A DNA stretch of 64,000 nucleotides from Natronorubrum thiooxidans (GTDB lineage: Archaea > Halobacteriota > Halobacteria > Halobacteriales > Natrialbaceae): positions 62,001 to 126,000 of the forward strand of contig NZ_FTNR01000007.1 in the NCBI RefSeq assembly GCF_900156475.1, read 5' to 3'. This document shows positions 1 through 64,000 of the stretch, one piece after another. The translations under genes and the position numbers were made by a program. How positions within the stretch are numbered: position 1 is the stretch's first letter; every line of letters begins with the position of its first letter. The notes below the pieces were generated by a model, which searched no databases, was not told the DNA's origin, and saw nothing but the letters and a program-made list of their open reading frames with translations.

Positions 1-2
1 TC

Positions 3-1298
3 AGCGGCCTATTGATCGCGGCCAGCCTCTCGGCCGTGTTCGGCGGCGGGATGTTTGTTTTCGCCGATGCCATCGCCGAACAGTTGTTCGAGACCGACGA
101 GGCGGTGTCGTTCATCCGACTGCTAGCGCTCGCGATCCCGTTCACCGCTGGCTTCCGGATCGCCGTCGCCGCGATTCGGGGGTACGAAAACACGATCTAC
201 CGAACGGTTATCCAGAACTTCCTTGACCCCTTCGTTCGTATCGCGCTAATCGCCCTCCTGATCGTCGCCGGAATGGGAATCGTCGCGGCCGGTGCCGCCT
301 ATCTCCTCGCGGCCGCACTGACGCTCGTCGTCTCGCTAGCCCTTCTGCACCGGCTCATTCCCCTTCGCGGCCAGTACCACACCCACGTCCGGGAGCTGTT
401 TACCTTCTCGCTCCCGCTGGTCGTCTCGAGCGTGATCGGCGTTTTGCTCATCCAGACGGACACGCTGATGCTCGGTTATTTCCGCAGTTCCCTCGAGGTC
501 GGGCTGTACAACGCGGCGTACCCGCTCGCGACTGGACTGACTGTCGCGCTATCGGCCTTTGGCTTTCTCTACCTGCCGATCGCCTCGCGCCTCGATGCGG
601 ACGGCGAGCACGACGCGATCAACGACATCTACGCGACGTCGACGAAGTGGGTGTACGTTATCACGTTTCCGCTCTTTCTCCTGTTGGTTGTCTTCCCGCG
701 GGACATGATCTCGCTGTTCTTCGGCGCGTCTTACACCGACGCGGCGCCGGTATTGCCGATCCTCGCGGCGGGCTTCTTCCTGAGCGTCGCCGCCGGCCGG
801 GACCGGGAGACCCTCTCTGCGGTCGGCGCAACCACCTGGATCGCCGCCGGGAACGTTGTCGGCCTCGTCGTGAACGTCGGAATCAACCTCGCGCTCATCC
901 CGAGGTACGGCTTCATGGGCGCCGGAATCGCCTCTGTCACCTCGCTGGTCACCGTCCACGCCGTCATCTGTGGTATCCTCGCGATGAAGTACGATATCAC
1001 GCCGTTCTCCCCGGAGGCACTCCGGAGCTACGTTGCTCTTCCCCTGATCTTGCTGCCGCTCGCGGCGGTCCTCTCCTCGTGGGTCACAATATCGCTCCTG
1101 ACACTGCTGCCCGCCCTAATCGTCGTCGGCCTCACGTCGCTCGTCGTGATCGGCCTCATCGGTGGCCTCGAACCGGACGACGTCGTCGTGATCGACCTGC
1201 TCGAGGACAACACCGGCGTCACGATTCCGTACGTCCGCCGCTGGATGCCTGACGACGAGGCGAGCGGCGAGCAGGCCGATCCCTTCTTGGCGGACTGA
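3..1298 (+). CDS. Polysaccharide flippase (Wzx/PST, MATE-like), 5' end outside window
   Basis: Membrane protein expected to flip lipid-linked oligosaccharide or polysaccharide units across the membrane. The reading frame is open to the window edge with no clear start, so the N-terminus is missing. About 430 residues remain. They hold roughly ten hydrophobic spans, the polar loop RGYENTIYRTVIQN typical of Wzx/PST flippases, and the segment LMLGYFRSSLEVGLYNAAYP after a QTD motif seen in this superfamily. It ends in an acidic cytoplasmic tail. The TGA stop is also the first three bases of a palindromic repeat. The next gene, a GT61 glycosyltransferase on the other strand, supports a surface-glycan role. 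The substrate cannot be told from sequence. Confidence 0.85.
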   Translation, partial: SGLLIAASLSAVFGGGMFVFADAIAEQLFETDEAVSFIRLLALAIPFTAGFRIAVAAIRGYENTIYRTVIQNFLDPFVRIALIALLIVAGMGIVAAGAAYLLAAALTLVVSLALLHRLIPLRGQYHTHVRELFTFSLPLVVSSVIGVLLIQTDTLMLGYFRSSLEVGLYNAAYPLATGLTVALSAFGFLYLPIASRLDADGEHDAINDIYATSTKWVYVITFPLFLLLVVFPRDMISLFFGASYTDAAPVLPILAAGFFLSVAAGRDRETLSAVGATTWIAAGNVVGLVVNVGINLALIPRYGFMGAGIASVTSLVTVHAVICGILAMKYDITPFSPEALRSYVALPLILLPLAAVLSSWVTISLLTLLPALIVVGLTSLVVIGLIGGLEPDDVVVIDLLEDNTGVTIPYVRRWMPDDEASGEQADPFLAD

Positions 1299-1378
1299 TA
1301 CGGACTGTTGTAGTCAATTACCGCCGATCACCGACCCCGTCTCTGGTGATCGGCGGTAACTCGGTACAACAGACCGTA
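1299..1378. repeat. Nested palindromic element, copy A
   Basis: An 80-bp element with outer arms TACGGACTGTTGTA and TACAACAGACCGTA (13 of 14 pair) and a perfect inner stem TTACCGCCGATCACC / GGTGATCGGCGGTAA. It starts directly after the TGA stop of the flippase. Three related copies occur in this window at 28687, 34270 and 47906. It could fold as a strong RNA hairpin at the 3' end of the transcript, or be a small non-autonomous mobile element; sequence alone does not decide. Confidence 0.8.
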
Positions 1379-1462
1379 TGAGCGGTGCTGGATCAGATCA
1401 TTACCGAGAACGCCGATCTAAGTACGTGTCCGCGCGAAGAAATTGAATCGAGTCCGTCGGCC

Positions 1463-2635
1463 TCAGTCGGAGAGCTGTCCCGGCTGCTCGCGAGCCAGTG
1501 CGGCCTCGAGTATCGCCTCGAGATCGGCGGTGTCGACGTACATGTCGTTGTTCGGTCGTTCGCAGTCGAGGTAGCCGTACCAGCCGCCGACCTGCTTTGC
1601 GAGCATGAAGAAGATTCCGTTGACCCGATCGCGCGGCATGAACTCGACGACAGCGGCGTCGTCGGTATGGATCAGGTCCGTCAGTCCGGCGCCGTGGGGC
1701 GCGACGACGCAGTCGGCCTGGGCAAACAGCGCGACCGTCTCTTGGACGCTCATCTCGGTGAGCCGGTACGACTCGAAGCCGTAGTCTTCGAGGACGTTGC
1801 CGACGGCCTCGTCGTTGATGACGCGCCGGGTCGCCGCGTCGGTCCGGCTGATGTAGACCCGCTCTGAGAAGCGCGACGTGTCGACGGCCTCGAGGGCGTC
1901 TTCACGCAGCTGGCCGCGAAGCCACTCGTGGGAGAACGGAGACGGGTTCGGCGGATCGATCTCTCGGCGCATCGACGGTACAACGAGCCGATCGACCGTA
2001 CAGTGCGCCGAACGCCAGTTGACGAGGTCGTCCTCGTTGTAGCCGAGCAACTCGAGCGATTCTCGCTGGAAGGACGTTAGGTCTGGACCGACGATCAGTT
2101 TCGGCTTCCGTCCGGTCTCGGCCCGATATTGCTCGACGCCCTCAAGTCGCGTTAGCGATTCTGCCACCCAGTGGAAGTAGCCGTCGACCCAGCTGTGATG
2201 AAGGAGGACCGCCTCCTCGAGGCTGTCACCGCGGCCGTTTCCGGAGAGGAGCCGCCGTGGCGTCTCCCGGATCGAGTCGATGATGTTGAGCGTCTGGACG
2301 TTACGGCTCACGGATGCGTCGCTGATGTACTTGGTGCCGGCAAACGCGAGCGGCGGCGAGCCCACGAGCCGGGTGTCCGGGACCGTCCCGACGAACGGTT
2401 TCGAGATCGAGTGCGTTCCAATCCACCGGTTCATCTCCAGCAGTTCGCCGGCGTAGGCGTCAGGCCTCGAGACGGTCACCGATCCGAACTCGCCATAGTC
2501 GATCACTGAGCCGTTTCGCTTGACACGATCATATAACTCCTCGCGCGTGATACGGTTGTAAGTCGATCCGGCAATGCTGGTCGCGTACGGAAATCCGCGT
2601 TCACCGAGCCGCCGACCGAGTGATTTCACGCTCAT
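1463..2635 (-). CDS. Glycosyltransferase family 61 (DUF563) protein
   Basis: Probable glycosyltransferase for surface polysaccharide or N-glycan assembly. The C-terminal part holds the family hallmark APHGAGLTDL. Upstream are EEAVLLHHSWVDGYFHWVAE, which matches the GT61 pattern of a His-containing N-terminal block, and the YISRTDAATRRVINDE segment (R-x-D-A-x-x-R-x-x-x-N-E) that is usual in this family. I chose ATG 2635 (product MSVKSLGRRL, 390 aa). It overlaps the stop of an upstream coding-like remnant in a TAATG arrangement. A start six codons upstream at 2653 is also possible. No signal peptide or membrane span is visible, so the enzyme is probably cytoplasmic. Acceptor and donor are unknown. 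Confidence 0.8.
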   Translation of the reverse strand: MSVKSLGRRLGERGFPYATSIAGSTYNRITREELYDRVKRNGSVIDYGEFGSVTVSRPDAYAGELLEMNRWIGTHSISKPFVGTVPDTRLVGSPPLAFAGTKYISDASVSRNVQTLNIIDSIRETPRRLLSGNGRGDSLEEAVLLHHSWVDGYFHWVAESLTRLEGVEQYRAETGRKPKLIVGPDLTSFQRESLELLGYNEDDLVNWRSAHCTVDRLVVPSMRREIDPPNPSPFSHEWLRGQLREDALEAVDTSRFSERVYISRTDAATRRVINDEAVGNVLEDYGFESYRLTEMSVQETVALFAQADCVVAPHGAGLTDLIHTDDAAVVEFMPRDRVNGIFFMLAKQVGGWYGYLDCERPNNDMYVDTADLEAILEAALAREQPGQLSD

Positions 2636-2815
2636 TAGCTCCAGTAACTGCAACTCCAGCCTTTACTATGGTCGCGTTTACGTGAATCCGGGGGCGTTTC
2701 GTCGTTATCGGCGGCAACGGTTGCTACTGTGTCGGTGACCGACTGCGCACCCCGGAACACGACTTGGCCGTCGAACGCGATCGTCTCCCCTGTTATATTA
2801 CTGTTGACTCGAGCC
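2635..2815 (-). pseudogene. Coding-like remnant upstream of the GT61 gene
   Basis: The minus strand reads through a protein-like stretch containing NITGETIAFDGQVVFRGAQS and TDTVATVAADNDE, with G/C-biased third positions, ending at TAA (2637-2635) that overlaps the ATG of the GT61 gene. No good start codon lies in frame. An ATG at 2855 in another frame gives MVFVTAKNIVGPDRLES before a stop, so a frameshift could have split one small gene. It may also be the worn 3' end of a gene replaced by rearrangement. This is inference. Confidence 0.3.
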
Positions 2816-2984
2816 TGTCGGGACCGACTATATTTTTTGCTGTGACAAAAACCATCAAACTCTCAACACCTATTACAGATAGTTACGACATTCAGGAGTG
2901 ACATACCGTCATATTTCTCCAACCATAAAGTGCACACTGGTTAATACAATACTACTCGGCAGTAAGTTCGGAAAACAGGAGTGT

Positions 2985-4628
2985 ATGCGTAACCGAGATA
3001 GCGAACCTGACCAGATCGTCAATCGACGAATGTACCTGAAGGGGGTCGCGGGTGTGGGTGCGACGATCGCTGCGAGCATGGGTGTGTCTGCCAGCGATGG
3101 CGACTACGAAGAGGTCGTCGTCGATGCGTACGACTCCGTCACCTACACTGTCGGCAGCGGTGAGACACTCGAGAATCTGCTGATCGACATCTCCGCTCCG
3201 CACGCGAAGTTCTACATTCGCGCGAACGGTCGCGACTGGACTGTTCGGAACATCGGTATCAAGGGAACGTGGGACGACGACACGAAAGAGGAGCCGTTTA
3301 TTGTCAACGTCTCCTCCGGCGGTACCGGTCACGTCGAGAACTTCTACTGGGCTGACGGCACGGCGCCGTTTGATAAGCAGCGCACGTACGGCGGCGCGGC
3401 GACCGGCTGTTACATTGCTAACGCCCACTCAGGCACGCTGGTCATGGAGAACCTCAACCTTCAGGGCTTCTCCGACAACGGGGTCTACGGCTCCTCGCCT
3501 GGCGACCTCCCCTCGCACCCCAGCGGCGGCGGCGGCAACGGCCAGGTTATCATCCGCAACTCCTATGCAGCCAACTGCGCGCCGGCCGGCTTCCGACTCG
3601 GCTCTGACGGTTCTCGCCTCGAGAACTGTGTTGTGACGAACTGCACCCGGAACTACTGGGGATTCTACCGCGACACGGAGATCGTCGACTGCGACCTGAG
3701 TGACACGAGCCAGCACGGCGACATCGTCGTCAGTGATAGCCACTGGGACGACAACGCGACGGTCACTGTCGAGAATACGTACTTCGAGCGGACCGGAAAA
3801 CATGGCTCCAAGGGTCGTGTCGTCGGTAGTTCGGCTGACAGGACGCCGCGAACCCGTCCTGACCAGGTCGAAGGCGTACCGTTGACGCCTGAGGAAGCGG
3901 CATTGGGCTCCTCGAGTGCGGAGCCGTCACTGCCGTCAAACGGTGACGACGGAACCAGGGACGAGGACGACGACAGCGACGAAGACGAGATCGGCGCGGA
4001 TGATCGCCACCTACTCGCGTTCGTTACGGACACGAACGCGCGCAACGCGAGATACGAGTTCACGGCCGAGGGGCCGGTCGACTTCGCGTCGGCCCCGTAC
4101 GACAGTCCCTCCGGCGGTAACATTGAAGGTGGACCTGGGAACGACTCTATCGATGAAGCAAACGGAGCGGTCCACGTCAACGGCCTTACCGGCGGTGGCT
4201 TCGGCGACGCGTTCACCGTTGAGGGACCGATCACGGAGATCAATATCAAACAACCCGACGTGATGTGGGCCGAACTCAACGGCGAGCAGATGACGCCCGA
4301 GGAAATCGTCACGGAAACAGCTGGCGACGCCGAGGACGACAGCGGGAGCGAGGACGAGAACGACGACGAATCCGACCACCCCCCAAACGCGATCGTCATC
4401 GACGCGACCGAGACCCGTGACACCGCCGACTACTCGTTCGAGGTGTCCGGTTCGGTCGAGAAGGCAACTCACCATGCCGCCACGATCGACGACGGCGACA
4501 GCGTCGAGGGGACCGCCGTCAAAGGTGCCGTCGACGACTCGAAGGACGCCTACTGGTTCAGCGGCGATATTACGGACTTCTGGCTGAACGGAAACGCGTT
4601 CGTCGACGTCGAGTATGGGGCTGAATAA
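2985..4628 (+). CDS. Tat-exported parallel beta-helix protein with duplicated acidic C-terminal domain
   Basis: Secreted protein of 547 aa. The start at ATG 2985 follows a GGAG box and puts a twin-arginine motif (NRRMYLKG, residues 13-20) before a hydrophobic stretch ending in SMGVSA, so Tat export is likely. Residues about 60-290 hold repeated short beta turns with Asn and Gly ladders (VIIRNSYAANCAPAGFRLGS, LENCVVTNCTRNYWG), as in right-handed beta-helix, pectate-lyase-like folds. The C-terminal part has two related beta-rich domains, each following an acidic linker (DEDDDSDEDE; EDDSGSEDENDD). Both contain a pattern of the type Y-x-F-x-V/A-x-G-x-V/P. It could be a polysaccharide-binding or -cleaving surface protein. 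No catalytic residues are assigned. Confidence 0.7.
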   Translation: MRNRDSEPDQIVNRRMYLKGVAGVGATIAASMGVSASDGDYEEVVVDAYDSVTYTVGSGETLENLLIDISAPHAKFYIRANGRDWTVRNIGIKGTWDDDTKEEPFIVNVSSGGTGHVENFYWADGTAPFDKQRTYGGAATGCYIANAHSGTLVMENLNLQGFSDNGVYGSSPGDLPSHPSGGGGNGQVIIRNSYAANCAPAGFRLGSDGSRLENCVVTNCTRNYWGFYRDTEIVDCDLSDTSQHGDIVVSDSHWDDNATVTVENTYFERTGKHGSKGRVVGSSADRTPRTRPDQVEGVPLTPEEAALGSSSAEPSLPSNGDDGTRDEDDDSDEDEIGADDRHLLAFVTDTNARNARYEFTAEGPVDFASAPYDSPSGGNIEGGPGNDSIDEANGAVHVNGLTGGGFGDAFTVEGPITEINIKQPDVMWAELNGEQMTPEEIVTETAGDAEDDSGSEDENDDESDHPPNAIVIDATETRDTADYSFEVSGSVEKATHHAATIDDGDSVEGTAVKGAVDDSKDAYWFSGDITDFWLNGNAFVDVEYGAE

Positions 4629-4750
4629 CCGCTTCGGATCGGAAAATCTGATTTCGGTCGGCCTCGACGACTTCGACGAATTTGGTTATCGAAGTATCGA
4701 CGATGTAGCCGCTTGACTACTGCAAACACGCGATCAAACCGACGACTGCG

Positions 4751-5770
4751 TCACTTTAGCGAGCCACTCACTGTACTGTAGACCGACTTCGCGAGCGTCA
4801 TCTCGAGCCCCGCCGACTCGACAATATAATACGGCCGCAACTCGCCGTTGAATTTCCCTTTATACTCACAGAGCCGTTCGGTGTTGGCCCCGACGAGATC
4901 GTAGCCCGTCACCGACTCGAGGGCGGGGTCGGTGACGATGTCCTCGAGAATGGCGCGATGGAGGAGGTTGTTGACGCTGACGTGCTCGTAGGAGGCGGTG
5001 ACGCCGCCTTGCCAGTAGGAGGCGAGATCGGGCGAAAAGAGCGTAATAATACCACTCTTATACGTCCCATCGGGGGTTCGGGCCGCATACACGCGCCACC
5101 GATCGTCGTCCAGACTCGAGAGCAGGTCACGAAGGAACAGCCGAGACATCGGTGCAGTATCGTCGTATTCCTCGTACTGGTCGACGACGTCGTCGTAGAT
5201 CCGGAGGGCGGTGTCGATGCCTTCGGTATCGATCGTCAGATCAAGCTCGTCGTAGCGTCGCATCTCGTTTCGGAGGCTCTTGCTGAACCCGCTCATCGCA
5301 TCCTCGAGATCGTCACAGCTCTCAAGATCGACCACGTACGTGAACTCCGGTTCTATCGAAAACCCGTTCCAGCCGTATGGCCGGGGATCGGGATACTCGA
5401 GCGGACAGGTCATCCGAAAGAGTGTCGACCGTTTGTCGACCTCGAGGTCGTCGGCGACCGCGTCGGCTAACTCACTGTTGATCCGCTCCCACTTGCGGCG
5501 TTTCGGGCTGTTGGGGTTGATGATCGGACCCAGTCGAGGGACGCCAAACGAGAGGGGCGGCGAAAACACTGTTCGGCCGACCGATTTTTCATCGACGAAC
5601 ACCGGCAGCAGTCCGACGGCCTGTTGGCCTTTGTACGTCCCGTAGAGTTGTAACTCGGCGTCGACGTGATTGTCGAGGACGGCGAGTGCGTCCGGATCGT
5701 GAAACACCTCGTATCCCGACCGCGGCAACGCCTCGCCCCACTCCTCGAGCGTCAGTCGTTCAGTCTCCAT
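4751..5770 (-). CDS. FemAB/GNAT-like aminoacyl or acyl transferase (copy 1)
   Basis: Protein of 339 aa with two GNAT-like lobes as in FemAB/BioF2-like transferases. Conserved blocks are LYGTYKGQQAVGLLPVF near residue 45, FSKSLRNEMRRYDE in the middle, SGIITLFSPDLASYWQGG and the C-terminal GYDLVGANTERLCEYKGKFN, where K-x-K-F follows a substrate-site Asp. In bacteria such proteins modify cell-wall peptides. Archaeal homologues sit in polysaccharide loci and may acylate or aminoacylate a sugar. A second copy lies at 34476-35486. The ATG is 35 nt downstream of an ATAACAAAA box, which fits leaderless transcription. The product is cytoplasmic. The exact reaction is unknown. Confidence 0.75.
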   Translation of the reverse strand: METERLTLEEWGEALPRSGYEVFHDPDALAVLDNHVDAELQLYGTYKGQQAVGLLPVFVDEKSVGRTVFSPPLSFGVPRLGPIINPNSPKRRKWERINSELADAVADDLEVDKRSTLFRMTCPLEYPDPRPYGWNGFSIEPEFTYVVDLESCDDLEDAMSGFSKSLRNEMRRYDELDLTIDTEGIDTALRIYDDVVDQYEEYDDTAPMSRLFLRDLLSSLDDDRWRVYAARTPDGTYKSGIITLFSPDLASYWQGGVTASYEHVSVNNLLHRAILEDIVTDPALESVTGYDLVGANTERLCEYKGKFNGELRPYYIVESAGLEMTLAKSVYSTVSGSLK

Positions 5771-5796
5771 GTGGTTCTTGATGTGGTGACTATTCG

Positions 5797-5805
5797 TTTT
5801 GTTAT
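5797..5805 (-). promoter_or_regulatory. ATAACAAAA promoter box of the 4751-5770 gene
   Basis: ATAACAAAA on the minus strand begins 35 nt before the A of the ATG, where a TATA box should be for a leaderless haloarchaeal transcript. It is one of nine such boxes upstream of polysaccharide genes in this window. Confidence 0.55.
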
Positions 5806-5894
5806 CGCGTTGTTACCGCGCGTAACGGCGGCTGTAACCGCGTTTCGATGGCGACCGAGACACACAAACCGGTTGCCGGACCTGCTGGGGCTGG

Positions 5895-7097
5895 TCATGC
5901 CTCGAGCGTCGCCAGAATGCGCCGCCAATCTTCGCCTGCTTGAGTCAGCGAGAACGAGGACCGAACGTCGGTCGCGTTCGCTGCGAGCGCGTCGCGCTCG
6001 TCAGGGTCGTCCAGACACCGAGCCATCGCGGCTGCGAACGTCGCTGGCTCTCGGTCGGCGACGACGAGGCCGTTGTGGCCGTCGCCGACGACGTCCGGAA
6101 TCGAACCGACCGCTGGAACCACGGGTGCAAGCCCGGTCGCCATCGCCTCGAGCATCACCAGCGGCAACGCGTCGCGACTCGAGGTGAGCACGAACACCTT
6201 CGATCGTTGGTAGTAGGAGACGGGGTCGTCGGCCCAGCCGACGAGGTCGATCCGATCGCCAACCCCCAGCCGATCAATCTCTGCGACGACATCGTCTCGA
6301 AGCGCGCCGTCGCCGACCATCGCTGCCCGGAACTCTCGGCCGGTTGCATCGAGTTCGGCAACCACGCGAACGAATCGAACCGGGTCTTTCTCCTCGCTGA
6401 ACCGGCCGACCCAGACGAACTCGTAGTCGGTTTCGGCGTCGTCGTCGGGCGGTCGGTAGGTCTCCACGTCGATCGCGTTGGTCAGGATCTCGATTCGGGT
6501 GGGTGCGACGCCACACCGGACGAGTCGTTCGGCGTGGTCGGAGCCGGGAACGGAGACCACATTGAACCGTCTGAACGCCCATCGAGGGCCAGCGCCGTAC
6601 CACTGCCGTGCGTGATGATCGAGGTCGATGCCGATGATGCCGAGATGGGCCGGATAGCCGTAGAGCGATTTCAGGACCAGCGCGTAGATCCCGTAGGGAA
6701 CGAGCGAGATCGACGCGACCGCGTCGTACTCGTTGCGATAGCCCTCGTAAAGGGCGAGGAAAAACAGGAAGACGATCCGAACGATCCGCGGACCGATGTC
6801 CGGCACCGGCACGGCGGTCGCGCCGTCGATGTCGGTGTCCGGATCGAGACACACGAGTGTCGTTTCGCTGGCGACGTCCGCGAGCGGGCCGTAGTGACGC
6901 TCGTTTTTGTGTGCCAGCCCCGTGACGACGAGGACGCGAAGTTCCTCGGGACTGGAGCCGGTCGCGGTGTGTGTCCCCTGGTGTTGGTCTCGAGCGGCAG
7001 TCGCTCGAGTGTGCGGACCCTTACCGTCGCCAGTCGATGCTGGCTCGAGAGTGGTCGCGTCGTTCGTTCCCGTCGATCCGGGCGCGGGCTGGCTCAT
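5895..7097 (-). CDS. Glycosyltransferase family 4 (GT-B fold)
   Basis: A 400-aa GT4-type glycosyltransferase, probably retaining and nucleotide-sugar dependent. The N-terminal ~50 residues are a low-complexity Thr/Ser/Gly tail. The donor-binding half has FVWVGRFSEEKDPVRFVRVV, then MVGDGALRDDV, IDLVGWADDPVSYYQRSKVF, and the EX7E region DALPLVMLEAMATGLAPVVP followed by GSIPDVVGDGHNGLVV. These are diagnostic for GT4. Its start codon overlaps the stop of the upstream gene by 4 bp (ATGA, 7094-7097), so the two form a translationally coupled operon. The acceptor is unknown; context suggests surface-glycan assembly at the inner face of the membrane. Confidence 0.88.
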   Translation of the reverse strand: MSQPAPGSTGTNDATTLEPASTGDGKGPHTRATAARDQHQGTHTATGSSPEELRVLVVTGLAHKNERHYGPLADVASETTLVCLDPDTDIDGATAVPVPDIGPRIVRIVFLFFLALYEGYRNEYDAVASISLVPYGIYALVLKSLYGYPAHLGIIGIDLDHHARQWYGAGPRWAFRRFNVVSVPGSDHAERLVRCGVAPTRIEILTNAIDVETYRPPDDDAETDYEFVWVGRFSEEKDPVRFVRVVAELDATGREFRAAMVGDGALRDDVVAEIDRLGVGDRIDLVGWADDPVSYYQRSKVFVLTSSRDALPLVMLEAMATGLAPVVPAVGSIPDVVGDGHNGLVVADREPATFAAAMARCLDDPDERDALAANATDVRSSFSLTQAGEDWRRILATLEA

Positions 7098-8401
7098 GAG
7101 TGAAGCGACACCCGTTCGCGTTCAGTCTCCACGCTCGACTGTTCGTCTGCTCGATTGTGGGTCGCCAGCAGGAATTCCGACAGCGCGTACGACATCCACC
7201 CCTGACACCACCGCATCAGCGTCACTCGCTTCGTGTGGTGGCGATACTTTCGGTAATAAAACTGCCCCTCCTCGACCTGGAGGTTCGCGAGCACCCACCG
7301 GAGGATTCGCTCGGCAAACTCGAGGTCACCCTCGCGCGCGAAAACCAATATTCCTTGCGTGCTAGCGTGGATATCGCGCGGATAGGCGTTCGATTCGTCA
7401 AAGTTCGGCGCGCCGTCGAGCTCGAACAGCTCGGTTCGGTAGAACTCGAGCGCATCCGCGAGCGTCTCGGCGTAGCGGTCCGCATCGATGACGTCGCGGT
7501 AGCGCTGGAACGCCTCGATGACGAACCCGTTGTGGTGGTTGTCCATCGAGAGGTGTGACGCCGATGCGGGCAGCCGGTACGGCCAGCCGCCCACGTCGGT
7601 CTGGTTGGCCGCGATGTGATCGAGGATCTTCGTCGCTCGCTCGCGGAGGTCTTCGTCGCCGAAGTGCTCGTAGAGGTCGACGAGCATCCCGGCTCCCAGC
7701 GCGGCCGCGTTGACCGTGTAGGAGTCCTCGGGATGGTTCATGTGGTAGTCGATCTTCGCGCCCTCCTCGACCTCCCGGTAGTTCAGGTCCTCGACCAGAA
7801 ACGCCGTCGCTGTTCGGGCGATATCGGCGTACTCGTCACCGAGACCGTGTTCCGTGGCCCGCAGGAGCGCTTTGACCGCGTACGCCGTCGAGACGATATC
7901 CGGATCGCTCGGCACACCTTTCGTGTGGAAGTGTTGGATTTCGTGTCGGTGACCGCCACAGAAGCCGCTGTACCCCGTTATCTGTTCCTCGAGGAGCCAC
8001 TCGGCGAGTCGGTCGGCTTCGGCGACCGGATCGAACGCGAGGTCGTCCACCTCGCCGCGGCGACTCGCGAACTCGTGGTAGTTGAGATTAGCCATCGCGA
8101 ACAGCGCCGCCCCCTTGTAGTTTCGCCGGTGTTCGACGCGCAACAGCGGTCTGATGTCGACCGGCGTGCGTTTGACGACCTCCTGGACGACCAGATTGAG
8201 CACGCGATTTTCGAACGGCAACGCCTGCAAGAGTTGGCTGCTCATCCCGTCTCCGTAATCCGGGCCGATGTAGTCCCGCCGACGGGCGTACGCGAGGGTC
8301 GAATCGAGCACCGAGACGTAGGTATCGACGTCTCGAGGACGCCGGATCGTCTCGGGGTATCCGTCCGACGCGGGAGATTTTTGTGACTGCATTACTGGCA
8401 T
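7094..8401 (-). CDS. Alpha/alpha-toroid-like protein of a glycan locus
   Basis: A 435-aa soluble protein, first gene of a two-gene operon with a GT4 enzyme. Repeated helical units carry conserved aromatic/His blocks: GFCGGHRHEIQHFHTKG near residue 145, DVGGWPYRLPASASHLSMDN near 275, and AYPRDIHASTQG near 335. Spacing and composition resemble six-hairpin/terpenoid-cyclase-like toroids, as in some glycoside hydrolases, lyases and epimerases. I recall homologues in haloarchaeal genomes being named antibiotic ABC transporter permease, but there are no membrane spans and that name does not fit. TATA-like TATAATAAT lies at 8421-8429, so either ATG 8401 or the in-frame ATG 8392 may be used. Sugar processing is inferred from context only. 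Confidence 0.6.
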   Translation of the reverse strand: MPVMQSQKSPASDGYPETIRRPRDVDTYVSVLDSTLAYARRRDYIGPDYGDGMSSQLLQALPFENRVLNLVVQEVVKRTPVDIRPLLRVEHRRNYKGAALFAMANLNYHEFASRRGEVDDLAFDPVAEADRLAEWLLEEQITGYSGFCGGHRHEIQHFHTKGVPSDPDIVSTAYAVKALLRATEHGLGDEYADIARTATAFLVEDLNYREVEEGAKIDYHMNHPEDSYTVNAAALGAGMLVDLYEHFGDEDLRERATKILDHIAANQTDVGGWPYRLPASASHLSMDNHHNGFVIEAFQRYRDVIDADRYAETLADALEFYRTELFELDGAPNFDESNAYPRDIHASTQGILVFAREGDLEFAERILRWVLANLQVEEGQFYYRKYRHHTKRVTLMRWCQGWMSYALSEFLLATHNRADEQSSVETERERVSLHS

Positions 8402-8506
8402 TCTCGGATGATATTCACATTATTATACGCTCGCTACCGCCGTCACCCTCGAGACAGGGATCGACTGCTCCCGGTCTCGGTATCCGTTACATTCCGTACG
8501 AGCTAG

Positions 8507-8515
8507 ATAACAAAC
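8507..8515 (+). promoter_or_regulatory. ATAACAAAC promoter box of the DUF354 gene at 8561
   Basis: ATAACAAAC begins 34 nt before the ATG at 8541, which opens a 7-codon leader peptide. This is the usual box-to-start distance in this promoter family. Confidence 0.5.
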
Positions 8516-8540
8516 CCACCTGCTAGGAAATCTGTCTCTC

Positions 8541-8564
8541 ATGCGAGGGTGCTATTCAGCATGA
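8541..8564 (+). CDS. Possible 7-residue leader peptide
   Basis: ATG at 8541 lies where a leaderless transcript from the ATAACAAAC box should begin. It encodes MRGCYSA and stops at TGA 8562-8564, overlapping the ATG of the DUF354 gene (8561). Translation of the main gene could be coupled to this leader. No ribosome profiling or homology supports it; it rests on spacing and overlap. Confidence 0.3.
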   Translation: MRGCYSA

Positions 8565-9679
8565 ACTACCTGTTTTTCACCAACACGCCGGCACACGTCC
8601 ACCTGTACAAACACGCTGTCCAGCGGCTGCGTGACCGTGGTCACGAGGTCCTCGTCCTCGCTCGAGAGTACACCTGTACGGTCGATTTGCTCGAGTGGTA
8701 CGAACTCCCGTACGTGGTTTACGGTGCCTGTGAGACGTCGAAAGGCTCGCTGCTGAGCCGGCTGCCGGCCCACTACGCCCGGGCGATCACGCACGCTCGA
8801 CGGTTCGACCCGGATCTCATCTTTGGCATGGGCGGCTACGCGGCACACACCGGCGCGGTAACGCGAACGCCGACGGTGTTGCTGATCGATTCCGAGCCGG
8901 CATCGTTCGATCACACGATCTCGACGCCGTTTGCTCGCTCGATCCTCACGCCGAATACGTTCCGGAAGGACCTGGGCGAGAACCACTACGTCTTTCTCGG
9001 ATTCAAGGAGTGTGCGTATCTCCATCCCGAAACCTACGAGCCTGACCCGTCGGTCCGGGAGCAACTCGACCTCGAGGCCGACGAATCCTACGCGATCCTC
9101 CGACTCAACGCCTTCGGCTCACAACACGACGTCGGGAAACAGGGACTTACGGACGACGACTGTCGCCGGCTCGTCGACCGCATCGGCGACGATGTGACGG
9201 TGCTCGTCTCCGATGAGGGCGGCGACGCTGCCCTCGAGGGGCTTTCGGCTCGCTCCTTCGACCTCCACCCCGCATTGATGCACGACGCCCTCGCTGAGGC
9301 CGACCTGCTCGTCGCCGACACGCAGACGATGGTCACCGAAGCGGCACTGCTTGGCACGCCGGCAATCCGGTCGAACTCGTTCGTCGGGGACGACGACATG
9401 GGCAACTTCGTCGAACTCGAGAACCGGGGGCTGATCCACAACGTCGCGTCGGCCGACGAAATCATCGACCGGGCGGTGCCGCTGCTCGAGGCTGACGATA
9501 CCGCCCAGAAATGGCGGCGGCGACGCAACGCACTGCTTGCGGACAAGGTCAACCTCACCGACGTTATTGTCGACGTGGCGCTCAATCTGGGTGCCGTCGA
9601 CGACCTCGAAGCACTCGAGCAGTTCGGGCAGCTGCCAGAGCCCGAACCGGCGACGTCCGTCGGTGTCGGTGGCGACTGA
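8561..9679 (+). CDS. DUF354 family protein, GT-B/epimerase-like (copy 1)
   Basis: A 372-aa protein of the DUF354 family, related in fold to UDP-GlcNAc 2-epimerases and GT-B glycosyltransferases. Motifs: N-terminal NTPAHVHLYKHAVQRLRDRG, REYTCTVDLLEWYELPYVVY, RFDPDLIFGMGGYAAHTG, then ECAYLHPETY, and the C-terminal VLVSDEGGDAALEG ... HPALMHDALAEADLLVADTQ, TMVTEAALLGTPAIRS, which corresponds to the nucleotide-sugar pocket region. ATG 8561 is chosen because the paralogue at 23657 begins at the equivalent residue. It is cytoplasmic. It probably makes or transfers an activated sugar for the surface glycan. It lies next to a divergent GT4/toroid operon. Confidence 0.75.
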   Translation: MNYLFFTNTPAHVHLYKHAVQRLRDRGHEVLVLAREYTCTVDLLEWYELPYVVYGACETSKGSLLSRLPAHYARAITHARRFDPDLIFGMGGYAAHTGAVTRTPTVLLIDSEPASFDHTISTPFARSILTPNTFRKDLGENHYVFLGFKECAYLHPETYEPDPSVREQLDLEADESYAILRLNAFGSQHDVGKQGLTDDDCRRLVDRIGDDVTVLVSDEGGDAALEGLSARSFDLHPALMHDALAEADLLVADTQTMVTEAALLGTPAIRSNSFVGDDDMGNFVELENRGLIHNVASADEIIDRAVPLLEADDTAQKWRRRRNALLADKVNLTDVIVDVALNLGAVDDLEALEQFGQLPEPEPATSVGVGGD

Positions 9680-10149
9680 ACGGGCCGTGAACTGATCGAC
9701 TGCGGCTGTTCCGCTCCTGAGTTTTTCTGACGCTGGCCGATTGGCCTGACGGGACTCGACTCTCTCCGATGAGACGTGACTGGCTCGACGGGGCCTGGAA
9801 CTGCTCCAGAGGCCGGGTAACTCGACTCCAGCGAGCGGATCGACGGTGGATTCACCGGCGGCGATGTGGGCTACGGCTACACATTGTGGCCACTGCAGAC
9901 ATCTAGTGAGCACCGAGGTCCCCCTCCGAAGGAAGCGGCCAAAACACAGTACTGCACGTCAATGAGGACAGGCGCTCCGAACGATCGCGACTGCACTATC
10001 GGTACCAGTAGATCGTAGCACGATTTCGTTATTCAGAACACTCCTGAAACTGAATCAGGGGTTTCGGCAACTATTTTCGTCCCCTGACCTATAGATCTCT
10101 AAATAGAGCACCTAGGAAGTTCTATCCATCCTCAAACCACCACCTATGT
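9680..10149 (+). other. Intergenic region upstream of the phosphatase-like pair
   Basis: No gene is supported in these 470 bases. It contains the imperfect dyad CCTGAAACTGAATCAGG near 10044-10060 and an AT-rich segment TATAGATCTCTAAATAG near 10091-10107, which could be the promoter of the downstream pair with a leader of a few tens of bases. Confidence 0.4.
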
Positions 10150-10596
10150 ATGGCCGATCGTGTGAGAGTTGGGTTCGTCTGCGTAGAGAATGCTGGTCGG
10201 AGCCAGATCGCCGAAGCAGTGGCCGAAACACAACTTCAGATTCGAGAGCGTGACGACATAGAGATTCACAGTGGCGGAACTGACCCCGCTGACAAACTCC
10301 ACCCGGTCGTTGTTGACGTGATGACTGAGAAGGGATACGACCTCTCAGATCAGTCGCCGCAGAAAATCACTCGAGACGAACTGGCACGGTTCGACATTGT
10401 TGCCCTCATGGGGTGTGCGCTCTCTGTGGAGGATTTACCCACAGGAGTCGTCGTCCGAGATTGGGGATTTATTAACCCTGCCCGAGGGACCCACGAGGAA
10501 GTGCGGGCAATTAGCACAGAAATCGAACAGCGAGTCATCGAATTACTCGATGACCTGCCGACGACAGAACAACGACAGGCGACCCTGAACCGATGA
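10150..10596 (+). CDS. LMW phosphatase / ArsC-like protein with altered active-site residues
   Basis: A 148-aa protein of the low-molecular-weight tyrosine phosphatase/arsenate reductase fold. The phosphate-binding P-loop is intact: CVENAGRS, Cys11 and Arg17. Compared with the next gene, the second redox cysteine is missing (C89 followed by LSVEDLP, where the paralogue has C-x5-C) and the DP-loop acid is Asn109 (INPARG instead of PDPDG). It may therefore bind phosphate or arsenate but should be poor in the classical thioredoxin-coupled arsenate reductase cycle. Its stop overlaps the start of the next gene by 4 bp (ATGA), so the two are co-translated and may form a heteromer. The start at ATG 10150 gives the usual family length. 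Confidence 0.8.
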   Translation: MADRVRVGFVCVENAGRSQIAEAVAETQLQIRERDDIEIHSGGTDPADKLHPVVVDVMTEKGYDLSDQSPQKITRDELARFDIVALMGCALSVEDLPTGVVVRDWGFINPARGTHEEVRAISTEIEQRVIELLDDLPTTEQRQATLNR

Positions 10597-11039
10597 CAAA
10601 TACTACTGCCAACGGCGAGTCTGTTCGGGTGGCTTTTGTGTGTGTCCAAAATGCAGGTCGCTCTCAGATGGCATACGCCTTCGCTCAGCAAGCATTGGAA
10701 AAGCGTGGACTCGAAGACGAGTTCGAACTTATCACTGGAGGGACACAGCCAGCGGATCATGTCCACGAGATGGTCGTCAAGACGATGGCTGAGGCCGGAA
10801 TTGGTATCAGCGACCGCACACCTCGTGAAGTAACGTTCGAGGAGATTCAGGGAAGTGACTACGTGATTACGATGGGCTGTGCTGCAGAAGACGTGTGTCC
10901 TGCAGGGTGGGCCGGTGAGAATAGCGACTGGGACTTACCCGACCCGGATGGCAAGTCGGTAGACAAGGTCACAGAGATTCGTGATGAGATCGAACGATGC
11001 GTAGAGAAACTGTTCGACGAACTACAGCCCGACAAATAA
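10593..11039 (+). CDS. Arsenate reductase, LMW-phosphatase type (ArsC-like)
   Basis: A 148-aa cytoplasmic enzyme expected to reduce arsenate to arsenite with thiol relay, or to dephosphorylate phosphotyrosine. The P-loop CVQNAGRS has Cys17 and Arg23. A second and third cysteine occur in TMGCAAEDVCPAGW (Cys96, Cys102), matching the redox triad of thioredoxin-linked ArsC. The general acid loop is WDLPDPDGKS (Asp117). It is the intact member of a tandem pair. No arsenite pump or ArsR gene is present nearby, so an alternative role as a protein phosphatase for a polysaccharide tyrosine kinase is possible but unsupported. Confidence 0.82.
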   Translation: MTNTTANGESVRVAFVCVQNAGRSQMAYAFAQQALEKRGLEDEFELITGGTQPADHVHEMVVKTMAEAGIGISDRTPREVTFEEIQGSDYVITMGCAAEDVCPAGWAGENSDWDLPDPDGKSVDKVTEIRDEIERCVEKLFDELQPDK

Positions 11040-11056
11040 AGAAACCGTCCTTCCAA

Positions 11057-12382
11057 CTACTGTTGCTGATTGCGACTGCGCACCGCCCACAGCGCGGTGA
11101 GCAACGCGATCGCCGCGACAGCTATGCCGATCTCGAAGCCAGGAATCGCCGACTCGGACTCCGACGGCTGTTGTTCGGCCACGGTCACGGACGCGAGCGA
11201 GTCGACTTCGGCTGTGAACTGGTACGTTGTGCCGGATTCGTCGCTCACTGTTGTCTCGGCTTCGACCCACTCGCCGTCCTCAGCCGCGTAGAGCGCGAGA
11301 TCCTCGGACTCGAGACCGTGCTCCTCAAGGAGTGCTGCCTCGACGCTGAACGTGACTGTCGCCGGGGCGTCCTGTATGGAGTCGCCGGTGATCGTCAGGG
11401 ACGATAGCGAGTCGACCTCAGGGGGGGCGGCTGGCAGGTCGTCTGGTTGTCGGTCTTCGAACGTGACCGACCCGCTGTCTTCGATCCCGGTCAGTTCGAC
11501 CGTCTCGAACGTGACACCGTCAGCCGTGCCAGCCGTCGGCTGCAGGGTGACTCGGTCGTCCGTCGACGCGCCCTCGATGCTGGCGGTCGTGCTGTCATCA
11601 GTTCGGTCATACGTGACTGATGGACCGTCACACGTTCCGGTTCGGATCGTGACTGGCTCCTCGAGCGACAGCGCTGTGCGGTCGGGAGCGTCGACATCGC
11701 CGGAGAGGACTTCCCAGTCTTCGATTTCCCCGTCGCCGTGGAACTCGGGATCGTACAGGTCCTCGTTGTCGTAGTGGTCTGCATCCTCGTTGAACGCCGG
11801 CTGAATCGTCACGGCGAACTGGTCATTGAGGCCGCCCTGAATCGCCCCACCGTCAGTTCTGGCGTCGCTCCAGATCCAGGATGCGGAGGCCCAGCCGTCA
11901 CCGCTATCCCACGTTGCCATGTTCGTTTCACCGTCATAGAGATCGTCCTGGACGACCCACTCGGCCTCGGTTGGCAGGCCAACGATATCGAACGTGGCGG
12001 CCCCACCCTCGGTATCGCCGTCGAGCCGGTCGTGGACCATGACGAGACTCATTCCATCAGTTCCCTCGTGCAAGAAGAGCAGACTCGTGTCGTCTTCCTG
12101 GAGGTGTTCGGTGCCGTACGAACTGTACATTCGTTCTACATCCTCGGGATGTGTTTCGTGGTTGCGGTAGTCGTAGAACGACTCGACCGTCCCGTCGGTC
12201 GATAGCGGCTCGATCGGGTGGCAGGACTCACCCTGTTCGATGACGTAGCTGTCGGTCGGTGGCAGACTCGCCTGTGCGGCACTCAGCCCCGTATTTGCGG
12301 CAGAGGGCTGTACGATCCCACCGACGCCACCGACCATCAGCAGCGCGGCGACGGCGACGGCAGCCAGTGCGTTCGCCCTCAT
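11057..12382 (-). CDS. Secreted surface glycoprotein with PGF-type C-terminal anchor
   Basis: A 441-aa exported protein. The N-terminus (residues 1-29) is a Sec-type signal ending in PSAANTG. A Cys pair and a long acidic beta-rich ectodomain follow. Residues about 335-405 (TFSVEAALLEEHGL, VEAETTVSDESGTTYQFTAE, VDSLASVTVAE) match the PGF-pre-PGF domain that precedes archaeosortase-processed C-termini in haloarchaea. The tail SAIPGFEIGIAVAAIALLTA plus basic RSRNQQQ resembles a PGF-CTERM anchor, so lipid anchoring by ArtA is likely (known for the family, inferred here). It overlaps the upstream deacetylase gene by 4 bp (ATGA) and is its operon partner. Confidence 0.75.
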   Translation of the reverse strand: MRANALAAVAVAALLMVGGVGGIVQPSAANTGLSAAQASLPPTDSYVIEQGESCHPIEPLSTDGTVESFYDYRNHETHPEDVERMYSSYGTEHLQEDDTSLLFLHEGTDGMSLVMVHDRLDGDTEGGAATFDIVGLPTEAEWVVQDDLYDGETNMATWDSGDGWASASWIWSDARTDGGAIQGGLNDQFAVTIQPAFNEDADHYDNEDLYDPEFHGDGEIEDWEVLSGDVDAPDRTALSLEEPVTIRTGTCDGPSVTYDRTDDSTTASIEGASTDDRVTLQPTAGTADGVTFETVELTGIEDSGSVTFEDRQPDDLPAAPPEVDSLSSLTITGDSIQDAPATVTFSVEAALLEEHGLESEDLALYAAEDGEWVEAETTVSDESGTTYQFTAEVDSLASVTVAEQQPSESESAIPGFEIGIAVAAIALLTALWAVRSRNQQQ

Positions 12383-13470
12383 GAGTTGTCCCCCACGATC
12401 GCCGAACTGGCAGCCGACGGTGTTCCGTCGACCGTTCCGTCGGCTCTCCGACTCTCCGGTGTTTGGTTACCGTTGTCCTCGAGTGTCTCACAAAACGCGC
12501 CGGGTGAGCCGACCCAGGCACCGAGTTCCTGTGCTCGTTCGACCAGCCAGCGATAGAGCGTTCGGTGGCCGGGAAACTCTTGTTCGTTAAAGTAGCGTGG
12601 ATGCCAGAGCACCGTCATGATGGCGTCGTTTTCTGCGGCTTCCGTCAGTAGCCGCTCGCAGATCCGGCGGGCAGCCTCGAAGCTGCTTCCGGGATCCGGC
12701 AGCGCCTGATCCATGATCGTCAGCGGGAAGACGATGAACTCGTCGTCGAACGGTCTGAGCGGCCGGTAGCCACCGTGGAAGCCACACTCCGTACTCGAGC
12801 CGAGACTCGTGTCGTAGTCGAGACCGATCTCCCGGTGGTGGTGCCACGTGTCTGGCACGCTCAGCCGGAGGTGGTGCTGGCGGCCGCCGGTAACGGAACC
12901 CTCAAGAATCTCCTCAAGGGCGTGCTTTTCTTCGCGCAACCGGTCCCGATCGGTTGGCGAGTGATAGGAGCCGTGGAGGCCGACCTCCCAGCCGCCGGCG
13001 TCGAGCGCCCGGATAACGGCGCTGATCTCGTCGCTGGTGATGTCGTATCGCCCGAGGTGTTGGACCCAGTTCGACGGCGAGACCCACTCGCTGACCGGCC
13101 GATCAGCGAGGAGGTGTTGTTCGTTCAGGAAATAAAACGCGGATCGGACACCCAACTCGTCCTCGAGGGCCATGAGTTCCCCGAACTGCCAGTACGGGTT
13201 CGACGACGAGAGCGCCGTTCGGAGGTGGTATCGGGGCCGCTCCTGAGTCGCGTAGTACAGCGATCGGAACCCCTTGTACGGACGATCGACGTCATGGGTC
13301 AGACAGAGCCCGAACTCGGCGTCATCAGGCAGTGTCTTCACACGTGAGAACTGCTGGCCACCGGTTTCGTCGTCTGACGGCACCAGTACGGTTCGGTCGC
13401 GCCCGTCGACGACTGAACTCGAGGCGTGGCGCACTCTCGAGAGACGATCGCTCCGACTCGTTTCGCTCAT
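12379..13470 (-). CDS. Polysaccharide deacetylase-like protein (NodB fold, copy 1)
   Basis: A 363-aa protein with the catalytic signature of carbohydrate esterase family 4-like deacetylases. LCLTHDVDRPYKG holds the metal/base Asp pair, and VGLHGSYHSP gives the HxxxH metal ligands. A C-terminal MTVLWHPRYF supplies the late His. The segment SVPDTWHHHREIGLDYDTS lies at the usual position of the RPPxG-like motif. It probably removes acetyl groups from an N-acetylated sugar in a glycan. No signal peptide is evident. It is followed by an overlapping surface-glycoprotein gene, which hints that the two act on the same cell-surface process. ATG 13470 is the only good start. Confidence 0.75.
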   Translation of the reverse strand: MSETSRSDRLSRVRHASSSVVDGRDRTVLVPSDDETGGQQFSRVKTLPDDAEFGLCLTHDVDRPYKGFRSLYYATQERPRYHLRTALSSSNPYWQFGELMALEDELGVRSAFYFLNEQHLLADRPVSEWVSPSNWVQHLGRYDITSDEISAVIRALDAGGWEVGLHGSYHSPTDRDRLREEKHALEEILEGSVTGGRQHHLRLSVPDTWHHHREIGLDYDTSLGSSTECGFHGGYRPLRPFDDEFIVFPLTIMDQALPDPGSSFEAARRICERLLTEAAENDAIMTVLWHPRYFNEQEFPGHRTLYRWLVERAQELGAWVGSPGAFCETLEDNGNQTPESRRADGTVDGTPSAASSAIVGDNS

Positions 13471-13601
13471 TACTGCTTCACTATCACCGGAACCAACAGG
13501 ATAGTAAACGACGACATTACGGAATCATTGGATGTCCATAACGGGAGCCGATCGACTGTTCTACAGACGGCAACAGTGCCTTCGAGACGCGGCTGTCGCG
13601 C

Positions 13602-14219
13602 CTACTTTCGATCCTTCGAGCGATCGCTCCGTGGAAGCATACCCGTGACGAGCCGTTTGCCACCGAGCAGACATTCCCGGAGGACGGGGGCTCCGTCTGC
13701 GAGCCAGACGAGCGCTGCGACCATCACAAGTCCGAGTTGGAGCCACATGTATGTCGACAGCTCACCCGCCACGAGGTCCTGCTGGTACTGGCCGAACAGC
13801 CGCGAAAACTCCTCCAGAAAGCCCTGACTGTGGTCGTTCGTGCCGACCGTTTCGACGGGCCAGAGCATCAGTTCGGGGTATGCGTGCCCGCCCCGGAGGT
13901 AGCCATCGAGCACGTCGGACAGCGGGTGAAGCAGATAGCCGAGGCCGAACGCGATCCCGGCCGGCGTCCGCCCGATCGAGCGAGCGCCAACCCCAACGAC
14001 GACGGCGAGTGGTATCGCAAAGAAGATCGAATGCCCCAGCGCATACCCCGTCTGAAACACGCCGAACTCCCAGGCGAGCGGCTTATCGATGAGATCCGGC
14101 AGGACCGAGGCGAACACGGCCGCAAACGCTGCGAGGCCGGTCGGTGACTCCCGGTAGTAGAGCCGACTGAACAACGAGTAGGCGAGATAGCCGACGATCG
14201 CATGCTCCCATGGCCACAT
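13602..14219 (-). CDS. Membrane-bound metal-dependent hydrolase-like protein (DUF457/YdjM type)
   Basis: A 205-aa integral membrane protein with about five hydrophobic spans. The N-terminus MWPWEHAIVGYLAYSLFSRL carries the conserved early His. ASVLPDLIDKPLAW holds the D-x-x-D-K pair and GHSIFFAIPL and LGYLLHPLSDVLDG give further His/Asp ligands, all typical of the DUF457 family. The family is annotated as an inner-membrane metal-dependent hydrolase; the substrate is unknown. ATG 14219 lies 35 nt from an ATAACTAAC box, a near match to the local glycan promoter box, so it may be co-regulated with polysaccharide genes. Confidence 0.75.
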   Translation of the reverse strand: MWPWEHAIVGYLAYSLFSRLYYRESPTGLAAFAAVFASVLPDLIDKPLAWEFGVFQTGYALGHSIFFAIPLAVVVGVGARSIGRTPAGIAFGLGYLLHPLSDVLDGYLRGGHAYPELMLWPVETVGTNDHSQGFLEEFSRLFGQYQQDLVAGELSTYMWLQLGLVMVAALVWLADGAPVLRECLLGGKRLVTGMLPRSDRSKDRK

Positions 14220-14244
14220 CAGGGGAAGGCAGCCGCTTTGGTGG

Positions 14245-14253
14245 GTTAGTTAT
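14245..14253 (-). promoter_or_regulatory. ATAACTAAC promoter box of the 13602-14219 gene
   Basis: ATAACTAAC on the minus strand begins 34 nt upstream of the start codon. It differs by one base from the ATAACAAAC box of the gene at 8561. Confidence 0.4.
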
Positions 14254-14303
14254 GGGTGCGATACGCGCCCCTTGCAGCCCACCGAACCGAGTCTGCTTGC
14301 GAG

Positions 14304-15380
14304 TCAGTTCTGCGAGCCACTGTCGCCAACCTGTTGCTCGAGGTGACGCACGATTCGAACCGCCGCGTTGCCGCTCCCGTAGAGGTCGGGTTTTGCCGGC
14401 GGATCAGCGGCAGCGCGAATCGCGTCGACGATCTGTTCCGTTTCCGCGCCGACGAGGGTGTTCCATCCAGCATCGACTGTCTCGACCCACTCCGTCGTCT
14501 CCCGGAGGGTCACACAGGGCGTGTCCAGGTAGAACGCCTCCTTTTGCACACCGCCGGAGTCCGTCGCGACGCAGGTCGCTCCCTCGACGAGTGTGATGAA
14601 CCGACCGTAGTTGACGGGATCGATGAGCCGGGTGGCGGCCATCGCTCGCTCTCGGAGTCCGTACTCGTCTAATGCGGCGACCGTCCGTGGGTGGGCGGGG
14701 AAGACGACCGGCACACTGAGCTGTGCAAACGCGTCGAGGATCGCCTCGAGTCGATCCCGGGTGTCCGTGTTCTTGGCACGATGAACCGTCGCGAGGACGT
14801 ACTCGTCGGGAACGGCGGGCCCGTCGAACTCGGTTGCACGGAGCTGATCGCGAATCTGGAGGAGCGTATCGTACATGACGTCGCCCGAGACGAACACGCC
14901 CTCGGTAATCCCTTCCTGCTCGAGGGTATCTTTCGCGTGGTCACCCGGAGTGAACAGCAGATCCGAGCAGTGGTCGGTAATCCGTCGATTGACCTCTTCG
15001 GGCATCGACCAGTCGTGTGACCGTAACCCGGCTTCGACGTGGGCGAGTGCTGGTGACGATTTTGCCGCCACGAGCGCGCCCGCGACCGTCGAGTTGGTGT
15101 CGCCGTAAACAAGGACGACGTCGGGTGATTCGTCGTCGACGATTCGCTCTAGCTCGATCATCATCTCGGCGGTCTGGCGAGCGTGGGATGCGGAGCCGAT
15201 GCCGAGCTGGAAATCGGGCTCCGGAAGGGCGAGTTCGTCGAAAAACACTGCGGAGAGTTCGGGATCGTAGTGCTGTCCGGTATGGACCATCACTTCCTCG
15301 TGGTCGTCCTGTAACTGCTGTGAGACGGCGGCTGCTTTGACGAACTGCGGTCTGGCACCCACGACCGACAGGACGTTCAT
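14304..15380 (-). CDS. wecB: UDP-N-acetylglucosamine 2-epimerase (non-hydrolysing)
   Basis: Interconverts UDP-GlcNAc and UDP-ManNAc, supplying ManNAc units for surface glycans. From ATG 15380 the product is 358 aa, close to bacterial WecB. Signature motifs in order: GARPQFVKAAA, HTGQHYDPELS, VVLVYGDTNSTVAG, HVEAGLRSHDWSMPEEVNR (the D-x-x-x-P-E-E-x-N-R block), VSGDVMYDTLL, YVLATVHRAKNTD, and TDSGGVQKEAFYLDTPCVTL with RETTEWVETVDAGWN. All key Asp, Glu and His residues look intact. An upstream TTG at 15455 would add a poorly conserved 25-residue tail and is not preferred. No UDP-ManNAc dehydrogenase is in the window. Confidence 0.92.
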   Translation of the reverse strand: MNVLSVVGARPQFVKAAAVSQQLQDDHEEVMVHTGQHYDPELSAVFFDELALPEPDFQLGIGSASHARQTAEMMIELERIVDDESPDVVLVYGDTNSTVAGALVAAKSSPALAHVEAGLRSHDWSMPEEVNRRITDHCSDLLFTPGDHAKDTLEQEGITEGVFVSGDVMYDTLLQIRDQLRATEFDGPAVPDEYVLATVHRAKNTDTRDRLEAILDAFAQLSVPVVFPAHPRTVAALDEYGLRERAMAATRLIDPVNYGRFITLVEGATCVATDSGGVQKEAFYLDTPCVTLRETTEWVETVDAGWNTLVGAETEQIVDAIRAAADPPAKPDLYGSGNAAVRIVRHLEQQVGDSGSQN

Positions 15381-16358
15381 CAGCCGGCCACCCCGTTCGA
15401 TCGGTGGTTCCGTCTCGGTCGGCGACTGTTCGACGACGGCCCCGCTCGAGGGCAATCATCTATGGGCACGATCTCGGTGTCGGTACAGTCCGGCTTCCGC
15501 CTGATGTGTCCGCTATTCATACACTGTTTGACCGTCTCAATCACGCGACAGACACGCTATTAGTAAATAATCGTATAACAGATACTCTCTTTCTCGCCAT
15601 CGAGTAGCGAATCGATACCGTACCTGTGACTGGGTTTCGGCCTCGAGTGGCAGCGACTCGCGCTCTGCAACCACGATCGTGATGGGCGATACTGTCGGCG
15701 ACGCTGCTCGACGATCTCGAGAACGAAACGTCGTCGATTCTGTACCGACAGCCGAGGCGAATGCGCCGGGGTCGGTGGAATCTGCAACCCATTCTGTGGG
15801 AAGAGGACGCTGCAATCCATCCCGTAGAAAGAGGGTTCTCGAGGCGTGACCCCGAGGCACGTCACGGTGTCCGGAATATCTGGTTGAGGGACTGTTTCGG
15901 CGATAGCGCGAGTCGACTCCGTATCTGTCGAAGACGTCCTCGAGCGGTAGCCGTCTCGTCGCGACGACTGATCGACATGGCAGTTGGTGACTCGGCTCGA
16001 TCGGATCGCTGGCGAGCGGTCGCAGACAACAGGCTAGAACCGAGAAGCGCGACGATACCGATCGCTGTGCTTGCGATACTGACCAGAAGTGTCTCTTGGT
16101 TCATGATGTCGTCCCGGTGTATCGGCTGCGTGAGCGTGTCGTCGGGAGTCGGTTTTCGTTCGGTGTCTCTGATCGATGTGTGCGTCTCAGCATCCGTACG
16201 ACGACCACACCTCATTCGTTTCCTTAATTATACGTACAGTTATATTTGGAGGCGATGGCCTACCGGTGCATAGCAAACGCGTACTGCTGTTAGCAGCGGT
16301 CTACTGCGGCGAACCGTTCGTTCGGCTTAAACGATACTGGTCACTGACCGTCAGTACG
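15381..16358. other. Long gap with at most one small gene
   Basis: Nearly 1 kb between the epimerase and the phosphodiesterase gene. Apart from the weak small ORF at 15862-16104 I find no coding signal or recognisable element. AT-rich spots at 15513-15530 and 15565-15595 could hold the epimerase promoter with a long leader. This may be the scar of a lost gene. Confidence 0.35.
15862..16104 (-). CDS. Possible small membrane protein
   Basis: From ATG 16104 the frame encodes 80 aa starting MNQETLLVSIASTAIGIVAL, a plausible N-terminal membrane span, then a basic Arg/Ser-rich tail. There is no recognised family. It is unusually basic for a haloarchaeal protein, which argues against it. Listed because the gap is otherwise empty. 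Confidence 0.2.
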   Translation of the reverse strand: MNQETLLVSIASTAIGIVALLGSSLLSATARQRSDRAESPTAMSISRRDETATARGRLRQIRSRLALSPKQSLNQIFRTP

Positions 16359-17951
16359 TCACTCCATGTAGCCGAGTCCCTTCAGGCGGTCCTCAACGTC
16401 GGTGAAGTCGTCGTCGACGTCCTCGCCGCGGTCCGTCTGTGAGACGCCGGTTCGCTGGACTTTGGTCTTTGCAGGCGTACTCTCCGCCTCGAACGCATCG
16501 AACAACACCCGTCCGTCGGCGTTTTTCGGGACGGGTTCGCCGATGCCGTGGAGCAGCGTCGGGGCAATGTCGACGACGCGTGCACCGCGAAGCGTTGCGC
16601 CGGCGTCGACCGACGGTCCACGGCAGAGAACAATCCCCTCTTTCCGATGACTCGCGGCGTACGTTCCGGTGTCACCAGTTGGCTCGCCGGTGAGTGCGTT
16701 GCGTGCCTCGTAGACCCCACGCCCGTTGACGATGAGATCCGGCGAGCCGTCGTCGGTTGGGAACAGTTCGTCGCCGTCGAACACGTCGAGCATCCGTTTC
16801 CCGTCGTCGTCGGTGACTGACTCGAACAGGTCGGTCAGTTCGTCTTTGATCGCCGGGATCTGACTCGGATCGACAACGCCGTCTTCGAAGCGTTCGGCGT
16901 CGTTTATATAACAGTTTCCAGCACCGTGAACGAACGCGATCGTCCGATCGTAATCGACGTCGTACAGCGCGTGATCGCCAGGAATCTGTTCGGCGACTGA
17001 ATCGACGAGCGCCCGCGGGAGCGTCGAGACGATCATCTCCTCGGAGATACCGAGTCGCTCGAGTGCGCCCGTGATGCGATCACGCGAGATGCCGAGACTC
17101 GCGAGTGCCCCGCGCGTCCCGTCGTCTTCCGCTCTGAACAGATACTCCTCCCGCTCGAGGAAGTGGTTGACGTAGACCAGTTCCTCGATCGGGCCGAAGC
17201 CGTGGTCGGAGACGACATAGAGATCGGCGTCGTAGCGGTCCGTGTATGCCATCACCTCGCCGAGGATCTCGTCGAGTTGCTTGTAGTGTTCGAGCAGCCG
17301 ATCCATATCCCAGACGAGGTGCTGGAAGCGGTCGGGGGCGGTGTAGACGAAGAAGAACAGCCGCCAGTCGTCACCGGCCTCGTCCATCTGCAACTGCATG
17401 AGTTCGTGACGATTCGCCAGCATGTCGTTGACAGCTACTTCGAACTCGTCGAGACGGTTGGCGTAGTCGGGATAATCGAGGCTGATCTCATAGTCGGGAA
17501 TCCGTGACTCGATCTTTGATTCGAGTTCGGGTGGCTGGGTGTACGCTTTGTCCGTCGAGGGAGTCATCATCCCCGTTACCATCGTTCCATCGATCTCCTG
17601 GGCGGGATAGGTCATCGGGACGTTGCCGACGTGGGCGGGTGAGACCTGTTCCCAGAGCGTCGGCTGTCGGAGGTCGTGGCTCGTATACATCTCGTGGGAA
17701 TACCCCGACGAGAGGTTCTGAAAGCCATAGATCCCGTGTTTGTCCGGCCAGACGCCCGTCGCGATCGACGGCCACGCCAGTGGTGTCGTCGCGGGCTGGG
17801 TGCTCTCGAGGGTCCCGGATGCGCCTTCCTCGCGCATTCGAGCGAAGTTTGGGAGCTCGCCCGCATCGCTCCATTGTTCGATGAGTTTCCACGGTACGCC
17901 GTCGAATCCAAGCACGAATGCTCGCTCGGCTGTCGGAGAGGACCTGCTCAT
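16359..17951 (-). CDS. Type I phosphodiesterase / alkaline-phosphatase-fold protein (copy 1)
   Basis: A 530-aa member of the nucleotide pyrophosphatase/phosphodiesterase group of the alkaline phosphatase superfamily. FVLGFDGVPWKLIEQW gives the first metal Asp; the nucleophile is in STQPATTPLAWPSIATG (Thr); GIYGFQNL follows. LYVVSDHGFGPIEE gives the D-H-G-F metal motif, and the late His is in SHRKEGIVLCRGP. It probably hydrolyses a phospho- or sulfo-ester, or transfers a phosphoglycerol-type group, on surface glycan. A paralogue lies at 35489-37114 next to a FemAB copy. There is no signal peptide, so a cytoplasmic role is likely. An ATAACAAAA box lies 57-65 nt upstream of the ATG. Confidence 0.8.
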   Translation of the reverse strand: MSRSSPTAERAFVLGFDGVPWKLIEQWSDAGELPNFARMREEGASGTLESTQPATTPLAWPSIATGVWPDKHGIYGFQNLSSGYSHEMYTSHDLRQPTLWEQVSPAHVGNVPMTYPAQEIDGTMVTGMMTPSTDKAYTQPPELESKIESRIPDYEISLDYPDYANRLDEFEVAVNDMLANRHELMQLQMDEAGDDWRLFFFVYTAPDRFQHLVWDMDRLLEHYKQLDEILGEVMAYTDRYDADLYVVSDHGFGPIEELVYVNHFLEREEYLFRAEDDGTRGALASLGISRDRITGALERLGISEEMIVSTLPRALVDSVAEQIPGDHALYDVDYDRTIAFVHGAGNCYINDAERFEDGVVDPSQIPAIKDELTDLFESVTDDDGKRMLDVFDGDELFPTDDGSPDLIVNGRGVYEARNALTGEPTGDTGTYAASHRKEGIVLCRGPSVDAGATLRGARVVDIAPTLLHGIGEPVPKNADGRVLFDAFEAESTPAKTKVQRTGVSQTDRGEDVDDDFTDVEDRLKGLGYME

Positions 17952-18007
17952 GATTGTATACTGAGACGTCGAAGACGTCTACTGTCCTCCAGGTGACGGG
18001 ATTACCG

Positions 18008-18016
18008 TTTTGTTAT
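18008..18016 (-). promoter_or_regulatory. ATAACAAAA promoter box of the 16359-17951 gene
   Basis: The box reads ATAACAAAACGG on the minus strand, 57-65 nt before the start codon, so this transcript would carry a leader of about 30 nt. It faces an identical box at 18167 that serves the divergent deacetylase gene. Confidence 0.45.
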
Positions 18017-18166
18017 GGGGAGATTTCACAGCCCTTCGAGCCGATGAGTGGCCGATTTAGTCGATCTACTGCCGAAATTCACAATATAGTGTACGATCGG
18101 TTTCGTCGGTCGTACTGTGGTGCTACACAACCCGTTGCAGAAGCTATCAGTACCGAAAGGTAACCC

Positions 18167-18175
18167 ATAACAAAA
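18167..18175 (+). promoter_or_regulatory. ATAACAAAA promoter box of the deacetylase operon
   Basis: ATAACAAAA begins 33 nt before an ATG at 18200 that opens a short leader frame and 61 nt before the GTG of the deacetylase. Together with the box at 18008 it makes a divergent promoter pair about 150 bp apart. Confidence 0.45.
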
Positions 18176-18199
18176 CCGTCTCTTGGACAGCATCGAGCT

Positions 18200-18247
18200 A
18201 TGAGCCACAGGCAATGGCTGTCTGCAGGTGGTGGCTGCCGTGGGTAG
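18200..18247 (+). CDS. Possible 15-residue leader peptide
   Basis: ATG 18200 lies where transcription from the ATAACAAAA box should start. It encodes MSHRQWLSAGGGCRG and ends at TAG 18245-18247, overlapping the GTG start region of the deacetylase in another frame. The arrangement mirrors the leader at 8541. Evidence is positional only. Confidence 0.25.
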   Translation: MSHRQWLSAGGGCRG

Positions 18248-19193
18248 TGTTGTTCTTTCACTCGATGCCGAACTCGGCTGGGGGTTTCACGACCTTCCGG
18301 AGCCGCCGACCGACCGCGTCGAATCAGGTCGACGCGGCTGGACGGCGATGCTCGAGTTGCTCGAGGAGTTCGACATCCCGGCGACGTGGGCCGTCGTCGG
18401 CCATCTCATGCTCGAGTCCTGCGACGGCGTCCACGCCGACCATCCGGCCCCGGATGGCTGGTTCGACCGTGAACGCGGCGAGTGGCAGGATCGGGAGGAT
18501 CTGCGGTTCGGACGGGGACTCGTCAGGGACCTTCTCGAGTCGGATGTCGACCACGAGTTTGCGAGCCACACGTTTTCCCACGTCCTCTTCGGTCGGCCCG
18601 AGACGGACCGGGAGCTGGCTGTCGCGGAACTCGAGCGGAGCGCAGCGATCGCCGAGGAGTGGGGCTGTTCGTTCGAGTCGTTCATTTACCCCCGAAACGA
18701 CGTCGGCCATCGAGACGTCCTCGCGGAGCATGGTGTGTCTGCGTATCGGGGCTGGACGCCCAATCGAGAGGGAGTGCGTGCCGTATTCGACTCGATGGTT
18801 CGCGACCGATCGTTGCTCGTCGAACCCTTTGTTGACGAATACGGGCTAGTGAACGTTCCGGCGTCACTATTTCTCTTTGGCTTTGAAGGTCCCGCCCGGA
18901 GTGTTGCAGAGTCGATCTGGGAGGATCCGATGGTCGCGCTGGCTCGCTGTGGTATCGACGAGGCGACGACCAGTGACGGAACGTTTCATATGTGGCTGCA
19001 CCCGAACAACCTGACGACCGAACGGGACGACCGGCGTATGCGCGCGATCCTTTCATACCTCGATCGCCGTCGGTCAGACTCTGATCTCGTCGTCGAAACG
19101 ATGGCCGACGTGGCCCGTCGGATCCGCTGTTCACGCGGGGTCGATGGAGAGCCAACTCGCATCGATGCGCAGGCGAAAGCGAGCTGGAACTGA
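18228..19193 (+). CDS. Polysaccharide deacetylase family protein (copy 2)
   Basis: A 321-aa deacetylase-like protein. VVLSLDAELGWGF carries the Asp-x-Glu pair that opens the NodB motif, FASHTFSHVLFG gives HxxxH, and SFIYPRNDVGH is the conserved Pro-Arg-Asn block of the PuuE/peptidoglycan-deacetylase branch. TFHMWLHPNNLTTERDD supplies the late His. The likely role is removing an N-acetyl group from a sugar of the local polysaccharide. The start is GTG at 18228 or 18240; the frame has no nearby ATG. It is the first gene of a block running through the Gfo/Idh/MocA-DUF362-SDR genes, which has its own promoter at 19266. Confidence 0.75.
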   Translation: MVAAVGSVVLSLDAELGWGFHDLPEPPTDRVESGRRGWTAMLELLEEFDIPATWAVVGHLMLESCDGVHADHPAPDGWFDRERGEWQDREDLRFGRGLVRDLLESDVDHEFASHTFSHVLFGRPETDRELAVAELERSAAIAEEWGCSFESFIYPRNDVGHRDVLAEHGVSAYRGWTPNREGVRAVFDSMVRDRSLLVEPFVDEYGLVNVPASLFLFGFEGPARSVAESIWEDPMVALARCGIDEATTSDGTFHMWLHPNNLTTERDDRRMRAILSYLDRRRSDSDLVVETMADVARRIRCSRGVDGEPTRIDAQAKASWN

Positions 19194-19265
19194 TCGCCCC
19201 CTCGTATGGACAGCATACACGAGCGGAACGCGAAGGGGCGTACTACATCGGTGAATATGAAATCG

Positions 19266-19274
19266 ATAACAAAG
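19266..19274 (+). promoter_or_regulatory. ATAACAAAG promoter box of the 19301-22301 operon
   Basis: The sequence CGATAACAAAGCCC has its ATAAC start 35 nt before the ATG at 19301, matching leaderless spacing seen at 5797, 23623 and 37140. Confidence 0.55.
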
Positions 19275-19300
19275 CCCGCTCCCACCCCGGTCTGGGGCAG

Positions 19301-20404
19301 ATGCCATCAACACTTTTCGGCCGGTGGACCGACTCGAGTGCGCTCTCACTCGGCGTACTCGGTGTCGGTAATATCGGCATGGTACACCTGAAATCGGCAC
19401 TTGCGATGCCTGCCGTCGACGTCGTTGCGGCTGCCGATACGGTCCCGGACAATCGCGCTCGGGCCGAACGAGCTGGCGTGGCCCGAACGTACGACGATTA
19501 CACGACGCTGCTCGACGCCGAGGATCTCGACGTGGCGGTCGTCGCGTTGCCACCGTTTCTCCATGCTGACGCCGTCGAGCGTGCCGCCGAGGTCGGCGTC
19601 GACGTCTTCGTCGAGAAGCCGCTCGCCCGTTCGACCGACGAAGCCGACGAGTTGCTCGAGGCGGCTCGCGAGGCGGATATCGCTGTCGGCGTCGACCACA
19701 CGCTTCGCTACCAGCCCGATATGGCCGGTGTCAAGGCCGACTACGACGACGGTACTGTCGGCCACGTTCCCTACGCCTCGATCACGCGACTCAACGACCA
19801 CCCCCTCGGTCGCCCACCCGCCGACGATGCACCGCCGGAATGGCCACTCGACCCCGACGCCGCCGGCGGTGGCTCATTGATCGAACTCGGCGTTCACTGT
19901 TTCGACGTCCTCGAGTGGCTCTTTGGCGACCTCGAGGTTCGGGATGCGACGATGGGCCAGAGCCTCGACATTCCCGCCGAAGACGCCGCGACGGTGTTGC
20001 TCCAGGCTCCGGAGACGGGAACGACGATCACGCTCCACTGTGGGACCTACCAGTGGGAACAGCTCCCGGAGGTCAATACGCGCTTGCGACTCGAGGGGAT
20101 CACAGGCACGATCAGCAACCAGGACCACCTGCCCGAGAACTTCTATGCGAGTGCGGCGACGGCTGCGCTCTCGAACGTCGCGAGCCGATTCACGAACAGC
20201 GAGCCCGATGTCTTCGGCCCGACGTTCTACCTGCAGGCCCACTACGACGCGCTGGAAGACTTCTGTGACGCCATCCGAGAGGGTGCAACGCCACCGGTCG
20301 ACGGTGCCGACGGTCGACGGACACTCGAACTCGCCGAGACCGCCTACGAACTCGCCGAGACGGCCGATAGCGAGCCACTCGAGATCCCGGAGGTGATGTC
20401 GTGA
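19301..20404 (+). CDS. Gfo/Idh/MocA family sugar oxidoreductase
   Basis: NAD(P)-dependent dehydrogenase of 367 aa that probably oxidises or epimerises a nucleotide sugar or inositol-like substrate. The Rossmann motif LGVLGVGNIGMVHLKSA is at residues about 17-33. DVFVEKPLARSTDEAD near residue 104 holds the family EKP lysine. GVDHTLRYQPDM and GGGSLIELGVHCFDVLEWLF give the conserved R-Y and the catalytic D/H pair region (H-x-x-D-x-x-x-W). It is the first gene of a three-gene operon: its stop overlaps the DUF362 start in GTGA (20401-20404). The start is fixed by the promoter box 35 nt upstream. Confidence 0.87.
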   Translation: MPSTLFGRWTDSSALSLGVLGVGNIGMVHLKSALAMPAVDVVAAADTVPDNRARAERAGVARTYDDYTTLLDAEDLDVAVVALPPFLHADAVERAAEVGVDVFVEKPLARSTDEADELLEAAREADIAVGVDHTLRYQPDMAGVKADYDDGTVGHVPYASITRLNDHPLGRPPADDAPPEWPLDPDAAGGGSLIELGVHCFDVLEWLFGDLEVRDATMGQSLDIPAEDAATVLLQAPETGTTITLHCGTYQWEQLPEVNTRLRLEGITGTISNQDHLPENFYASAATAALSNVASRFTNSEPDVFGPTFYLQAHYDALEDFCDAIREGATPPVDGADGRRTLELAETAYELAETADSEPLEIPEVMS

Positions 20405-21336
20405 GTGTTCACGTCGCCGCCGTCGACGCCCCCGAGCGACGGGGTGGCTGGACGACCAATACCGACCGGCGGCTGGCGATCCTCGAGTCGCCGGTTCGTT
20501 CCGTCCTCGAGCCCCATCTCGAGTCGTTGTCGAACACCGATCGGATCACGCTCGTTCCCGACGCCCACTACCCGTTCCACCCGTCGACGGGGATGGTTAC
20601 CGACCCTGCCGTCGTCGGCTCGACCGCTGCCGTGCTCCGGGCACGGACCGAGGCTGACGTCGCCGTCGCCGGGATGACCGACGACCGTATCGCGTTCGAT
20701 CGCGCCGCCGGCTATCTGGGCTATCCGTCCGTTCTCGAGCGCTTTGACACCGAGCTGGTCGATCTCGCCGACGAGTCCCGACGGGATCGCGTCGTGTCGG
20801 TCGCAGACCAGCAGCTTTCGGTATCCGTCCCGGAGCGACTCCTCGAGAGCGCCGTCGTCGTTGTTCCGTCACTGCGTCCAACTCGAGACGGGCCCGTCGC
20901 CGGGGGGATGCGCACGCTCGGGCGACTCGCCGCAACCGTCGCCGACGCCGACCTGACTGCCATCGGCGCGACGCGGGCTATCGAGCCCGCGTTCTCCGTG
21001 CTGGATGCGACGGCCGCCTACGGCGGTGATCCGATCGCGGCCGACACGCTAGTCGTGGGGCCGATACCGCAGGTCGACGCGATCGGTGCGTCGTTGCTCG
21101 GCCGCTCGCTCGAGGACGATCCGGTGCTCAGACATACGCTCGGTGCTGACGAGTCGGCGATCACCGTCGAAAGCGCTGCGGGCGACGACGTCGACCTCAC
21201 GGCGCTACGACGTCGGATTCCCGATGGCGAGTTGCCGCCGCCCGACGATACTCACCCGGCCGTCTCGACTGCCTACCGACTCTACGCGGCGGTGGCCGGC
21301 GATGCCGTTCCGCCACAACTGGAGCAGCGCCGATGA
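20401..21336 (+). CDS. DUF362 domain protein
   Basis: A 311-aa cytoplasmic protein of the DUF362 family, whose biochemistry is poorly defined. Recognisable pieces are ITLVPDAHYPFHPSTGMVTD near residue 50, VAVAGMTDDRIAFDRAAGYL and LVDLADESRRDRV. There are no Cys clusters, unlike the ferredoxin-fused bacterial DUF362 proteins. It lies between a Gfo/Idh/MocA dehydrogenase and an SDR epimerase, overlapping both by 4 bp (GTGA before it, ATGA after it), so the three are made together, probably as successive steps or a complex modifying one sugar nucleotide. Confidence 0.7.
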   Translation: MSVHVAAVDAPERRGGWTTNTDRRLAILESPVRSVLEPHLESLSNTDRITLVPDAHYPFHPSTGMVTDPAVVGSTAAVLRARTEADVAVAGMTDDRIAFDRAAGYLGYPSVLERFDTELVDLADESRRDRVVSVADQQLSVSVPERLLESAVVVVPSLRPTRDGPVAGGMRTLGRLAATVADADLTAIGATRAIEPAFSVLDATAAYGGDPIAADTLVVGPIPQVDAIGASLLGRSLEDDPVLRHTLGADESAITVESAAGDDVDLTALRRRIPDGELPPPDDTHPAVSTAYRLYAAVAGDAVPPQLEQRR

Positions 21337-22301
21337 TGGGGCCGAAAACCGCAGCCGTCACCGGCGCGACGGGCTTTCTCGGCTCGCGGCTCTGTGCGCG
21401 CTTGCTCGAGGACGGCTGGGACGTCCGCGGCCTGAGTCGGCCGATGTCGGATCGGGGCGACCTCGAGGGCGTCGACTGGCACGTCGGCGATCTGTTCGAC
21501 GACGAGACGCTGCGATCGCTGGTGGATGGGGTCGATGTCGTCTTCCATCTCGCTGGCGTCAGCCTCTGGAACGCGACGCCGGAACAGGTCTACCGGGTCA
21601 ACGTCGACGGGACCGCGAACCTCCTCGAGGCCTGTCGAGATAGCGAAACCGGGCGACTTGTCTTTACGAGCACGGCCGGAACGCGCCGTCCACCTGACGA
21701 TGCCATGGTTGCGGACGAAACCGATGTCGCCACTCCTGTCGGGGCCTACCAGTCCTCGAAGGCACAGGCAGAGCAACTGATCGATCAGTACGCCGAAACC
21801 GACGGCGACGCCGTCACCGTCCACCCGACGTCGATCTTCGGCCCCGGTGACGAGGCGTTTACCACCCAGTTGCTGTCGATGGGGCTCGAGCCGACGATGC
21901 CCGCCTATCTCCCCGGCGGGTTGAGTATCGTCGGCGTCTCGGACGTCGTCGATGGCCTGCTCGCGGCCGCCGAACGCGGCCTGAACGGCGAGCACTACAT
22001 TCTTGGCGGCGAGAACCTTACCTACAACCAAGCTGTCTCACGGATCGCTAACGCCGTCGACGGCTCGCCGGCCCGGATTCGCGTCCCAGCGACGGCAATC
22101 CACGCCGCCGGCCCGGTCGCCGAAGCCGCGAGTTCCGTCGCCGGTGTTCGAATGTTTCCCTTCGACCGGCAGATGGCCCAACTCGCGACCAAGCGGCTGT
22201 TTTACTCCTCGAGGAAAGCCAGTGCGGAACTGGGCTACGACTATCGGCCGCTCGAGGATCATCTGCCGGAGACGATGGACTGGTATCGGTCCGAGTGCTA
22301 A
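21333..22301 (+). CDS. NAD-dependent epimerase/dehydratase (extended SDR)
   Basis: A 322-aa extended short-chain dehydrogenase. The Rossmann motif GATGFLGSRL starts at residue 11. VDVVFHLAGVSLWNATPEQV is the cofactor-binding segment, and the catalytic Tyr-x-x-x-Lys is in GAYQSSKAQAEQL (about residues 139-143) with the Ser/Thr of VFTSTAGTRRP before it. TVHPTSIFGPGDEAF is the usual substrate-side block. It could be a sugar 4-epimerase/4-reductase or a lipid-type 3-beta-HSD-like enzyme. Operon context (Gfo/Idh/MocA and DUF362 upstream, 4-bp overlap) favours nucleotide-sugar chemistry. Confidence 0.85.
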   Translation: MMGPKTAAVTGATGFLGSRLCARLLEDGWDVRGLSRPMSDRGDLEGVDWHVGDLFDDETLRSLVDGVDVVFHLAGVSLWNATPEQVYRVNVDGTANLLEACRDSETGRLVFTSTAGTRRPPDDAMVADETDVATPVGAYQSSKAQAEQLIDQYAETDGDAVTVHPTSIFGPGDEAFTTQLLSMGLEPTMPAYLPGGLSIVGVSDVVDGLLAAAERGLNGEHYILGGENLTYNQAVSRIANAVDGSPARIRVPATAIHAAGPVAEAASSVAGVRMFPFDRQMAQLATKRLFYSSRKASAELGYDYRPLEDHLPETMDWYRSEC

Positions 22302-22438
22302 CTATCGGTCCGTTTTCACCGGTGGCGACGGCGCTCTAGCGAGACGGGTTCCGAACAAACCGTCCTGTGAGGACTCTCGAAACCGTTCAAACGAGGGGTG
22401 TCACTCGAAAACCGTGAACATTCTACTCCGATGACCAA

Positions 22439-23428
22439 TCAGCGGTGTCGCCGCGCGACCGCGTCGACGGCGGCCGTTACCCGTGGCCGAGTTCGTTTCT
22501 CCGTTCCTGCGACCCGTTCATAGACCTCGAGCAACTGATCCGTGGTCCGGTCGATACTGACCTCGCGGGCGGCCTCGCGGCCGTTCGATCGCTCCTCGCG
22601 TTGCAGGACGTCGATTAGCCCGTCGACCAGTTCCTCGTCGGTCGTCGCGACGTGAGAAGGGGAGACGCCAGCTAGCCGTTCGCGGACGTCGCCGACGTCG
22701 AGTGCGACCACGGGCAGGTTGCAGGCCAGCGCCTCTTTCACCGAATTCGGCGAGCCCTCGCTGTCAGAAGTCAACAGAAGTGCGTCCGCGGCGTTCATGT
22801 AGTCGGCGACTGCGTCGTGGTCGACGCCGTAGACAACGCGGAGCTCGACTGGTCGCTCGAGCAGATTGTCGACCACCGAGACGATCCGTTCGGCTCGCGA
22901 GTAGTTCTTGACCTCGCGTTCGGGTGGGTACGGAAAGAGCACCTGGAAGGCGTCGCCGACGCCGTCCCAGCCGACGGCCTCGCGAGCTCGAGTCTGTGGT
23001 TTCGGCTGGAATCGCTCGAGGTCGACGCCGTCGGGGATCACCCGGCAGTCCTGACCTACCTCCGTCCGCATCCCTTCGGACATGACGATTACCTCGTCAC
23101 ACAGCGGCGCAGCCGCGACGCTGATCGGCTTGACGGGGCCGTGGACGTCCGATCCCCACAGCGACAACACGACCGGCGCTTGCCGCTGGGCCAGCGCCAT
23201 TGGAGCTATCAGTCCGTAGTGGGCGTGGACCAGGTCGTATCCGTTGCCCGCCTCGCGGATGACTCTCGGGACGGTACGGAGGTAGTCAGTCGGCCCCCGT
23301 GCGGTGTCGGCGCTGACCTCACCGGCGACCGACAGTGTCGAAAACGAGACGCCGCGTTCCTCGAGGGCGGCCATCTGCTGGGTCATAAAGGGAGCGTCGG
23401 CGTGTGTCGTGAGTGTGAGGACGTGCAT
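22439..23428 (-). CDS. Glycosyltransferase family 4 (copy 2)
   Basis: A 329-aa GT4-type glycosyltransferase. N-terminal MHVLTLTTHADAPFMTQQMA and DLVHAHYGLIAPMALAQRQA form the acceptor half. VILPDGVDLERF-like CRVIPDGVDLERFQPK, LFPYPPEREVKNYSRAERIV and the EX7E region ALLLTSDSEGSPNSVKEALA (E-G-S-P-N-x-x-x-E) with CNLPVVALDVGDVRERL mark the donor half. It probably adds one residue of the surface glycan at the cytoplasmic face. It is divergent from the second DUF354 gene, and both have ATAACAAA-type boxes in the 228-bp gap between them. Confidence 0.87.
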   Translation of the reverse strand: MHVLTLTTHADAPFMTQQMAALEERGVSFSTLSVAGEVSADTARGPTDYLRTVPRVIREAGNGYDLVHAHYGLIAPMALAQRQAPVVLSLWGSDVHGPVKPISVAAAPLCDEVIVMSEGMRTEVGQDCRVIPDGVDLERFQPKPQTRAREAVGWDGVGDAFQVLFPYPPEREVKNYSRAERIVSVVDNLLERPVELRVVYGVDHDAVADYMNAADALLLTSDSEGSPNSVKEALACNLPVVALDVGDVRERLAGVSPSHVATTDEELVDGLIDVLQREERSNGREAAREVSIDRTTDQLLEVYERVAGTEKRTRPRVTAAVDAVARRHR

Positions 23429-23459
23429 CTCGAACTGCCGGAGAGAGGGGCTCGACCCG

Positions 23460-23468
23460 TTTTGTTAT
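23460..23468 (-). promoter_or_regulatory. ATAACAAAA promoter box of the GT4 gene at 22439-23428
   Basis: ATAACAAAACGG on the minus strand, first base 40 nt upstream of the A of the ATG, leaving a leader of about 5 nt relative to the leaderless members of this promoter class. Confidence 0.45.
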
Positions 23469-23622
23469 CCGTGTTGCAGCACTGCTGGCACCGCAGTCAA
23501 TTCCGGAATACCCGCTGCAACAGTCTGCTGGCCGTCGATCCGTTGTTGGTTTTCTTCTCGTACACGCACATGTGGATTTCTCGAAACTGCTGTTTTCGGC
23601 CGATGGAGGCCGTAGCAATACG

Positions 23623-23631
23623 ATTACAAAG
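23623..23631 (+). promoter_or_regulatory. ATTACAAAG promoter box of the DUF354 gene at 23657
   Basis: One-base variant (ATTACAAAG) of the glycan promoter box, first base 34 nt before ATG 23657. It supports choosing that ATG. Confidence 0.45.
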
Positions 23632-23656
23632 CATCGACGGCGGCTATGCTGGGTCG

Positions 23657-24763
23657 ATGCGGATCCTCGTCTTTGCGAACACACCTGCACACGTCCATCT
23701 GTATCGACACACCGTCGATCGGCTTGCGGCCGCGGGCCACGACGTGCTCGTCCTGACTCGAGAGTACACCTGTACGACGGACTTACTCGAGTTCTTCGGC
23801 ATGCCGTATCGGGTGTATGGCACCCACGGCACTGACAGCTACTCCAAACTCCGATTCGCCCGTGAACTCGGCGGGCAGTTCGTGACAATCGCCCGCGAAG
23901 CAGTCCGATTCGATCCGGATGTCATCTTCGGTCGGGGACCCTACGCCGCCTACGCGGGAACGCTCGCTCGAGCGCCGGTCGTCCTCGTCCTTGACGACGA
24001 GCCGGGTGATTTCAACCACACCGTCTCCCGTCCGTTCGCGGAGACGATCCTCTCGCCGGCGGTCACCCGCCGCGATCTCGGCGACGACCACTACACCTTC
24101 GAGGGGTTCAAAGAGTGTGCGTATCTCCATCCCGACGTCTTCTCCCGCGACGAAAACGTCCGCGAGTTCCTCGGTGTCGACCCGGACGAACCCTACGTTA
24201 TCGCTCGGTTCAACGCTCTCGATGCGCTCCACGATACCGACCTGGAAGGCTTCAGTCCTCCCCAGCGTCGTGATCTGATCGAACGGCTGAGCGAGCACGC
24301 GACCGTCTTCGTCTCCGATGAAGGTGGCGAGATGGACCTCCACGACCTGCCCGCCCGGCCGTACGATCTCCATCCAGCGTTGATCCACGACGCGATGGCC
24401 GACGCGTCGCTGCTGGTCGCGGACACGGGAACGATGGCCACCGAGGCAGCACTGCTGGGGACGCCTGCGTTCCGATATCGTGGCACTGACGACCACGAGT
24501 ACGGCGAGTTCCAGGAACTCGAGCGTGCCGGCCTCGCCGAGCAGTTCGACGAGTACGCCGCGGTTCGGGATCGCTCCCTCGAGATCCTTGCCGACGACGA
24601 TGCACCGGCTCGCTGGCAGCGACGACGGCAGGCGTACGTCGCGGGGCTGGTGAACCTGACCGAGGTACTGGTCGCAGTCGCCGAATCCCGCGGTGCGATC
24701 GATCGGCTCAGTCCGTCGACGCGACAGGCGTTACAGCGCGGACGAGAGACACCGAAGCCGTAG
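23657..24763 (+). CDS. DUF354 family protein, GT-B/epimerase-like (copy 2)
   Basis: A 368-aa paralogue of the protein at 8561, with near-identical anchor blocks: NTPAHVHLYRHTVDRLAAAG, REYTCTTDLLEFFGMPYRVY, RFDPDVIFGRGPYAAYAG, ECAYLHPDVF, VFVSDEGGEMDLHD and TGTMATEAALLGTPAFRY. The frame is open far upstream (to 22817), but that part is antisense to the GT4 gene. The real start is ATG 23657, supported by the paralogue and the promoter box 34 nt upstream. Like the other copy it is probably a soluble nucleotide-sugar-binding enzyme. Two DUF354 copies in one region suggest successive steps or two glycan variants. Confidence 0.8.
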   Translation: MRILVFANTPAHVHLYRHTVDRLAAAGHDVLVLTREYTCTTDLLEFFGMPYRVYGTHGTDSYSKLRFARELGGQFVTIAREAVRFDPDVIFGRGPYAAYAGTLARAPVVLVLDDEPGDFNHTVSRPFAETILSPAVTRRDLGDDHYTFEGFKECAYLHPDVFSRDENVREFLGVDPDEPYVIARFNALDALHDTDLEGFSPPQRRDLIERLSEHATVFVSDEGGEMDLHDLPARPYDLHPALIHDAMADASLLVADTGTMATEAALLGTPAFRYRGTDDHEYGEFQELERAGLAEQFDEYAAVRDRSLEILADDDAPARWQRRRQAYVAGLVNLTEVLVAVAESRGAIDRLSPSTRQALQRGRETPKP

Positions 24764-24867
24764 CCGCTGGCTGCTGTTGTCCTGTCGACGGTGACGGATC
24801 TATCGATGACTCCCGGAAACGGCAAGTCTGGGATGTATCCGCCGTTCCGTCGAGTAGCTAGCCACAG

Positions 24868-25290
24868 ATGTACCAGGACCTGTTACTCGCGACCGACGGA
24901 AGTGAGGGCGCTCGCCAGGCGACAACGCACGCGATCGAACTCGCTTCCCAACTCGACGCAACGCTGCATATCGTCTCGGTGTCCGAGGACGGCCCACACA
25001 GTTCGGAGAAACAGGATCAGCTGCGCACCGATCCGGAAGACGAGGCCACCCAGGCACTCGAGGAAGCCGAACGGGCGAGTGCCGACGCGGGACTCGAGAC
25101 GACGACGACCGTTCGCCACGGTGTCGCTCAGGAGGAGATCGTCGACGTCGCCGAGGCGGAGGCGATCGATCTGATCGTGATGGGAACCCACGGTCGTACC
25201 GGCCTCGATCACCTGATCGTCGGGAGCGTCGCCGAGGAGGTCGTTCGCAACGCGCCAGTTCCGGTTGTGACCGTTCGAGAACGGAGCTAA
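24868..25290 (+). CDS. Universal stress protein (UspA family)
   Basis: A 140-aa single-domain UspA protein, probably an ATP-binding dimer in the cytoplasm. N-terminal MYQDLLLATDGSEGARQATT carries the conserved Asp-Gly-Ser, and MGTHGRTGLDHLIVGSVAEE is the G-x2-G-x9-G-S nucleotide-binding signature, followed by APVPVVTVRERS. The length is typical. It stands alone between the glycan region and a Bat-like regulator, with no sign of an operon. Confidence 0.92.
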   Translation: MYQDLLLATDGSEGARQATTHAIELASQLDATLHIVSVSEDGPHSSEKQDQLRTDPEDEATQALEEAERASADAGLETTTTVRHGVAQEEIVDVAEAEAIDLIVMGTHGRTGLDHLIVGSVAEEVVRNAPVPVVTVRERS

Positions 25291-25491
25291 CGCGTCGTCC
25301 GGCTCGAGTGTCTCAAACCGTCGTAATCACGCACTACCCAAAGATACGGCCTCGATAATTAACCAATCTGCGCTTGAACGACGTGGTATCGTGGCTGTTC
25401 GTCGTTTGATGTCCTGCAGTCGGTCGGTGACTGAGTGGGCGGTCCAGTCGCCACGCTCGCTCGAGCAGCCAAGCGATCGACCGTCGCACAC

Positions 25492-25498
25492 GGAGGTG
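25492..25498 (+). promoter_or_regulatory. Shine-Dalgarno GGAGGTG deciding the start of the Bat-like regulator
   Basis: GGAGGTG, fully complementary to the haloarchaeal 16S 3' end, ends 8 nt before GTG 25507. It makes that GTG a better start than the in-frame GTG at 25435. Confidence 0.6.
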
Positions 25499-25506
25499 GC
25501 CGCTCG

Positions 25507-28500
25507 GTGAGCGACGGCACGACCGTCGTCGGCGACGTCCTTCGCGTGCTCGTCGTCGGTGACTCGCGACCGATCGACGCGGCGATGGATGCGCTCTCCT
25601 CACAATTCGTCTCGATCTCGCTCATCAGAGAACGAACGCTCTCGAACGCAGTCGATCGACTCGATCAACTCGAGATTCACTGTGTCGTCTGTCCGTTCGG
25701 GCCGACCGACCGGGATCGATCGACACTCGAGGCGCTTCGGGAGCGGGCCGAGGAGTTGCCGATCGTCGCCGCCGTGGACAGCGAAACGGCCGACGAAGAA
25801 ACACTCGAGTTGGCACTCGAGGCCGGGGCGAGTGACATCATCGAATCCGATGCCCCTCGGTCGCTCATCGCGACTCGGATCAGAAACGCGGCCGAGCGGT
25901 TCCGTCTGGAAGGTGGCGCAGACCGGCGCGGCCGGTCGATCCTCGAGCGATCCGACGCGCTCGTCTGGGTGGTCGACGAGACGGGTGCCATCGAATACGC
26001 GAGCGCAGCCGTCGAGCCGCGGCTGGGATACACGCCTGACGAACTCGAGCGGACGTCTCTTTCACAGCTCGTCCATCCGGACGATCGTAAACTGGTTGAC
26101 GAGCGCCTCGAGCGCGTTTCGGCGGCTGCGTTCGGAGCGACCGAGCGCGTTTCGGTACGGATCGGCCACGCCGATGGCACGTGGCATGCGTACGAACTGA
26201 CCGCGGCCAACCGGGTTGCGGACCCACTCGTCGAAGGACTTGTGCTTACGCTTTCGGCAACACCGGTGGCCGAGTCGGCCGACGGCGTTCGAACGGCGAT
26301 CGATCGTTTCGAGGACCCGTTTTTTACGCTCGGGCCACAGTGGGAACTGCGCTATGCCAACGAGGCTGCGAGCCGACTGTTCGCCTCAGACGCGACTGCT
26401 GAGCCTGGAACTGTCGTCTGGGACCTCCTCGATCCGGCCGTTCGAAGCCAGTTCTACGAACGGGTCCTCGAGGCGACGACGACTGACACCGTCGTCGAGT
26501 TCGAGACTGTCTCCCCCGGGAGCGAGACTCGACTCGCGGTTGCCGTCCACCCCGGCGAGGACGGTGTTACCGTGACTGCACGCGAACCTTCGGATGCCGA
26601 CTCCGCCGTCGACCGGGAGCGGTTCGACCTCCTCGAGTCGGTTGTCGACGCGCTCGAGGACGGACTCGTCGTTCTCGAGGGATCGACGATTCGGTTTGCC
26701 AACGCGGCACTGCTCGAGTTGGCCGGCGGAGAGACGCTCGTCGGCCGCGGGATCGATACCGTTTTCGACGACGACCTCACGGCGGCGGTTCGCGAGCGCG
26801 CACAGTCACCGGTCGTCAGGTGGATGGATCCGCTGTCGGGATCGCTCATCGCCGGCGCTGCCCGTCGGCCGGTCGACGTGTTCGTCGCACCGCTGTCCGG
26901 CGACGAACGAACACTTTGTGTCGTCCGCGATCGCCGTCGATCGCCGGCTGCAACCCTGTCGACGATCCATCGGATGATCACGGCGATGCGTGATGCCGAG
27001 AGCCGTTTCGGCGTGTTCCAGTCGGCCGTCGATGCAACAGTTGCCAGTTCGGACGCTGACCTCGCCGGCTGGTATCTCATCGAGGCGGACGTCCTCAGAC
27101 CGGCAGCAGTCGCCACTCGAGCCACGACCGATCACGCCGAGCCGCCGCCGATCGAACGCGCCGAGATCGACCTGCTCGAGCGCCTCGAGACCGAAGCGGA
27201 CGCCGATGGTGAGGGTGTCGTCTTCGATCGCCCGGACATCGAGCCTGCCCTTTCCCGGGCCGGAATCCGTGCCGAACGGGTGCTTGCCGTTTCGATCGCC
27301 GATCACGGGCTCCTCCTTGCGACGAGTACCGATCCGATGGCTTTCGAGGCACACGAGCAGACGCCGGTCGAAATCGCCGGCCGGGCGGCTGCGACTGCGC
27401 TCGATGCGCTCGAACGCGAGACGACGATCCAGCGCCACCGCGGCGACCTCGAGCGACTCGAGTCCGCCGTTGCCCGCTGTCAGCAACTGCAGACGTTCGA
27501 ACGAACGCTGCTCGCCAGTGATTCCCGAGCGGAACTCGAACAGGATCTCTGTGAGGCGCTCGTCTCTTTCGAGTTCGACGACACGCTCGGGACGATCGAT
27601 CTGGCCTGGGTCGGCGATGTCGCCACCGGCTCCGAACGGATCACGCCGAGTGCATGGGCCGGCCGGAACGGCGAGTTCCTCGAGTCGGTTTCGATTCCGA
27701 TACACGGCGATGATGAGCCACCCCATCCAGCGGCGAGGGCAGCCGAGACGCTCGAACCGGCGGTTATCGACGATCTCGAGGCCGGTGGAGTCGATCAGGC
27801 GTGGCGACGACGCGCCCTCGAGAACGGGGTTCGATCCGTCCTGAGCGTGCCCCTCGTCTCCGAGGGATTCTGTTATGGAACGCTCACCGTGTACGCCGAT
27901 CAGCCGTCGCTGTTCGACGACGCGATCGAACAGCTGTGTACCCATCTTGCGACGGTCGCCAGCGCTGCGATCGCGTCGATCGAACGGAAACGCGCGTTGT
28001 TGACCGATCGCATCACCGAACTCGAGGTTGTCCTCCGGGACGACACGGCGGCGCTGTCGGCGATTGCACATCGACTGCAGCGGCGGCTCGACGTGCAGGC
28101 GGTCGTCCCCCGCTCTTCTGGTGGTTCGACGGTGTTCTGTATGGTCACAGACGTCGACGAGGCGACGATCCACGCTGCCATCGAGTCGGCGTCTGGGGTC
28201 GAATCGGGCCGATTCATCGGTGATCGCGCGGACGCCTCGGTGATCGAACTCGTCCTCACCGAGTCCTCCGTCGCGGAGACGCTTGCGAGCCACGGTGGGA
28301 TCTTGGAATCGGTGACGCCAATCGACGACCGAACCCGATTTGTTATTGCCCTCTCGAGTACCGTCGACGTCCGGTCGTTCGTCCGGATGCTCGAGCGAAC
28401 GTATCCGGGCACGGAGTTGCTCGCCCGTCGCGAGCGAGACCGGTCCGATCGGCCCGTCCGCGCGTTCGATGCCGAACTTCGCAGTCGGCTCTCGGAGCGA

Positions 28501-28686
28501 CAGTTTCGGACCCTCGAGACGGCGTACTATGATGGCTTTTTCGGGTGGCCTCGCGAAAGCACCGGTGAGGAAGTCGCTGACTCACTCGGTGTCTCACAGC
28601 CGACGTTCAGCCGCCATCTTCGCCTTGCCCAGCAGAAACTGTTCGAACTGTTGTTCGACGATCGTGCAACCGGTGGCACTGACTGA
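25507..28686 (+). CDS. Multi-PAS/GAF bacterio-opsin activator-like regulator (HTH_10)
   Basis: A 1059-aa signal-sensing transcription regulator. Domain order: receiver-like domain (about 1-125), in which the usual phospho-acceptor Asp region reads HCVVCPFGPTD with no Asp in place, so it is probably a pseudo-receiver; PAS 1 (SDALVWVVDETGAIEYASAA ... VHPDDRKLV); PAS 2 (DPFFTLGPQWELRYANEAAS); PAS 3 (EDGLVVLEGSTIRFANAALL); a GAF-like Bat region around residues 490-840 (GVRSVLSVPLVSEGFCYGTL); and the C-terminal HTH_10 domain (SERQFRTLETAYYDGFFGWP, DSLGVSQPTFSRHLRLAQQK). No kinase domain is present. It probably senses redox, light or a small ligand directly. The TGA stop coincides with palindromic repeat copy B. 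Confidence 0.88.
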   Translation: MSDGTTVVGDVLRVLVVGDSRPIDAAMDALSSQFVSISLIRERTLSNAVDRLDQLEIHCVVCPFGPTDRDRSTLEALRERAEELPIVAAVDSETADEETLELALEAGASDIIESDAPRSLIATRIRNAAERFRLEGGADRRGRSILERSDALVWVVDETGAIEYASAAVEPRLGYTPDELERTSLSQLVHPDDRKLVDERLERVSAAAFGATERVSVRIGHADGTWHAYELTAANRVADPLVEGLVLTLSATPVAESADGVRTAIDRFEDPFFTLGPQWELRYANEAASRLFASDATAEPGTVVWDLLDPAVRSQFYERVLEATTTDTVVEFETVSPGSETRLAVAVHPGEDGVTVTAREPSDADSAVDRERFDLLESVVDALEDGLVVLEGSTIRFANAALLELAGGETLVGRGIDTVFDDDLTAAVRERAQSPVVRWMDPLSGSLIAGAARRPVDVFVAPLSGDERTLCVVRDRRRSPAATLSTIHRMITAMRDAESRFGVFQSAVDATVASSDADLAGWYLIEADVLRPAAVATRATTDHAEPPPIERAEIDLLERLETEADADGEGVVFDRPDIEPALSRAGIRAERVLAVSIADHGLLLATSTDPMAFEAHEQTPVEIAGRAAATALDALERETTIQRHRGDLERLESAVARCQQLQTFERTLLASDSRAELEQDLCEALVSFEFDDTLGTIDLAWVGDVATGSERITPSAWAGRNGEFLESVSIPIHGDDEPPHPAARAAETLEPAVIDDLEAGGVDQAWRRRALENGVRSVLSVPLVSEGFCYGTLTVYADQPSLFDDAIEQLCTHLATVASAAIASIERKRALLTDRITELEVVLRDDTAALSAIAHRLQRRLDVQAVVPRSSGGSTVFCMVTDVDEATIHAAIESASGVESGRFIGDRADASVIELVLTESSVAETLASHGGILESVTPIDDRTRFVIALSSTVDVRSFVRMLERTYPGTELLARRERDRSDRPVRAFDAELRSRLSERQFRTLETAYYDGFFGWPRESTGEEVADSLGVSQPTFSRHLRLAQQKLFELLFDDRATGGTD

Positions 28687-28764
28687 TACAGTCTGTTGTG
28701 ATTCGTTCCCGGTGGTCGCCCGACTGGGGCGGCGATCACCGAGAAACGGCTACAACGATCCGTC
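28687..28764. repeat. Nested palindromic element, copy B (degenerate)
   Basis: Begins right after the TGA of the Bat-like gene with TACAGTCTGTTGTG and ends CTACAACGATCCGTC. The inner stem CGGTGGTCGCCC / GGGCGGCGATCACCG is imperfect. It is an older, diverged relative of copies A, C and D. The following 235 bases to 29001 are AT-rich and hold no gene; the promoter of the next gene is probably at ATATTAC near 28977. Confidence 0.6.
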
Positions 28765-29001
28765 TGAGGCGCTCACGGAACGTAGTCATATCTTACCGCC
28801 GCTGCTCGTTCCGAAATAGCCGGGTAACATAGTATTTCTTTCTATAAAAAATAGTCAGCACAAACGACGCCTGAATAGGTATAGCGGTCCAGTTTTGATC
28901 CCGTTTCCTGTATAGCGTCTACGACCATATGGCCACGGTCGAATCAGACGTTCAATGAGCGAGTTCACGGTAATCGAATATTACAGGGGTCATCCATCCG
29001 G

Positions 29002-29712
29002 ATGGCGGATCGATCTGTGAGTATCGAGACGACTGAGTCCAGGCGGAAGCCGGGGATCCGGTCCCAGGCGGATGGTGGCGTTATCACCCAGCTCCGTCTC
29101 GACCACTCGTCGCTGTTCTTGCGACCGACGCTGCGTCGCGCCCCCGACGTCACTGTCGAACCCGAATACTGGACGACACTCGAGACGGGCCGAACGCTTG
29201 TCTTCTGTAGTGTCTATGGAAGCTCGTTCGACAGCTTCGAGACGGCACTCGAGACGGATCCGACGATCGACGACCCGATCCTTGTCGACCGCTATCCCGA
29301 CCGGCGCGTCTATCGGGTCGCGCTGACCGACCGGGCGGTGTCGTTCATCGCGGAGACGGCAACAGCCGGCGGCCGCCTGCTCGATCTCTCGAGTTCACGC
29401 GACGGCTGGCTCGTCCAACTTCAGTTCCCGACCCGGGACGACCTCGTCTCATTTAACGACTACTGTCGCGAGCGAGATATTTCGGTGGCAGTTGACCATC
29501 TGCGGCTGTCGGACGACGACGACGACGGCGTCGTTGCCCTGACGGAAAAACAACAGGAACTGCTCGCCGTCGCGCACGAGGAAGGCTATTTCGACGTGCC
29601 GCGGGGAATCTCACAGGACGAACTGGCCGACAGACTTGGCGTCTCGAAATCGGCCGTTTCACAGCGGCTTCGACGCGCAATCGGCGAACTCTGTGCGTCG
29701 AAGCTGTGCTGA
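29002..29712 (+). CDS. HTH_10 transcription regulator, bacterio-opsin activator-like
   Basis: A 236-aa regulator. The N-terminal ~170 residues are an unassigned alpha/beta sensor-like domain (WTTLETGRTLVFCSVYG, DPILVDRYPDRRVYRVALTD), followed by an acidic run SDDDDDGVVALTEKQQELLA. The C-terminal domain is an HTH_10: AVAHEEGYFDVPRGISQDEL and DRLGVSKSAVSQRLRRAIGE. Small Bat-like proteins of this layout regulate metabolism in haloarchaea; the target here is unknown. It is separated by a palindromic repeat and a promoter gap from the larger HTH_10 gene upstream, so it is probably an independent unit. Confidence 0.85.
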   Translation: MADRSVSIETTESRRKPGIRSQADGGVITQLRLDHSSLFLRPTLRRAPDVTVEPEYWTTLETGRTLVFCSVYGSSFDSFETALETDPTIDDPILVDRYPDRRVYRVALTDRAVSFIAETATAGGRLLDLSSSRDGWLVQLQFPTRDDLVSFNDYCRERDISVAVDHLRLSDDDDDGVVALTEKQQELLAVAHEEGYFDVPRGISQDELADRLGVSKSAVSQRLRRAIGELCASKLC

Positions 29713-29884
29713 TCGTCGTCCCAGCTTCTCTCTCGAACGAGCAACTCGCTGTCGAGAAATTGTGAGAGTCACTCCGTTGCGGTCCGTTGATCGGCCAGTG
29801 TGCGAAAAGGCAGAATTACTCCGTTCCACTGAGTTGACCCGGCAACGCAGTGGATGACGACTGTCGTGACTTGTCTCCGATCGC

Positions 29885-30073
29885 TTACGCGTCGTCTTCG
29901 TCGTCGTCTTTCATCGAGCCGAGTTGGGACACGAGCTCGTCGGTCGAGGCGTCGGACTCGAAGGACAGCTGTCCGTCGTGGTCGTTTTCGTGGACGTTGA
30001 CGGCCTCTACGTCGTCGTCATCGTCGGCCGTCTGTTGCTGTTGTTCGGATTCGTCGTAGCTACCAAAACCCAT
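29885..30073 (-). CDS. Small acidic haloarchaeal protein (DUF5786-like)
   Basis: A 62-aa, highly acidic protein beginning MGFGSYDESEQQQQ, with an Asp run, then VNVHENDHDGQLSFESDAST and DELVSQLGSMKDDDEDD. I recognise this as a widespread haloarchaeal family of unknown function (DUF5786; number from memory). The CTTTAG stretch near 30097-30104 is about 28 nt upstream of the ATG and fits leaderless expression. The protein has no fold-defining motif. It may be disordered or a small regulator. Confidence 0.8.
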   Translation of the reverse strand: MGFGSYDESEQQQQTADDDDDVEAVNVHENDHDGQLSFESDASTDELVSQLGSMKDDDEDDA

Positions 30074-30356
30074 ATGATAACCTCATTAGTGAGTGCTAAA
30101 GGTGTGCCGGTTCGTTCCCTCTCTGTGAACTGGAGCCAGGACCTAATTGCCACTCCAGCGTCATCAACCGGCCGAAATGTCGCGGTCGTAGATCCGCTCT
30201 TGAGTCAATTTCGCATCTACCCAGCCGCTTTGATCGACGCGTTCGATCGGGCTCACGGTGTCCTCGTGGCCGGAGCAAGTACGCCGATCCGAGTCGGTTC
30301 TGCACGCTCCGGCGACGATGAACAAAATTATTACGCCGGTGGCTGTACGTCGGATT

Positions 30357-30584
30357 ATGGGACGATACGGCGACCTCAACTATGGTTTCCTGACCAAAGC
30401 CGGGTTCCTGTTCGGCCTCGGATTACTGCTTTTCGGTGCGGGTGGCGAGATCCTTGGCCACGCCGTCTACGGGGACCTGCCTGCCTGGCAGAACACACTG
30501 TTTACTTACTCCGAGGGAATCGGTCTCGTTATCGGCTTTTTCTCGCCCTGGATCTTCGGGATTTTCCTGCCCCTCACCGAGTAA
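30357..30584 (+). CDS. Small haloarchaeal membrane protein (DUF7860-like)
   Basis: A 75-aa membrane protein starting MGRYGDLNYGFLTKAGFLFG, with two hydrophobic spans (about 12-30 and 48-70) separated by GEILGHAVYGDLPAW. It ends in the conserved FGIFLPLTE. It is a common haloarchaeal family without known function. ATG 30357 is chosen over upstream starts because homologues begin MGRYGDL and an AATTATTA box lies 25-33 nt upstream. Confidence 0.75.
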   Translation: MGRYGDLNYGFLTKAGFLFGLGLLLFGAGGEILGHAVYGDLPAWQNTLFTYSEGIGLVIGFFSPWIFGIFLPLTE

Positions 30585-31206
30585 CAGCCGGACGGCCTGT
30601 TTCCGGTCTGACCGCTTCGCGTTCGCGACCGAAGCGGGGGGTCTCTCGAGTTCGGACGACGTTTGGCCGTCGATACAGCGCTGTCAGCTACCCGTCAGCG
30701 ATATCGCTTGACTCCACTCGATCGATCGAAACGACGGGATTCAGTATGGCCGACAATATATTCGTTTGTACAGCCATACTCGGTCTCCGTTTGACTGTTC
30801 GGTTGACATACTTCGGTCTAAACTGTGTTTCGACCGTTCTTTTGTGGATCGTCCGGCACAAATCGAACAAAAATTGTAAAATTTGATATGAACGTGTTAG
30901 TGTCCCCAGTACTGACATTCCCCTGATCCCCGATCGAGCAAGTCTGTTACCTGCCAACTACCGTCTCTAGTAGTTCGTCTATAGTAATGGATGCAGATGG
31001 GTAGGTCTGTATCATGTCCGTGCACCGTTTGCCATCTCGAACAGTTACCACGGGCGACCAACTATCTATGACACGATCACGACCGCTACGAGTGACCGTT
31101 CGCCGTCCTCGCCGCGTCCAGTGGAGGCCGAGCTCGAGTTTCGAAACCGCCACCACGTCGTTCCGGGACCGCGTCCCCGAACGCGCTCACGGTGAGTGAG
31201 TGACCG
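30585..31206. other. Gap upstream of glmS
   Basis: No gene is supported. A perfect 8-bp hairpin (CCGCTTCG at 30612, CGAAGCGG at 30630) follows the membrane-protein gene and might mark its transcript end. The middle (30750-30900) is AT-rich and the last 150 bases are GC-rich; a basic 61-codon frame at 31014-31199 looks like chance. The glmS promoter is not clear. Confidence 0.4.
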
Positions 31207-33021
31207 ATGTGTGGAATTATCGGTCGGGTCGGCGATGGAAACGCCCTCGAGCCGCTGTTGACTGGCCTCGAGAACCTCGAATATCGAGGCTACGATTCGG
31301 CTGGTATCGCCGTTCAGAACGGCTCTGGCATCGATATCCAGAAACGGTCGGGAAAGGTCGACGAACTGAAAGCATCCATCGGGGACACACCGCTCGAAGG
31401 GGAGGTCGGCATTGGCCATACGCGCTGGAGCACACACGGCCCGCCGACCGACGCGAACGCTCACCCGCATACGGACGGCACGAAAGACGTCGCCGTCGTC
31501 CACAACGGGATCATCGAGAACTACGTCGAACTCAAATCTCGGCTCGCCGACCGCGGCCACGAGTTTACCAGTGACACCGACACCGAGGTCATTCCCCATC
31601 TCATCCAGTCCTATCTCGACAAGGGCATGGAAAACGAGGCGGCGTTCCGACGTGCGATCGCCGACCTCGAGGGAAGCTACGCCGTCACGGCGATGCTCTC
31701 GGGCGAACACGTCCTCTACGCTGCTCGACAGGGATCACCCCTCGTCGTCGGCATGGAAGACGGCGAGTACTTCCTCGCAAGCGACGTGCCGGCGTTCCTC
31801 GAGTACACAGACAGTGTGGTCTATCTCGAGGACGGAGACGTCGTCATCGTCGATGCCGACGGCGTCGAGTTCACCGATCTCGCGGGCAACCCCGTCGTCC
31901 GCGAGCCCGAAACAATCGAGTGGGATCCCGAGCAGGCCGGCAAGGGTGAGTTCGACCACTTCATGCTGAAGGAGATCCACGAGCAGCCAACGGCGCTGAC
32001 ACAGGCACTCGAGGGCCGAATCGATCCCGAACACGGACGGATCGCGCTCGCGGATTTCGAACCGGGGACGTTCACCGACATCGAAAGCGTCCAGCTGATT
32101 GCCTGTGGGACGTCCTATCACGCTGCGCTGTACGGCTCGCTCGTGTTGAATCAGGCCGGCGTTCACGCGACAGCGCTGCTTGCAAACGAGTACAGCGTCT
32201 CGTCCCCGCCGATCGACGACGACACGCTGGTGATCGCGGTCACCCAGAGCGGCGAGACGGCGGACACGCTGAACGCCCTTCGACAGGCCAATGCCGAAGG
32301 TGCAACGACAGTCACGGTTACGAACGTGGTCGGCTCGACTGCCGCCCGGGAGGCCGACGAGGCGTTGTTCATCCGGGCTGGGCCCGAGATCGGCGTCGCG
32401 GCGACCAAGACGTTCTCCTCGCAGGCCGTCATGCTCACGCTGCTCGGCCAACGGATCGCCGCCGATCTGCGTGGTGAGCCGCCGGCCGATCTCGAGACGC
32501 TCCTGGCGGAGCTCGCTGCGATGCCCGACGCGATCGCGGGGCTACTCGAAGATTCCGATGCCGACGCAATCGCCGACCGGTACGCAAACAGCCAGTCGTA
32601 TTTCTTCATTGGCCGCGGCCTCGGGTTCTCGGTGGCACTCGAGGGTGCCCTGAAGTTCAAAGAGATCACCTACGAACACGCCGAAGGCTTCGCCTCGGGC
32701 GAACTCAAACACGGCCCATTAGCACTTGTGACGCCTGAGACGCCGGTCTTTGCGGTGTTTACCGGTGAGGAAGACGAGAAAACCCTCAAAAACGCCGAGG
32801 AGGCACAGACCCGTGGGGCACCCGTCATCGCAGTCTGTCCAGCCGGACACCGAGCGGTCGACGTTGCGGACGATCACCTCGAGATCCCCGAGATGGAAGC
32901 CGACCTCGCTGGGCTCCTCGCGAACGTCCAGCTCCAGTTGGTCTCGTACTACGCTGCTGAACTCCTCGGTCGCCCGATCGACAAACCGCGCAATCTTGCC
33001 AAAAGCGTCACCGTCGAGTAG
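31207..33021 (+). CDS. glmS: Glutamine--fructose-6-phosphate aminotransferase (isomerising)
   Basis: Makes glucosamine-6-phosphate from fructose-6-phosphate and glutamine, the entry to UDP-GlcNAc for glycans. Length 604 aa, as in bacterial GlmS. The N-terminal glutaminase begins MCGIIGRVG with Cys2 as nucleophile after Met removal, followed by LENLEYRGYDSAGIA, IGHTRWSTHGPPTDANAHPH and VHNGIIENY. Two SIS domains follow (LIACGTSYHAALYGSLV; IAVTQSGETADTLNALRQ; FFIGRGLGFSVALEGALKFK), and the tail DKPRNLAKSVTVE is the family end. It feeds the epimerase WecB in this window. No GlmM or GlmU is nearby. Confidence 0.96.
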   Translation: MCGIIGRVGDGNALEPLLTGLENLEYRGYDSAGIAVQNGSGIDIQKRSGKVDELKASIGDTPLEGEVGIGHTRWSTHGPPTDANAHPHTDGTKDVAVVHNGIIENYVELKSRLADRGHEFTSDTDTEVIPHLIQSYLDKGMENEAAFRRAIADLEGSYAVTAMLSGEHVLYAARQGSPLVVGMEDGEYFLASDVPAFLEYTDSVVYLEDGDVVIVDADGVEFTDLAGNPVVREPETIEWDPEQAGKGEFDHFMLKEIHEQPTALTQALEGRIDPEHGRIALADFEPGTFTDIESVQLIACGTSYHAALYGSLVLNQAGVHATALLANEYSVSSPPIDDDTLVIAVTQSGETADTLNALRQANAEGATTVTVTNVVGSTAAREADEALFIRAGPEIGVAATKTFSSQAVMLTLLGQRIAADLRGEPPADLETLLAELAAMPDAIAGLLEDSDADAIADRYANSQSYFFIGRGLGFSVALEGALKFKEITYEHAEGFASGELKHGPLALVTPETPVFAVFTGEEDEKTLKNAEEAQTRGAPVIAVCPAGHRAVDVADDHLEIPEMEADLAGLLANVQLQLVSYYAAELLGRPIDKPRNLAKSVTVE

Positions 33022-33555
33022 CTGCCGTCTCGCCGTTTGGACCCGCTGTTAGTTTTCGACCGCGTTTGTGCGCGTCTATGCCCGGGCTCGGCTGCCGATG
33101 GACTCGAGTACGAGTCATTGGTACCGACGGACCCGGACCACCCCCGTAGACTCGGGTCCAGACGGTGTCGTTAGGTGCCGACCCGCGACCCGTACTCGAA
33201 CGAATCGGCATCGCCCTGGAGAGAACGGTCACGCTGTTTGTCGAACTATTCTCTCCACCTAGCTGGCCACCGCATCGGAATATAAATACCACACGTGATA
33301 ATGACGGCTACGTGATGATGATCTCGGCGGTCACTGATCGCATATCGCTTCCCGATCGACCGAGTGGGTCATACACCCCGTAAAATGAGTTATTATCAGA
33401 GGTAAATACTGTATTACTGCCGTGTAAAGCCATGACACTGCCGTTTTCCGAACTTTCTGTAATACCTGATTTTCACGATAAACAACCGAATGGGTTCTCA
33501 TTTATCTTGATTATGCTGTCTATAGTAAATACCGTTCTATGGCTACAGACTGTTG
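33022..33555. other. Gap between glmS and the zinc-finger gene
   Basis: Two AT-rich promoter-like sites stand out: TATAAATAC at 33281 and GTAAATACTG near 33401. Each is followed about 27-30 nt later by an ATG (33315, 22-codon frame; 33432, 84-codon frame overlapping the zinc-finger gene out of frame). The second frame starts with a plausible hydrophobic segment but runs over a better gene. Otherwise nothing is recognised. Confidence 0.35.
33315..33383 (+). CDS. Possible 22-residue small protein
   Basis: ATG 33315 is 27-35 nt downstream of the strongest TATA-like box in the area (ATATAAATA, 33280-33288), the spacing of a leaderless gene. It encodes MMISAVTDRISLPDRPSGSY plus TP and ends at TAA. 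No family is known. It could equally be the 5' part of a small RNA. Confidence 0.22.
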   Translation: MMISAVTDRISLPDRPSGSYTP

Positions 33556-33765
33556 ATGTCGACGGAACCAACCGATACGAAGTGGACACCGATGACGTCC
33601 GGCCAGCAAACGACTGCTCCCCGCTGTGTCAACTGTGGGAACCAGGTCACTCGGCAGTTCGCTCGTGTCTTCGGAGACAATCGTGACGTCGTCCACGCCT
33701 GTCCTGACTGTGCCACGTACCGAGAGATGAAAACGTCCGATTTCATCCCGAAAGAACGCCGGTAG
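33556..33765 (+). CDS. Small zinc-finger protein (haloarchaeal DUF7563-like)
   Basis: A 69-aa protein with two Cys pairs: RCVNCGNQVTRQFARVFGDN and VVHACPDCATYREM, which should bind one zinc ion. The core CxxCxxxVxxxFxRVFGDN is a common haloarchaeal family of unknown role. ATG 33556 is favoured by the TATAGTAAATAC stretch 27-36 nt upstream; ATG 33592 would give a 57-aa form. It may bind nucleic acid or protein. It is not in an operon. Confidence 0.75.
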   Translation: MSTEPTDTKWTPMTSGQQTTAPRCVNCGNQVTRQFARVFGDNRDVVHACPDCATYREMKTSDFIPKERR

Positions 33766-34008
33766 CAGTTCTCGAGTTCGTGTTCCGTTGCCGACACTGT
33801 CCTCACCGCTGTGGTCGTGTGTCACGTTTTGACGTTCGTGGCCTTGATGTCGGTCGAATCCCGCCTGCGGCGACGTTAGCGGCACCCTATATTTCTGAAC
33901 TGTCTGTATCGTATATACGCAGCACTCGCGTTGGACTCGCCTGATGATGGATTCAGTCTCGTCTCATCGTGTCGGACGAACCAAAATCGCTGGTCGACAG
34001 GTCACAGT

Positions 34009-34269
34009 ATGAGTGCAACCGAATCCGATACCGAAGCCGACGATCCGGCGTCACAGGCGTCACTGACCGACCTGCCGCCGAGCTCGAAACTCGTCTACAA
34101 GGTCCTCGAGTACGAGGGATCGATGACCCAAGAGGAGATCGCCGCGGAGTCGCGGCTCTGTTCGCGGACAGTCAGATACGGGCTCGGGAAACTCGAGAAC
34201 GAGGGACTGGTCTCCAGTCGTGTCTACCTCGAGGATGCCCGGCAGTCGAAGTACCGAATCGTCGACTGA
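34009..34269 (+). CDS. Small winged-helix regulator (MarR/TrmB-like)
   Basis: An 86-aa DNA-binding protein. After an acidic 20-residue tail comes one winged helix: LPPSSKLVYKVLEYEGSMTQ, EEIAAESRLCSRTVRYGLGK (recognition helix) and LENEGLVSSRVYLEDARQSK (wing). This compact form is widespread in haloarchaea; targets are unknown. ATG 34009 matches the usual family start MSATESD. The TGA stop is the first codon of palindromic repeat copy C. Confidence 0.85.
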   Translation: MSATESDTEADDPASQASLTDLPPSSKLVYKVLEYEGSMTQEEIAAESRLCSRTVRYGLGKLENEGLVSSRVYLEDARQSKYRIVD

Positions 34270-34347
34270 TACGGTTTACTGTAGTCAATTACCGCCGATC
34301 GCCAGAACGGGTCGGCGATCGGCGGCAAATAGTTACAGCAATCCGTA
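34270..34347. repeat. Nested palindromic element, copy C
   Basis: Outer arms TACGGTTTACTGTA and TACAGCAATCCGTA (12 of 14 pair) and a perfect inner stem CCGCCGATCGCC / GGCGATCGGCGG. It starts directly after TGA of the winged-helix gene. A worn right-half-like fragment (ACGGCTACGAGAATCCCTC) follows at 34433-34451, just before the next gene end. Confidence 0.8.
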
Positions 34348-34475
34348 TGAGAGGGGGTCTCGTCGCCAGCCGGGTATCGCTGCCCAGAGCTGTGCAGGTT
34401 CCGTGGCTCGGTTTCCGTGCCGTAACCCGCTGAACGGCTACGAGAATCCCTCTGAACTCGTGTTTGCGGTTTCGA

Positions 34476-35486
34476 CTATCGGTGTTTCTGGTACTGATCG
34501 ATCAGCAAATCGAGGCCGAACGCACCCGACGTAATTTCGTAGTGGAGTTCGAGGCGCGGATTGAATTTCGCTTTGTACCGGTTGATGCTTGGCACACCGG
34601 CACCGACGAGGTCGTACCGATCGAGGCCATCTCGGAGGCCATCGCGCATGACGTGCCAGTCGAGGAGATCGTTGATCGGCAGATCGATCTCGGTATCTGG
34701 CTTGACGCCACCCTGCCACCGATAGCGGGTTGTCTCGGATTCGACGACCAAAATACCGCCGACGAACTCGCCGTCGACGCGACAGACGTAGGGCCGAATC
34801 GAGCCGTCGGGTAACACGGTGTGAATCGATCGTGCGAACGCTGGATTCAGGTGGAACGCCCGTCCTTGATTTTCGTAGCGGTTCGCGACCTGATCGACGA
34901 TGCGCTCGACGTCGTCGTTGTCGCCTTCCTCGATGACGTAGGCGTCTGCATCCGCGTTCCGGACGTTGTTTCGGGCGTCGCTGCTGAACCGTTTCAACAG
35001 CGTCTCTTCGTCGTCCTCGAGTTCGACGACGTAGGTGTAGCCGGGTTCGACGTTGTATCCTGCCCAGGTGAACGGTCGCACGTCGTCGAACTCGGCGGCG
35101 ACGAACTTCGAGTACACTGGCGAAATCGCTTCTTCGATCCACTCGAGGCTTCCCTCGACAAATCGTTTTGTTCGCCGGTCGGCTTTTCGCTGTTTGAGTT
35201 TGGCGACGTTCAACAGTGACGGGCCGAGGTAACACGACCACGAGAACGGGGCTGGCGAGAACGCACCCGTGATGGGGCCTTTATTATACTCGAAGACGGG
35301 GAAGAGGCCGACGGCTTCCTGTCCTTTGAACCCGGTAAGCAGGTGCAGCGTCGAGTCGGTGTCGTCGGCCTGCAGTCGCAGCGCTTCGGCACGGTAGAAC
35401 GGATTGGTGCCGTCCGATCGCTCGACGTAGCGGTTCCACTCGTCGGCGTCGGTCCACGGATCGAGTGCGGTTACCTCGACACCCAT
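34476..35486 (-). CDS. FemAB/GNAT-like transferase (copy 2)
   Basis: A 336-aa paralogue of the protein at 4751-5770. Shared blocks are LHLLTGFKGQEAVGLFPVFE, LKRFSSDARNNVRNADADAY, GGILVVESETTRYRWQGGVK and RYDLVGAGVPSINRYKAKFN. Two GNAT-like lobes are expected. It is the second gene of an operon with the phosphodiesterase-fold protein at 35489 (2-nt gap between stop and start), driven by the ATAACAAAA box at 37140. The pairing of FemAB-like and phosphodiesterase-like proteins suggests that both decorate the same glycan, for example with acyl/aminoacyl and phospho/sulfo groups; this is inference. Confidence 0.75.
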   Translation of the reverse strand: MGVEVTALDPWTDADEWNRYVERSDGTNPFYRAEALRLQADDTDSTLHLLTGFKGQEAVGLFPVFEYNKGPITGAFSPAPFSWSCYLGPSLLNVAKLKQRKADRRTKRFVEGSLEWIEEAISPVYSKFVAAEFDDVRPFTWAGYNVEPGYTYVVELEDDEETLLKRFSSDARNNVRNADADAYVIEEGDNDDVERIVDQVANRYENQGRAFHLNPAFARSIHTVLPDGSIRPYVCRVDGEFVGGILVVESETTRYRWQGGVKPDTEIDLPINDLLDWHVMRDGLRDGLDRYDLVGAGVPSINRYKAKFNPRLELHYEITSGAFGLDLLIDQYQKHR

Positions 35487-35488
35487 CG

Positions 35489-37114
35489 TTAGAGATACCC
35501 CAGATCCGAGAGTCGATCTTCCACAGCCGTGTCGTCGGTCGCACGGATCTGATCGGGCTCGTAGGCGGGGTACGCCGCTTCCGTCCCGCCGTCGATAACC
35601 GGCAGGGTCGTCCCGTCCATCTCGGTATCGACCGGCACGTCAAACAGCGTACAGATCGTCGGAGCGACGTCGAAGAGCGTCGCGCCCTCGAGTGTGGCTG
35701 ATTCGTTGAATTCGCTGCCTGTGGCCGCGACGATGCCGGTTCGCTTGTGATTCCACGACTCCATCGGTTCGCCGAACTGCTCAACCCCGACGTCGGCGAC
35801 GATTGCGTTATTGAACTCAGCAGGGACCGTCAGAATATCGGGCCCGTTGTCGATGTGTGGGCCATCGAAGTACGTCTCCCGCGGTTCGACTGCTTCGAAC
35901 ACGGGTTCGCCGTCGGGAGTCCGAACCGCCGAGAGCTGGTCGATCAGCTCCGCACGGACGTCCTCGTACTCGGATTCGGGAACCTGTCCGTTCGGCTCCC
36001 GGCCCTCGAGGTTGATCCGGACGCCCAGTTCGCTTTTCGATCGGATGTACGCCTTCGATTCCGGGAAGTCGACCTGTTCGCTTGCGGCTCGAATCATGTC
36101 GTTTGGCACGCGCTTGCCGATCGGCTCTTTCAGACCCACCGTCTCGAGAGCGCTTGCAACTCGTTGGGTTGTGAGTCCGACTTTCGCGGCCACGCTCATC
36201 ACCCGCTCGAGGGCACTTTCGTCGTGTTTGCCGGCGTCTTCGCCCTCGAGGAGGTCGTTTTCCCACGCTTTCGACCAGGTCGGCATTCCCTCGCCACCGC
36301 TTTTGGCCTCGAGCAGGCCCTGCTCCCGAAAGAACTCGTTGACCCGAAACTCCGTGCCGGTCACTTTCCCCATTCCGTGGTCGCTGACGACCAAGATGTT
36401 GTCCGGATCGGTCGCCTCGATCGTTTCCGCGAGTTGTCGGTCGACAGCGCGGTAGACGGCTTCGATCGCCTCCTTGTCGCCCGGCCGTTCGTGGAACACG
36501 GTATCGGTCTGCTGGAACTGGAGGAAGCCAAAGCCGGGATCGACTCGCCGACAGAGGTAGCGAAACGCCGTCCCGCGGCGATCGATCGTCTGCTCGTAGC
36601 CCTCGATCGATCGGTCGGGTGCGTCGGTGCTCTGCGGGTAGACGTGATAGTCGCCACAGGCCAGTTTGACGTCCTCGAGGATCCCGTCGGGGTGACAGGT
36701 CGGGTCTTCCGGCGCGGTCATACCGGGAATCAGGGCCCCGTCGAACTCCCGTGGTGGATGGGTGACAGGAACGTTGACGACGACACTCGAGATCCCATGT
36801 TCGCTCAGGAACTCCCAGACTGGGCGTTCCCGAACGTGTGTCGAGTTGACGACGTCCCAGTCGTAGCCGTCGAACGAGAGGAAATCGAAGACGCCGTGTT
36901 TGCCCGGGTTCTTGCCCGTGTACAGCGACGGCCACGCGCTTCCCGTCCATGGGGGGATCTGTGACTCGAGATCGCCGCTGGTTCCGGTCTCGAACAGCCG
37001 CCGTAGGGTCGGTATTTCGTCCGCCTCGAACAGTGGCTCGAGAATCGAACGGCAGCCCGCGTCGAGCCCAACAACGAGGAGGCGAAGGTCGGTTTCGTCA
37101 GTCGAATCTCTCAT
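35489..37114 (-). CDS. Type I phosphodiesterase / sulfatase-fold protein (copy 2)
   Basis: A 541-aa alkaline-phosphatase-superfamily protein. LLVVGLDAGCRSILEPLFEA has the first metal Asp. SQIPPWTGSAWPSLYTGKNP places the nucleophile Thr, followed by GKHGVFDFLSFDGYDW. NILVVSDHGMGKVTGTEFRV is the D-H-G metal motif, and SWNHKRTGIVAATG carries the late His. It is a paralogue of 16359-17951. It has no signal peptide and is probably cytoplasmic. Its ATG is 34 nt from an ATAACAAAA box, and it is the first gene of an operon with a FemAB-like gene. Confidence 0.8.
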   Translation of the reverse strand: MRDSTDETDLRLLVVGLDAGCRSILEPLFEADEIPTLRRLFETGTSGDLESQIPPWTGSAWPSLYTGKNPGKHGVFDFLSFDGYDWDVVNSTHVRERPVWEFLSEHGISSVVVNVPVTHPPREFDGALIPGMTAPEDPTCHPDGILEDVKLACGDYHVYPQSTDAPDRSIEGYEQTIDRRGTAFRYLCRRVDPGFGFLQFQQTDTVFHERPGDKEAIEAVYRAVDRQLAETIEATDPDNILVVSDHGMGKVTGTEFRVNEFFREQGLLEAKSGGEGMPTWSKAWENDLLEGEDAGKHDESALERVMSVAAKVGLTTQRVASALETVGLKEPIGKRVPNDMIRAASEQVDFPESKAYIRSKSELGVRINLEGREPNGQVPESEYEDVRAELIDQLSAVRTPDGEPVFEAVEPRETYFDGPHIDNGPDILTVPAEFNNAIVADVGVEQFGEPMESWNHKRTGIVAATGSEFNESATLEGATLFDVAPTICTLFDVPVDTEMDGTTLPVIDGGTEAAYPAYEPDQIRATDDTAVEDRLSDLGYL

Positions 37115-37139
37115 AGTCGCCTACCACAGCCTACCCCGA

Positions 37140-37148
37140 TTTTGTTAT
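37140..37148 (-). promoter_or_regulatory. ATAACAAAA promoter box of the 35489-37114 operon
   Basis: AATAACAAAATCGG on the minus strand, first base of ATAAC 34 nt upstream of the ATG. It links this outlying pair of genes to the main glycan region by promoter type. Confidence 0.55.
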
Positions 37149-37339
37149 TCGACTGTTTTCTCCTGTAGGCTCGGACTGCGTTCATGACACCGGATCGTGT
37201 GAGTAACCGGATCTGGTGTGTAAGCAACCCCTGTCTGTGACCGTCCCAGCAGTATCTTCCCAATCACTATACTCGCTGTTCGTCTACCCACCGACGGAAC
37301 CTGTGTTAATTGTCAGCAATTATATAGAGGTGGACGCAG

Positions 37340-38458
37340 ATGATCAGTGAACATCCATCGTTCTCTGCTCGGTTCCTGTCCGAGTCACAGCCGTTACACA
37401 TCACCTCGTTCCTCGAGCGCTTTTCGGCCGATTTCTCCTTTTATGGGTCCGGGAAGGCTGCTCTGTCCGATGGCCTTGCCGGGCTCGTCGACCCCGGCGA
37501 GAACGTTCTCGTTCCCGCGTACCTTCCCGATGCGGTCGTCGAGCCCCTGTTCGATCTCGGCCTCGAAGCCCGATATTATCGGATTCAGGAAAACCTCGCA
37601 CCGGATCTCGCCGATGTCGAACGCCGACTCGATGACGAGACGGTCGCGGTCATGTCGGTCAACTACTTTGGGTTTCCACAACCAGGTCTGGCGGAGTTCA
37701 TGTCGCTCGTCGACGAGTACGAGTGCTATCACATCGCCGACAACGCTCACTCTCCGCTCAGTGTCGACAACGGAACGTTACTCGGGACCCGTGGCGATCT
37801 CGGCGTGACGAGTCTCTGGAAACTGCTACCGATTCCCGACGGTGCGATTCTCTACTGTAACGATGACGCTGTCGCCGAGCGGCTCGATCCGTCGTCGTTC
37901 GCCGGTGTTCGTGAGCAGTTCGGGACCGACGACTGTCTGTTCGTTCTCAAATCGATCATCGCGAGCCTGCTCGAGACCAACGAGACGATCAGGCGATCGG
38001 TCGACGACTTCGTTGCCAGTCGAGGTCCATCGATCTCGGTTCCAAGTCCCAGTGCCCGATACGAGGCTGGCAAAACGCCGATGTCGAAGCTCTCGGCATA
38101 CGTCGTCGAACATACTGACCCACAGATGATTCGAGACGCCCGTCGCGAAAACTACTTCGCGTGGCAACGTATCGTCGAGCCTCGTTCCGACGTCGAAGTC
38201 CTCTACGAATCGCTTCCCGAGGGGATCTGTCCACAGGTCTTCCCGCTTCGAACCAGTATCCCACAACGGGTACTCGAGGACCTCGAACGCTGTGGCGTCG
38301 ACGGTGCTCACACCTGGCCGCGACTCTCGAGTACTGTCTTCGAGAACCCGGAGTACGACCGTGCGACGACGTTGTCTCGAGAAATCCTCGTGTTGCCCGT
38401 CCACCAGCATATCGACCCGTCGGCGATCGAGGACGTCGGCGATCGCTTGCCCTGGTAA
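37340..38458 (+). CDS. DegT/DnrJ/EryC1-type PLP-dependent aminotransferase
   Basis: A 372-aa fold-type I PLP enzyme, probably transferring an amino group to a keto-sugar or related precursor. FYGSGKAALSDGLAGLVDPG is the cofactor-phosphate region. VLVPAYLPDAVVEPLFDLGL and VAVMSVNYFGFPQPGLAEFM follow, and HIADNAHSPLSVDNG carries the Asp that pairs with the PLP nitrogen. The lysine is in VTSLWKLLPIPDGAILYCND, a slightly unusual Lys context for the family. Start: GAGGTGG at 37327-37333 ends 6 nt before ATG 37340. It stands next to the glycan operon at 35489-37114 and is probably part of it functionally. Confidence 0.78.
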   Translation: MISEHPSFSARFLSESQPLHITSFLERFSADFSFYGSGKAALSDGLAGLVDPGENVLVPAYLPDAVVEPLFDLGLEARYYRIQENLAPDLADVERRLDDETVAVMSVNYFGFPQPGLAEFMSLVDEYECYHIADNAHSPLSVDNGTLLGTRGDLGVTSLWKLLPIPDGAILYCNDDAVAERLDPSSFAGVREQFGTDDCLFVLKSIIASLLETNETIRRSVDDFVASRGPSISVPSPSARYEAGKTPMSKLSAYVVEHTDPQMIRDARRENYFAWQRIVEPRSDVEVLYESLPEGICPQVFPLRTSIPQRVLEDLERCGVDGAHTWPRLSSTVFENPEYDRATTLSREILVLPVHQHIDPSAIEDVGDRLPW

Positions 38459-38462
38459 CGTC

Positions 38463-40145
38463 TTACTCGGTGCGTACCAGTGTCTCCAGCTTCGACCGGA
38501 CGTCCTCATCGAGCGTGTACGTTCGCTCAGTTGGTCGAGCGAGGACGCCTTCGGTCCGTAACTCTGACAGGAGTCCCTGGACTGCAACCGTCGACCGGTT
38601 GACTTCGTCGGCGACGGCTGCAGACTCGAGGGCCCCGTCTCGAGCCAGCACGGCGAGTGCGTTCCGTGCCGTCGCCACGGTACACTGTGATTGTTCTGTT
38701 GCGCGCACGAGTCGGTCGTCGATCCACTCACCATCGAACCACTCCTCGTGAGTTGTCGACTCCGTCGTGGCGCTTGACACCCCGTCGTCAGTGTCCGTGC
38801 TTGCCGTCTCCTCGACCGGCGTGTAGCCGAACTCGATATCATCGCCGCCGGCCTGAATGATCGTCGACTCTGACGTCGATGGTGTCCCTGACTCCTGCGT
38901 CGTCTCGAGTTCGCCGACTCGATCACGCAACCGCTCGTTTTCCTCGCGCAGCCGTTCCATCGCGTCCGTTCGCGACGCGAGTTTTGTCTCGAGCGTCTCG
39001 ATTTGCTCGTCTCTGTCGACGAGTTCGGACTCGAGTTCGTCTCGCTCGGTCTCGAGGGCGTGGATTTCGTCGTGAAGCCGCCGTCGCTCGTCCTCGTCTT
39101 CCGGGAGCTGTGTCTGGACAGTCTCCGGTCGCGTTAGCGCATCCGCCATCTGTTTGGCCGCACTCGAGACGTCCCGTGCCGACTCGAGTTCGGTCTCGAG
39201 TGTCTCGATGCGTTTGTCCTTTTTCTCGAGTTCGTTCTCGAGTTCGAGGATTCGATCCTCTTCGCGTTGCTTTCGCTCCGAGATATCCTGCAGGTCGCCG
39301 ACGAGGGCATCGGAGACGGACTTCAGTTCGGGGCGCTCGAAGTCGTCGAGTCCAGGCGTTGCGCCGGCGTCGAAGGTCCGCTTGCGGCGGAACTGGACCT
39401 TCCGTACGTCGACTTCGGTCCAGTCGGTCTGGACGAACGCCTGTCCGTCGTTGAGTTCTGAGACGAGTTCCGAGTACTCGGTGTCGATGATTCGCCCGAC
39501 GACTTTGGTGTCGTTGTCCCAGGTTAGCCGATGCCAGACGAGCCAGTTCGCCTGCGTGATGAAATCCTTCTTGACGTCGGCCGGGCGCTGGCTGATGCCG
39601 AGGATACCGAGGCCGTGCTTGCGCCCGCGCTTGCTGATCTTGATCAGCAGGTTCCCCGTCTCGCCGACGCCACCGCCTTCCGGAATGTACTCGTGGACCT
39701 CCTCGACGACCAGCAGGAAGGGCTTTTTCAGCTTCTTCTCTTTGACGAACAGCTGGCGGGCGATCTTCCGGAGGAGTTCATCCGCCACGTCCTCGTCGAG
39801 ATACCCCGAGACGTCGAGGATCACCGGGACGTTCTCCTCGAGTGCCAGCGAGGCCATCTGTTCGGCGTGTTCCGGCCCGATCTGGATATCACACTCCTCG
39901 TCGGCTCCGGCGTGGAGCATCTCGTACTCCTCTTTGAGCCCGTAGTACTCGCCGTCGGTGTCGACAATCAACAGCGGGAAGCCGGCCTCGAGTAACTCCT
40001 CGGCGATGACCGACGCCGTGTTCGACTTTCCAGAACCCGACTTGCCGGTGACGAACCCGCGGCCAGTCAGCAGTTCGACGACGGGAAGATGCAAGTTCTG
40101 TCTATCGGCCGTCTCGCCGACGAGAATCTCACGTTGGTCGCTCAC
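38463..40145 (-). CDS. HerA-like ATPase with long coiled coil and C-terminal winged helix
   Basis: A 560-aa DNA-translocase-like ATPase of the HerA/FtsK superfamily (DUF87 type). Walker A GKSGSGKSNT is at residues 34-43. LLIVDTDGEYYGLKEEYEML, the Walker B-like KPFLLVVEEVHEYIPEGGGV and LGILGISQRPADVKKDFITQ (sensor and Arg motif) complete the motor. Residues about 290-440 form a coiled coil with many Glu/Arg heptads (DRILELENELEKKDKRIETL). The C-terminus has a winged-helix-like domain (CTVATARNALAVLARDGALE, ADEVNRSTVAVQGLLSELRT). GTG 40145 is chosen because a TATA box (40180-40190) sits 40 nt upstream; the frame is open 45 codons further, but that part would lie upstream of the promoter. It diverges from parA across the repeat region. 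Confidence 0.8.
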   Translation of the reverse strand: MSDQREILVGETADRQNLHLPVVELLTGRGFVTGKSGSGKSNTASVIAEELLEAGFPLLIVDTDGEYYGLKEEYEMLHAGADEECDIQIGPEHAEQMASLALEENVPVILDVSGYLDEDVADELLRKIARQLFVKEKKLKKPFLLVVEEVHEYIPEGGGVGETGNLLIKISKRGRKHGLGILGISQRPADVKKDFITQANWLVWHRLTWDNDTKVVGRIIDTEYSELVSELNDGQAFVQTDWTEVDVRKVQFRRKRTFDAGATPGLDDFERPELKSVSDALVGDLQDISERKQREEDRILELENELEKKDKRIETLETELESARDVSSAAKQMADALTRPETVQTQLPEDEDERRRLHDEIHALETERDELESELVDRDEQIETLETKLASRTDAMERLREENERLRDRVGELETTQESGTPSTSESTIIQAGGDDIEFGYTPVEETASTDTDDGVSSATTESTTHEEWFDGEWIDDRLVRATEQSQCTVATARNALAVLARDGALESAAVADEVNRSTVAVQGLLSELRTEGVLARPTERTYTLDEDVRSKLETLVRTE

Positions 40146-40179
40146 CGCCCCATCACCGCCGACGCCTGCGACGCGTTCA

Positions 40180-40190
40180 TATATCTTATA
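40180..40190 (-). promoter_or_regulatory. TATA box of the HerA-like gene
   Basis: TATAAGATATA on the minus strand, about 35-45 nt before GTG 40145. It fixes the start of the HerA-like protein downstream of this site. Confidence 0.5.
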
Positions 40191-40282
40191 CTCCGAACAC
40201 TCTCCCTTGAATATTGGCCTCGCATGGCTGTTCCATGCGTGTAATCTGTGCGGGATGTTCGCTTGGCTGTTCCTCGCCAAAC

Positions 40283-40309
40283 AGTTTACACTTTGTACAC
40301 GGTGTAGGA
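40283..40309 (+). repeat. Nonamer array 1 (3 units)
   Basis: AGTTTACAC, TTTGTACAC, GGTGTAGGA in exact 9-bp register. Confidence 0.7.
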
Positions 40310-40363
40310 TGTTGATACTGTCTGAACATCACCAACTATTCGTCGTCATCCCATCCGACTGCT

Positions 40364-40417
40364 ACTCGACACTGTGTACACATTTTAGACCGTGCACACT
40401 GTTCCACGAACACTCAC
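40364..40417 (+). repeat. Nonamer array 2 (6 units)
   Basis: ACTCGACAC, TGTGTACAC, ATTTTAGAC, CGTGCACAC, TGTTCCACG, AACACTCAC in register. Confidence 0.7.
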
Positions 40418-40501
40418 AGTCAGTTGCGACGACACCTAAGGCTCGAGTGTGGATCAATCGTGACTGAATTCCGGACCACGAACTGCCCGAACGCTCTCTA
40501 C

Positions 40502-40573
40502 AGCTCACACAGTGCACACTTTGTAAACAGTCTATAATTTGTACACCGTGTGAACTTTTTATACTTCCTCGAC
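40502..40573 (+). repeat. Nonamer array 3 (8 units)
   Basis: The longest run: AGCTCACAC, AGTGCACAC, TTTGTAAAC, AGTCTATAA, TTTGTACAC, CGTGTGAAC, TTTTTATAC, TTCCTCGAC, all in 9-bp register. Confidence 0.75.
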
Positions 40574-40640
40574 TGAACTGTTCAACACAGAACTGCGTTG
40601 TATGCGCCCAGAGGCGGTTCAGACACTATTCCCAAAACAA

Positions 40641-40702
40641 AGTTTACACGGTGTAGATCAACCCAATAGGCACACAGTGCAGACTGTGTAGAATGTGTAG
40701 AC
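40641..40702 (+). repeat. Nonamer array 4 (2 + 4 units with a one-base phase shift)
   Basis: AGTTTACAC and GGTGTAGAT, then after 8 bases TAGGCACAC, AGTGCAGAC, TGTGTAGAA, TGTGTAGAC. Confidence 0.65.
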
Positions 40703-40794
40703 AGTCTTCCGCTACTGTTAAGTCCGATTACTTGAATGATAGGCGTGTTACCCGCCACGGTAGACTGAACCGCTCTCAACCGGACATCGTACAA

Positions 40795-40812
40795 TGTTTC
40801 CACCGTATACAC
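40795..40812 (+). repeat. Nonamer array 5 (2 units)
   Basis: TGTTTCCAC, CGTATACAC. A lone related unit, ACGGTAGAC, lies at 40757-40765. Confidence 0.5.
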
Positions 40813-40875
40813 GCTGTTCGCCGCTTGCGCATCGGAACCGGTCTGATCAGTCGGGTAGTCGCTCGAGTTTGGTGC

Positions 40876-40938
40876 TGTCCAAACGGTTTACACTCTCTAG
40901 ACTGTCCACACATTCCACACGGTGTACACTGTGTCGAC
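40876..40938 (+). repeat. Nonamer array 6 (7 units)
   Basis: TGTCCAAAC, GGTTTACAC, TCTCTAGAC, TGTCCACAC, ATTCCACAC, GGTGTACAC, TGTGTCGAC in exact register. Confidence 0.75.
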
Positions 40939-40995
40939 GGCTCTTCCGTTCGACACCGCTTGGTCCATACTCGCCTCGGCGGTATTCACTTGAAC

Positions 40996-41058
40996 GGTGT
41001 ACACAGTCTACACTGTGTCGACCGTCTCGACCTCGAGAACGGTGTTCGGTGTCCGACC
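40996..41058 (+). repeat. Nonamer array 7 (7 units), proximal to parA
   Basis: GGTGTACAC, AGTCTACAC, TGTGTCGAC, CGTCTCGAC, CTCGAGAAC, GGTGTTCGG, TGTCCGACC. It ends 49 bp before the parA ATG, so binding here could also repress parA. Confidence 0.7.
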
Positions 41059-41107
41059 ACTCCTCTCCGGCTACGCGGTTGCTGTGGCGACTGCGGTGTT
41101 CTTACAA

Positions 41108-41941
41108 ATGACAACACAGACTCCACGCGCCGTCAGCGTCGCCCTGCAGAAAGGCGGCGTCGGCAAAACGACGATCGCGATCAATCTCGCTGAACGACTC
41201 GCCAACCGAGACAACGACGTCTTGCTCGTCGACTTAGATCAGCAGGGCAACGCCACCGAAGGCGTCGGACTGAGCGCGGCCTACACGAGCGACGTCCACC
41301 TCGGCGACGTCTTGGAAGACGGCTCGGAGACGACCCTCAAGGACGTGATCCGTTCGACCGATTCCTTCGACGTGTTGCCGGCCCACGAAGATCTGGATAG
41401 CGTCGAGAACAGCATTCGAAGCGCGACCTTCGGCGAGTTGTGGATCAGAAACGAGATCGTCGACCCAGTGCTGGGTGACGAGTACGACTACGTCGTCGTC
41501 GACTCGCCGCCGAATCTCGGCCCGCTCGCCGACGCCTCGCTGATCTCGACCCAGAACGTCATCGTCCCGTTGCGGATGAGCGAGCCCAGCGTGAGCGGGT
41601 TCGAACGCATGTATACCCAGCAGATCGGCCCGATCCGCAATGAGATCGACCTCGATATCCTCGCGATCGTGCCGAACTCGCTCGCCGGCGACAACGAGGA
41701 AAAGCGGATCATCGGCGATCTCGAGGAGTCTCAGTTCGGTGAACTGCTCCCGTCGTTTGCGCAGTCGGACCACTTCGATGATCCTGATTCGCCCGGCCCT
41801 GGCCTCCGCGAGCGAATCGCGTTCAAACGGGCGTGGCGCGAGGGCGTCCCGCTCGCCGAGTACGATCCGGACAACGACATGCTCGAGCGCCTGGACGAAC
41901 TGGCGGCGATCGTCGAACGCGGAGGTGTCGACGATGCCTGA
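41108..41941 (+). CDS. parA: ParA family partition ATPase
   Basis: A 277-aa Walker-type ParA/Soj ATPase, expected to bind non-specific DNA in the ATP state and move or position a partition complex. Deviant Walker A KGGVGKTT is at residues 15-22. DVLLVDLDQQGNATEGVGL carries the Walker A' Asp, and YDYVVVDSPPNLGPLADASL gives Walker B. There is no N-terminal helix-turn-helix, so it belongs to the small type Ib/Soj-like class, in which the partner often regulates transcription. ATG 41108 follows the last repeat array. Its 3' end overlaps the partner gene by 8 bp. No replication initiator gene lies nearby, so this is probably a chromosomal or large-replicon locus away from the origin genes. Confidence 0.88.
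   Translation: MTTQTPRAVSVALQKGGVGKTTIAINLAERLANRDNDVLLVDLDQQGNATEGVGLSAAYTSDVHLGDVLEDGSETTLKDVIRSTDSFDVLPAHEDLDSVENSIRSATFGELWIRNEIVDPVLGDEYDYVVVDSPPNLGPLADASLISTQNVIVPLRMSEPSVSGFERMYTQQIGPIRNEIDLDILAIVPNSLAGDNEEKRIIGDLEESQFGELLPSFAQSDHFDDPDSPGPGLRERIAFKRAWREGVPLAEYDPDNDMLERLDELAAIVERGGVDDA
41921..41927 (+). promoter_or_regulatory. Shine-Dalgarno inside parA for the partner gene
   Basis: GGAGGTG ends 6 nt before ATG 41934, within the last codons of parA. It indicates coupled translation of the ParA-partner pair. Confidence 0.65.
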
Positions 41942-42386
41942 GGACAACCGGTTTGCCGGACTCAGTGAGGCTGTCGACGAGGACGACTCCGATGACAGCA
42001 CCGGTGGCGAGTCGGCAACCGACGACGTGGACACTGCTGTCGACTCGAGCGACCAGTCGGGTTCGACGGAGGTCGACTACGATTCGGATAGGGACGAGAC
42101 GGTGACCGAGTCCGAGCCGTCGCCCGACAGCACCGACACCGAACCGGCCGAATCCGACGATCCGACCGCGTTTCCGTTCGACGCGACCGAAAAGAAGACG
42201 GTGTACGTCCGCCCCGAGACGGTCGCGGAGGTAGAAGACGTGCGGGCGCTGGTCGACGCACAGTTGCGAACCGACCACGACGTTCGGGATCTAACTGGGC
42301 GGGAGTTCTACGACGCGGTCTTCCAGCTCGCGGCGTCGGATACGGACGGGCTGATTGAGGAACTGCTCGAGGCCCGCGAGGAGTAG
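41934..42386 (+). CDS. ParA partner: acidic tail plus ribbon-helix-helix-like domain (candidate centromere-binding protein)
   Basis: A 150-aa protein. It begins MPEDNRFAGLSEAVDED, a short conserved-looking N-terminal segment that could touch ParA, followed by about 60 disordered acidic residues. The C-terminal part (about 80-150) reads FPFDATEKKTVYVRPETVAE, a likely beta strand (87-93) and first helix, then VRDLTGREFYDAVFQLAASD, a likely second helix, then an acidic helix. Strand-helix-helix order, size and position after parA match ribbon-helix-helix centromere-binding proteins such as ParG or omega; homology is not proven. It overlaps parA by 8 bp. The nonamer arrays upstream of parA are its candidate binding sites. 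Confidence 0.6.
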   Translation: MPEDNRFAGLSEAVDEDDSDDSTGGESATDDVDTAVDSSDQSGSTEVDYDSDRDETVTESEPSPDSTDTEPAESDDPTAFPFDATEKKTVYVRPETVAEVEDVRALVDAQLRTDHDVRDLTGREFYDAVFQLAASDTDGLIEELLEAREE

Positions 42387-42396
42387 CACCCTCGCG

Positions 42397-44370
42397 TCAC
42401 TCGTCGTCGCTGCTGTCGGTTCCGTCGGTCGTCTCGACCGTCTGCTCGCGGATCGTCATCCCTTTGCGACCGAGATGCTGGAGCTGTTTCCGGGCGAAAT
42501 CCTCCTCACGCGTGCCGTAGGTCGCGAGCACGTACACCAGCGCGCCGCCGGCAGGCCGCATCGTTCGACCGGCTCGCTGGGTTCCCTGCCGTCGCGAGCC
42601 GCCGAGGCCGGAGGCGATGATCGCGAGGTCGGCCGTCGGCAAGTCGATCCCCTCGTCGCCGACGCGGGAGATGACCAGCAGGTCGCGTTCGTTTCGTCGA
42701 AACTCCTCGAGGAGCCGCCGTCGCTCGTGGTGTGGCGTCTCGCCGCTGAGGAAGGGCACGTCGAGTGCGGCCGCGATGTCGCGGCCCTGCTCGAGATAGT
42801 CAACGAAGACGATCGCTTTCGAGTCTGGGTGAGCCGAGAGCAGATACCGGACGTCGTCGATCTTCTCTCTGTTTTTGGCTGCGATTCGGTACTTCTCGCG
42901 GCCGTCGGCGGAGACGTAGGCGTTTTGCTGTTCATCGTCACCCCACGGCACGTAGCGGATCTCGAGTTCCGGTTCGGCGACGAAGCCGGCCTCGAACAGC
43001 GCCTCCCAGTCGGTGCCGATCGGCGGGCCGACGAGCGTGAAAATCTCGGTCTGGCGGTCGTCCTCTCGGATCGGACTGGCCGAGAGCCCGAGTCGATGGC
43101 GGGACTGCAGGTGCGTGCTCCGACGGTAGACGTCCGAGGGGACGTGCTGGCACTCGTCGAAGACGACGAGCCCCCACTCGCGGTCGTCGAACAGCGATCG
43201 GTGTCTGTCCATGCCCGCGATCTGGTAGGTCGCGATCGTGACCGGGCGGACCTCTTTTCGGCCCCCGTGGTACTGCCCGATCTGGGCGGGCTCGAGGGAG
43301 GTATACTCCGCGATCGACTCGGCCCACTGGCGGGCGAGATCCCGGCTCGGGACGAGCACGAGCGTTTCGCCGCCAACGTGGGCCATTGCCCCCATCGCCG
43401 CGATCGTTTTGCCGCTGCCCGGTGGGCCGACAAACACGCCCTCTCCCGCATCAGCGAAGCGATCGACCCACGTCTGCTGGTACTCACGCAGTTGCACCGC
43501 GAGCTCGATCGGCAGCTCCTCGCCGGTCTCGAGCGCTCGCTGATCTTGGACCGGATAGCCCGCCTCGTAGAGGATGCGCTTGATCGCCGCTTCCGAACCC
43601 TCCTGTACCCAGTCTTCGGTTTCGGAGATCGGCGCGTGAACGTGTTCCTCGTCGAGTTTCTGCCGGGCAACGTTCCCCATGACCTCCGGCGTTTCGGCCT
43701 CGAGGATCGTGTAACCGTCCTCGTGGGTCACCAGCCGGAACTGGTGGGCGCGATCCCACTGGCTCTCGACCCACTCCTCGAGCGCATCGGATCGCTGGCC
43801 AAGCGCTTGGCGCATCGTTCGGGCGAGTTCCGCGAAGCTGTCGTGAGGGGCCTGCCAGATGTCCTCCGGGCGGACGACGTACCGATAGCCATCCTCTCCG
43901 TTTCCGTCTGCGAGGTGGGCGAACTGTGAGAGTTGTGCCCGTGTGAACTGCTCCGGTCGGTCGACGATGATCTCGCGCCGTTTCGGAAAGACGACCACGC
44001 GCTCCCGGTCGGTCAGGTCCTCGAGTTCGCTCGGATACCAGACGACAGGGTCCGTCTCGACGGACAGTCGCTCGACCTCGCCGTGATTTGCGAGTTCCTC
44101 GAGTGCGTCGCTGGCCGTTTCGTGGGGGATCTCGAGGGAGTGTGCAACGGATGCAGCGGTGAGCACGGGCCGTCCAGCCTGTTGGCACGCGTCGTGGAAC
44201 GTCGCGAGCGTCAGGTGGTCCGGTTGCTGCTCACTCTCTGTCCTGTCCGCTGTTGTCTCACCCTCGACTGCCACACTGGTCTCCTGCTGGTCGTTATCAG
44301 TCACGTCCGGGGAACGTTCGTCGGTCACTGGCCGACCTAACGGCGGTGGGGGTAAACCGATTTCGTTCAT
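42397..44370 (-). CDS. XPB/Rad25-like superfamily 2 DNA helicase
   Basis: A 657-aa DNA helicase of the XPB type, acting in repair or transcription-related DNA opening. The N-terminal half holds winged-helix-like and damage-recognition-like regions. Then LREYQQTWVDRFADAGEGVF and Walker A GPPGSGKTIAAMG, TLVLVPSRDLARQWAESI (Ia), the DEAH-box variant VVFDECQHVPSDVYRR, GLSASPIRED (III), KAIVFVDYLEQGRDIAA, VISRVGDEGIDLPTADLAII and RRQGTQRAGRTMRPAGGALV (VI). ATG 44370 is used; GTG 44328 is an alternative. It converges on the ParA pair with a 10-bp gap. The TATA-like TATAAATT near 44445 serves both this gene and the divergent one at 44472. Confidence 0.88.
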   Translation of the reverse strand: MNEIGLPPPPLGRPVTDERSPDVTDNDQQETSVAVEGETTADRTESEQQPDHLTLATFHDACQQAGRPVLTAASVAHSLEIPHETASDALEELANHGEVERLSVETDPVVWYPSELEDLTDRERVVVFPKRREIIVDRPEQFTRAQLSQFAHLADGNGEDGYRYVVRPEDIWQAPHDSFAELARTMRQALGQRSDALEEWVESQWDRAHQFRLVTHEDGYTILEAETPEVMGNVARQKLDEEHVHAPISETEDWVQEGSEAAIKRILYEAGYPVQDQRALETGEELPIELAVQLREYQQTWVDRFADAGEGVFVGPPGSGKTIAAMGAMAHVGGETLVLVPSRDLARQWAESIAEYTSLEPAQIGQYHGGRKEVRPVTIATYQIAGMDRHRSLFDDREWGLVVFDECQHVPSDVYRRSTHLQSRHRLGLSASPIREDDRQTEIFTLVGPPIGTDWEALFEAGFVAEPELEIRYVPWGDDEQQNAYVSADGREKYRIAAKNREKIDDVRYLLSAHPDSKAIVFVDYLEQGRDIAAALDVPFLSGETPHHERRRLLEEFRRNERDLLVISRVGDEGIDLPTADLAIIASGLGGSRRQGTQRAGRTMRPAGGALVYVLATYGTREEDFARKQLQHLGRKGMTIREQTVETTDGTDSSDDE

Positions 44371-44439
44371 CGGGAGCCGGCAATCGGATTGCGGTCGCAA
44401 CCGCCGTGTTTGGGAACGAGAACATAGAGCTGATGCGAT

Positions 44440-44471
44440 AATTTATACGATAGCACGCGCCCAAGCCGGGC
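44440..44471 (+). promoter_or_regulatory. Pilus-locus promoter signature, copy 1
   Basis: AATTTATACGATAGCA followed by CGCGCCCA, with the ATG exactly at base 33. One of six closely similar promoter-leaders in this locus (TTTA core, GCG-n-CCA at about base 18-24). Confidence 0.55.
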
Positions 44472-44837
44472 ATGGTTCACCTCGAGTGGGAGATCGATCG
44501 ACGGGAGGGCGTCACGTTCATTTCGGCGACCGTACGCAACACGCACACGACACCACAGACCGTCCGTCTCGAGAGTCGACTCGATGGGGAAACGTGGGCT
44601 CCCCGACGCGGCGGTGACACGGTTCGCGAGTGGAACGGCGACGTCTGGACGGGGGTCGTCGACCCGGGACGCTGTCGCGGCGTGGGCTTTGCGACGCCGG
44701 CAGCGCCGGTGGAGCCGCCAGTCGAACTCGTCGACGCCTGTCGGGCATCGGATGCCACCGGGTCCCAATCAGCGAGCGTGCTTCGGTCCCTCGAGGCGTG
44801 GCAACCGACCAGAGACGTCCTGCCACGGATGCCATGA
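44472..44837 (+). CDS. Haloarchaeal beta-rich protein, operon partner of a MinD-like ATPase
   Basis: A 121-aa protein of unknown function: MVHLEWEIDRREGVTFISAT, VRNTHTTPQTVRLESRLDGE, a DPGRCRGVGFATPAAP turn, then a variable tail. The first 80 residues look like one immunoglobulin-like beta sandwich. Related small proteins (DUF7857-like; number from memory) occur in haloarchaea. Its stop overlaps the start of the MinD-like gene (ATGA, 44834-44837). Its promoter matches those of the pilus genes, so it probably belongs to that system. Confidence 0.6.
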   Translation: MVHLEWEIDRREGVTFISATVRNTHTTPQTVRLESRLDGETWAPRRGGDTVREWNGDVWTGVVDPGRCRGVGFATPAAPVEPPVELVDACRASDATGSQSASVLRSLEAWQPTRDVLPRMP

Positions 44838-45511
44838 TCGTCGCCGTCACCGGTGGCAAAGGTGGTGTCGGCAAGTCGATGGTGTCGCTGAACCTCGCTC
44901 GAGAACTCGATGCAGTCGTCGTCGACGCCGACCTTACGACTCCTGACGTCCCTCGCAGTGGCGGACCGAATCTGCACGATATTCTGGCCGGGCGTGCGGA
45001 GCCACTGGACGGACTCGTGCGAATCGGTTCCGTGCGCGTCCTCCCTGCAGGTCGAACGCTCGCCGGCGCACGCGCGGCCAAGCTGACGGCGTTTTCCAGA
45101 ACCGTCGACCGGATCGAACGCCAGTGTGGACACGTCGTTGTCGACTGTCCCGCAGGGCTGGCTCGCGATGTCGGCACTGCACTCGACAGCGCACACGTTG
45201 CGGTGCTCGTCACCACGCCGACCGAGTCGGCGGTGGTCGATGCACTTCGGACGCGTCAGGTCGCACTCGACCTCGAGACACCTATCGCAGCGGTCGTCCT
45301 CAACAGAACCACGACCGCCGACAGCGAGGGACTTACCGATCGACTCGAGCGCCATCTCACCGCGCCGACGATCTCGATCGAGGAACTGTCGGTCGTTACC
45401 GAGGCACAAAGACAGTGGCGTCCTGTTCGAGAGATCGACCCGGCGTGTCCGGCCGTCGATGCCTTCGAAACGGTCGCGCAGGCGGTCGACCGCTGTGAGC
45501 AACGACGCTAG
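44834..45511 (+). CDS. MinD/ParA-like ATPase of the pilus locus
   Basis: A 225-aa P-loop ATPase of the MinD/ParA group. Walker A GGKGGVGKSM (Lys9 and Lys14) follows the start directly, ELDAVVVDADLTTPDVPRSG is the A' region, and GHVVVDCPAGLARDVGTAL is Walker B. The domain is short and lacks a clear membrane-targeting amphipathic C-terminal helix. MinD-type proteins place pili, archaella and chemosensory arrays in haloarchaea, so placing this pilus-like machine is a fair guess. It is coupled to the small beta protein upstream, and its stop faces the stop of the MinD-KaiC-like gene 2 bp away. Confidence 0.8.
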   Translation: MIVAVTGGKGGVGKSMVSLNLARELDAVVVDADLTTPDVPRSGGPNLHDILAGRAEPLDGLVRIGSVRVLPAGRTLAGARAAKLTAFSRTVDRIERQCGHVVVDCPAGLARDVGTALDSAHVAVLVTTPTESAVVDALRTRQVALDLETPIAAVVLNRTTTADSEGLTDRLERHLTAPTISIEELSVVTEAQRQWRPVREIDPACPAVDAFETVAQAVDRCEQRR

Positions 45512-45513
45512 TC

Positions 45514-46848
45514 TCACGTTGTCTCCGGGTTCGGTTCAATCGCCATCGGCCTCGAGTCACCGAACGCGAGTTCGACTGTCTTCGTCCCCGCGCTATCGGC
45601 CCGAAACTTCCGTATGGACAGTTCGTATTCAATGGCCGTTCCAGAGTCCGCCGTGGCCGGTTGGAGATCGAAGACGGCATCGACGGCATGGATCGTCGCT
45701 GTCCGATTATTCGGTGGCTCCGGCGCTGTCAAACAGTGTAACACGGCGATACTCTCGTTCTCGACCATTCGTTCTTTGAGACTGTTCAAAAACGAGACGT
45801 ACGTCGACCGATCGTGTCGCTCGAGTTCGGCGATCGGATCGACGATCAGGGTCGCACCGTCTGGCAGTTTCTCGAGCAGTTCCGTCGCGTTCTTGAGTGT
45901 GTCTTTCCCTTCGACAGACCGAATCGTCGGAGTACCGGTCTCTACCGTTGTCGATGCAATCGCTCGCCGGACGTTCGCCACCGATCGCTCGGTCGAGAGA
46001 TACAGCGTCCCCCGGGGAGCGGTCATCTGATACAGCAACTGCTCCGATTGGCTCGCCGGTGGGGCCGAAAGCGCGACCACTGTCCCCGGTGCCAGCCCAC
46101 CACCGAGGTTGTGATCGAGCGTCGAGATTCCTGTCTGACATAACGCGTCGTCGTACTCCGGTGGCGTTCGATTTGTCGCGTTTCGTGTCTGTAGCGTCTC
46201 GATAATATCTCCATACGCTTGCTGTGTGGACTCGTCGGTCAACGGCGTCTCCGTCTCGGGAACCAGCCCCAGTACCGGGACGTCGATCCACGAGTCGACC
46301 GCTTCTGGAACCGTCTCACACCGGTTCAGTACGGCTCCGAGTATCGGTGCCTCGAGTCGGCGAGCCATCTCGATCGTCGTCTCTGCGGCACTGATGCTGC
46401 GTTCGGTGGCGGTCGTCACGACGATCACGCCGTCTGCTGCCGACAGCGGCTCGACGACGTCCGGGCCTGCACCCGACGGACAGTCGACGAACGGCTGGAC
46501 CGTCTCGGTATCGAGCGTCTCGAGGACCGACTCGATCGCGCCTCGCTCCGACGGCATCGGTGCCGGTACGATCCCAGCGTTCGAGGCGCGAGGGCTCTGG
46601 TGGGCGATCGACTGGAGTTCGGTTGTTCTTTCCGTGGTCGACGCTTCGCTTGCAGTCGGTCGATCGGCCGACTCGAGTGCCGCAAGCGTCGGTTCGCGGT
46701 CGACTCCCGCTGTGACGTGGAGATTTGGGAGTTGTCGATCGGCGTCGATGGCGACCGACGCCATCCCCGTCCGGGCGAACGCCTCGGTGAGACCGATCGT
46801 CGTTACCGTCTTGCCACAGCCACCTTTCGATCCGGCGATAGCGATCAT
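45514..46848 (-). CDS. MinD-like ATPase fused to a KaiC/RecA-like domain with decayed P-loop
   Basis: A 444-aa two-domain protein. The N-terminal half is MinD-like: MIAIAGSKGGCGKTVTTIGL (K8-x4-K13-T), ASVAIDADRQLPNLHVTAGV, VQPFVDCPSGAGPDVVEPLS. The C-terminal half (about 245-444) resembles a KaiC/RecA core: CQTGISTLDHNLGGGLAPGT, but the expected P-loop reads SAPPASQSEQ without the Gly-Lys-Ser/Thr, so it should not hydrolyse ATP there. GATLIVDPIAELERHDRSTY is its Walker B-like strand. ATG 46848 is supported by the shared promoter at bases 46849-46879. It may be a positioning factor with a sensory or scaffold domain. Confidence 0.75.
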   Translation of the reverse strand: MIAIAGSKGGCGKTVTTIGLTEAFARTGMASVAIDADRQLPNLHVTAGVDREPTLAALESADRPTASEASTTERTTELQSIAHQSPRASNAGIVPAPMPSERGAIESVLETLDTETVQPFVDCPSGAGPDVVEPLSAADGVIVVTTATERSISAAETTIEMARRLEAPILGAVLNRCETVPEAVDSWIDVPVLGLVPETETPLTDESTQQAYGDIIETLQTRNATNRTPPEYDDALCQTGISTLDHNLGGGLAPGTVVALSAPPASQSEQLLYQMTAPRGTLYLSTERSVANVRRAIASTTVETGTPTIRSVEGKDTLKNATELLEKLPDGATLIVDPIAELERHDRSTYVSFLNSLKERMVENESIAVLHCLTAPEPPNNRTATIHAVDAVFDLQPATADSGTAIEYELSIRKFRADSAGTKTVELAFGDSRPMAIEPNPETT

Positions 46849-46879
46849 ATCGATACTGGTTCGCCTTCCTTTTTGAACC
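46849..46879 (-). promoter_or_regulatory. Pilus-locus promoter signature, copy 2
   Basis: GGTTCAAAAAGGAAGG then CGAACCAGTATC, with the ATG at base 32. Same plan as copies at 44440, 47842, 51673, 52813 and 53955. Confidence 0.55.
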
Positions 46880-46920
46880 TCGGTATCAGCGGGCGTCCGC
46901 GGCAACTGTACGAATTTACT

Positions 46921-47841
46921 CTATACGCTCACGATCGTCACGTGGTACGCCCCGGTTTCGGGATGGCGGGTGAGCCAGTCGACGTCGCTTGCAACGTCGT
47001 CGGCCGTGGGGCCGGGCGAACAGAGCTCTCGAGTCCGACCACCGCGATCGAGGGAACCGCTACACGCCCGTGAGCCATCGACGGCCACTTCGATAGTAAT
47101 CGGATAGCGCAGTGCGCTCGTATCCGATTCGTCGTCCGGAAAGAGTTCGATGTCGACCGACTGCGAATCGTCTGCCATCACCGTTGCCGTCGTCTCTCGG
47201 ATTTGCGGATCTGTGCCGTGGTTTGCGTGGCGCGTTCCTGAGAACACGAATCGCAGTTCACTCCCTGGATCCGCGGTGTGTGTGATCGAGACGTCCGTCG
47301 CGTACGAATCTCTGGAACTGCCGTCTGCAGGGGCAGCGCCGCGCGCTGACACCGCAAGCACTGATCCCGTCTCGACGCGCACCGATCTGACGGCCAGCTC
47401 GCCGTTCGCCGGTTGCCACTCGCCGCGGTTCTCGGCGGCGCCAATGACATCGTCGAGAAACTCCCCGCCGACGTCTCGCCGGTCGCTCTGGCGGGCGTAG
47501 CCATACTCTGCCTCGAGTGACGCGCCGTGAGCGATCCTCTCGAGGCGGTCGTCTCCCAGCACGGGGACGAACGTTCCATAGGCGAGACTCGAGTGTGTCG
47601 TCCCGTGTTCGTTTCGCAACGAGATGGTGGTTCGCTCGAGTTTGACTTCGTCGGCGTCGTGGTCGTACGACGCACTGGCGTCGTGTACACTTCCTGTCGT
47701 CCGTTCGATCGCGTTCGCAGCCTGGTTTGCGTCCGGTGGCGGCCCCGTGGGAAAACTGAGTACTACCCCAGCGACGGCAATACTGACGAGAGCGACAGCC
47801 AACCAGACGGACCACGCATCGACGGGAGCCTCCCAATCCAT
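46921..47841 (-). CDS. Single-span pseudopilin-like protein (DUF7283-like)
   Basis: A 306-aa membrane-anchored protein. From ATG 47841 it starts MDWEAPVDAWSVWLAVALVS, with one N-terminal membrane span (about 9-33). A large extracellular domain follows with a Cys pair region (SRACSG, ELCSPG), a Tyr/Arg-rich loop EAEYGYARQSDRRDVGGEFL, and an acidic body. Archaeal pilins and pseudopilins have this plan. No standard prepilin cleavage site is seen. I place it in a haloarchaeal family linked to type IV-like loci (DUF7283; number from memory). Its start is fixed by the shared promoter. Confidence 0.65.
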   Translation of the reverse strand: MDWEAPVDAWSVWLAVALVSIAVAGVVLSFPTGPPPDANQAANAIERTTGSVHDASASYDHDADEVKLERTTISLRNEHGTTHSSLAYGTFVPVLGDDRLERIAHGASLEAEYGYARQSDRRDVGGEFLDDVIGAAENRGEWQPANGELAVRSVRVETGSVLAVSARGAAPADGSSRDSYATDVSITHTADPGSELRFVFSGTRHANHGTDPQIRETTATVMADDSQSVDIELFPDDESDTSALRYPITIEVAVDGSRACSGSLDRGGRTRELCSPGPTADDVASDVDWLTRHPETGAYHVTIVSV

Positions 47842-47873
47842 GGGTCCAGTGGTCGCGCTTTCGTATGTAAACC
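47842..47873 (-). promoter_or_regulatory. Pilus-locus promoter signature, copy 3
   Basis: GGTTTACATACGAAAG then CGCGACCACTGG, with the ATG at base 33. Nearly the same as copy 5 at 52813. Confidence 0.6.
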
Positions 47874-47905
47874 CCGTGGTGAGACTGGTTCTCGGCCGCG
47901 ATTCA

Positions 47906-47985
47906 TACGGTCTGCTGTACCGATTTACCACCGATCACCAGCATCGGAATCGGTGATCGGTGGTAACTGACTACAGCAGTCCGTA
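47906..47985. repeat. Nested palindromic element, copy D
   Basis: Outer arms TACGGTCTGCTGTA and TACAGCAGTCCGTA (13 of 14 pair) and a perfect inner stem TTACCACCGATCACC / GGTGATCGGTGGTAA. On the minus strand it starts directly after the TGA of the TadC-type gene, the same placement as copies A-C. Confidence 0.8.
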
Positions 47986-49710
47986 TCAGAGAAGCACGCC
48001 GATCCCACCAACAGTTACGACGTACAACACCATCGCGGAGACGAGCGCTCGGCCGACGTGATAGCCGATGAGCGCCCGATCCACGCCGTGTCGGAGTGCG
48101 ATCGAAAGCGGCAGCAAAATGAAACACAGCATGACGAGGTAGACGCCGACCACGATCGCGAGCGATTCGGTAGGGAAGACTGCTGCATCGACTGCACTCG
48201 AGGTAAACAGCGCCTCATTTGACATCATCGCAGCCATTCCCACGGTCGCTCCGGCGACCAGCGGCGCAAAGTACGCAGCCGTGTTGTCGAGTGTCCCCGT
48301 GACGTTTGCCAGACTTCGTCTGGTTTCAGCTTCAACGTCGGCCAACTCCTCTAAGTGGTCGGCCATCGACACGATCGCGCGGCCGGCAGGTTTCCCTTCG
48401 TCCGCTGCGATCGCAAGCAGTGCAGCCGTCCCTCGAGTGCGAGGGCTGGGAATGTCTCGTAGCGCGCCGTACCGGCCGAGAAAGGCTTCCTCGACGCCGA
48501 CGTGAAGCCGCTGTTGGACGCCAGCAGCGTGTTCGAAGACGGCACCCGTTTCGCCGGGAACGCGTTCTGCCGCGAGTTCGACCGCCGATTCGACGGATTC
48601 GCCCTCGGCGACCTGCCGGCCGACAATATACAACGCGTCAGTAAGGTGTGCTTCGACGTCACGGACGTGGTGTCGTACGGAAAGGATCGGGCTGTAGACG
48701 GCGAGTAGCGCAACGCCGATCCCGAATCCGACGGTGACGACTGCTGCGAGATGGGGAGGGCCGAACGCGACTGTCGCAGTGTAGCTCCCACCGCCGGCGA
48801 GCAAGCCCCACAGTGCACGGGTCCAGAGTCGATCGGGAACATCGGGGTGATCGTGACCGATCTTCGGCGGTGGAAACGCGACCGGACGGCGAACGAGCAA
48901 CCAGCCGCTCGCGACGACAAGACAGCCCGGTAAAACGACGTTGTACAGCAGGACGATGATCCAGATGTTGACCGAGAATCCGACCATTGGGACGGTTGGC
49001 ACGAGCGCAATAAGCGCGAGCGGTATCATGATCCCGAACGCGAAGAGGCCGTTCGTGGGTGCCTGGATCGACGACCTAAATGCTGCCATCTGACTCCGCG
49101 TGCCGTTGAGGACGGCTGCGAGCGCCCGGTCGAGCGTCCGCGCCCGTTCCGCCTCGGGAGCTTCCTGTGCCGTTGCGAGCAGGTGTGACGACCGCCGAAG
49201 CGCTGGAAACCACTCGGCCCACTCCGCTGCAAACGAAAGCAGTCCCGTCTCCGGCGTTCCCATCGCCCGGTCGGTATGCGCAGCGAGGCTGTCCGCTAGC
49301 GGGCCAGTTCCGGTGTCGGCCGCAAATCGGACGGCGCTCTCGAGTGCCGGCTGGACCTGCATGCGAAGGACCGCTCGACCGATGAGATTCGGCGTCGCGC
49401 CGAGCGCTTCGGTTCGGCGAAACGCCGCCTGGACGTGTGGCAACGAGTGCACGGTGTGGATCGCTGTCAGGGGTGTGACGAGCACAAAAAACAACACGAA
49501 CGGGAGCGGTGCTGCAGTTTGCACTAATAGGACTGGGACGAACGCGGCGACGATTCCGGAACCGTACCCCGCCCGAACGATCGTCTCGGCGTCGTGTGGC
49601 GAGTCGACGAACGAGAGCGCGTCCACCAGCTCGTCGTTATCGACGTCGACGGCGTACGGATAGAGCGCGGCGAGGCCCCGTACGACAGCGGAGAGTGACA
49701 GCCCCATCAT
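47986..49710 (-). CDS. TadC/FlaJ-type platform protein with two T2SSF modules
   Basis: A 574-aa integral membrane protein, the platform of a type IV pilus/type II secretion-like machine. It has two GspF-like modules: the first near residues 105-260 (RMQVQPALESAVRFAADTGT, LAAVLNGTRSQMAAFRSSIQ), the second near 365-520 (RDVEAHLTDALYIVGRQVAE, GALRDIPSPRTRGTAALLAI). Each is followed by two or more membrane spans. The start is ATG 49710, 6 bp after the stop of the ATPase gene, so the two are co-transcribed. The partner ATPase at 49717 should dock on its cytoplasmic loops. The TGA stop adjoins palindromic repeat D. Confidence 0.85.
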   Translation of the reverse strand: MMGLSLSAVVRGLAALYPYAVDVDNDELVDALSFVDSPHDAETIVRAGYGSGIVAAFVPVLLVQTAAPLPFVLFFVLVTPLTAIHTVHSLPHVQAAFRRTEALGATPNLIGRAVLRMQVQPALESAVRFAADTGTGPLADSLAAHTDRAMGTPETGLLSFAAEWAEWFPALRRSSHLLATAQEAPEAERARTLDRALAAVLNGTRSQMAAFRSSIQAPTNGLFAFGIMIPLALIALVPTVPMVGFSVNIWIIVLLYNVVLPGCLVVASGWLLVRRPVAFPPPKIGHDHPDVPDRLWTRALWGLLAGGGSYTATVAFGPPHLAAVVTVGFGIGVALLAVYSPILSVRHHVRDVEAHLTDALYIVGRQVAEGESVESAVELAAERVPGETGAVFEHAAGVQQRLHVGVEEAFLGRYGALRDIPSPRTRGTAALLAIAADEGKPAGRAIVSMADHLEELADVEAETRRSLANVTGTLDNTAAYFAPLVAGATVGMAAMMSNEALFTSSAVDAAVFPTESLAIVVGVYLVMLCFILLPLSIALRHGVDRALIGYHVGRALVSAMVLYVVTVGGIGVLL

Positions 49711-49716
49711 CGACGA

Positions 49717-51672
49717 TTACCCATCCTCGAGTCGGCACTCGACACCGGCTGTGGCCACTTCTCGAGGACTCGTCCGGCCGTCGTCAGCAAGCGTTTCGAT
49801 CTGTGCCGTCCGCTCGCCGATCGCCCTCCGAACGTCGGCGTACGTCTCGGTCGGTCCAGCGAGCTGATTTACGACCCGGCTCTCTCCGCGGTCGATTCGG
49901 CCGGTTGAAACGGCTCGCGTTCCCTTGAGTTCGTACAGCGATTCGAACCAGATCCCGTCGCCATCGGTGATGACCTCTTCGATCCTGGCAAGCCGTCGGC
50001 TTCGACCGTTCGCCGTTCGATGTGCCTGTACCGTGACGACCAGGTCCGTCGTCCCGAACGAGGAGGGATCGACTCCGAGGTCGGAGACGACGCGTTCGTA
50101 GACCTCGTCGGCCCCATCACCGTGGATCGTCCCGAGTACCGCGTTCGCGTTGGCACCGACTCGCATCGCTTCGTACAGCACCTGTGCTTCCTCGCCTCTA
50201 ATCTCGCCAACGACGAGTGCGCCATCGCCCAGTCGAAGCGCCGTCTTGAGCGCTTCGTTGGGCGTGATCTCGGGTCCCTCCCCACTCCCGGTTCGGAGGG
50301 CCTGTACGTCCCGGCCGACTGATTGGAGCGCCTCGACCGGGAGTTCGGGGGTGTCCTCGATCAGTACGGTTCTGGTATCCGGCGTGAGTTCGTACAGCAG
50401 TGTTCCGAGCAGCGTTGTTTTTCCCGAGCCGCGGGTTCCGGCGATCAGTGCAGCGGCGTTTCGCTCGACGGCAACAGAGAGAAACGCCGCCACATCTGCC
50501 GGCATGGTTCCGTTCGCGACGAGTCCAGGCAGCGTGAACCGATCGTCCGCTCGCTCACGAAAAGCGAAGGCGACGCCGTCGGCGACTGGATCAGTGACGC
50601 CGGCGACTCGGATTCCGACACCGTTCTCGAGGACTGCCGTGGCATCGACCGTCGGATTCGCTCGCGAGAACGCGCGCCCGCTGGTCCGGCGGACGCGGGA
50701 GGCGAGTGCCTGTGCACCGTCCTGGGTCAGAAAGACGTTCGTCGCCATCGATTCGCCGTCGACGACGACACGAACCGGATTCCGTGCAACCGGCGACGTG
50801 ACGTAGACGTCAGTCAGCCGTGGATCTGCGAACAAATCCTCGAGAATTCCATAGCCCGCCGTATGCTTGCTGAGAACGTCGGTGAGCAGTGGGTCGGCCG
50901 GTTCGTCGGTCACCTGCTCGAGTGCTCGCGATGCGACACGGTCGCCCTCGACAGTTCCTTCGGCGATTGCCTCGTAGCCATCGACGAGGTGTGTCCGTTC
51001 TGCGCTCGTCAGCGAGAGATCGATGACGTCGAGCATATAGCGTGGCACACCACCGTGTCTCGTGTATATGCGGGCGTCGCTTCCCGTCTCGAGTGATCGA
51101 ACGTCCCTGAGCCGAGCACCGTCGTCGATCGACGGCTCGAGACGGTAGTGGCCGATCGTGAGCCCAACGGTCGGCGAAAACGCGTCTTCGTAGCTATCGA
51201 TCGTCCTCGCAACACGTGTAAGCCCAGCGTCGATACCAATATCAGCCACTGGACCGACTCGCGTGTCCACCTCGTCGGCGACCCCGAGTGGATCACCCAG
51301 CGCTGCCGTCGCCAGCCGGTCGTTTCGATCGCCGAGCCGTTCGACGAACCGGCCGGCCGAACCGAGAAGCTCAACGCCAGAACCGCGGTACTGCTGTTCG
51401 AGACCGGTGTTTCGAACGACGATCCGACTCGCATCACGGTCCGCCAACGCGTCGACGACGGTTCGACGACACGCAGTCGACGTCGCCAACTGGCCGTCGC
51501 AATCGCTCGCATCGAGGACGAGCGTTTCCTCGTCGAACGAAACGTGGCACGAACACGCGCCTGACGATTCGTCCTTACGGCCGAACCGATCAATACTGCT
51601 GGCGAGCAACCCACCCACGCCGGTCCGCTCGAAGACCGATCGAAGCCCGCTTGGCGTCCCGTCCTGCGTCAT
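49717..51672 (-). CDS. TadA/CpaF-type secretion ATPase
   Basis: A 651-aa hexameric motor ATPase of the GspE/VirB11/TadA family that powers pilus assembly or secretion. The N-terminal ~300 residues include a haloarchaeal domain with Cys residues (SGACSCHVSFDEETLVLDAS). The motor has Walker A AGTRGSGKTTLLG near residue 410, TRTVLIEDTPELPVEALQSV (Asp box), LRLGDGALVVGEIRGEEAQV (Walker B) and LGTIHGDGADEVYERVVSD (His box). ATG 51672 is fixed by the shared promoter. The frame is open 81 codons upstream, but that lies in the neighbouring gene. It pairs with the TadC-type protein downstream. Confidence 0.88.
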   Translation of the reverse strand: MTQDGTPSGLRSVFERTGVGGLLASSIDRFGRKDESSGACSCHVSFDEETLVLDASDCDGQLATSTACRRTVVDALADRDASRIVVRNTGLEQQYRGSGVELLGSAGRFVERLGDRNDRLATAALGDPLGVADEVDTRVGPVADIGIDAGLTRVARTIDSYEDAFSPTVGLTIGHYRLEPSIDDGARLRDVRSLETGSDARIYTRHGGVPRYMLDVIDLSLTSAERTHLVDGYEAIAEGTVEGDRVASRALEQVTDEPADPLLTDVLSKHTAGYGILEDLFADPRLTDVYVTSPVARNPVRVVVDGESMATNVFLTQDGAQALASRVRRTSGRAFSRANPTVDATAVLENGVGIRVAGVTDPVADGVAFAFRERADDRFTLPGLVANGTMPADVAAFLSVAVERNAAALIAGTRGSGKTTLLGTLLYELTPDTRTVLIEDTPELPVEALQSVGRDVQALRTGSGEGPEITPNEALKTALRLGDGALVVGEIRGEEAQVLYEAMRVGANANAVLGTIHGDGADEVYERVVSDLGVDPSSFGTTDLVVTVQAHRTANGRSRRLARIEEVITDGDGIWFESLYELKGTRAVSTGRIDRGESRVVNQLAGPTETYADVRRAIGERTAQIETLADDGRTSPREVATAGVECRLEDG

Positions 51673-51704
51673 GGCGACACTGGTCGCGTATTCCGATATA
51701 AACT
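51673..51704 (-). promoter_or_regulatory. Pilus-locus promoter signature, copy 4
   Basis: AGTTTATATCGGAATA then CGCGACCAGTGT, with the ATG at base 33. The box begins at the last base of the upstream gene's TGA stop. Confidence 0.6.
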
Positions 51705-52165
51705 CACGGGTGCCTCGCGACGACAACGGGTTCGCCGTCCATATCTGAGTGTAACGTGAGCACGAGCTGGAGCTCACCGGGTCCATCAAACTCGATCGGC
51801 TCGGTTTTCGCTGGATCGAGCCAGACGATCCGTTCGTCAATAACTGCCTCTCGTGTCGTCCCGTCCTCGAGGACGTATCGTGCATGGCTGAAACTGCCGT
51901 TTTCGTGGGGTACAATCTCGAACTGGTCGACAGCGGTGGTCGTCAACGACTGGGCTGGTAACGTTACCTCGACGACCCGCTGTGGATCGGGATGACCCGC
52001 TGGCGAGCGCTCTTCAGTTGCCACGGCCGTTGCTGCGTCGTCGACGGCTGCAATACTCGAGTCGACCGTCCGTTCGGTGTTCATCGTCGCGCCCCGATCG
52101 AGTGCGGGCATGGCGACTGCCAGCATCGCAATCGCCAGCATAACCGCAAGCACGTATCGAATCAC
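51704..52165 (-). CDS. Small single-span pseudopilin-like protein (DUF7311-like)
   Basis: A 153-aa protein with an N-terminal membrane span (MIRYVLAVMLAIAMLAVAMP) followed directly by ALDRGATMNTERTVDSSIAA, a helix that would continue the span as in pilin-type N-terminal alpha helices. The beta-rich extracellular part ends VLTLHSDMDGEPVVVARHP. No class III signal cleavage motif is present. It overlaps the upstream coiled-coil gene by 4 bp (ATGA) and is followed at once by the promoter of the ATPase gene. It is probably a minor pseudopilin or accessory subunit. Confidence 0.6.
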   Translation of the reverse strand: MIRYVLAVMLAIAMLAVAMPALDRGATMNTERTVDSSIAAVDDAATAVATEERSPAGHPDPQRVVEVTLPAQSLTTTAVDQFEIVPHENGSFSHARYVLEDGTTREAVIDERIVWLDPAKTEPIEFDGPGELQLVLTLHSDMDGEPVVVARHP

Positions 52166-52812
52166 GGGAGTTTGGATCGAAGCGAGGCCAGCAGCCCCGT
52201 TCTCGAGTCGGCTGATTTATCGGCTGTCGGCGATTCGGGTGTTTTCCTGTTGCTGTTCGGCTCGTCTGCCTCCGAGAGAATATTCGTGGCCGTCTGTTCT
52301 ACGGTCGCCGAGTTGTTCGCCTCGGCTGATCCGTTGTCTGCTTCGAGTGCTGTCGTCCCATCGTGGTCGATCTGATCGGTGACCGGCTGGATCGATTCGT
52401 TCCCGTCTCCCTGGATCAATTCGTCCCCGTCTTCTTGGGTCGATTCAGACCACGCGAATTCGGCTTCGGCCTCGACCCCGGACGTAGAGTTCTTGGGATG
52501 TGCATCGGTGAGACATCGCTCGAGTTCGGCGAGTCGATACTCGAGTCGGTCGACGGTGGCCACGGCCGCGTTGGCCTGTCGTTCAACGGCGTCGTTGACC
52601 GATGCGACGTTGCCGGCGAAACCATTGAGGGCATCGAGTTTTGCCTCGAGGGCAGCGATTCGACGATCGTGAGCATCGATGCGTGACTCGAGTCGGTCGA
52701 TGTCGTCGGCGAGCGTGGCCACCTCGTCGAGCTCGTCGATCGCAGTGTCGCCGTCGACGACGACGCGCTCGACGGCGGTGAGTCGCTGTTCGAACCGGTC
52801 CCTGCTGGGCAT
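52162..52812 (-). CDS. Coiled-coil protein of the pilus locus (DUF7310-like)
   Basis: A 216-aa soluble protein. Residues about 1-105 form a coiled coil (RFEQRLTAVERVVVDGDTAI, DIDRLESRIDAHDRRIAALE, LDALNGFAGNVASVNDAVER). The rest is a long acidic, low-complexity tail that ends in the basic-aromatic LLASLRSKLP, which could contact the membrane or a partner. It is specific to haloarchaeal loci of this type as far as I know. ATG 52812 is set by the shared promoter whose box starts in the stop codon of the HerA-like gene. It overlaps the pseudopilin gene downstream. Confidence 0.65.
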   Translation of the reverse strand: MPSRDRFEQRLTAVERVVVDGDTAIDELDEVATLADDIDRLESRIDAHDRRIAALEAKLDALNGFAGNVASVNDAVERQANAAVATVDRLEYRLAELERCLTDAHPKNSTSGVEAEAEFAWSESTQEDGDELIQGDGNESIQPVTDQIDHDGTTALEADNGSAEANNSATVEQTATNILSEADEPNSNRKTPESPTADKSADSRTGLLASLRSKLP

Positions 52813-52844
52813 GGGCCGTCTGGTCGCGGCTTCGTATTTAAACC
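52813..52844 (-). promoter_or_regulatory. Pilus-locus promoter signature, copy 5
   Basis: GGTTTAAATACGAAGC then CGCGACCAGACG, with the ATG at base 33. The first G is the last base of the upstream TAG stop codon. Confidence 0.6.
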
Positions 52845-53920
52845 TATATTTCGACATTGCTCGCTCGCGGACTGTTGCCACCGTGTGGTGTTTCACGTGT
52901 GCGGATCTGTACCGCGTGGACTGTCTCCGTCGCGTCGTCGATCACGACGACCTCCCCCGGTGTCTCTGGCAACCGATCGGTATCGGCAAGCGAGCCGTTC
53001 ATGTACGTCGGCTGAGCCGCTACAAGCGCCTCGAGGTCCGTCTGGGCGGTTAGCCGATGAGCGAGCAAGAGATCCGACTGGGAGAGACAGAGTGCGGGGA
53101 CGGCACTCGGTCGCTGTGTCGCAGCGACGAGACTCACACCGGGTGCACGGCCACGCGTCAGAATGCGCTCGAGTGCGGGTTCGGCGACTCCCGAAAAGAA
53201 GGTATGGGCCTCGTCGAGCAACAGCCACGGCAGGCGCTCGATCGTCTCGGTGACGCGTGCTCGATACAGCGCTTCGGCCACCCCACGACAGACCGCGTTC
53301 ATCGGCGCGCTCTCGAGTCCGGAGACGTCGATGATCGTGACCTCCGGACCGGCGAGGTCTGTTGCCTCGAGACCTGTCGCGTCGAAGACGTCCCACGACT
53401 CCGCGAGATGAAGATGGTTACGTGCAGCACGTTTGTCGATCTGTGGGGCGTCAGTGCCATCGATATGGGCACGCATTTCGGCTATAGTCGACGTCTTCTG
53501 TGCGGCCTGCCAAACCAGTCCTCCAGCACCGCGTTCGGGTGAGAGTCCGAGTAGTCCACACCACGACTGTGGGTCGAGCGCAGTTGGCTTGACGGCCGGA
53601 TCGTCGATCACTGTCGCTGGAATTTTATTATCACGTTCCGTGTCGGTGTTCGTCTCCGCGAGAGTTTCGAAGGCCCCCATTGGATCGACGATGACCGGTG
53701 CGAGGCCATTCGTTTTGGCGAGTTCTTCCGCGAAGACACCCATCGTATAGGACTTTCCGTAGCCGCGTTTTCCGACGATCGTCACCGCGTGTGGGCCATC
53801 GAGGTCACAATAGAGAACTGCGCCGCTGGTGCCATCCAGCGCACGGTAGCTTCCAAGATGGCCGACAGGTCCACGGTCTCTGTCGCCGTCGCGGCCGAGT
53901 ACGAAACTCACGGTCGCCAC
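52844..53920 (-). CDS. HerA-like ATPase of the pilus locus
   Basis: A 358-aa P-loop ATPase of the HerA/VirB4-like group. Walker A IVGKRGYGKSYTMGVFAEEL (Gly50 to Ser57), LAPVIVDPMGAFETLAETN, Walker B LPWLLLDEAHTFFSGV and the sensor GVSLVAATQRPSAVPALCLS are present. Unlike the protein at 38463 it has no coiled coil. The start is GTG 53920 (or GTG 53911). A DNA- or protein-translocating ATPase inside a pilus-like locus raises the chance of a DNA-transfer or DNA-uptake role, or it may be a second pilus motor. It is the first gene of the minus-strand series running to the TadC-type gene. Confidence 0.78.
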   Translation of the reverse strand: MATVSFVLGRDGDRDRGPVGHLGSYRALDGTSGAVLYCDLDGPHAVTIVGKRGYGKSYTMGVFAEELAKTNGLAPVIVDPMGAFETLAETNTDTERDNKIPATVIDDPAVKPTALDPQSWCGLLGLSPERGAGGLVWQAAQKTSTIAEMRAHIDGTDAPQIDKRAARNHLHLAESWDVFDATGLEATDLAGPEVTIIDVSGLESAPMNAVCRGVAEALYRARVTETIERLPWLLLDEAHTFFSGVAEPALERILTRGRAPGVSLVAATQRPSAVPALCLSQSDLLLAHRLTAQTDLEALVAAQPTYMNGSLADTDRLPETPGEVVVIDDATETVHAVQIRTRETPHGGNSPRASNVEI

Positions 53921-53954
53921 TCGTTTCGGCTTGCTACTTGAACGTTCGTTCCAG

Positions 53955-53986
53955 GGTTTAAGAGAGAAGGCGAGCCCAAGCGGGGC
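53955..53986 (+). promoter_or_regulatory. Pilus-locus promoter signature, copy 6
   Basis: GGTTTAAGAGAGAAGG then CGAGCCCAAGCG, with the ATG at base 33. It faces the HerA-like gene and drives the pilin-like gene. Confidence 0.6.
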
Positions 53987-54538
53987 ATGGCTTCGAAACG
54001 AACGATAGCAGCCGATTCCAGTACGGAAGCGCGTTCACGGGTCTCCTTTATTCGGGACGACCGTGCGATCGAGGGATTACCGATCCGGTTGGTGATTGCG
54101 CTTGTCGTTGGCGTCGCGGCGCTGGCATTGATGTTGAATATGCTCGGCGGCATCGGTGACGTCGGTGATACGGAGGTCACCGTCCGGATCGATGACGGCG
54201 AACTCATCGAGGCGGACCAGGGCGGCGTGGACGGTGAAGTCGTGGTTTCCGTCATCGACGAGAACGGGAATAACGTCGAAGACGCGACCATCATTGCAAC
54301 GGCGGGCTCCGCTCAGTTAGACGGCGTTGTTCAGGCGAAAACGGGTCAATCACCGGGTTCGCTCTCGAAGAGCTACAAGCTTAAGGACAACCAGGCAGTC
54401 CTCAATTTCGACGGCGATCAGAGTCTCCGTGCCGATCAGGACATCGGCACGATCGAAGTCGAGGTTATCCCGCCGTCGGACAGCAACTACATCGACGAGC
54501 AGCCCAATCCCGAAATCCGGGTCGCATCGGATTTCTGA
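53987..54538 (+). CDS. Pilin-like protein (DUF7382-like)
   Basis: A 183-aa membrane-anchored protein. After a 28-residue basic/acidic cytoplasmic lead (SFIRDDRAIEG) comes LPIRLVIALVVGVAALALML, a hydrophobic segment with the look of an archaeal pilin N-terminus; cleavage after EG is possible but not a canonical PibD site. The rest is two beta-rich, acidic segments (VTVRIDDGELIEADQGGVDG, VVVSVIDENGNNVEDATIIA) like an Ig-like domain with a transthyretin-type loop. It is the best candidate for the main pilin subunit of this locus and has the shared promoter, in the opposite direction to the machine genes. Confidence 0.65.
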   Translation: MASKRTIAADSSTEARSRVSFIRDDRAIEGLPIRLVIALVVGVAALALMLNMLGGIGDVGDTEVTVRIDDGELIEADQGGVDGEVVVSVIDENGNNVEDATIIATAGSAQLDGVVQAKTGQSPGSLSKSYKLKDNQAVLNFDGDQSLRADQDIGTIEVEVIPPSDSNYIDEQPNPEIRVASDF

Positions 54539-54626
54539 TGATCGATTCCGATCCTGAACACAGGTGGCTGACTCGAGCGCCCTGGGAGTGCAATGTGGGG
54601 ACTCGATCCCGACTGAGAGCTCAGTT

Positions 54627-55817
54627 ATGAGTTTCTTGTTCATCACTCCTGACGAGATCGTTCTGGGACTATCGGTTGGGTTGCTGCTCGGACTCCCGCT
54701 CGCTGGGCTCGTCGGCTGTGGCCGCGTCGTCGTCGGACAGACGACGACCGACACCGTTCTCGGTGCGGTCGTCAGCGTGAGCGCAGTCGGCGTCGCCGGA
54801 ATCACCGCAGCTTCGATGGAGCTGATCCAGCTGACGACGGCACAGCTTCCACGGCTATCGATCGGCTCCGGCGTCGTCTTCGCCCTCGCGTTGTACGCCG
54901 ATAGCTACGGCGCTCGGCTGGCCGACGAGTTGCCGCGGGCGACCGCACAGCCGACTGTCCGAACGCAACCCCTCGCTGCCGATGCGATCGATGCTGTCGA
55001 CGCCGCTGGCCAGGTAACGATCCGCTCCGTAGGCAGTGTTCGTGACCATGAGGGATATCCACCGCTCGGTCCGTCGCTTCGAACGACGCTCGAGGACGGA
55101 CGGTGGCGACTGCCGGCTGACCTGTCGCGTTCGGAACTCGAGACGCGACTCGAGGATCGGCTTCGAACGACCCATGACCTTGCGGCCATCGACGTCGCTA
55201 TCGACGGTCGCGGCCGAGCAACGATCACTGCGGCCCCGCCGATAAACGATCTCGCAGCGGATGTTCCTTCGGGATGGCGGGCCGTCTCGGTCCAGACGCT
55301 CGTTCCGGCAGGGATCGATTCTGGTGATGAGGTTCTCGTTTCGACAGCCACGACGACGATTCGTGGAAGGGTTCTTCGGGTGGCTGTCGACGAGGCTGTG
55401 CCGCACGAGGATCGGCCGGCAACGGCACCCGATATTGAAGAAACGGTTCTCATTGCGGTTCCGACGCCGGAAACGTCTGTTCTTCTCGAGGCAGATGCAG
55501 TTCGGCTCGTCGTCACCCCGACACAGATGCGTCACGAGTTCGACGCGATTTCGCTGCTCGAACGAGGCGGCGCGACGATTCGACGGACGACAATCACAGC
55601 ATCCGTTCGGGATGTCATTGTCGACGATGCTGTCGATGTCGACGCGATCGCAGTTCGACCGGTGGACGATGACGCCCGTACTGCTCGGCAGACATGGACG
55701 TTCGAACCGTCTACCGACATACTCGAGATCGGTGACGATGCGTTTCTCGTCGGTACCGACCGCACAGCCGTGGACTCGATTGATCGCAAGCAGTCGGCTC
55801 CTGAGGTGAGCTACTGA
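54627..55817 (+). CDS. Membrane protein with TrkA-C-like domains (tandem copy 1)
   Basis: A 396-aa protein with about three membrane spans in the first 105 residues (EIVLGLSVGLLLGLPLAGLV; VLGAVVSVSAVGVAGITAAS; GSGVVFALALYADSYGARLA), then a cytoplasmic part with repeated RCK-C/TrkA-C-like pieces (EDGRWRLPADLSRSELETRL; TTIRGRVLRVAVDEAVPHED; FEPSTDILEIGDDAFLVGTD). No K+ selectivity filter or NAD-binding Rossmann motif is seen. Haloarchaeal homologues are often labelled potassium transporter TrkA, which is unproven. ATG 54627 is used. The stop is directly followed by the start of copy 2. Confidence 0.65.
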   Translation: MSFLFITPDEIVLGLSVGLLLGLPLAGLVGCGRVVVGQTTTDTVLGAVVSVSAVGVAGITAASMELIQLTTAQLPRLSIGSGVVFALALYADSYGARLADELPRATAQPTVRTQPLAADAIDAVDAAGQVTIRSVGSVRDHEGYPPLGPSLRTTLEDGRWRLPADLSRSELETRLEDRLRTTHDLAAIDVAIDGRGRATITAAPPINDLAADVPSGWRAVSVQTLVPAGIDSGDEVLVSTATTTIRGRVLRVAVDEAVPHEDRPATAPDIEETVLIAVPTPETSVLLEADAVRLVVTPTQMRHEFDAISLLERGGATIRRTTITASVRDVIVDDAVDVDAIAVRPVDDDARTARQTWTFEPSTDILEIGDDAFLVGTDRTAVDSIDRKQSAPEVSY

Positions 55818-57023
55818 ATGGGAGACGCCATACCGACGCTGGCCGTCGAGGTGCAACAGATGGCCACGCTCGCTACGCTGGATCTAACACTCGAATGGAC
55901 TCGAGTGGCCACCCTCGGAATTCCCGGATACGGGCTGCTTGCGGGTCTCGTTACTACGGTACTCGCGTTTGGCTATCGCGCCAGAACAGCCCAAAATCTG
56001 GCCCGTGGTCCGGCGATCATTGCTGGACTTGCGGTTCCGCTCGTCTGGCTTTGCATCGAGCTGTGGCAAGACGGGGTAATCGTCGCCGACTCGCCGCTTG
56101 CCCACTACACAACTGGCATCTATTTGCTCGGTGTGGTAGCTACCGGCGCTATCCTTTCGACAGGTGGTCACCGACTCGGTGATCACCTCGCATGCGGCGT
56201 CTTCGGAGTTTCTGGACTCGATGCATCCGGACCGATCGCAGACCGTATTCGCTTGGCCGGGATCGCAGTCGTTCTAACGCTTCCGGAGACGATCGACGAT
56301 GCAGATGGGTATCCACCGATCGATGACGACAGCAAACGAAGGCTCGAGGGACGGACAGTACTGCTCCCACAGGAACTCTCGCCAGCCGAACGCCGATCGC
56401 GGCTTCGACGGCGACTGGAGGACGATTTCGGTATCGGCTACGTTGCTACCGAGTTCGCTGCCGACGGCACCATCACGTCGCTTACAGTCGGTGCGCAGCC
56501 AACCGGTCTCAGTGCGAGGCTGCCACCGGACCGTGTTGCCGTCGCAGTTCGGGCCGCGTTCCCTCCGCGTGTAAGCACCGGTGATCCAGTCGAAGTCTGG
56601 ACGACCGATTCCGACTCGAGTCGACTCGTGGCGACGGGGACGTTCCGTTCCAGTTCGGGTTCAGTCGCGACGCTCATCGTCGACGAAGACGACGCCGCTG
56701 TGTTCACCCTCGAGACACGGTACCGGCTGACGGTTCACCAGGAGTTGCCATCTGACGGCAGCGAACTCGCAGCAGCAATTCGGGCCGCAGACGAAACGAT
56801 TACACTGGCGACGGTTGTGTCGAACGGACCACTCGAAAGCGAATTCGTCGGGTGGGTCCCGGGTACTGTTCTCGCCATCGAACGTGGCGAGTGCGTGATT
56901 ACGCGTCCAGAAGACGGAGAACCGTTGCAGGCAGGCGATACACTGTACGTCTTCGGTACTCCGGAAATACTCTGTCGACTGCGCCACCGGATGCACACCG
57001 ACCCGACGGTGTCCGATATATAA
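55818..57023 (+). CDS. Membrane protein with TrkA-C-like domains (tandem copy 2)
   Basis: A 401-aa paralogue-like partner of the preceding protein, starting at the next base after its stop. Three spans (GIPGYGLLAGLVTTVLAFGY; GPAIIAGLAVPLVWLCIELW; YLLGVVATGAILSTGGHRLG) are followed by GYPPIDDDSKRRLEGRTVLL, which lines up with GYPPLGPSLRTTLEDGRWRL in copy 1. The C-terminal LAIERGECVITRPEDGEPLQ and GDTLYVFGTPEILCRLRHRM form the clearest TrkA-C (RCK-C) motif. The two probably form a hetero-oligomeric membrane sensor or ligand-gated accessory of an ion pathway whose pore is encoded elsewhere. Confidence 0.65.
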   Translation: MGDAIPTLAVEVQQMATLATLDLTLEWTRVATLGIPGYGLLAGLVTTVLAFGYRARTAQNLARGPAIIAGLAVPLVWLCIELWQDGVIVADSPLAHYTTGIYLLGVVATGAILSTGGHRLGDHLACGVFGVSGLDASGPIADRIRLAGIAVVLTLPETIDDADGYPPIDDDSKRRLEGRTVLLPQELSPAERRSRLRRRLEDDFGIGYVATEFAADGTITSLTVGAQPTGLSARLPPDRVAVAVRAAFPPRVSTGDPVEVWTTDSDSSRLVATGTFRSSSGSVATLIVDEDDAAVFTLETRYRLTVHQELPSDGSELAAAIRAADETITLATVVSNGPLESEFVGWVPGTVLAIERGECVITRPEDGEPLQAGDTLYVFGTPEILCRLRHRMHTDPTVSDI

Positions 57024-57542
57024 TAATACCTGTGTTGGTAAAAGAACACTATCTTTGACGTGACCGATACGAATCCCTCGCCGTTCGAAAATGGACCGTG
57101 AGAATGGATCGTGAGGCTTGTCGAAACCGCCAGATTACGTGATCAGCAGATAGTATTGGATAAAATATAGTTATACTAAACTACCAGTATAATAAACTGT
57201 ACACTGAATTTTTCTTGGCGTCGATGAGCATCGCTATAGAGCTGCTATTACTACTATACACTGTCTAATAGAAATATTTGATGTGGAATGTCGGTGTACT
57301 GTCTTCGTCTCTATAATTAATCACCAGCTTATTTATCGTATTACAAATACTACATTTTGGCTTATGAAAATTTTACAAAATGTGTGGTAACCGAACTACT
57401 ACTGAGCTACTCAGCAATGATTTACGTGGGTATCACTGTAAACCAGCATGGACATCGTTTCAGTTACGATCGGCGTTGTCCTCGTCAGGTAACAGGTGTT
57501 CGCTTCGAAGTGCTTTTTATGTATGGAACAGTACACAAAACT
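57024..57542. other. AT-rich gap upstream of rdfA
   Basis: No gene is supported. The region is distinctly AT-rich from 57140 to 57360, with several runs of T and TA steps. The rdfA promoter is probably TTTTTATG at 57513-57520, 23-30 nt before the ATG. A frame open from 57357 runs into rdfA, but its first 62 codons have no coding bias. Confidence 0.45.
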
Positions 57543-58187
57543 ATGACTACTCACAACCGCGCCTCGGAGTCGGAGAAGCCGTGTTGTAAAACTGGACGGA
57601 TCGCAGATAAATACAATCTTTCGACCCTCAATGACGATCTCATCGCGTACTGGACTGGAGACACTACTGAACAGTACAGTACTCGTGAACTCGCAACGTA
57701 CGTAAACCAGCGCGTCCTCGAGTCCGCACTCGAGACGGCAGGTGTCTCCGTCAAGGAAGGTGAGATCGAAAACACGTATCGCTTGCTCACCGACGACGAC
57801 GTCAGCAGCGGGACACGGGTTCAGACTCGGACCGAACTCGAACGCGATGGCGTCCCGATCGAACAGGTCGAATCGGATTTCGTTTCCCACCAAACGGTCT
57901 ACAACCACCTGACTGACTGCCTCGAGACCTCACTTGCGACGCCAAGCGACGAGGAACGACTGGAGCGAAGCGCTGAGAAACTCGGTGCGCTCCAGAACCG
58001 AACTGCTGCGGTGACGGAAGATACCGTTGCCCAACTCGAACGGAACGGGATTCTCGAAATCGGTGAACACAGCGTGACCGTCTCGATTACAGTGACGTGT
58101 CAGGAGTGTTTTCAGGAGTACACTATCCGTGACCTCCTCGAAGAGCAGGCCTGTGACTGTTACAACTCGAGCACAGCTGAACAGTAA
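57543..58187 (+). CDS. rdfA: Rod-determining factor RdfA
   Basis: A 214-aa homologue of RdfA, the haloarchaeal factor needed for rod-shaped cells in Haloferax volcanii (established). Recognisable blocks: KTGRIADKYNLSTLNDDLIA, YWTGDTTEQYSTRELATYVN, VLESALETAGVSVKEGEIEN, and the strongly conserved YRLLTDDDVSSGTRVQTRTE followed by ELERDGVPIEQVESDFVSHQ. The C-terminus has VTCQECFQEYTIRDLLEEQA and CDC, a likely zinc-binding Cys cluster. ATG 57543 is favoured by the AT-rich box about 28 nt upstream and by homologue length. It is followed by the sph gene on the same strand (94-bp gap), the same neighbourhood as in Haloferax as I recall it. Confidence 0.87.
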   Translation: MTTHNRASESEKPCCKTGRIADKYNLSTLNDDLIAYWTGDTTEQYSTRELATYVNQRVLESALETAGVSVKEGEIENTYRLLTDDDVSSGTRVQTRTELERDGVPIEQVESDFVSHQTVYNHLTDCLETSLATPSDEERLERSAEKLGALQNRTAAVTEDTVAQLERNGILEIGEHSVTVSITVTCQECFQEYTIRDLLEEQACDCYNSSTAEQ

Positions 58188-58281
58188 TCCTGAGTTGTGG
58201 ACGTCCTGATAGTTTCGCCGTCGTTCTGCATTTGGAACTGGAGTGGTAATACCTATCTGTTGGGAGCCAAAACAGCGGTAT

Positions 58282-60240
58282 ATGGAACATCGTTTAGACA
58301 CAAAGAACCGAGACGTCCCAGACGAAGCAACGCTTGAAGTGAATAATATCGGTGGGATCGATGAGACCACGGTGTCGTTCCGACAGGGGGTGACAGTGCT
58401 CTCCGGTCGAAATGCGACGAACCGGACCTCACTGTTACAAGCAATCATGGCTGCACTCGGCAGCAATCAGGTGAGTCTCAAAGCCGACGCGACGGAAGGC
58501 AGTGCCGTCCTCGAGTTCGGCGATGAAACCTATCGACGGACGCTCACACGTCGAAGCGGCACGATTGCCACGGACGGAGAGCCGTACCTCGAGGACCCGG
58601 AACTTGCCGATCTGTTTGCCTTCCTCCTCGAGTCGAACGAGGCACGACAGGCCGTCGCTCGCGGCGACGACCTCCGCGAACTGATCATGCGCCCGGTCGA
58701 TACCGCCGCAATCAAATCGGAGATCGAACAATACGAACAGCGAAAGCGCAACCTCGACGACCAGCTTGCAGAACTCGACGACCTCGAAGGGCGTCTCCCC
58801 GACCTCGAGGCAAAGCGGACACGCGTCACTGACGAAATCGAGACGCTACAAGCAGAACTCGAGACGGCCCAAAACAAACTCGAAGAGACGAACGTTGACG
58901 TCGAAGAGCGCCGAGAGGAACAGTCCGAACTCGAGGCAAAGCTCGACGACGTCCGTGAGACGCGATCCGAGATCGAACACACCCGAAACCGAATCGAGAC
59001 CGAACGCGCGAGCATCGAGGCTCTCGAGGAAGAGCAAGACGAAGTTCAGGACACACTCGAGTCGCTCTCGACGGGTGATGAGACGGAGATCGGACGTCTT
59101 GAGGCGGAGATTGAGACCCTTCAGGCCGAAAAGGCTGACCTCTCCGAAGAGATCTCCCAGTTACAGAGCACCATCCAGTTCAACGAACAGCTCCTCGAGG
59201 AGCCGGATTCGTTCCTCGCAGAGACGAACGAGACCGATGACGGCCCCCTGACGGACCAGTTGCTCGGCGATTCGGAGACGGTCACGTGCTGGACCTGTGG
59301 ATCGTCAGTTGCTCGAGACCAGATCGAAACGACGATCGAACAGCTCCGAACCGCACGACAGGAGCGACTCGAGGAGCGCTCCGAGATCAGTGCCGACCTT
59401 AACGATCGGCGGGAGACGCTGTCGAACATCAACGAAAACCGCACCGAGTACCAACAGACACAGCGGCGTCTCGAGTCGATCGCCGACGAGATCGACCGTC
59501 GAAGCGATCGAATCGAAGAGTTGACCGAGGAGCGTGAGGCACTCGCCGACGAAATCGACGAACTCGAAGCCGAGATCGAAGCTCTCGAAACCGAAGAGTA
59601 CAGCGGCGTGCTCGACCAGCACAAGGAGGTCAACCAACTCGAGTTCGAACTCGAGCGCAAAGAGCGCGAGCGTGACGAGATTGAAGACGAGATCGCCGAG
59701 ACCGAAGATCGTCTCGACGGTCGCGAGGGACTTGAGGCCCGCCGGGAGGACGTCACTGACGAACTGACGGCGCTTCGCACTCGAATCGACCAGATCGAGG
59801 CCAACGCGGTCGAGGCGTTCAACGAGCACATGGAAAACCTCCTCGAGACACTCCAGTACGAGAATCTCGATCGGATCTGGATCGATCGGACTACCCGTGA
59901 GGTTCGTGAGGGTCGCCGGAAAGTCTCGAAATCGTCGTTCGATCTCAAAATCGTGCGAAGCACCGACGACGGTGCGGCCTACGAGGACACGATCGACCAC
60001 CTGAGTGAGAGCGAACGGGAAGTGACTGGGCTCGTATTCGCACTGGCCGGATACCTCGTTCACGACGTCTACGAGACGGTTCCGGTTATGCTCCTTGACT
60101 CGCTCGAGGCGATCGATGCTGAACGGATCGCAACGCTTGTCGAGTACTTCGAGTCGTATGTTCCGTATCTCGTCGTGGCGTTGTTAGAAGAGGACGCACA
60201 GGCAGTCGAAGGAGGCCACGGTGTAATCACGGATATCTAA
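58282..60240 (+). CDS. sph: Archaea-specific SMC-related protein (Sph)
   Basis: A 652-aa SMC/Rad50-like ATPase. The N-terminal head has VTVLSGRNATNRTSLLQAIM (residues 38-57): the Walker A lysine position is Arg48 (NRTS), typical of Sph proteins but not of SMC or Rad50. Two long coiled-coil arms (about 150-320 and 350-530) flank a zinc-hook-like CWTC at residues 336-339. The C-terminal head has IDHLSESEREVTGLVFALAG (signature motif) and VPVMLLDSLEAIDAERIATL (Walker B, D-loop). ATG 58282 is used. It lies next to rdfA and probably works with it in cell-shape control. Confidence 0.9.
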   Translation: MEHRLDTKNRDVPDEATLEVNNIGGIDETTVSFRQGVTVLSGRNATNRTSLLQAIMAALGSNQVSLKADATEGSAVLEFGDETYRRTLTRRSGTIATDGEPYLEDPELADLFAFLLESNEARQAVARGDDLRELIMRPVDTAAIKSEIEQYEQRKRNLDDQLAELDDLEGRLPDLEAKRTRVTDEIETLQAELETAQNKLEETNVDVEERREEQSELEAKLDDVRETRSEIEHTRNRIETERASIEALEEEQDEVQDTLESLSTGDETEIGRLEAEIETLQAEKADLSEEISQLQSTIQFNEQLLEEPDSFLAETNETDDGPLTDQLLGDSETVTCWTCGSSVARDQIETTIEQLRTARQERLEERSEISADLNDRRETLSNINENRTEYQQTQRRLESIADEIDRRSDRIEELTEEREALADEIDELEAEIEALETEEYSGVLDQHKEVNQLEFELERKERERDEIEDEIAETEDRLDGREGLEARREDVTDELTALRTRIDQIEANAVEAFNEHMENLLETLQYENLDRIWIDRTTREVREGRRKVSKSSFDLKIVRSTDDGAAYEDTIDHLSESEREVTGLVFALAGYLVHDVYETVPVMLLDSLEAIDAERIATLVEYFESYVPYLVVALLEEDAQAVEGGHGVITDI

Positions 60241-60862
60241 CCACCGTCACGAGTGTGATGCGGACATTCCGTTCTGAGCGATGGATTACAGGGGTATGCT
60301 TGTAATAGCGTGTCGGCTATCGTCGAGTCCGGCTGGCAGCCCTCTTGTGCCAACTGGCGTAAATCTCACATCAATCGTACAGCTGTCGTGCGATCAGTAG
60401 TCTCTCGGCTGTCAGCAGTGACGAACGTCGGTGCTCAGTTTTGATGAAAGATATTCCGACTTTCCCGGAAAAATTCTGTGAGGAATGATGCGAGTTTCGT
60501 CTCGAAACGAGCGAGAACGAGACACAGTTATCGAGGATATCTAATAAATAATCCCGTGCCGGTCCTGGATCGTGGTTTCTCTTTCATCATTGACTACACT
60601 GAATAAGAGGATATTACTATAATATAATCACTTGAAGGTGATTCGACTCTGCCGGAACTGAATTCATTTAGTAGAGGTATGTTAACAGTCCACAAGTAAG
60701 TGTGAATATCTGCCTTCTGGACTTCTTCGGTATCTTATCCACGTTTCGAGTGATGGATAACCGGAAAACTGTACTGAATATGTATCTCGGATTTCACCCA
60801 AATTCGAAAATGTATCCGGCGGAGTCGAAACCTTTCTGTAGCTTGCGGTTGTGGGTCCAATC
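60241..60862. other. AT-rich gap with possible operators upstream of the IclR gene
   Basis: No gene is supported in 620 bases. A perfect dyad AATCAC-TTGAAG-GTGATT sits at 60626-60643, and a near direct repeat (ATGTATCTCGG at 60780, ATGTATCCGGC at 60810) lies 45-85 nt before the IclR start. Either may bind the IclR regulator, which often controls its own gene. Confidence 0.35.
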
Positions 60863-61615
60863 ATGGGAGGGAAATCCAACAGGTCGGTCGAACGGGCCTT
60901 CACGCTCGTCGACGAACTCGCAGAAAACGGTGGTGGGGGCGTTTCAGAACTCGCCGAACGGCTCGATATGCCCGTCAGTACCGTTCACGACTACTTGCAG
61001 GCACTCATCACAACGGGATACGTGACGAAAGATGACAAGGAATACCAGACGACGACACGGTTTCTCGAGGTCGGCCACCGGCAGCGACATCGGTTAGAGG
61101 TGTTCAAAGCCGTTCGTGACGAACTCGAGGACGTCGCTGTGGAGACCGGTGAACACGCAACCCTGCTTATCGAAGAAGCCGATCAGGCGGTGATCCTTGC
61201 GGTTCAGGAAGGGCCGGACGCCGTCAATCTTTTTGCGTATCCTGGTGCTCGGATGCCACTGCACGCGACCGCGCCAGGAAAGGCGATGCTCGCATACATG
61301 CCCAACGAGCGAGTCGATGCGATCATCGACCGACACGGTCTCGTTGCAGTGACGTCTCGAACGATCACCGATGCCGACGTCCTGTTCGAGCAACTCGAGT
61401 CCGTTCGCCAACAGGGGTATGCGATCGACGAGGGAGAACGCATCGCGGGCATGGTTTGTATCGCAGCGCCGATCCTCGATAAGAGCGATCAGATTCGCGG
61501 GTCGATCTGTGTCTGTGGGCCACAGAGTCGGATCGACGAGACACGTCGCGACGAGATCGCAGACGTCGTCAAGCGGGCCGCAAACGTTACGCAGGTGAAC
61601 CTGGACTACGTGTAG
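60863..61615 (+). CDS. IclR family transcription regulator
   Basis: A 250-aa regulator. The N-terminal winged helix is SNRSVERAFTLVDELAENGG, VSELAERLDMPVSTVHDYLQ, ALITTGYVTKDDKEYQTTTR. The C-terminal ligand-binding domain has HATLLIEEADQAVILAVQEG, YPGARMPLHATAPGKAMLAY (the conserved G-x-x-x-P-L-H-x-x-A-x-G-K-A) and RIAGMVCIAAPILDKSDQIR. Haloarchaeal IclR proteins control sugar or aromatic catabolism. Here the neighbours on the other strand are an F420-type oxidoreductase, an enoyl-CoA hydratase and a CoA-transferase, which are candidate targets. ATG 60863 is used; GTG 60851 is possible. Confidence 0.9.
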   Translation: MGGKSNRSVERAFTLVDELAENGGGGVSELAERLDMPVSTVHDYLQALITTGYVTKDDKEYQTTTRFLEVGHRQRHRLEVFKAVRDELEDVAVETGEHATLLIEEADQAVILAVQEGPDAVNLFAYPGARMPLHATAPGKAMLAYMPNERVDAIIDRHGLVAVTSRTITDADVLFEQLESVRQQGYAIDEGERIAGMVCIAAPILDKSDQIRGSICVCGPQSRIDETRRDEIADVVKRAANVTQVNLDYV

Positions 61616-61655
61616 GATACTCGACTCGGTTTGGTTTGAGGCTCGTAACGAGTGA

Positions 61656-62639
61656 TTACGACTTCGACACTGGGGCAAGCGCTTCGATCGTTCCTTCGGC
61701 CAGTTCGTCGGCAGCTTGTTCCGGAATCGTCACCAGTGGCCGATCGATCGCGGTCTCGGCGACGAGGTCCCGAAGCTGTTCGCGTGCGTCGTCCGGCGTG
61801 CCGGCGACACCGAGATCGTGGACCATTTCGTCCGTCACGAGGCTGGTAGCCTCCCCGCGGTCACCCGCCTGCCACGCCTCGGCGACGCGTTCGGCACGGT
61901 CGGGGAACTGGGTTGCGACCGCCTTTTGATAGCCGTCGGCGCTGCCTGCGTAGTAGGCGATGTGGCCACGAACGGCGTCGTAGGCTTCGTCGGCGTCGTC
62001 GCTGACCGCCGCCGGAACGTATGGGGCGATCGTAATCTCGTCCGGATCACGATCGGCCTCACGAGCCGTGCGTTCGACGACTTCGAAGGCGTTCTCGAGT
62101 TCGGAAAACGGGATATTGTGTGGCATCCACCCGTCACAGAGTCGTCCGACGACGCGTCGGTTGGCCGGGCCGAGCGCCGCGTGATACACTGGGACGTCCG
62201 CGTTGACTGGCGGAACGCCGTTGACGCTGAGCAGTTCCCCGTCGTAGTCGACTGGCTCGTCGTCCCGCAGGATTTTTGTGATGATCTCGATCGTCTCGTG
62301 GGAGCGACGAACGGGCCGTTCGAACGCCATGCCGTGGACGTTTTCGACGGCCGTCGGCGTACTCGTCCCGACACCAAACGACGCACGCCCGTCCGAGACC
62401 TGATCGAGCGTCGCTGCAGTCATCGCGAGGACGGCCGGCGTCCGCGAAAAGACGTTCACGATGGCCGTTCCGATCTCGACGTCGTCAGTCATCGCGGCGA
62501 TTTCGGCGAGTTTGACGACGGAGCTCGTTCCCCAGAGCTCCCCCATCCAGACGGAGTCATACCCCTGTTGTTCCGCGTCGATCGCGAGATCGGTCGGGTC
62601 GTGTGCGCCGGTTCGTGGGATTACCAGGCCGAGATGCAT
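61656..62639 (-). CDS. LLM-class flavin/F420-dependent oxidoreductase
   Basis: A 327-aa TIM-barrel oxidoreductase of the luciferase-like group that includes methylenetetrahydromethanopterin reductase (Mer); F420 is the likely cofactor in archaea. MHLGLVIPRTGAHDPTDLAI, DSVWMGELWGTSSVVKLAEI, VEIGTAIVNVFSRTPAVLAM, GRASFGVGTSTPTAVENVHG (G-x-G-x-S/T phosphate site) and DVPVYHAALGPANRRVVGRL follow the family order. It matches a haloarchaeal subfamily often named for NP1902A (from memory). The substrate is not known. It is convergent with the IclR gene and in line with the beta-oxidation-type genes beyond it. Confidence 0.87.
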   Translation of the reverse strand: MHLGLVIPRTGAHDPTDLAIDAEQQGYDSVWMGELWGTSSVVKLAEIAAMTDDVEIGTAIVNVFSRTPAVLAMTAATLDQVSDGRASFGVGTSTPTAVENVHGMAFERPVRRSHETIEIITKILRDDEPVDYDGELLSVNGVPPVNADVPVYHAALGPANRRVVGRLCDGWMPHNIPFSELENAFEVVERTAREADRDPDEITIAPYVPAAVSDDADEAYDAVRGHIAYYAGSADGYQKAVATQFPDRAERVAEAWQAGDRGEATSLVTDEMVHDLGVAGTPDDAREQLRDLVAETAIDRPLVTIPEQAADELAEGTIEALAPVSKS

Positions 62640-62719
62640 ATCTCCACGTTTGGGGTTTATCCTGATAAATCATTCTGCGAATGTGACCAGCGGAAAACGG
62701 CCGCTCGCTCGGTTGTTCG

Positions 62720-63508
62720 CTACCGACCGACGAACTCGGGGTCGCCGTCGCCGAAAAAGGCCTCGAGCCCGATTTCGTAGTCGTCCGTCTTGGACGCGCC
62801 GGCGATCGCGTCGGCTTCCACGGCCAACTGCCCCTCGAGACCGCGCTCGTAGCTGTCGGTCAGCAGTTGGGTCGCTGTCCCGAGTGCGTGTGTCGGTCCA
62901 GCCGCGAGCTCCGAGGCGACGGCCTTGAGTCGCTCGTCGAACTCGCCGGCGGGTGCGACTTCGGTTGCGAGTCCCATCTCGACGGCCTCGTCGGGGGCAA
63001 TCGCCTCGTCACGGAGGACGATCTCTTTGGCCGTACGGAGCCCCACGAGTCGCGGCAGAAAGAAGGTTGCACCGCCATCGCCTGTTAGCCCAATTCCGGG
63101 ATAGGCAAACTTCAGCGTTGCATCCTCGCCAAGCACAACCAGGTCCGGCATCAGCGCGAGACTAAAACCAATCCCAGCAGCGATACCGTTGATCCCCCCG
63201 ATGACGGGTGTCTTCGCGCGGTGGAACTGGATGATCGCCTCGTGGGCGCGGCCGGCCAGTTCTCGAAGGTGGGGTGCGTCGGAGCCATCGCCAGCGAGTT
63301 GCGAGAGGTCAGCACCGGAGCCGAAGAAGGTCCCCTCGTGGGTCAACACGATACACCGGGTGTCTGGATCGTCGCCGAGTGTCGTGGCAACCGAAACCAG
63401 TTCGTTCGCCATCTCGAGTGTGAGTGCGTTCCGGCCGGCCGTGCTCTCGAGTGTGACCGTCGCCACGCCGTCGCCGTGGTCGACAGAGAGGTTTTCGTAC
63501 GTAGCCAT
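62720..63508 (-). CDS. Enoyl-CoA hydratase/isomerase family protein
   Basis: A 262-aa crotonase-fold enzyme acting on an acyl-CoA, probably hydrating an enoyl-CoA in fatty or branched-chain acid breakdown. RNALTLEMANELVSVATTLG and VLTHEGTFFGSGADLSQLAG (oxyanion-hole residues, with Ser before Gly-Ala-Asp-Leu) come first, then AKTPVIGGINGIAAGIGFSL and KFAYPGIGLTGDGGATFFLP, which sits at the catalytic Glu loop. The second catalytic Glu position reads Asp-Gly-Gly (TGDGGAT), so isomerase or another crotonase activity is possible. The C-terminus is standard. ATG 63508 (MATYENLSV) is chosen; upstream in-frame residues are not family-like. Confidence 0.87.
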   Translation of the reverse strand: MATYENLSVDHGDGVATVTLESTAGRNALTLEMANELVSVATTLGDDPDTRCIVLTHEGTFFGSGADLSQLAGDGSDAPHLRELAGRAHEAIIQFHRAKTPVIGGINGIAAGIGFSLALMPDLVVLGEDATLKFAYPGIGLTGDGGATFFLPRLVGLRTAKEIVLRDEAIAPDEAVEMGLATEVAPAGEFDERLKAVASELAAGPTHALGTATQLLTDSYERGLEGQLAVEADAIAGASKTDDYEIGLEAFFGDGDPEFVGR

Positions 63509-63626
63509 ATCGGTCGTTGATTTCTCCCGCGAGATGTTAACGATACTGATCCCTGACGCCGCTTGCAGCGGCCACAGCGAACGAGTGTGTACTCTCGCCA
63601 CGAAATGACGATGCCGCGGGCCGCGA

Positions 63627-64000
63627 TCAGTTGACGTACTCGGTCAGATCGAGCGGCTCCGCCCGGAAGAGATCCGGATTCATTTCGGCTACATCGTCTG
63701 CGACTGCGGGCGTACACTCGAGTTGGTCGAGGACGTCCGCCTCGAGGTCGATACCGGGTGCGACTTCGACGAGTGTGAGTCCGCCTTCACGAAGGTCGAA
63801 GACGGCTCGTTCGGTGACGTACCGAACTGGCTGGTCGATCTCGCGGGCGTACTCACCGCTGAAGGTGATCTGCTCGACGGACTCGAGGAACTTCGGCTGG
63901 TCGCCCTCGCGTTCGATCGCGAGTTCGCCGTCGCCGACGTCGAGTTCGAGGCCGTTGGTCGTCAGTGTCCCGCAGAAGACGACCGTCTCGGCGTTCTGGG
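63627..64000 (-). CDS. Acyl-CoA:acetate/3-oxoacid CoA-transferase, C-terminal part (cut by window end)
   Basis: The minus-strand frame stays open from the window edge to TGA 63629-63627 and encodes at least 124 residues. FSGEYAREIDQPVRYVTERA, VFDLREGGLTLVEVAPGIDL and DVLDQLECTPAVADDVAEM match the C-terminal end of family I CoA-transferases (propionate or 3-oxoacid CoA-transferase, alpha and beta fused), where this segment closes the beta half. It moves CoA between an acyl-CoA and a free acid. It lies in line with the enoyl-CoA hydratase gene and is probably part of the same catabolic set. The start lies beyond the window. Confidence 0.8.
   Translation of the reverse strand, partial: QNAETVVFCGTLTTNGLELDVGDGELAIEREGDQPKFLESVEQITFSGEYAREIDQPVRYVTERAVFDLREGGLTLVEVAPGIDLEADVLDQLECTPAVADDVAEMNPDLFRAEPLDLTEYVN

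Follow-up and report, generated by a model that had tools for sequence, protein, structure and literature searches.

In type Ib partition systems such as ParF-ParG of TP228 and ParA-ParB of pB171, the centromere precedes parA and the gene of a small partner, while ParA itself is small and lacks an N-terminal helix-turn-helix extension. The locus described here, from the window (the whole 64,000-nt stretch of Natronorubrum thiooxidans DNA that was analysed), has the same gene order and a small ParA, but differs from TP228 and pB171 in repeat length, repeat sequence and partner family. Because the ribbon-helix-helix (RHH) fold of its partner is unproven, membership in the type Ib/omega class is not claimed; by analogy, the locus probably works like such a system.

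The plasmid pSM19035 offers the closest parallel in centromere layout. Its RHH ParB, omega, occupies 7-bp repeats grouped into six arrays, with one dimer per repeat, and full activation of ParA takes four or more contiguous repeats (PMC9499535). As in this delta/omega system (PMC9499535), a small ParA and a small partner are combined here with unspaced short tandem units, and several separate arrays occur per replicon; those of pSM19035 hold 7–10 units each; in the present system a distal array contains about 4–7, compared with the four contiguous units required there. The unit, however, is 9 bp and palindromic here versus 7 bp and non-palindromic in pSM19035, and the present system is archaeal, has a main array of about 39 units in eight blocks, and has a partner without sequence similarity to PDB chains.

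Archaeal systems provide further comparisons. SegAB of the Sulfolobales (PMC12284271) likewise consists of an archaeal ParA and a partner, with sites near the operon and scattered over the replicon. The SegB site is nevertheless a 13-bp palindrome, TCTAGASTCTAGA, lying mostly within genes of the main chromosome (PMC12284271), whereas tandem 9-bp ACnGTnYRn arrays are found here and the partner profile matches no SegB in the PDB. The AspA-ParB-ParA cassette of pNOB8 (PMC5120986) is also a plasmid-borne archaeal ParA partition cassette, but it comprises three proteins including a ParB homologue, and the present locus shows no sign of ParB or AspA. Pfam and NCBIfam scans of the partner reveal no ParB domain, which sets it apart from chromosomal ParB-CTPase/parS systems. 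What archaeal centromeres look like, on chromosomes and plasmids, clustered or dispersed, is considered open in a review (PMC5120986). No earlier description of the present system was found in the open-access literature, most subscription journals lying outside the search.

Repeat arrays upstream of parA

At 0.363, the 9-bp autocorrelation of the spacer (40146–41107) exceeds the 0.253 ± 0.015 of dinucleotide shuffles (z = 7.4), and it peaks again at 18 bp (z = 4.8) and 27 bp (z = 4.1). The pattern GTGTACAC, allowing up to two mismatches, occurs 25 times compared with 9.3 expected from shuffles. A cyclic 9-bp position weight matrix (PWM), trained on the parA spacers of 21 other Natrialbaceae species, resolves eight blocks between 40281 and 41056 (Table 1), with 49 units in phase, of which 39 exceed 2 bits; the last block stops about 50 bp short of parA. 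The preliminary description had listed about 39 head-to-tail 9-bp units in seven arrays at 40283–41058. The 9-bp repeat, unit count and location are borne out; the number of blocks is eight by PWM. Tandem Repeats Finder did not call the array at 40146–41107, as its units are too degenerate.

The PWM unit, ACnGTnYRn, is a palindrome in which each column is mirrored by its complement, minor alternatives included (A.82 pairs with T.81, C.81 with G.79). Since both strands score alike, the arrays are strand-symmetric and not directional. Directional units were accordingly rejected, and the earlier statement that units end in AC on the plus strand cannot be taken as an orientation of a unit with a dyad axis.

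Table 1. Features of the putative partition locus and its divergent neighbour (positions in the window)
Feature	Position	Strand	Description
HerA/DUF87-like ATPase	38463..40145	-	Long coiled coil; divergent from parA
Array block 1	40281..40325	.	5 units, 4 >2 bits; periodic PWM from other species
Array block 2	40371..40406	.	4 units; periodic PWM
Array block 3	40482..40571	.	10 units, 8 >2 bits; periodic PWM
Array block 4	40639..40656	.	2 units; periodic PWM
Array block 5	40674..40709	.	4 units; periodic PWM
Array block 6	40784..40846	.	7 units, 4 >2 bits; periodic PWM
Array block 7	40874..40963	.	10 units, 8 >2 bits; periodic PWM
Array block 8	40994..41056	.	7 units, 5 >2 bits; periodic PWM
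parA	41108..41941	+	277-aa deviant Walker ATPase (QKGGVGKTT); Pfam AAA_31 1.2e-35
Partner gene	41934..42386	+	150 aa; candidate centromere-binding protein, conserved downstream of parA
Partner N-terminal motif NRFAGLSEAV, residues 5-14	41946..41975	+	Near-invariant among orthologues; candidate ParA contact
Partner C-terminal domain, residues 76-150	42159..42383	+	Class-wide HMM hits 1e-10 to 1e-31; candidate DNA-binding domain

Tandem short-repeat sequence upstream of the parA operon is present not only in N. thiooxidans but also at its orthologues, as the preliminary description would predict. In the 950 bp upstream of parA, or less near a contig end, all 26 assessable Natrialbaceae orthologues have 9 bp as their strongest period, and so do two Haloferax plasmids (ParA about 70% identical) and one Halostella plasmid. 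Loci with a complete spacer and a strong signal hold 27 to 87 units each. In Salinigranum the partner is present, the spacer is short and the 9-bp signal is weak. Among the hits of a contig search with ParA, unrelated bacterial ParA proteins predominated, the P-loop pattern having swamped the results. Nine ParA loci at about 49–54% identity have neither a partner homologue nor an array; their combined 9/18/27 z ranges from -0.1 to 3.4 (300 or 600 bp), against 6.6–13.8 in 600 bp at array-bearing loci, and the values of up to 4.8 reached by some partnerless controls in 950 bp include a contribution from codon periodicity of upstream genes. Array presence tracks the partner gene. The HerA/DUF87-like ATPase gene flanks the array in most Natrialbaceae and is replaced by other genes in Haloferax, so it is probably no part of the partition system.

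Comparison of nine independent pairs of relatives points to selection on the units. The fraction of differing sites is 0.222 for bases of the ACnGT core, 0.366 for the other unit positions (P = 6e-26, core against these) and 0.342 outside the arrays. Among indels of at least 3 bp, multiples of 9 make up 11 of 26 inside arrays and 0 of 24 outside, a contrast that ambiguity of repeat alignment may inflate. By these substitution and indel patterns, the core bases are under purifying selection, and phase is under selection as well. Chance periodicity was rejected on the autocorrelation, the selection test on core bases and indels, and the partnerless controls.

ParA, its partner and their paralogues

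ParA contains no N-terminal extension or DNA-binding domain, carries its P-loop near residue 14, and is closest to the Soj/ParA structures in the PDB, which it matches at E ~1e-20. The partner gene overlaps parA by 8 bp, across the parA stop (ATGCCTGA), and is kept downstream of parA in orthologues and in array-bearing paralogues. The two genes are as the preliminary description had them, a Walker-type ParA and a co-translated 150-aa protein.

Alignment of the partner from 21 loci divides it into three parts. The protein starts with the near-invariant peptide MPxDNRFAGLSEAV, continues with an acidic linker whose length varies widely, and ends in a domain of about 75 aa (KKTVYVRPET...DLTGREFYDAVF). 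The N-terminal motif is reminiscent of the short peptides by which ParB-type proteins activate ParA, and it is a candidate contact for ParA, a role that we infer. Searches against Pfam, NCBIfam and PHROGs yielded no family match, and the partner family is absent from these libraries. The partner profile matched no chain among PDB sequences, SegB included, and found no relatives on the viral contigs scanned. Structure prediction with AF2 gave weak models, with a mean pLDDT of 55 for the full partner from a single sequence and 64 for the C-terminal domain from a three-sequence alignment. The better model shows an extended stretch followed by helices at 19–40, 48–59 and 65–74, and Foldseek returned no PDB fold match for it (best E 3.2). 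The modelled fold is compatible with an RHH domain but is not proof of one. For the strand-helix-helix C-terminus proposed earlier, the helices after an extended stretch are thus in favour, while the pLDDT of 64 and the missing PDB fold match leave it weakly supported.

Paralogous ParA-partner pairs are encoded on two other contigs of the same genome, C48 and C18. Periods of 9, 18 or 27 bp are dominant or among the top ones upstream of parA on C48, pHTUR02 and pNRC100, and likewise on Natronorubrum, Natronococcus, Halorussus and Haloarcula plasmids; the C18 locus has no clear 9-bp array upstream of its parA. The motifs, CCTATTGnA among them, differ, being ACCTATTGn-type in the pHTUR02 group, CTATTCnnA in pNRC100 and AGTTCGTAn in one Halorussus. 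In a survey of 145 genomes, all 29 of 29 distinct paralogous ParA loci have an adjacent partner, recognised by the C-terminal HMM at E 1e-10 to 1e-31; at 20 of them no base period does better than 9 bp. Most of the exceptions are relatives of pNRC100 with the same motif, at which the combined-period test gives no signal because their arrays are short. Across haloarchaeal paralogues the comparison indicates a shared 9-bp pitch with a motif specific to replicon type. The CTATTCnnA array of pNRC100 itself (L338, upstream of 2495) is apparently undescribed.

Replicon and distal arrays

The contig carrying the window, C30, is 225,006 bp long and encodes two orc1/cdc6 genes. Three distant parts of it (1–20 kb, 98–118 kb and 200–220 kb) all match the same named Natrialbaceae plasmid records, which belong to a pHTUR04-like family of 130–240 kb. 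Most parA orthologues reside on replicons or contigs of 100–270 kb, the closest including those of Natronorubrum bangense (213,905 bp), N. aibiense (207,310 bp), N. daqingense (202,531 bp) and Haloterrigena turkmenica pHTUR04 (171,943 bp), with two relatives on ~0.7-Mb replicons (L033, L034) as exceptions in size. On these grounds the main-chromosome location put forward in the preliminary description was rejected. Among the genes of the replicon are metabolic ones, for cobyric acid synthase and trehalose synthesis for example, by which C30 resembles a conserved megaplasmid or chromid.

Arrays also occur away from parA, nearly always on the same replicon. A 17-bp two-unit pattern finds array clusters in the N. 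thiooxidans genome only on C30, in the parA spacer and at C30:9540-9584 (L134), where about five units score 39–42 bits; the reversed sequence reaches 15 and Markov nulls no more than 19. A three-unit pattern applied to 20 genomes gives 3–22 matches in each and none in the reversed-pattern control, and the matches listed fall nearly all on the parA replicon. A single three-unit match off that replicon, at G035:C4:136096, could be an isolated site or have arrived with transferred DNA.

PWM scanning of nine parA replicons identifies one or more short distal arrays on each. Six replicons of 160–225 kb carry one apiece, of about 4–7 units, positioned 74–104 kb from parA or 0.42–0.49 of the circle, the fraction for C30 assuming that the contig is complete and circular. 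The remainder comprise a 100-kb contig with two, a 200-kb Halosolutus plasmid with one clear array, and a 675-kb replicon (G090:C2) with four. On four annotated plasmids among the six, the distal array occupies the same place; in the Haloterrigena and Natronorubrum plasmids it lies upstream of a bacterio-opsin-activator-like gene and near cobyric acid synthase, and, where shown, about 5–10 kb from an orc1/cdc6 gene. The array at C30:9540-9584 shares this neighbourhood, its downstream gene encoding a PAS/GAF bacterio-opsin-activator-like protein. In the Halosolutus plasmid the distal array is located between the 3' ends of convergent genes, as are two of the four on G090:C2 (genes there called from ORFs by us); such positions speak against a role at promoters only. 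The distal arrays may be accessory centromeres. GC skew did not place an origin consistently with respect to the arrays.

Interpretation of the locus and its neighbourhood

The locus probably serves to partition a conserved secondary replicon, through a ParA/small-partner system whose DNA binding, ATPase stimulation and segregation activity are proposed by analogy. The partition reading of the preliminary description is sustained by the conserved arrays, their absence where the partner is missing, and the selection on their bases; its chromosomal part is not, and its RHH assignment stays unproven. Weighing against the partition reading are a partner without recognisable fold, the weak or absent 9-bp signal at the C18 paralogue and in Salinigranum, and the polyploidy of haloarchaea (PMC5120986), by which their need for active partition may be lessened. 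In the proposed mechanism, partner dimers would sit side by side on the palindromic units, one dimer per unit as with omega, the arrays upstream of parA forming the main centromere and the short distal arrays accessory sites. Successive 9-bp units are rotated by about 309 degrees on B-DNA (own calculation), and bound dimers would accordingly wind around the helix. Laid out in this way, they could present many N-terminal peptides to nucleoid-bound ParA; the NRFAGL peptide, on its long acidic linker, would engage ParA-ATP and trigger ATP hydrolysis, by which replicon copies would be moved or spaced. A motif of its own for each replicon type, at the same 9-bp pitch, would render the system replicon-specific.

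Three other explanations of the arrays compete with a partition role, to different degrees. The arrays could be no more than regulatory operators at which the partner or another protein represses parA and a few distal genes, and the position of the main array between divergent genes, together with the syntenic distal array upstream of the bacterio-opsin-activator-like gene in Haloterrigena and Natronorubrum plasmids, fits this. Yet the 39 to 87 units spread over 0.8–1.3 kb in Natrialbaceae are far above a usual operator, some distal arrays sit between convergent 3' ends (Halosolutus; two of four on G090:C2), and the coupling is to the ParA-partner pair, so that an operator-only role is unlikely. 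Operator and centromere functions coincide in omega-type systems, hence regulation and partition are not exclusive, and the spacer could also serve transcriptional control.

A role of the arrays as origin iterons, recognised by a replication initiator, is very unlikely, even with orc1/cdc6 genes on the replicon and a distal array some 5–10 kb from one of them. On six replicons the main and distal arrays face each other across the circle, 74–104 kb apart, and array presence follows the partner gene; haloarchaeal origin boxes are, moreover, longer and adjacent to orc1. Least probable of all, to the point of being hardly credible, is a neutral tandem repeat or a composition artefact. The degenerate units, missed by Tandem Repeats Finder, would suit it, but arrays are found at all assessable orthologues and at none of the partnerless ParA loci, and slower change of the core with 9-bp indels refutes neutrality unless alignment error explains the substitution pattern.

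Beyond the partition role of this single locus, a class-wide scheme of replicon addressing is conceivable, to which we give somewhat less than an even chance. One small-protein family would read a fixed 9-bp lattice whose letters differ per replicon type, and the dispersed arrays (one on most 160–225-kb replicons, four on the 675-kb replicon) would, in addition to the centromere next to parA, act jointly as a multi-site centromere or organising tag, allowing several large replicons to share one polyploid cell. The arrays supply sequence-defined candidate centromeres for a whole class, together with a specific partner protein to test, and culturable hosts are at hand in Haloferax mediterranei (pHME505), Haloterrigena turkmenica (pHTUR04) and Halobacterium (pNRC100). 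A fixed pitch with changing letters would amount to natural orthogonal protein-DNA pairs, of use in studies of plasmid incompatibility and for stable haloarchaeal vectors.

Several genes of related kinds are situated near the locus. Two more ParA/MinD-type ATPases adjoin it, at 44831-45508 (+) and 45517-46905 (-); one is fused to a DUF7125 domain, and neither belongs to an array-associated pair. An Archaea-specific SMC-related protein (ASRP, NCBIfam 8.9e-205) is encoded at 58276-60237 (+), about 16 kb from parA. The AAA ATPase found downstream in Natronorubrum daqingense and Haloterrigena was rejected as an SMC-related protein, being CDC48-like. The par locus of Natronorubrum bangense has an rdfA-ASRP pair some 3 kb away.
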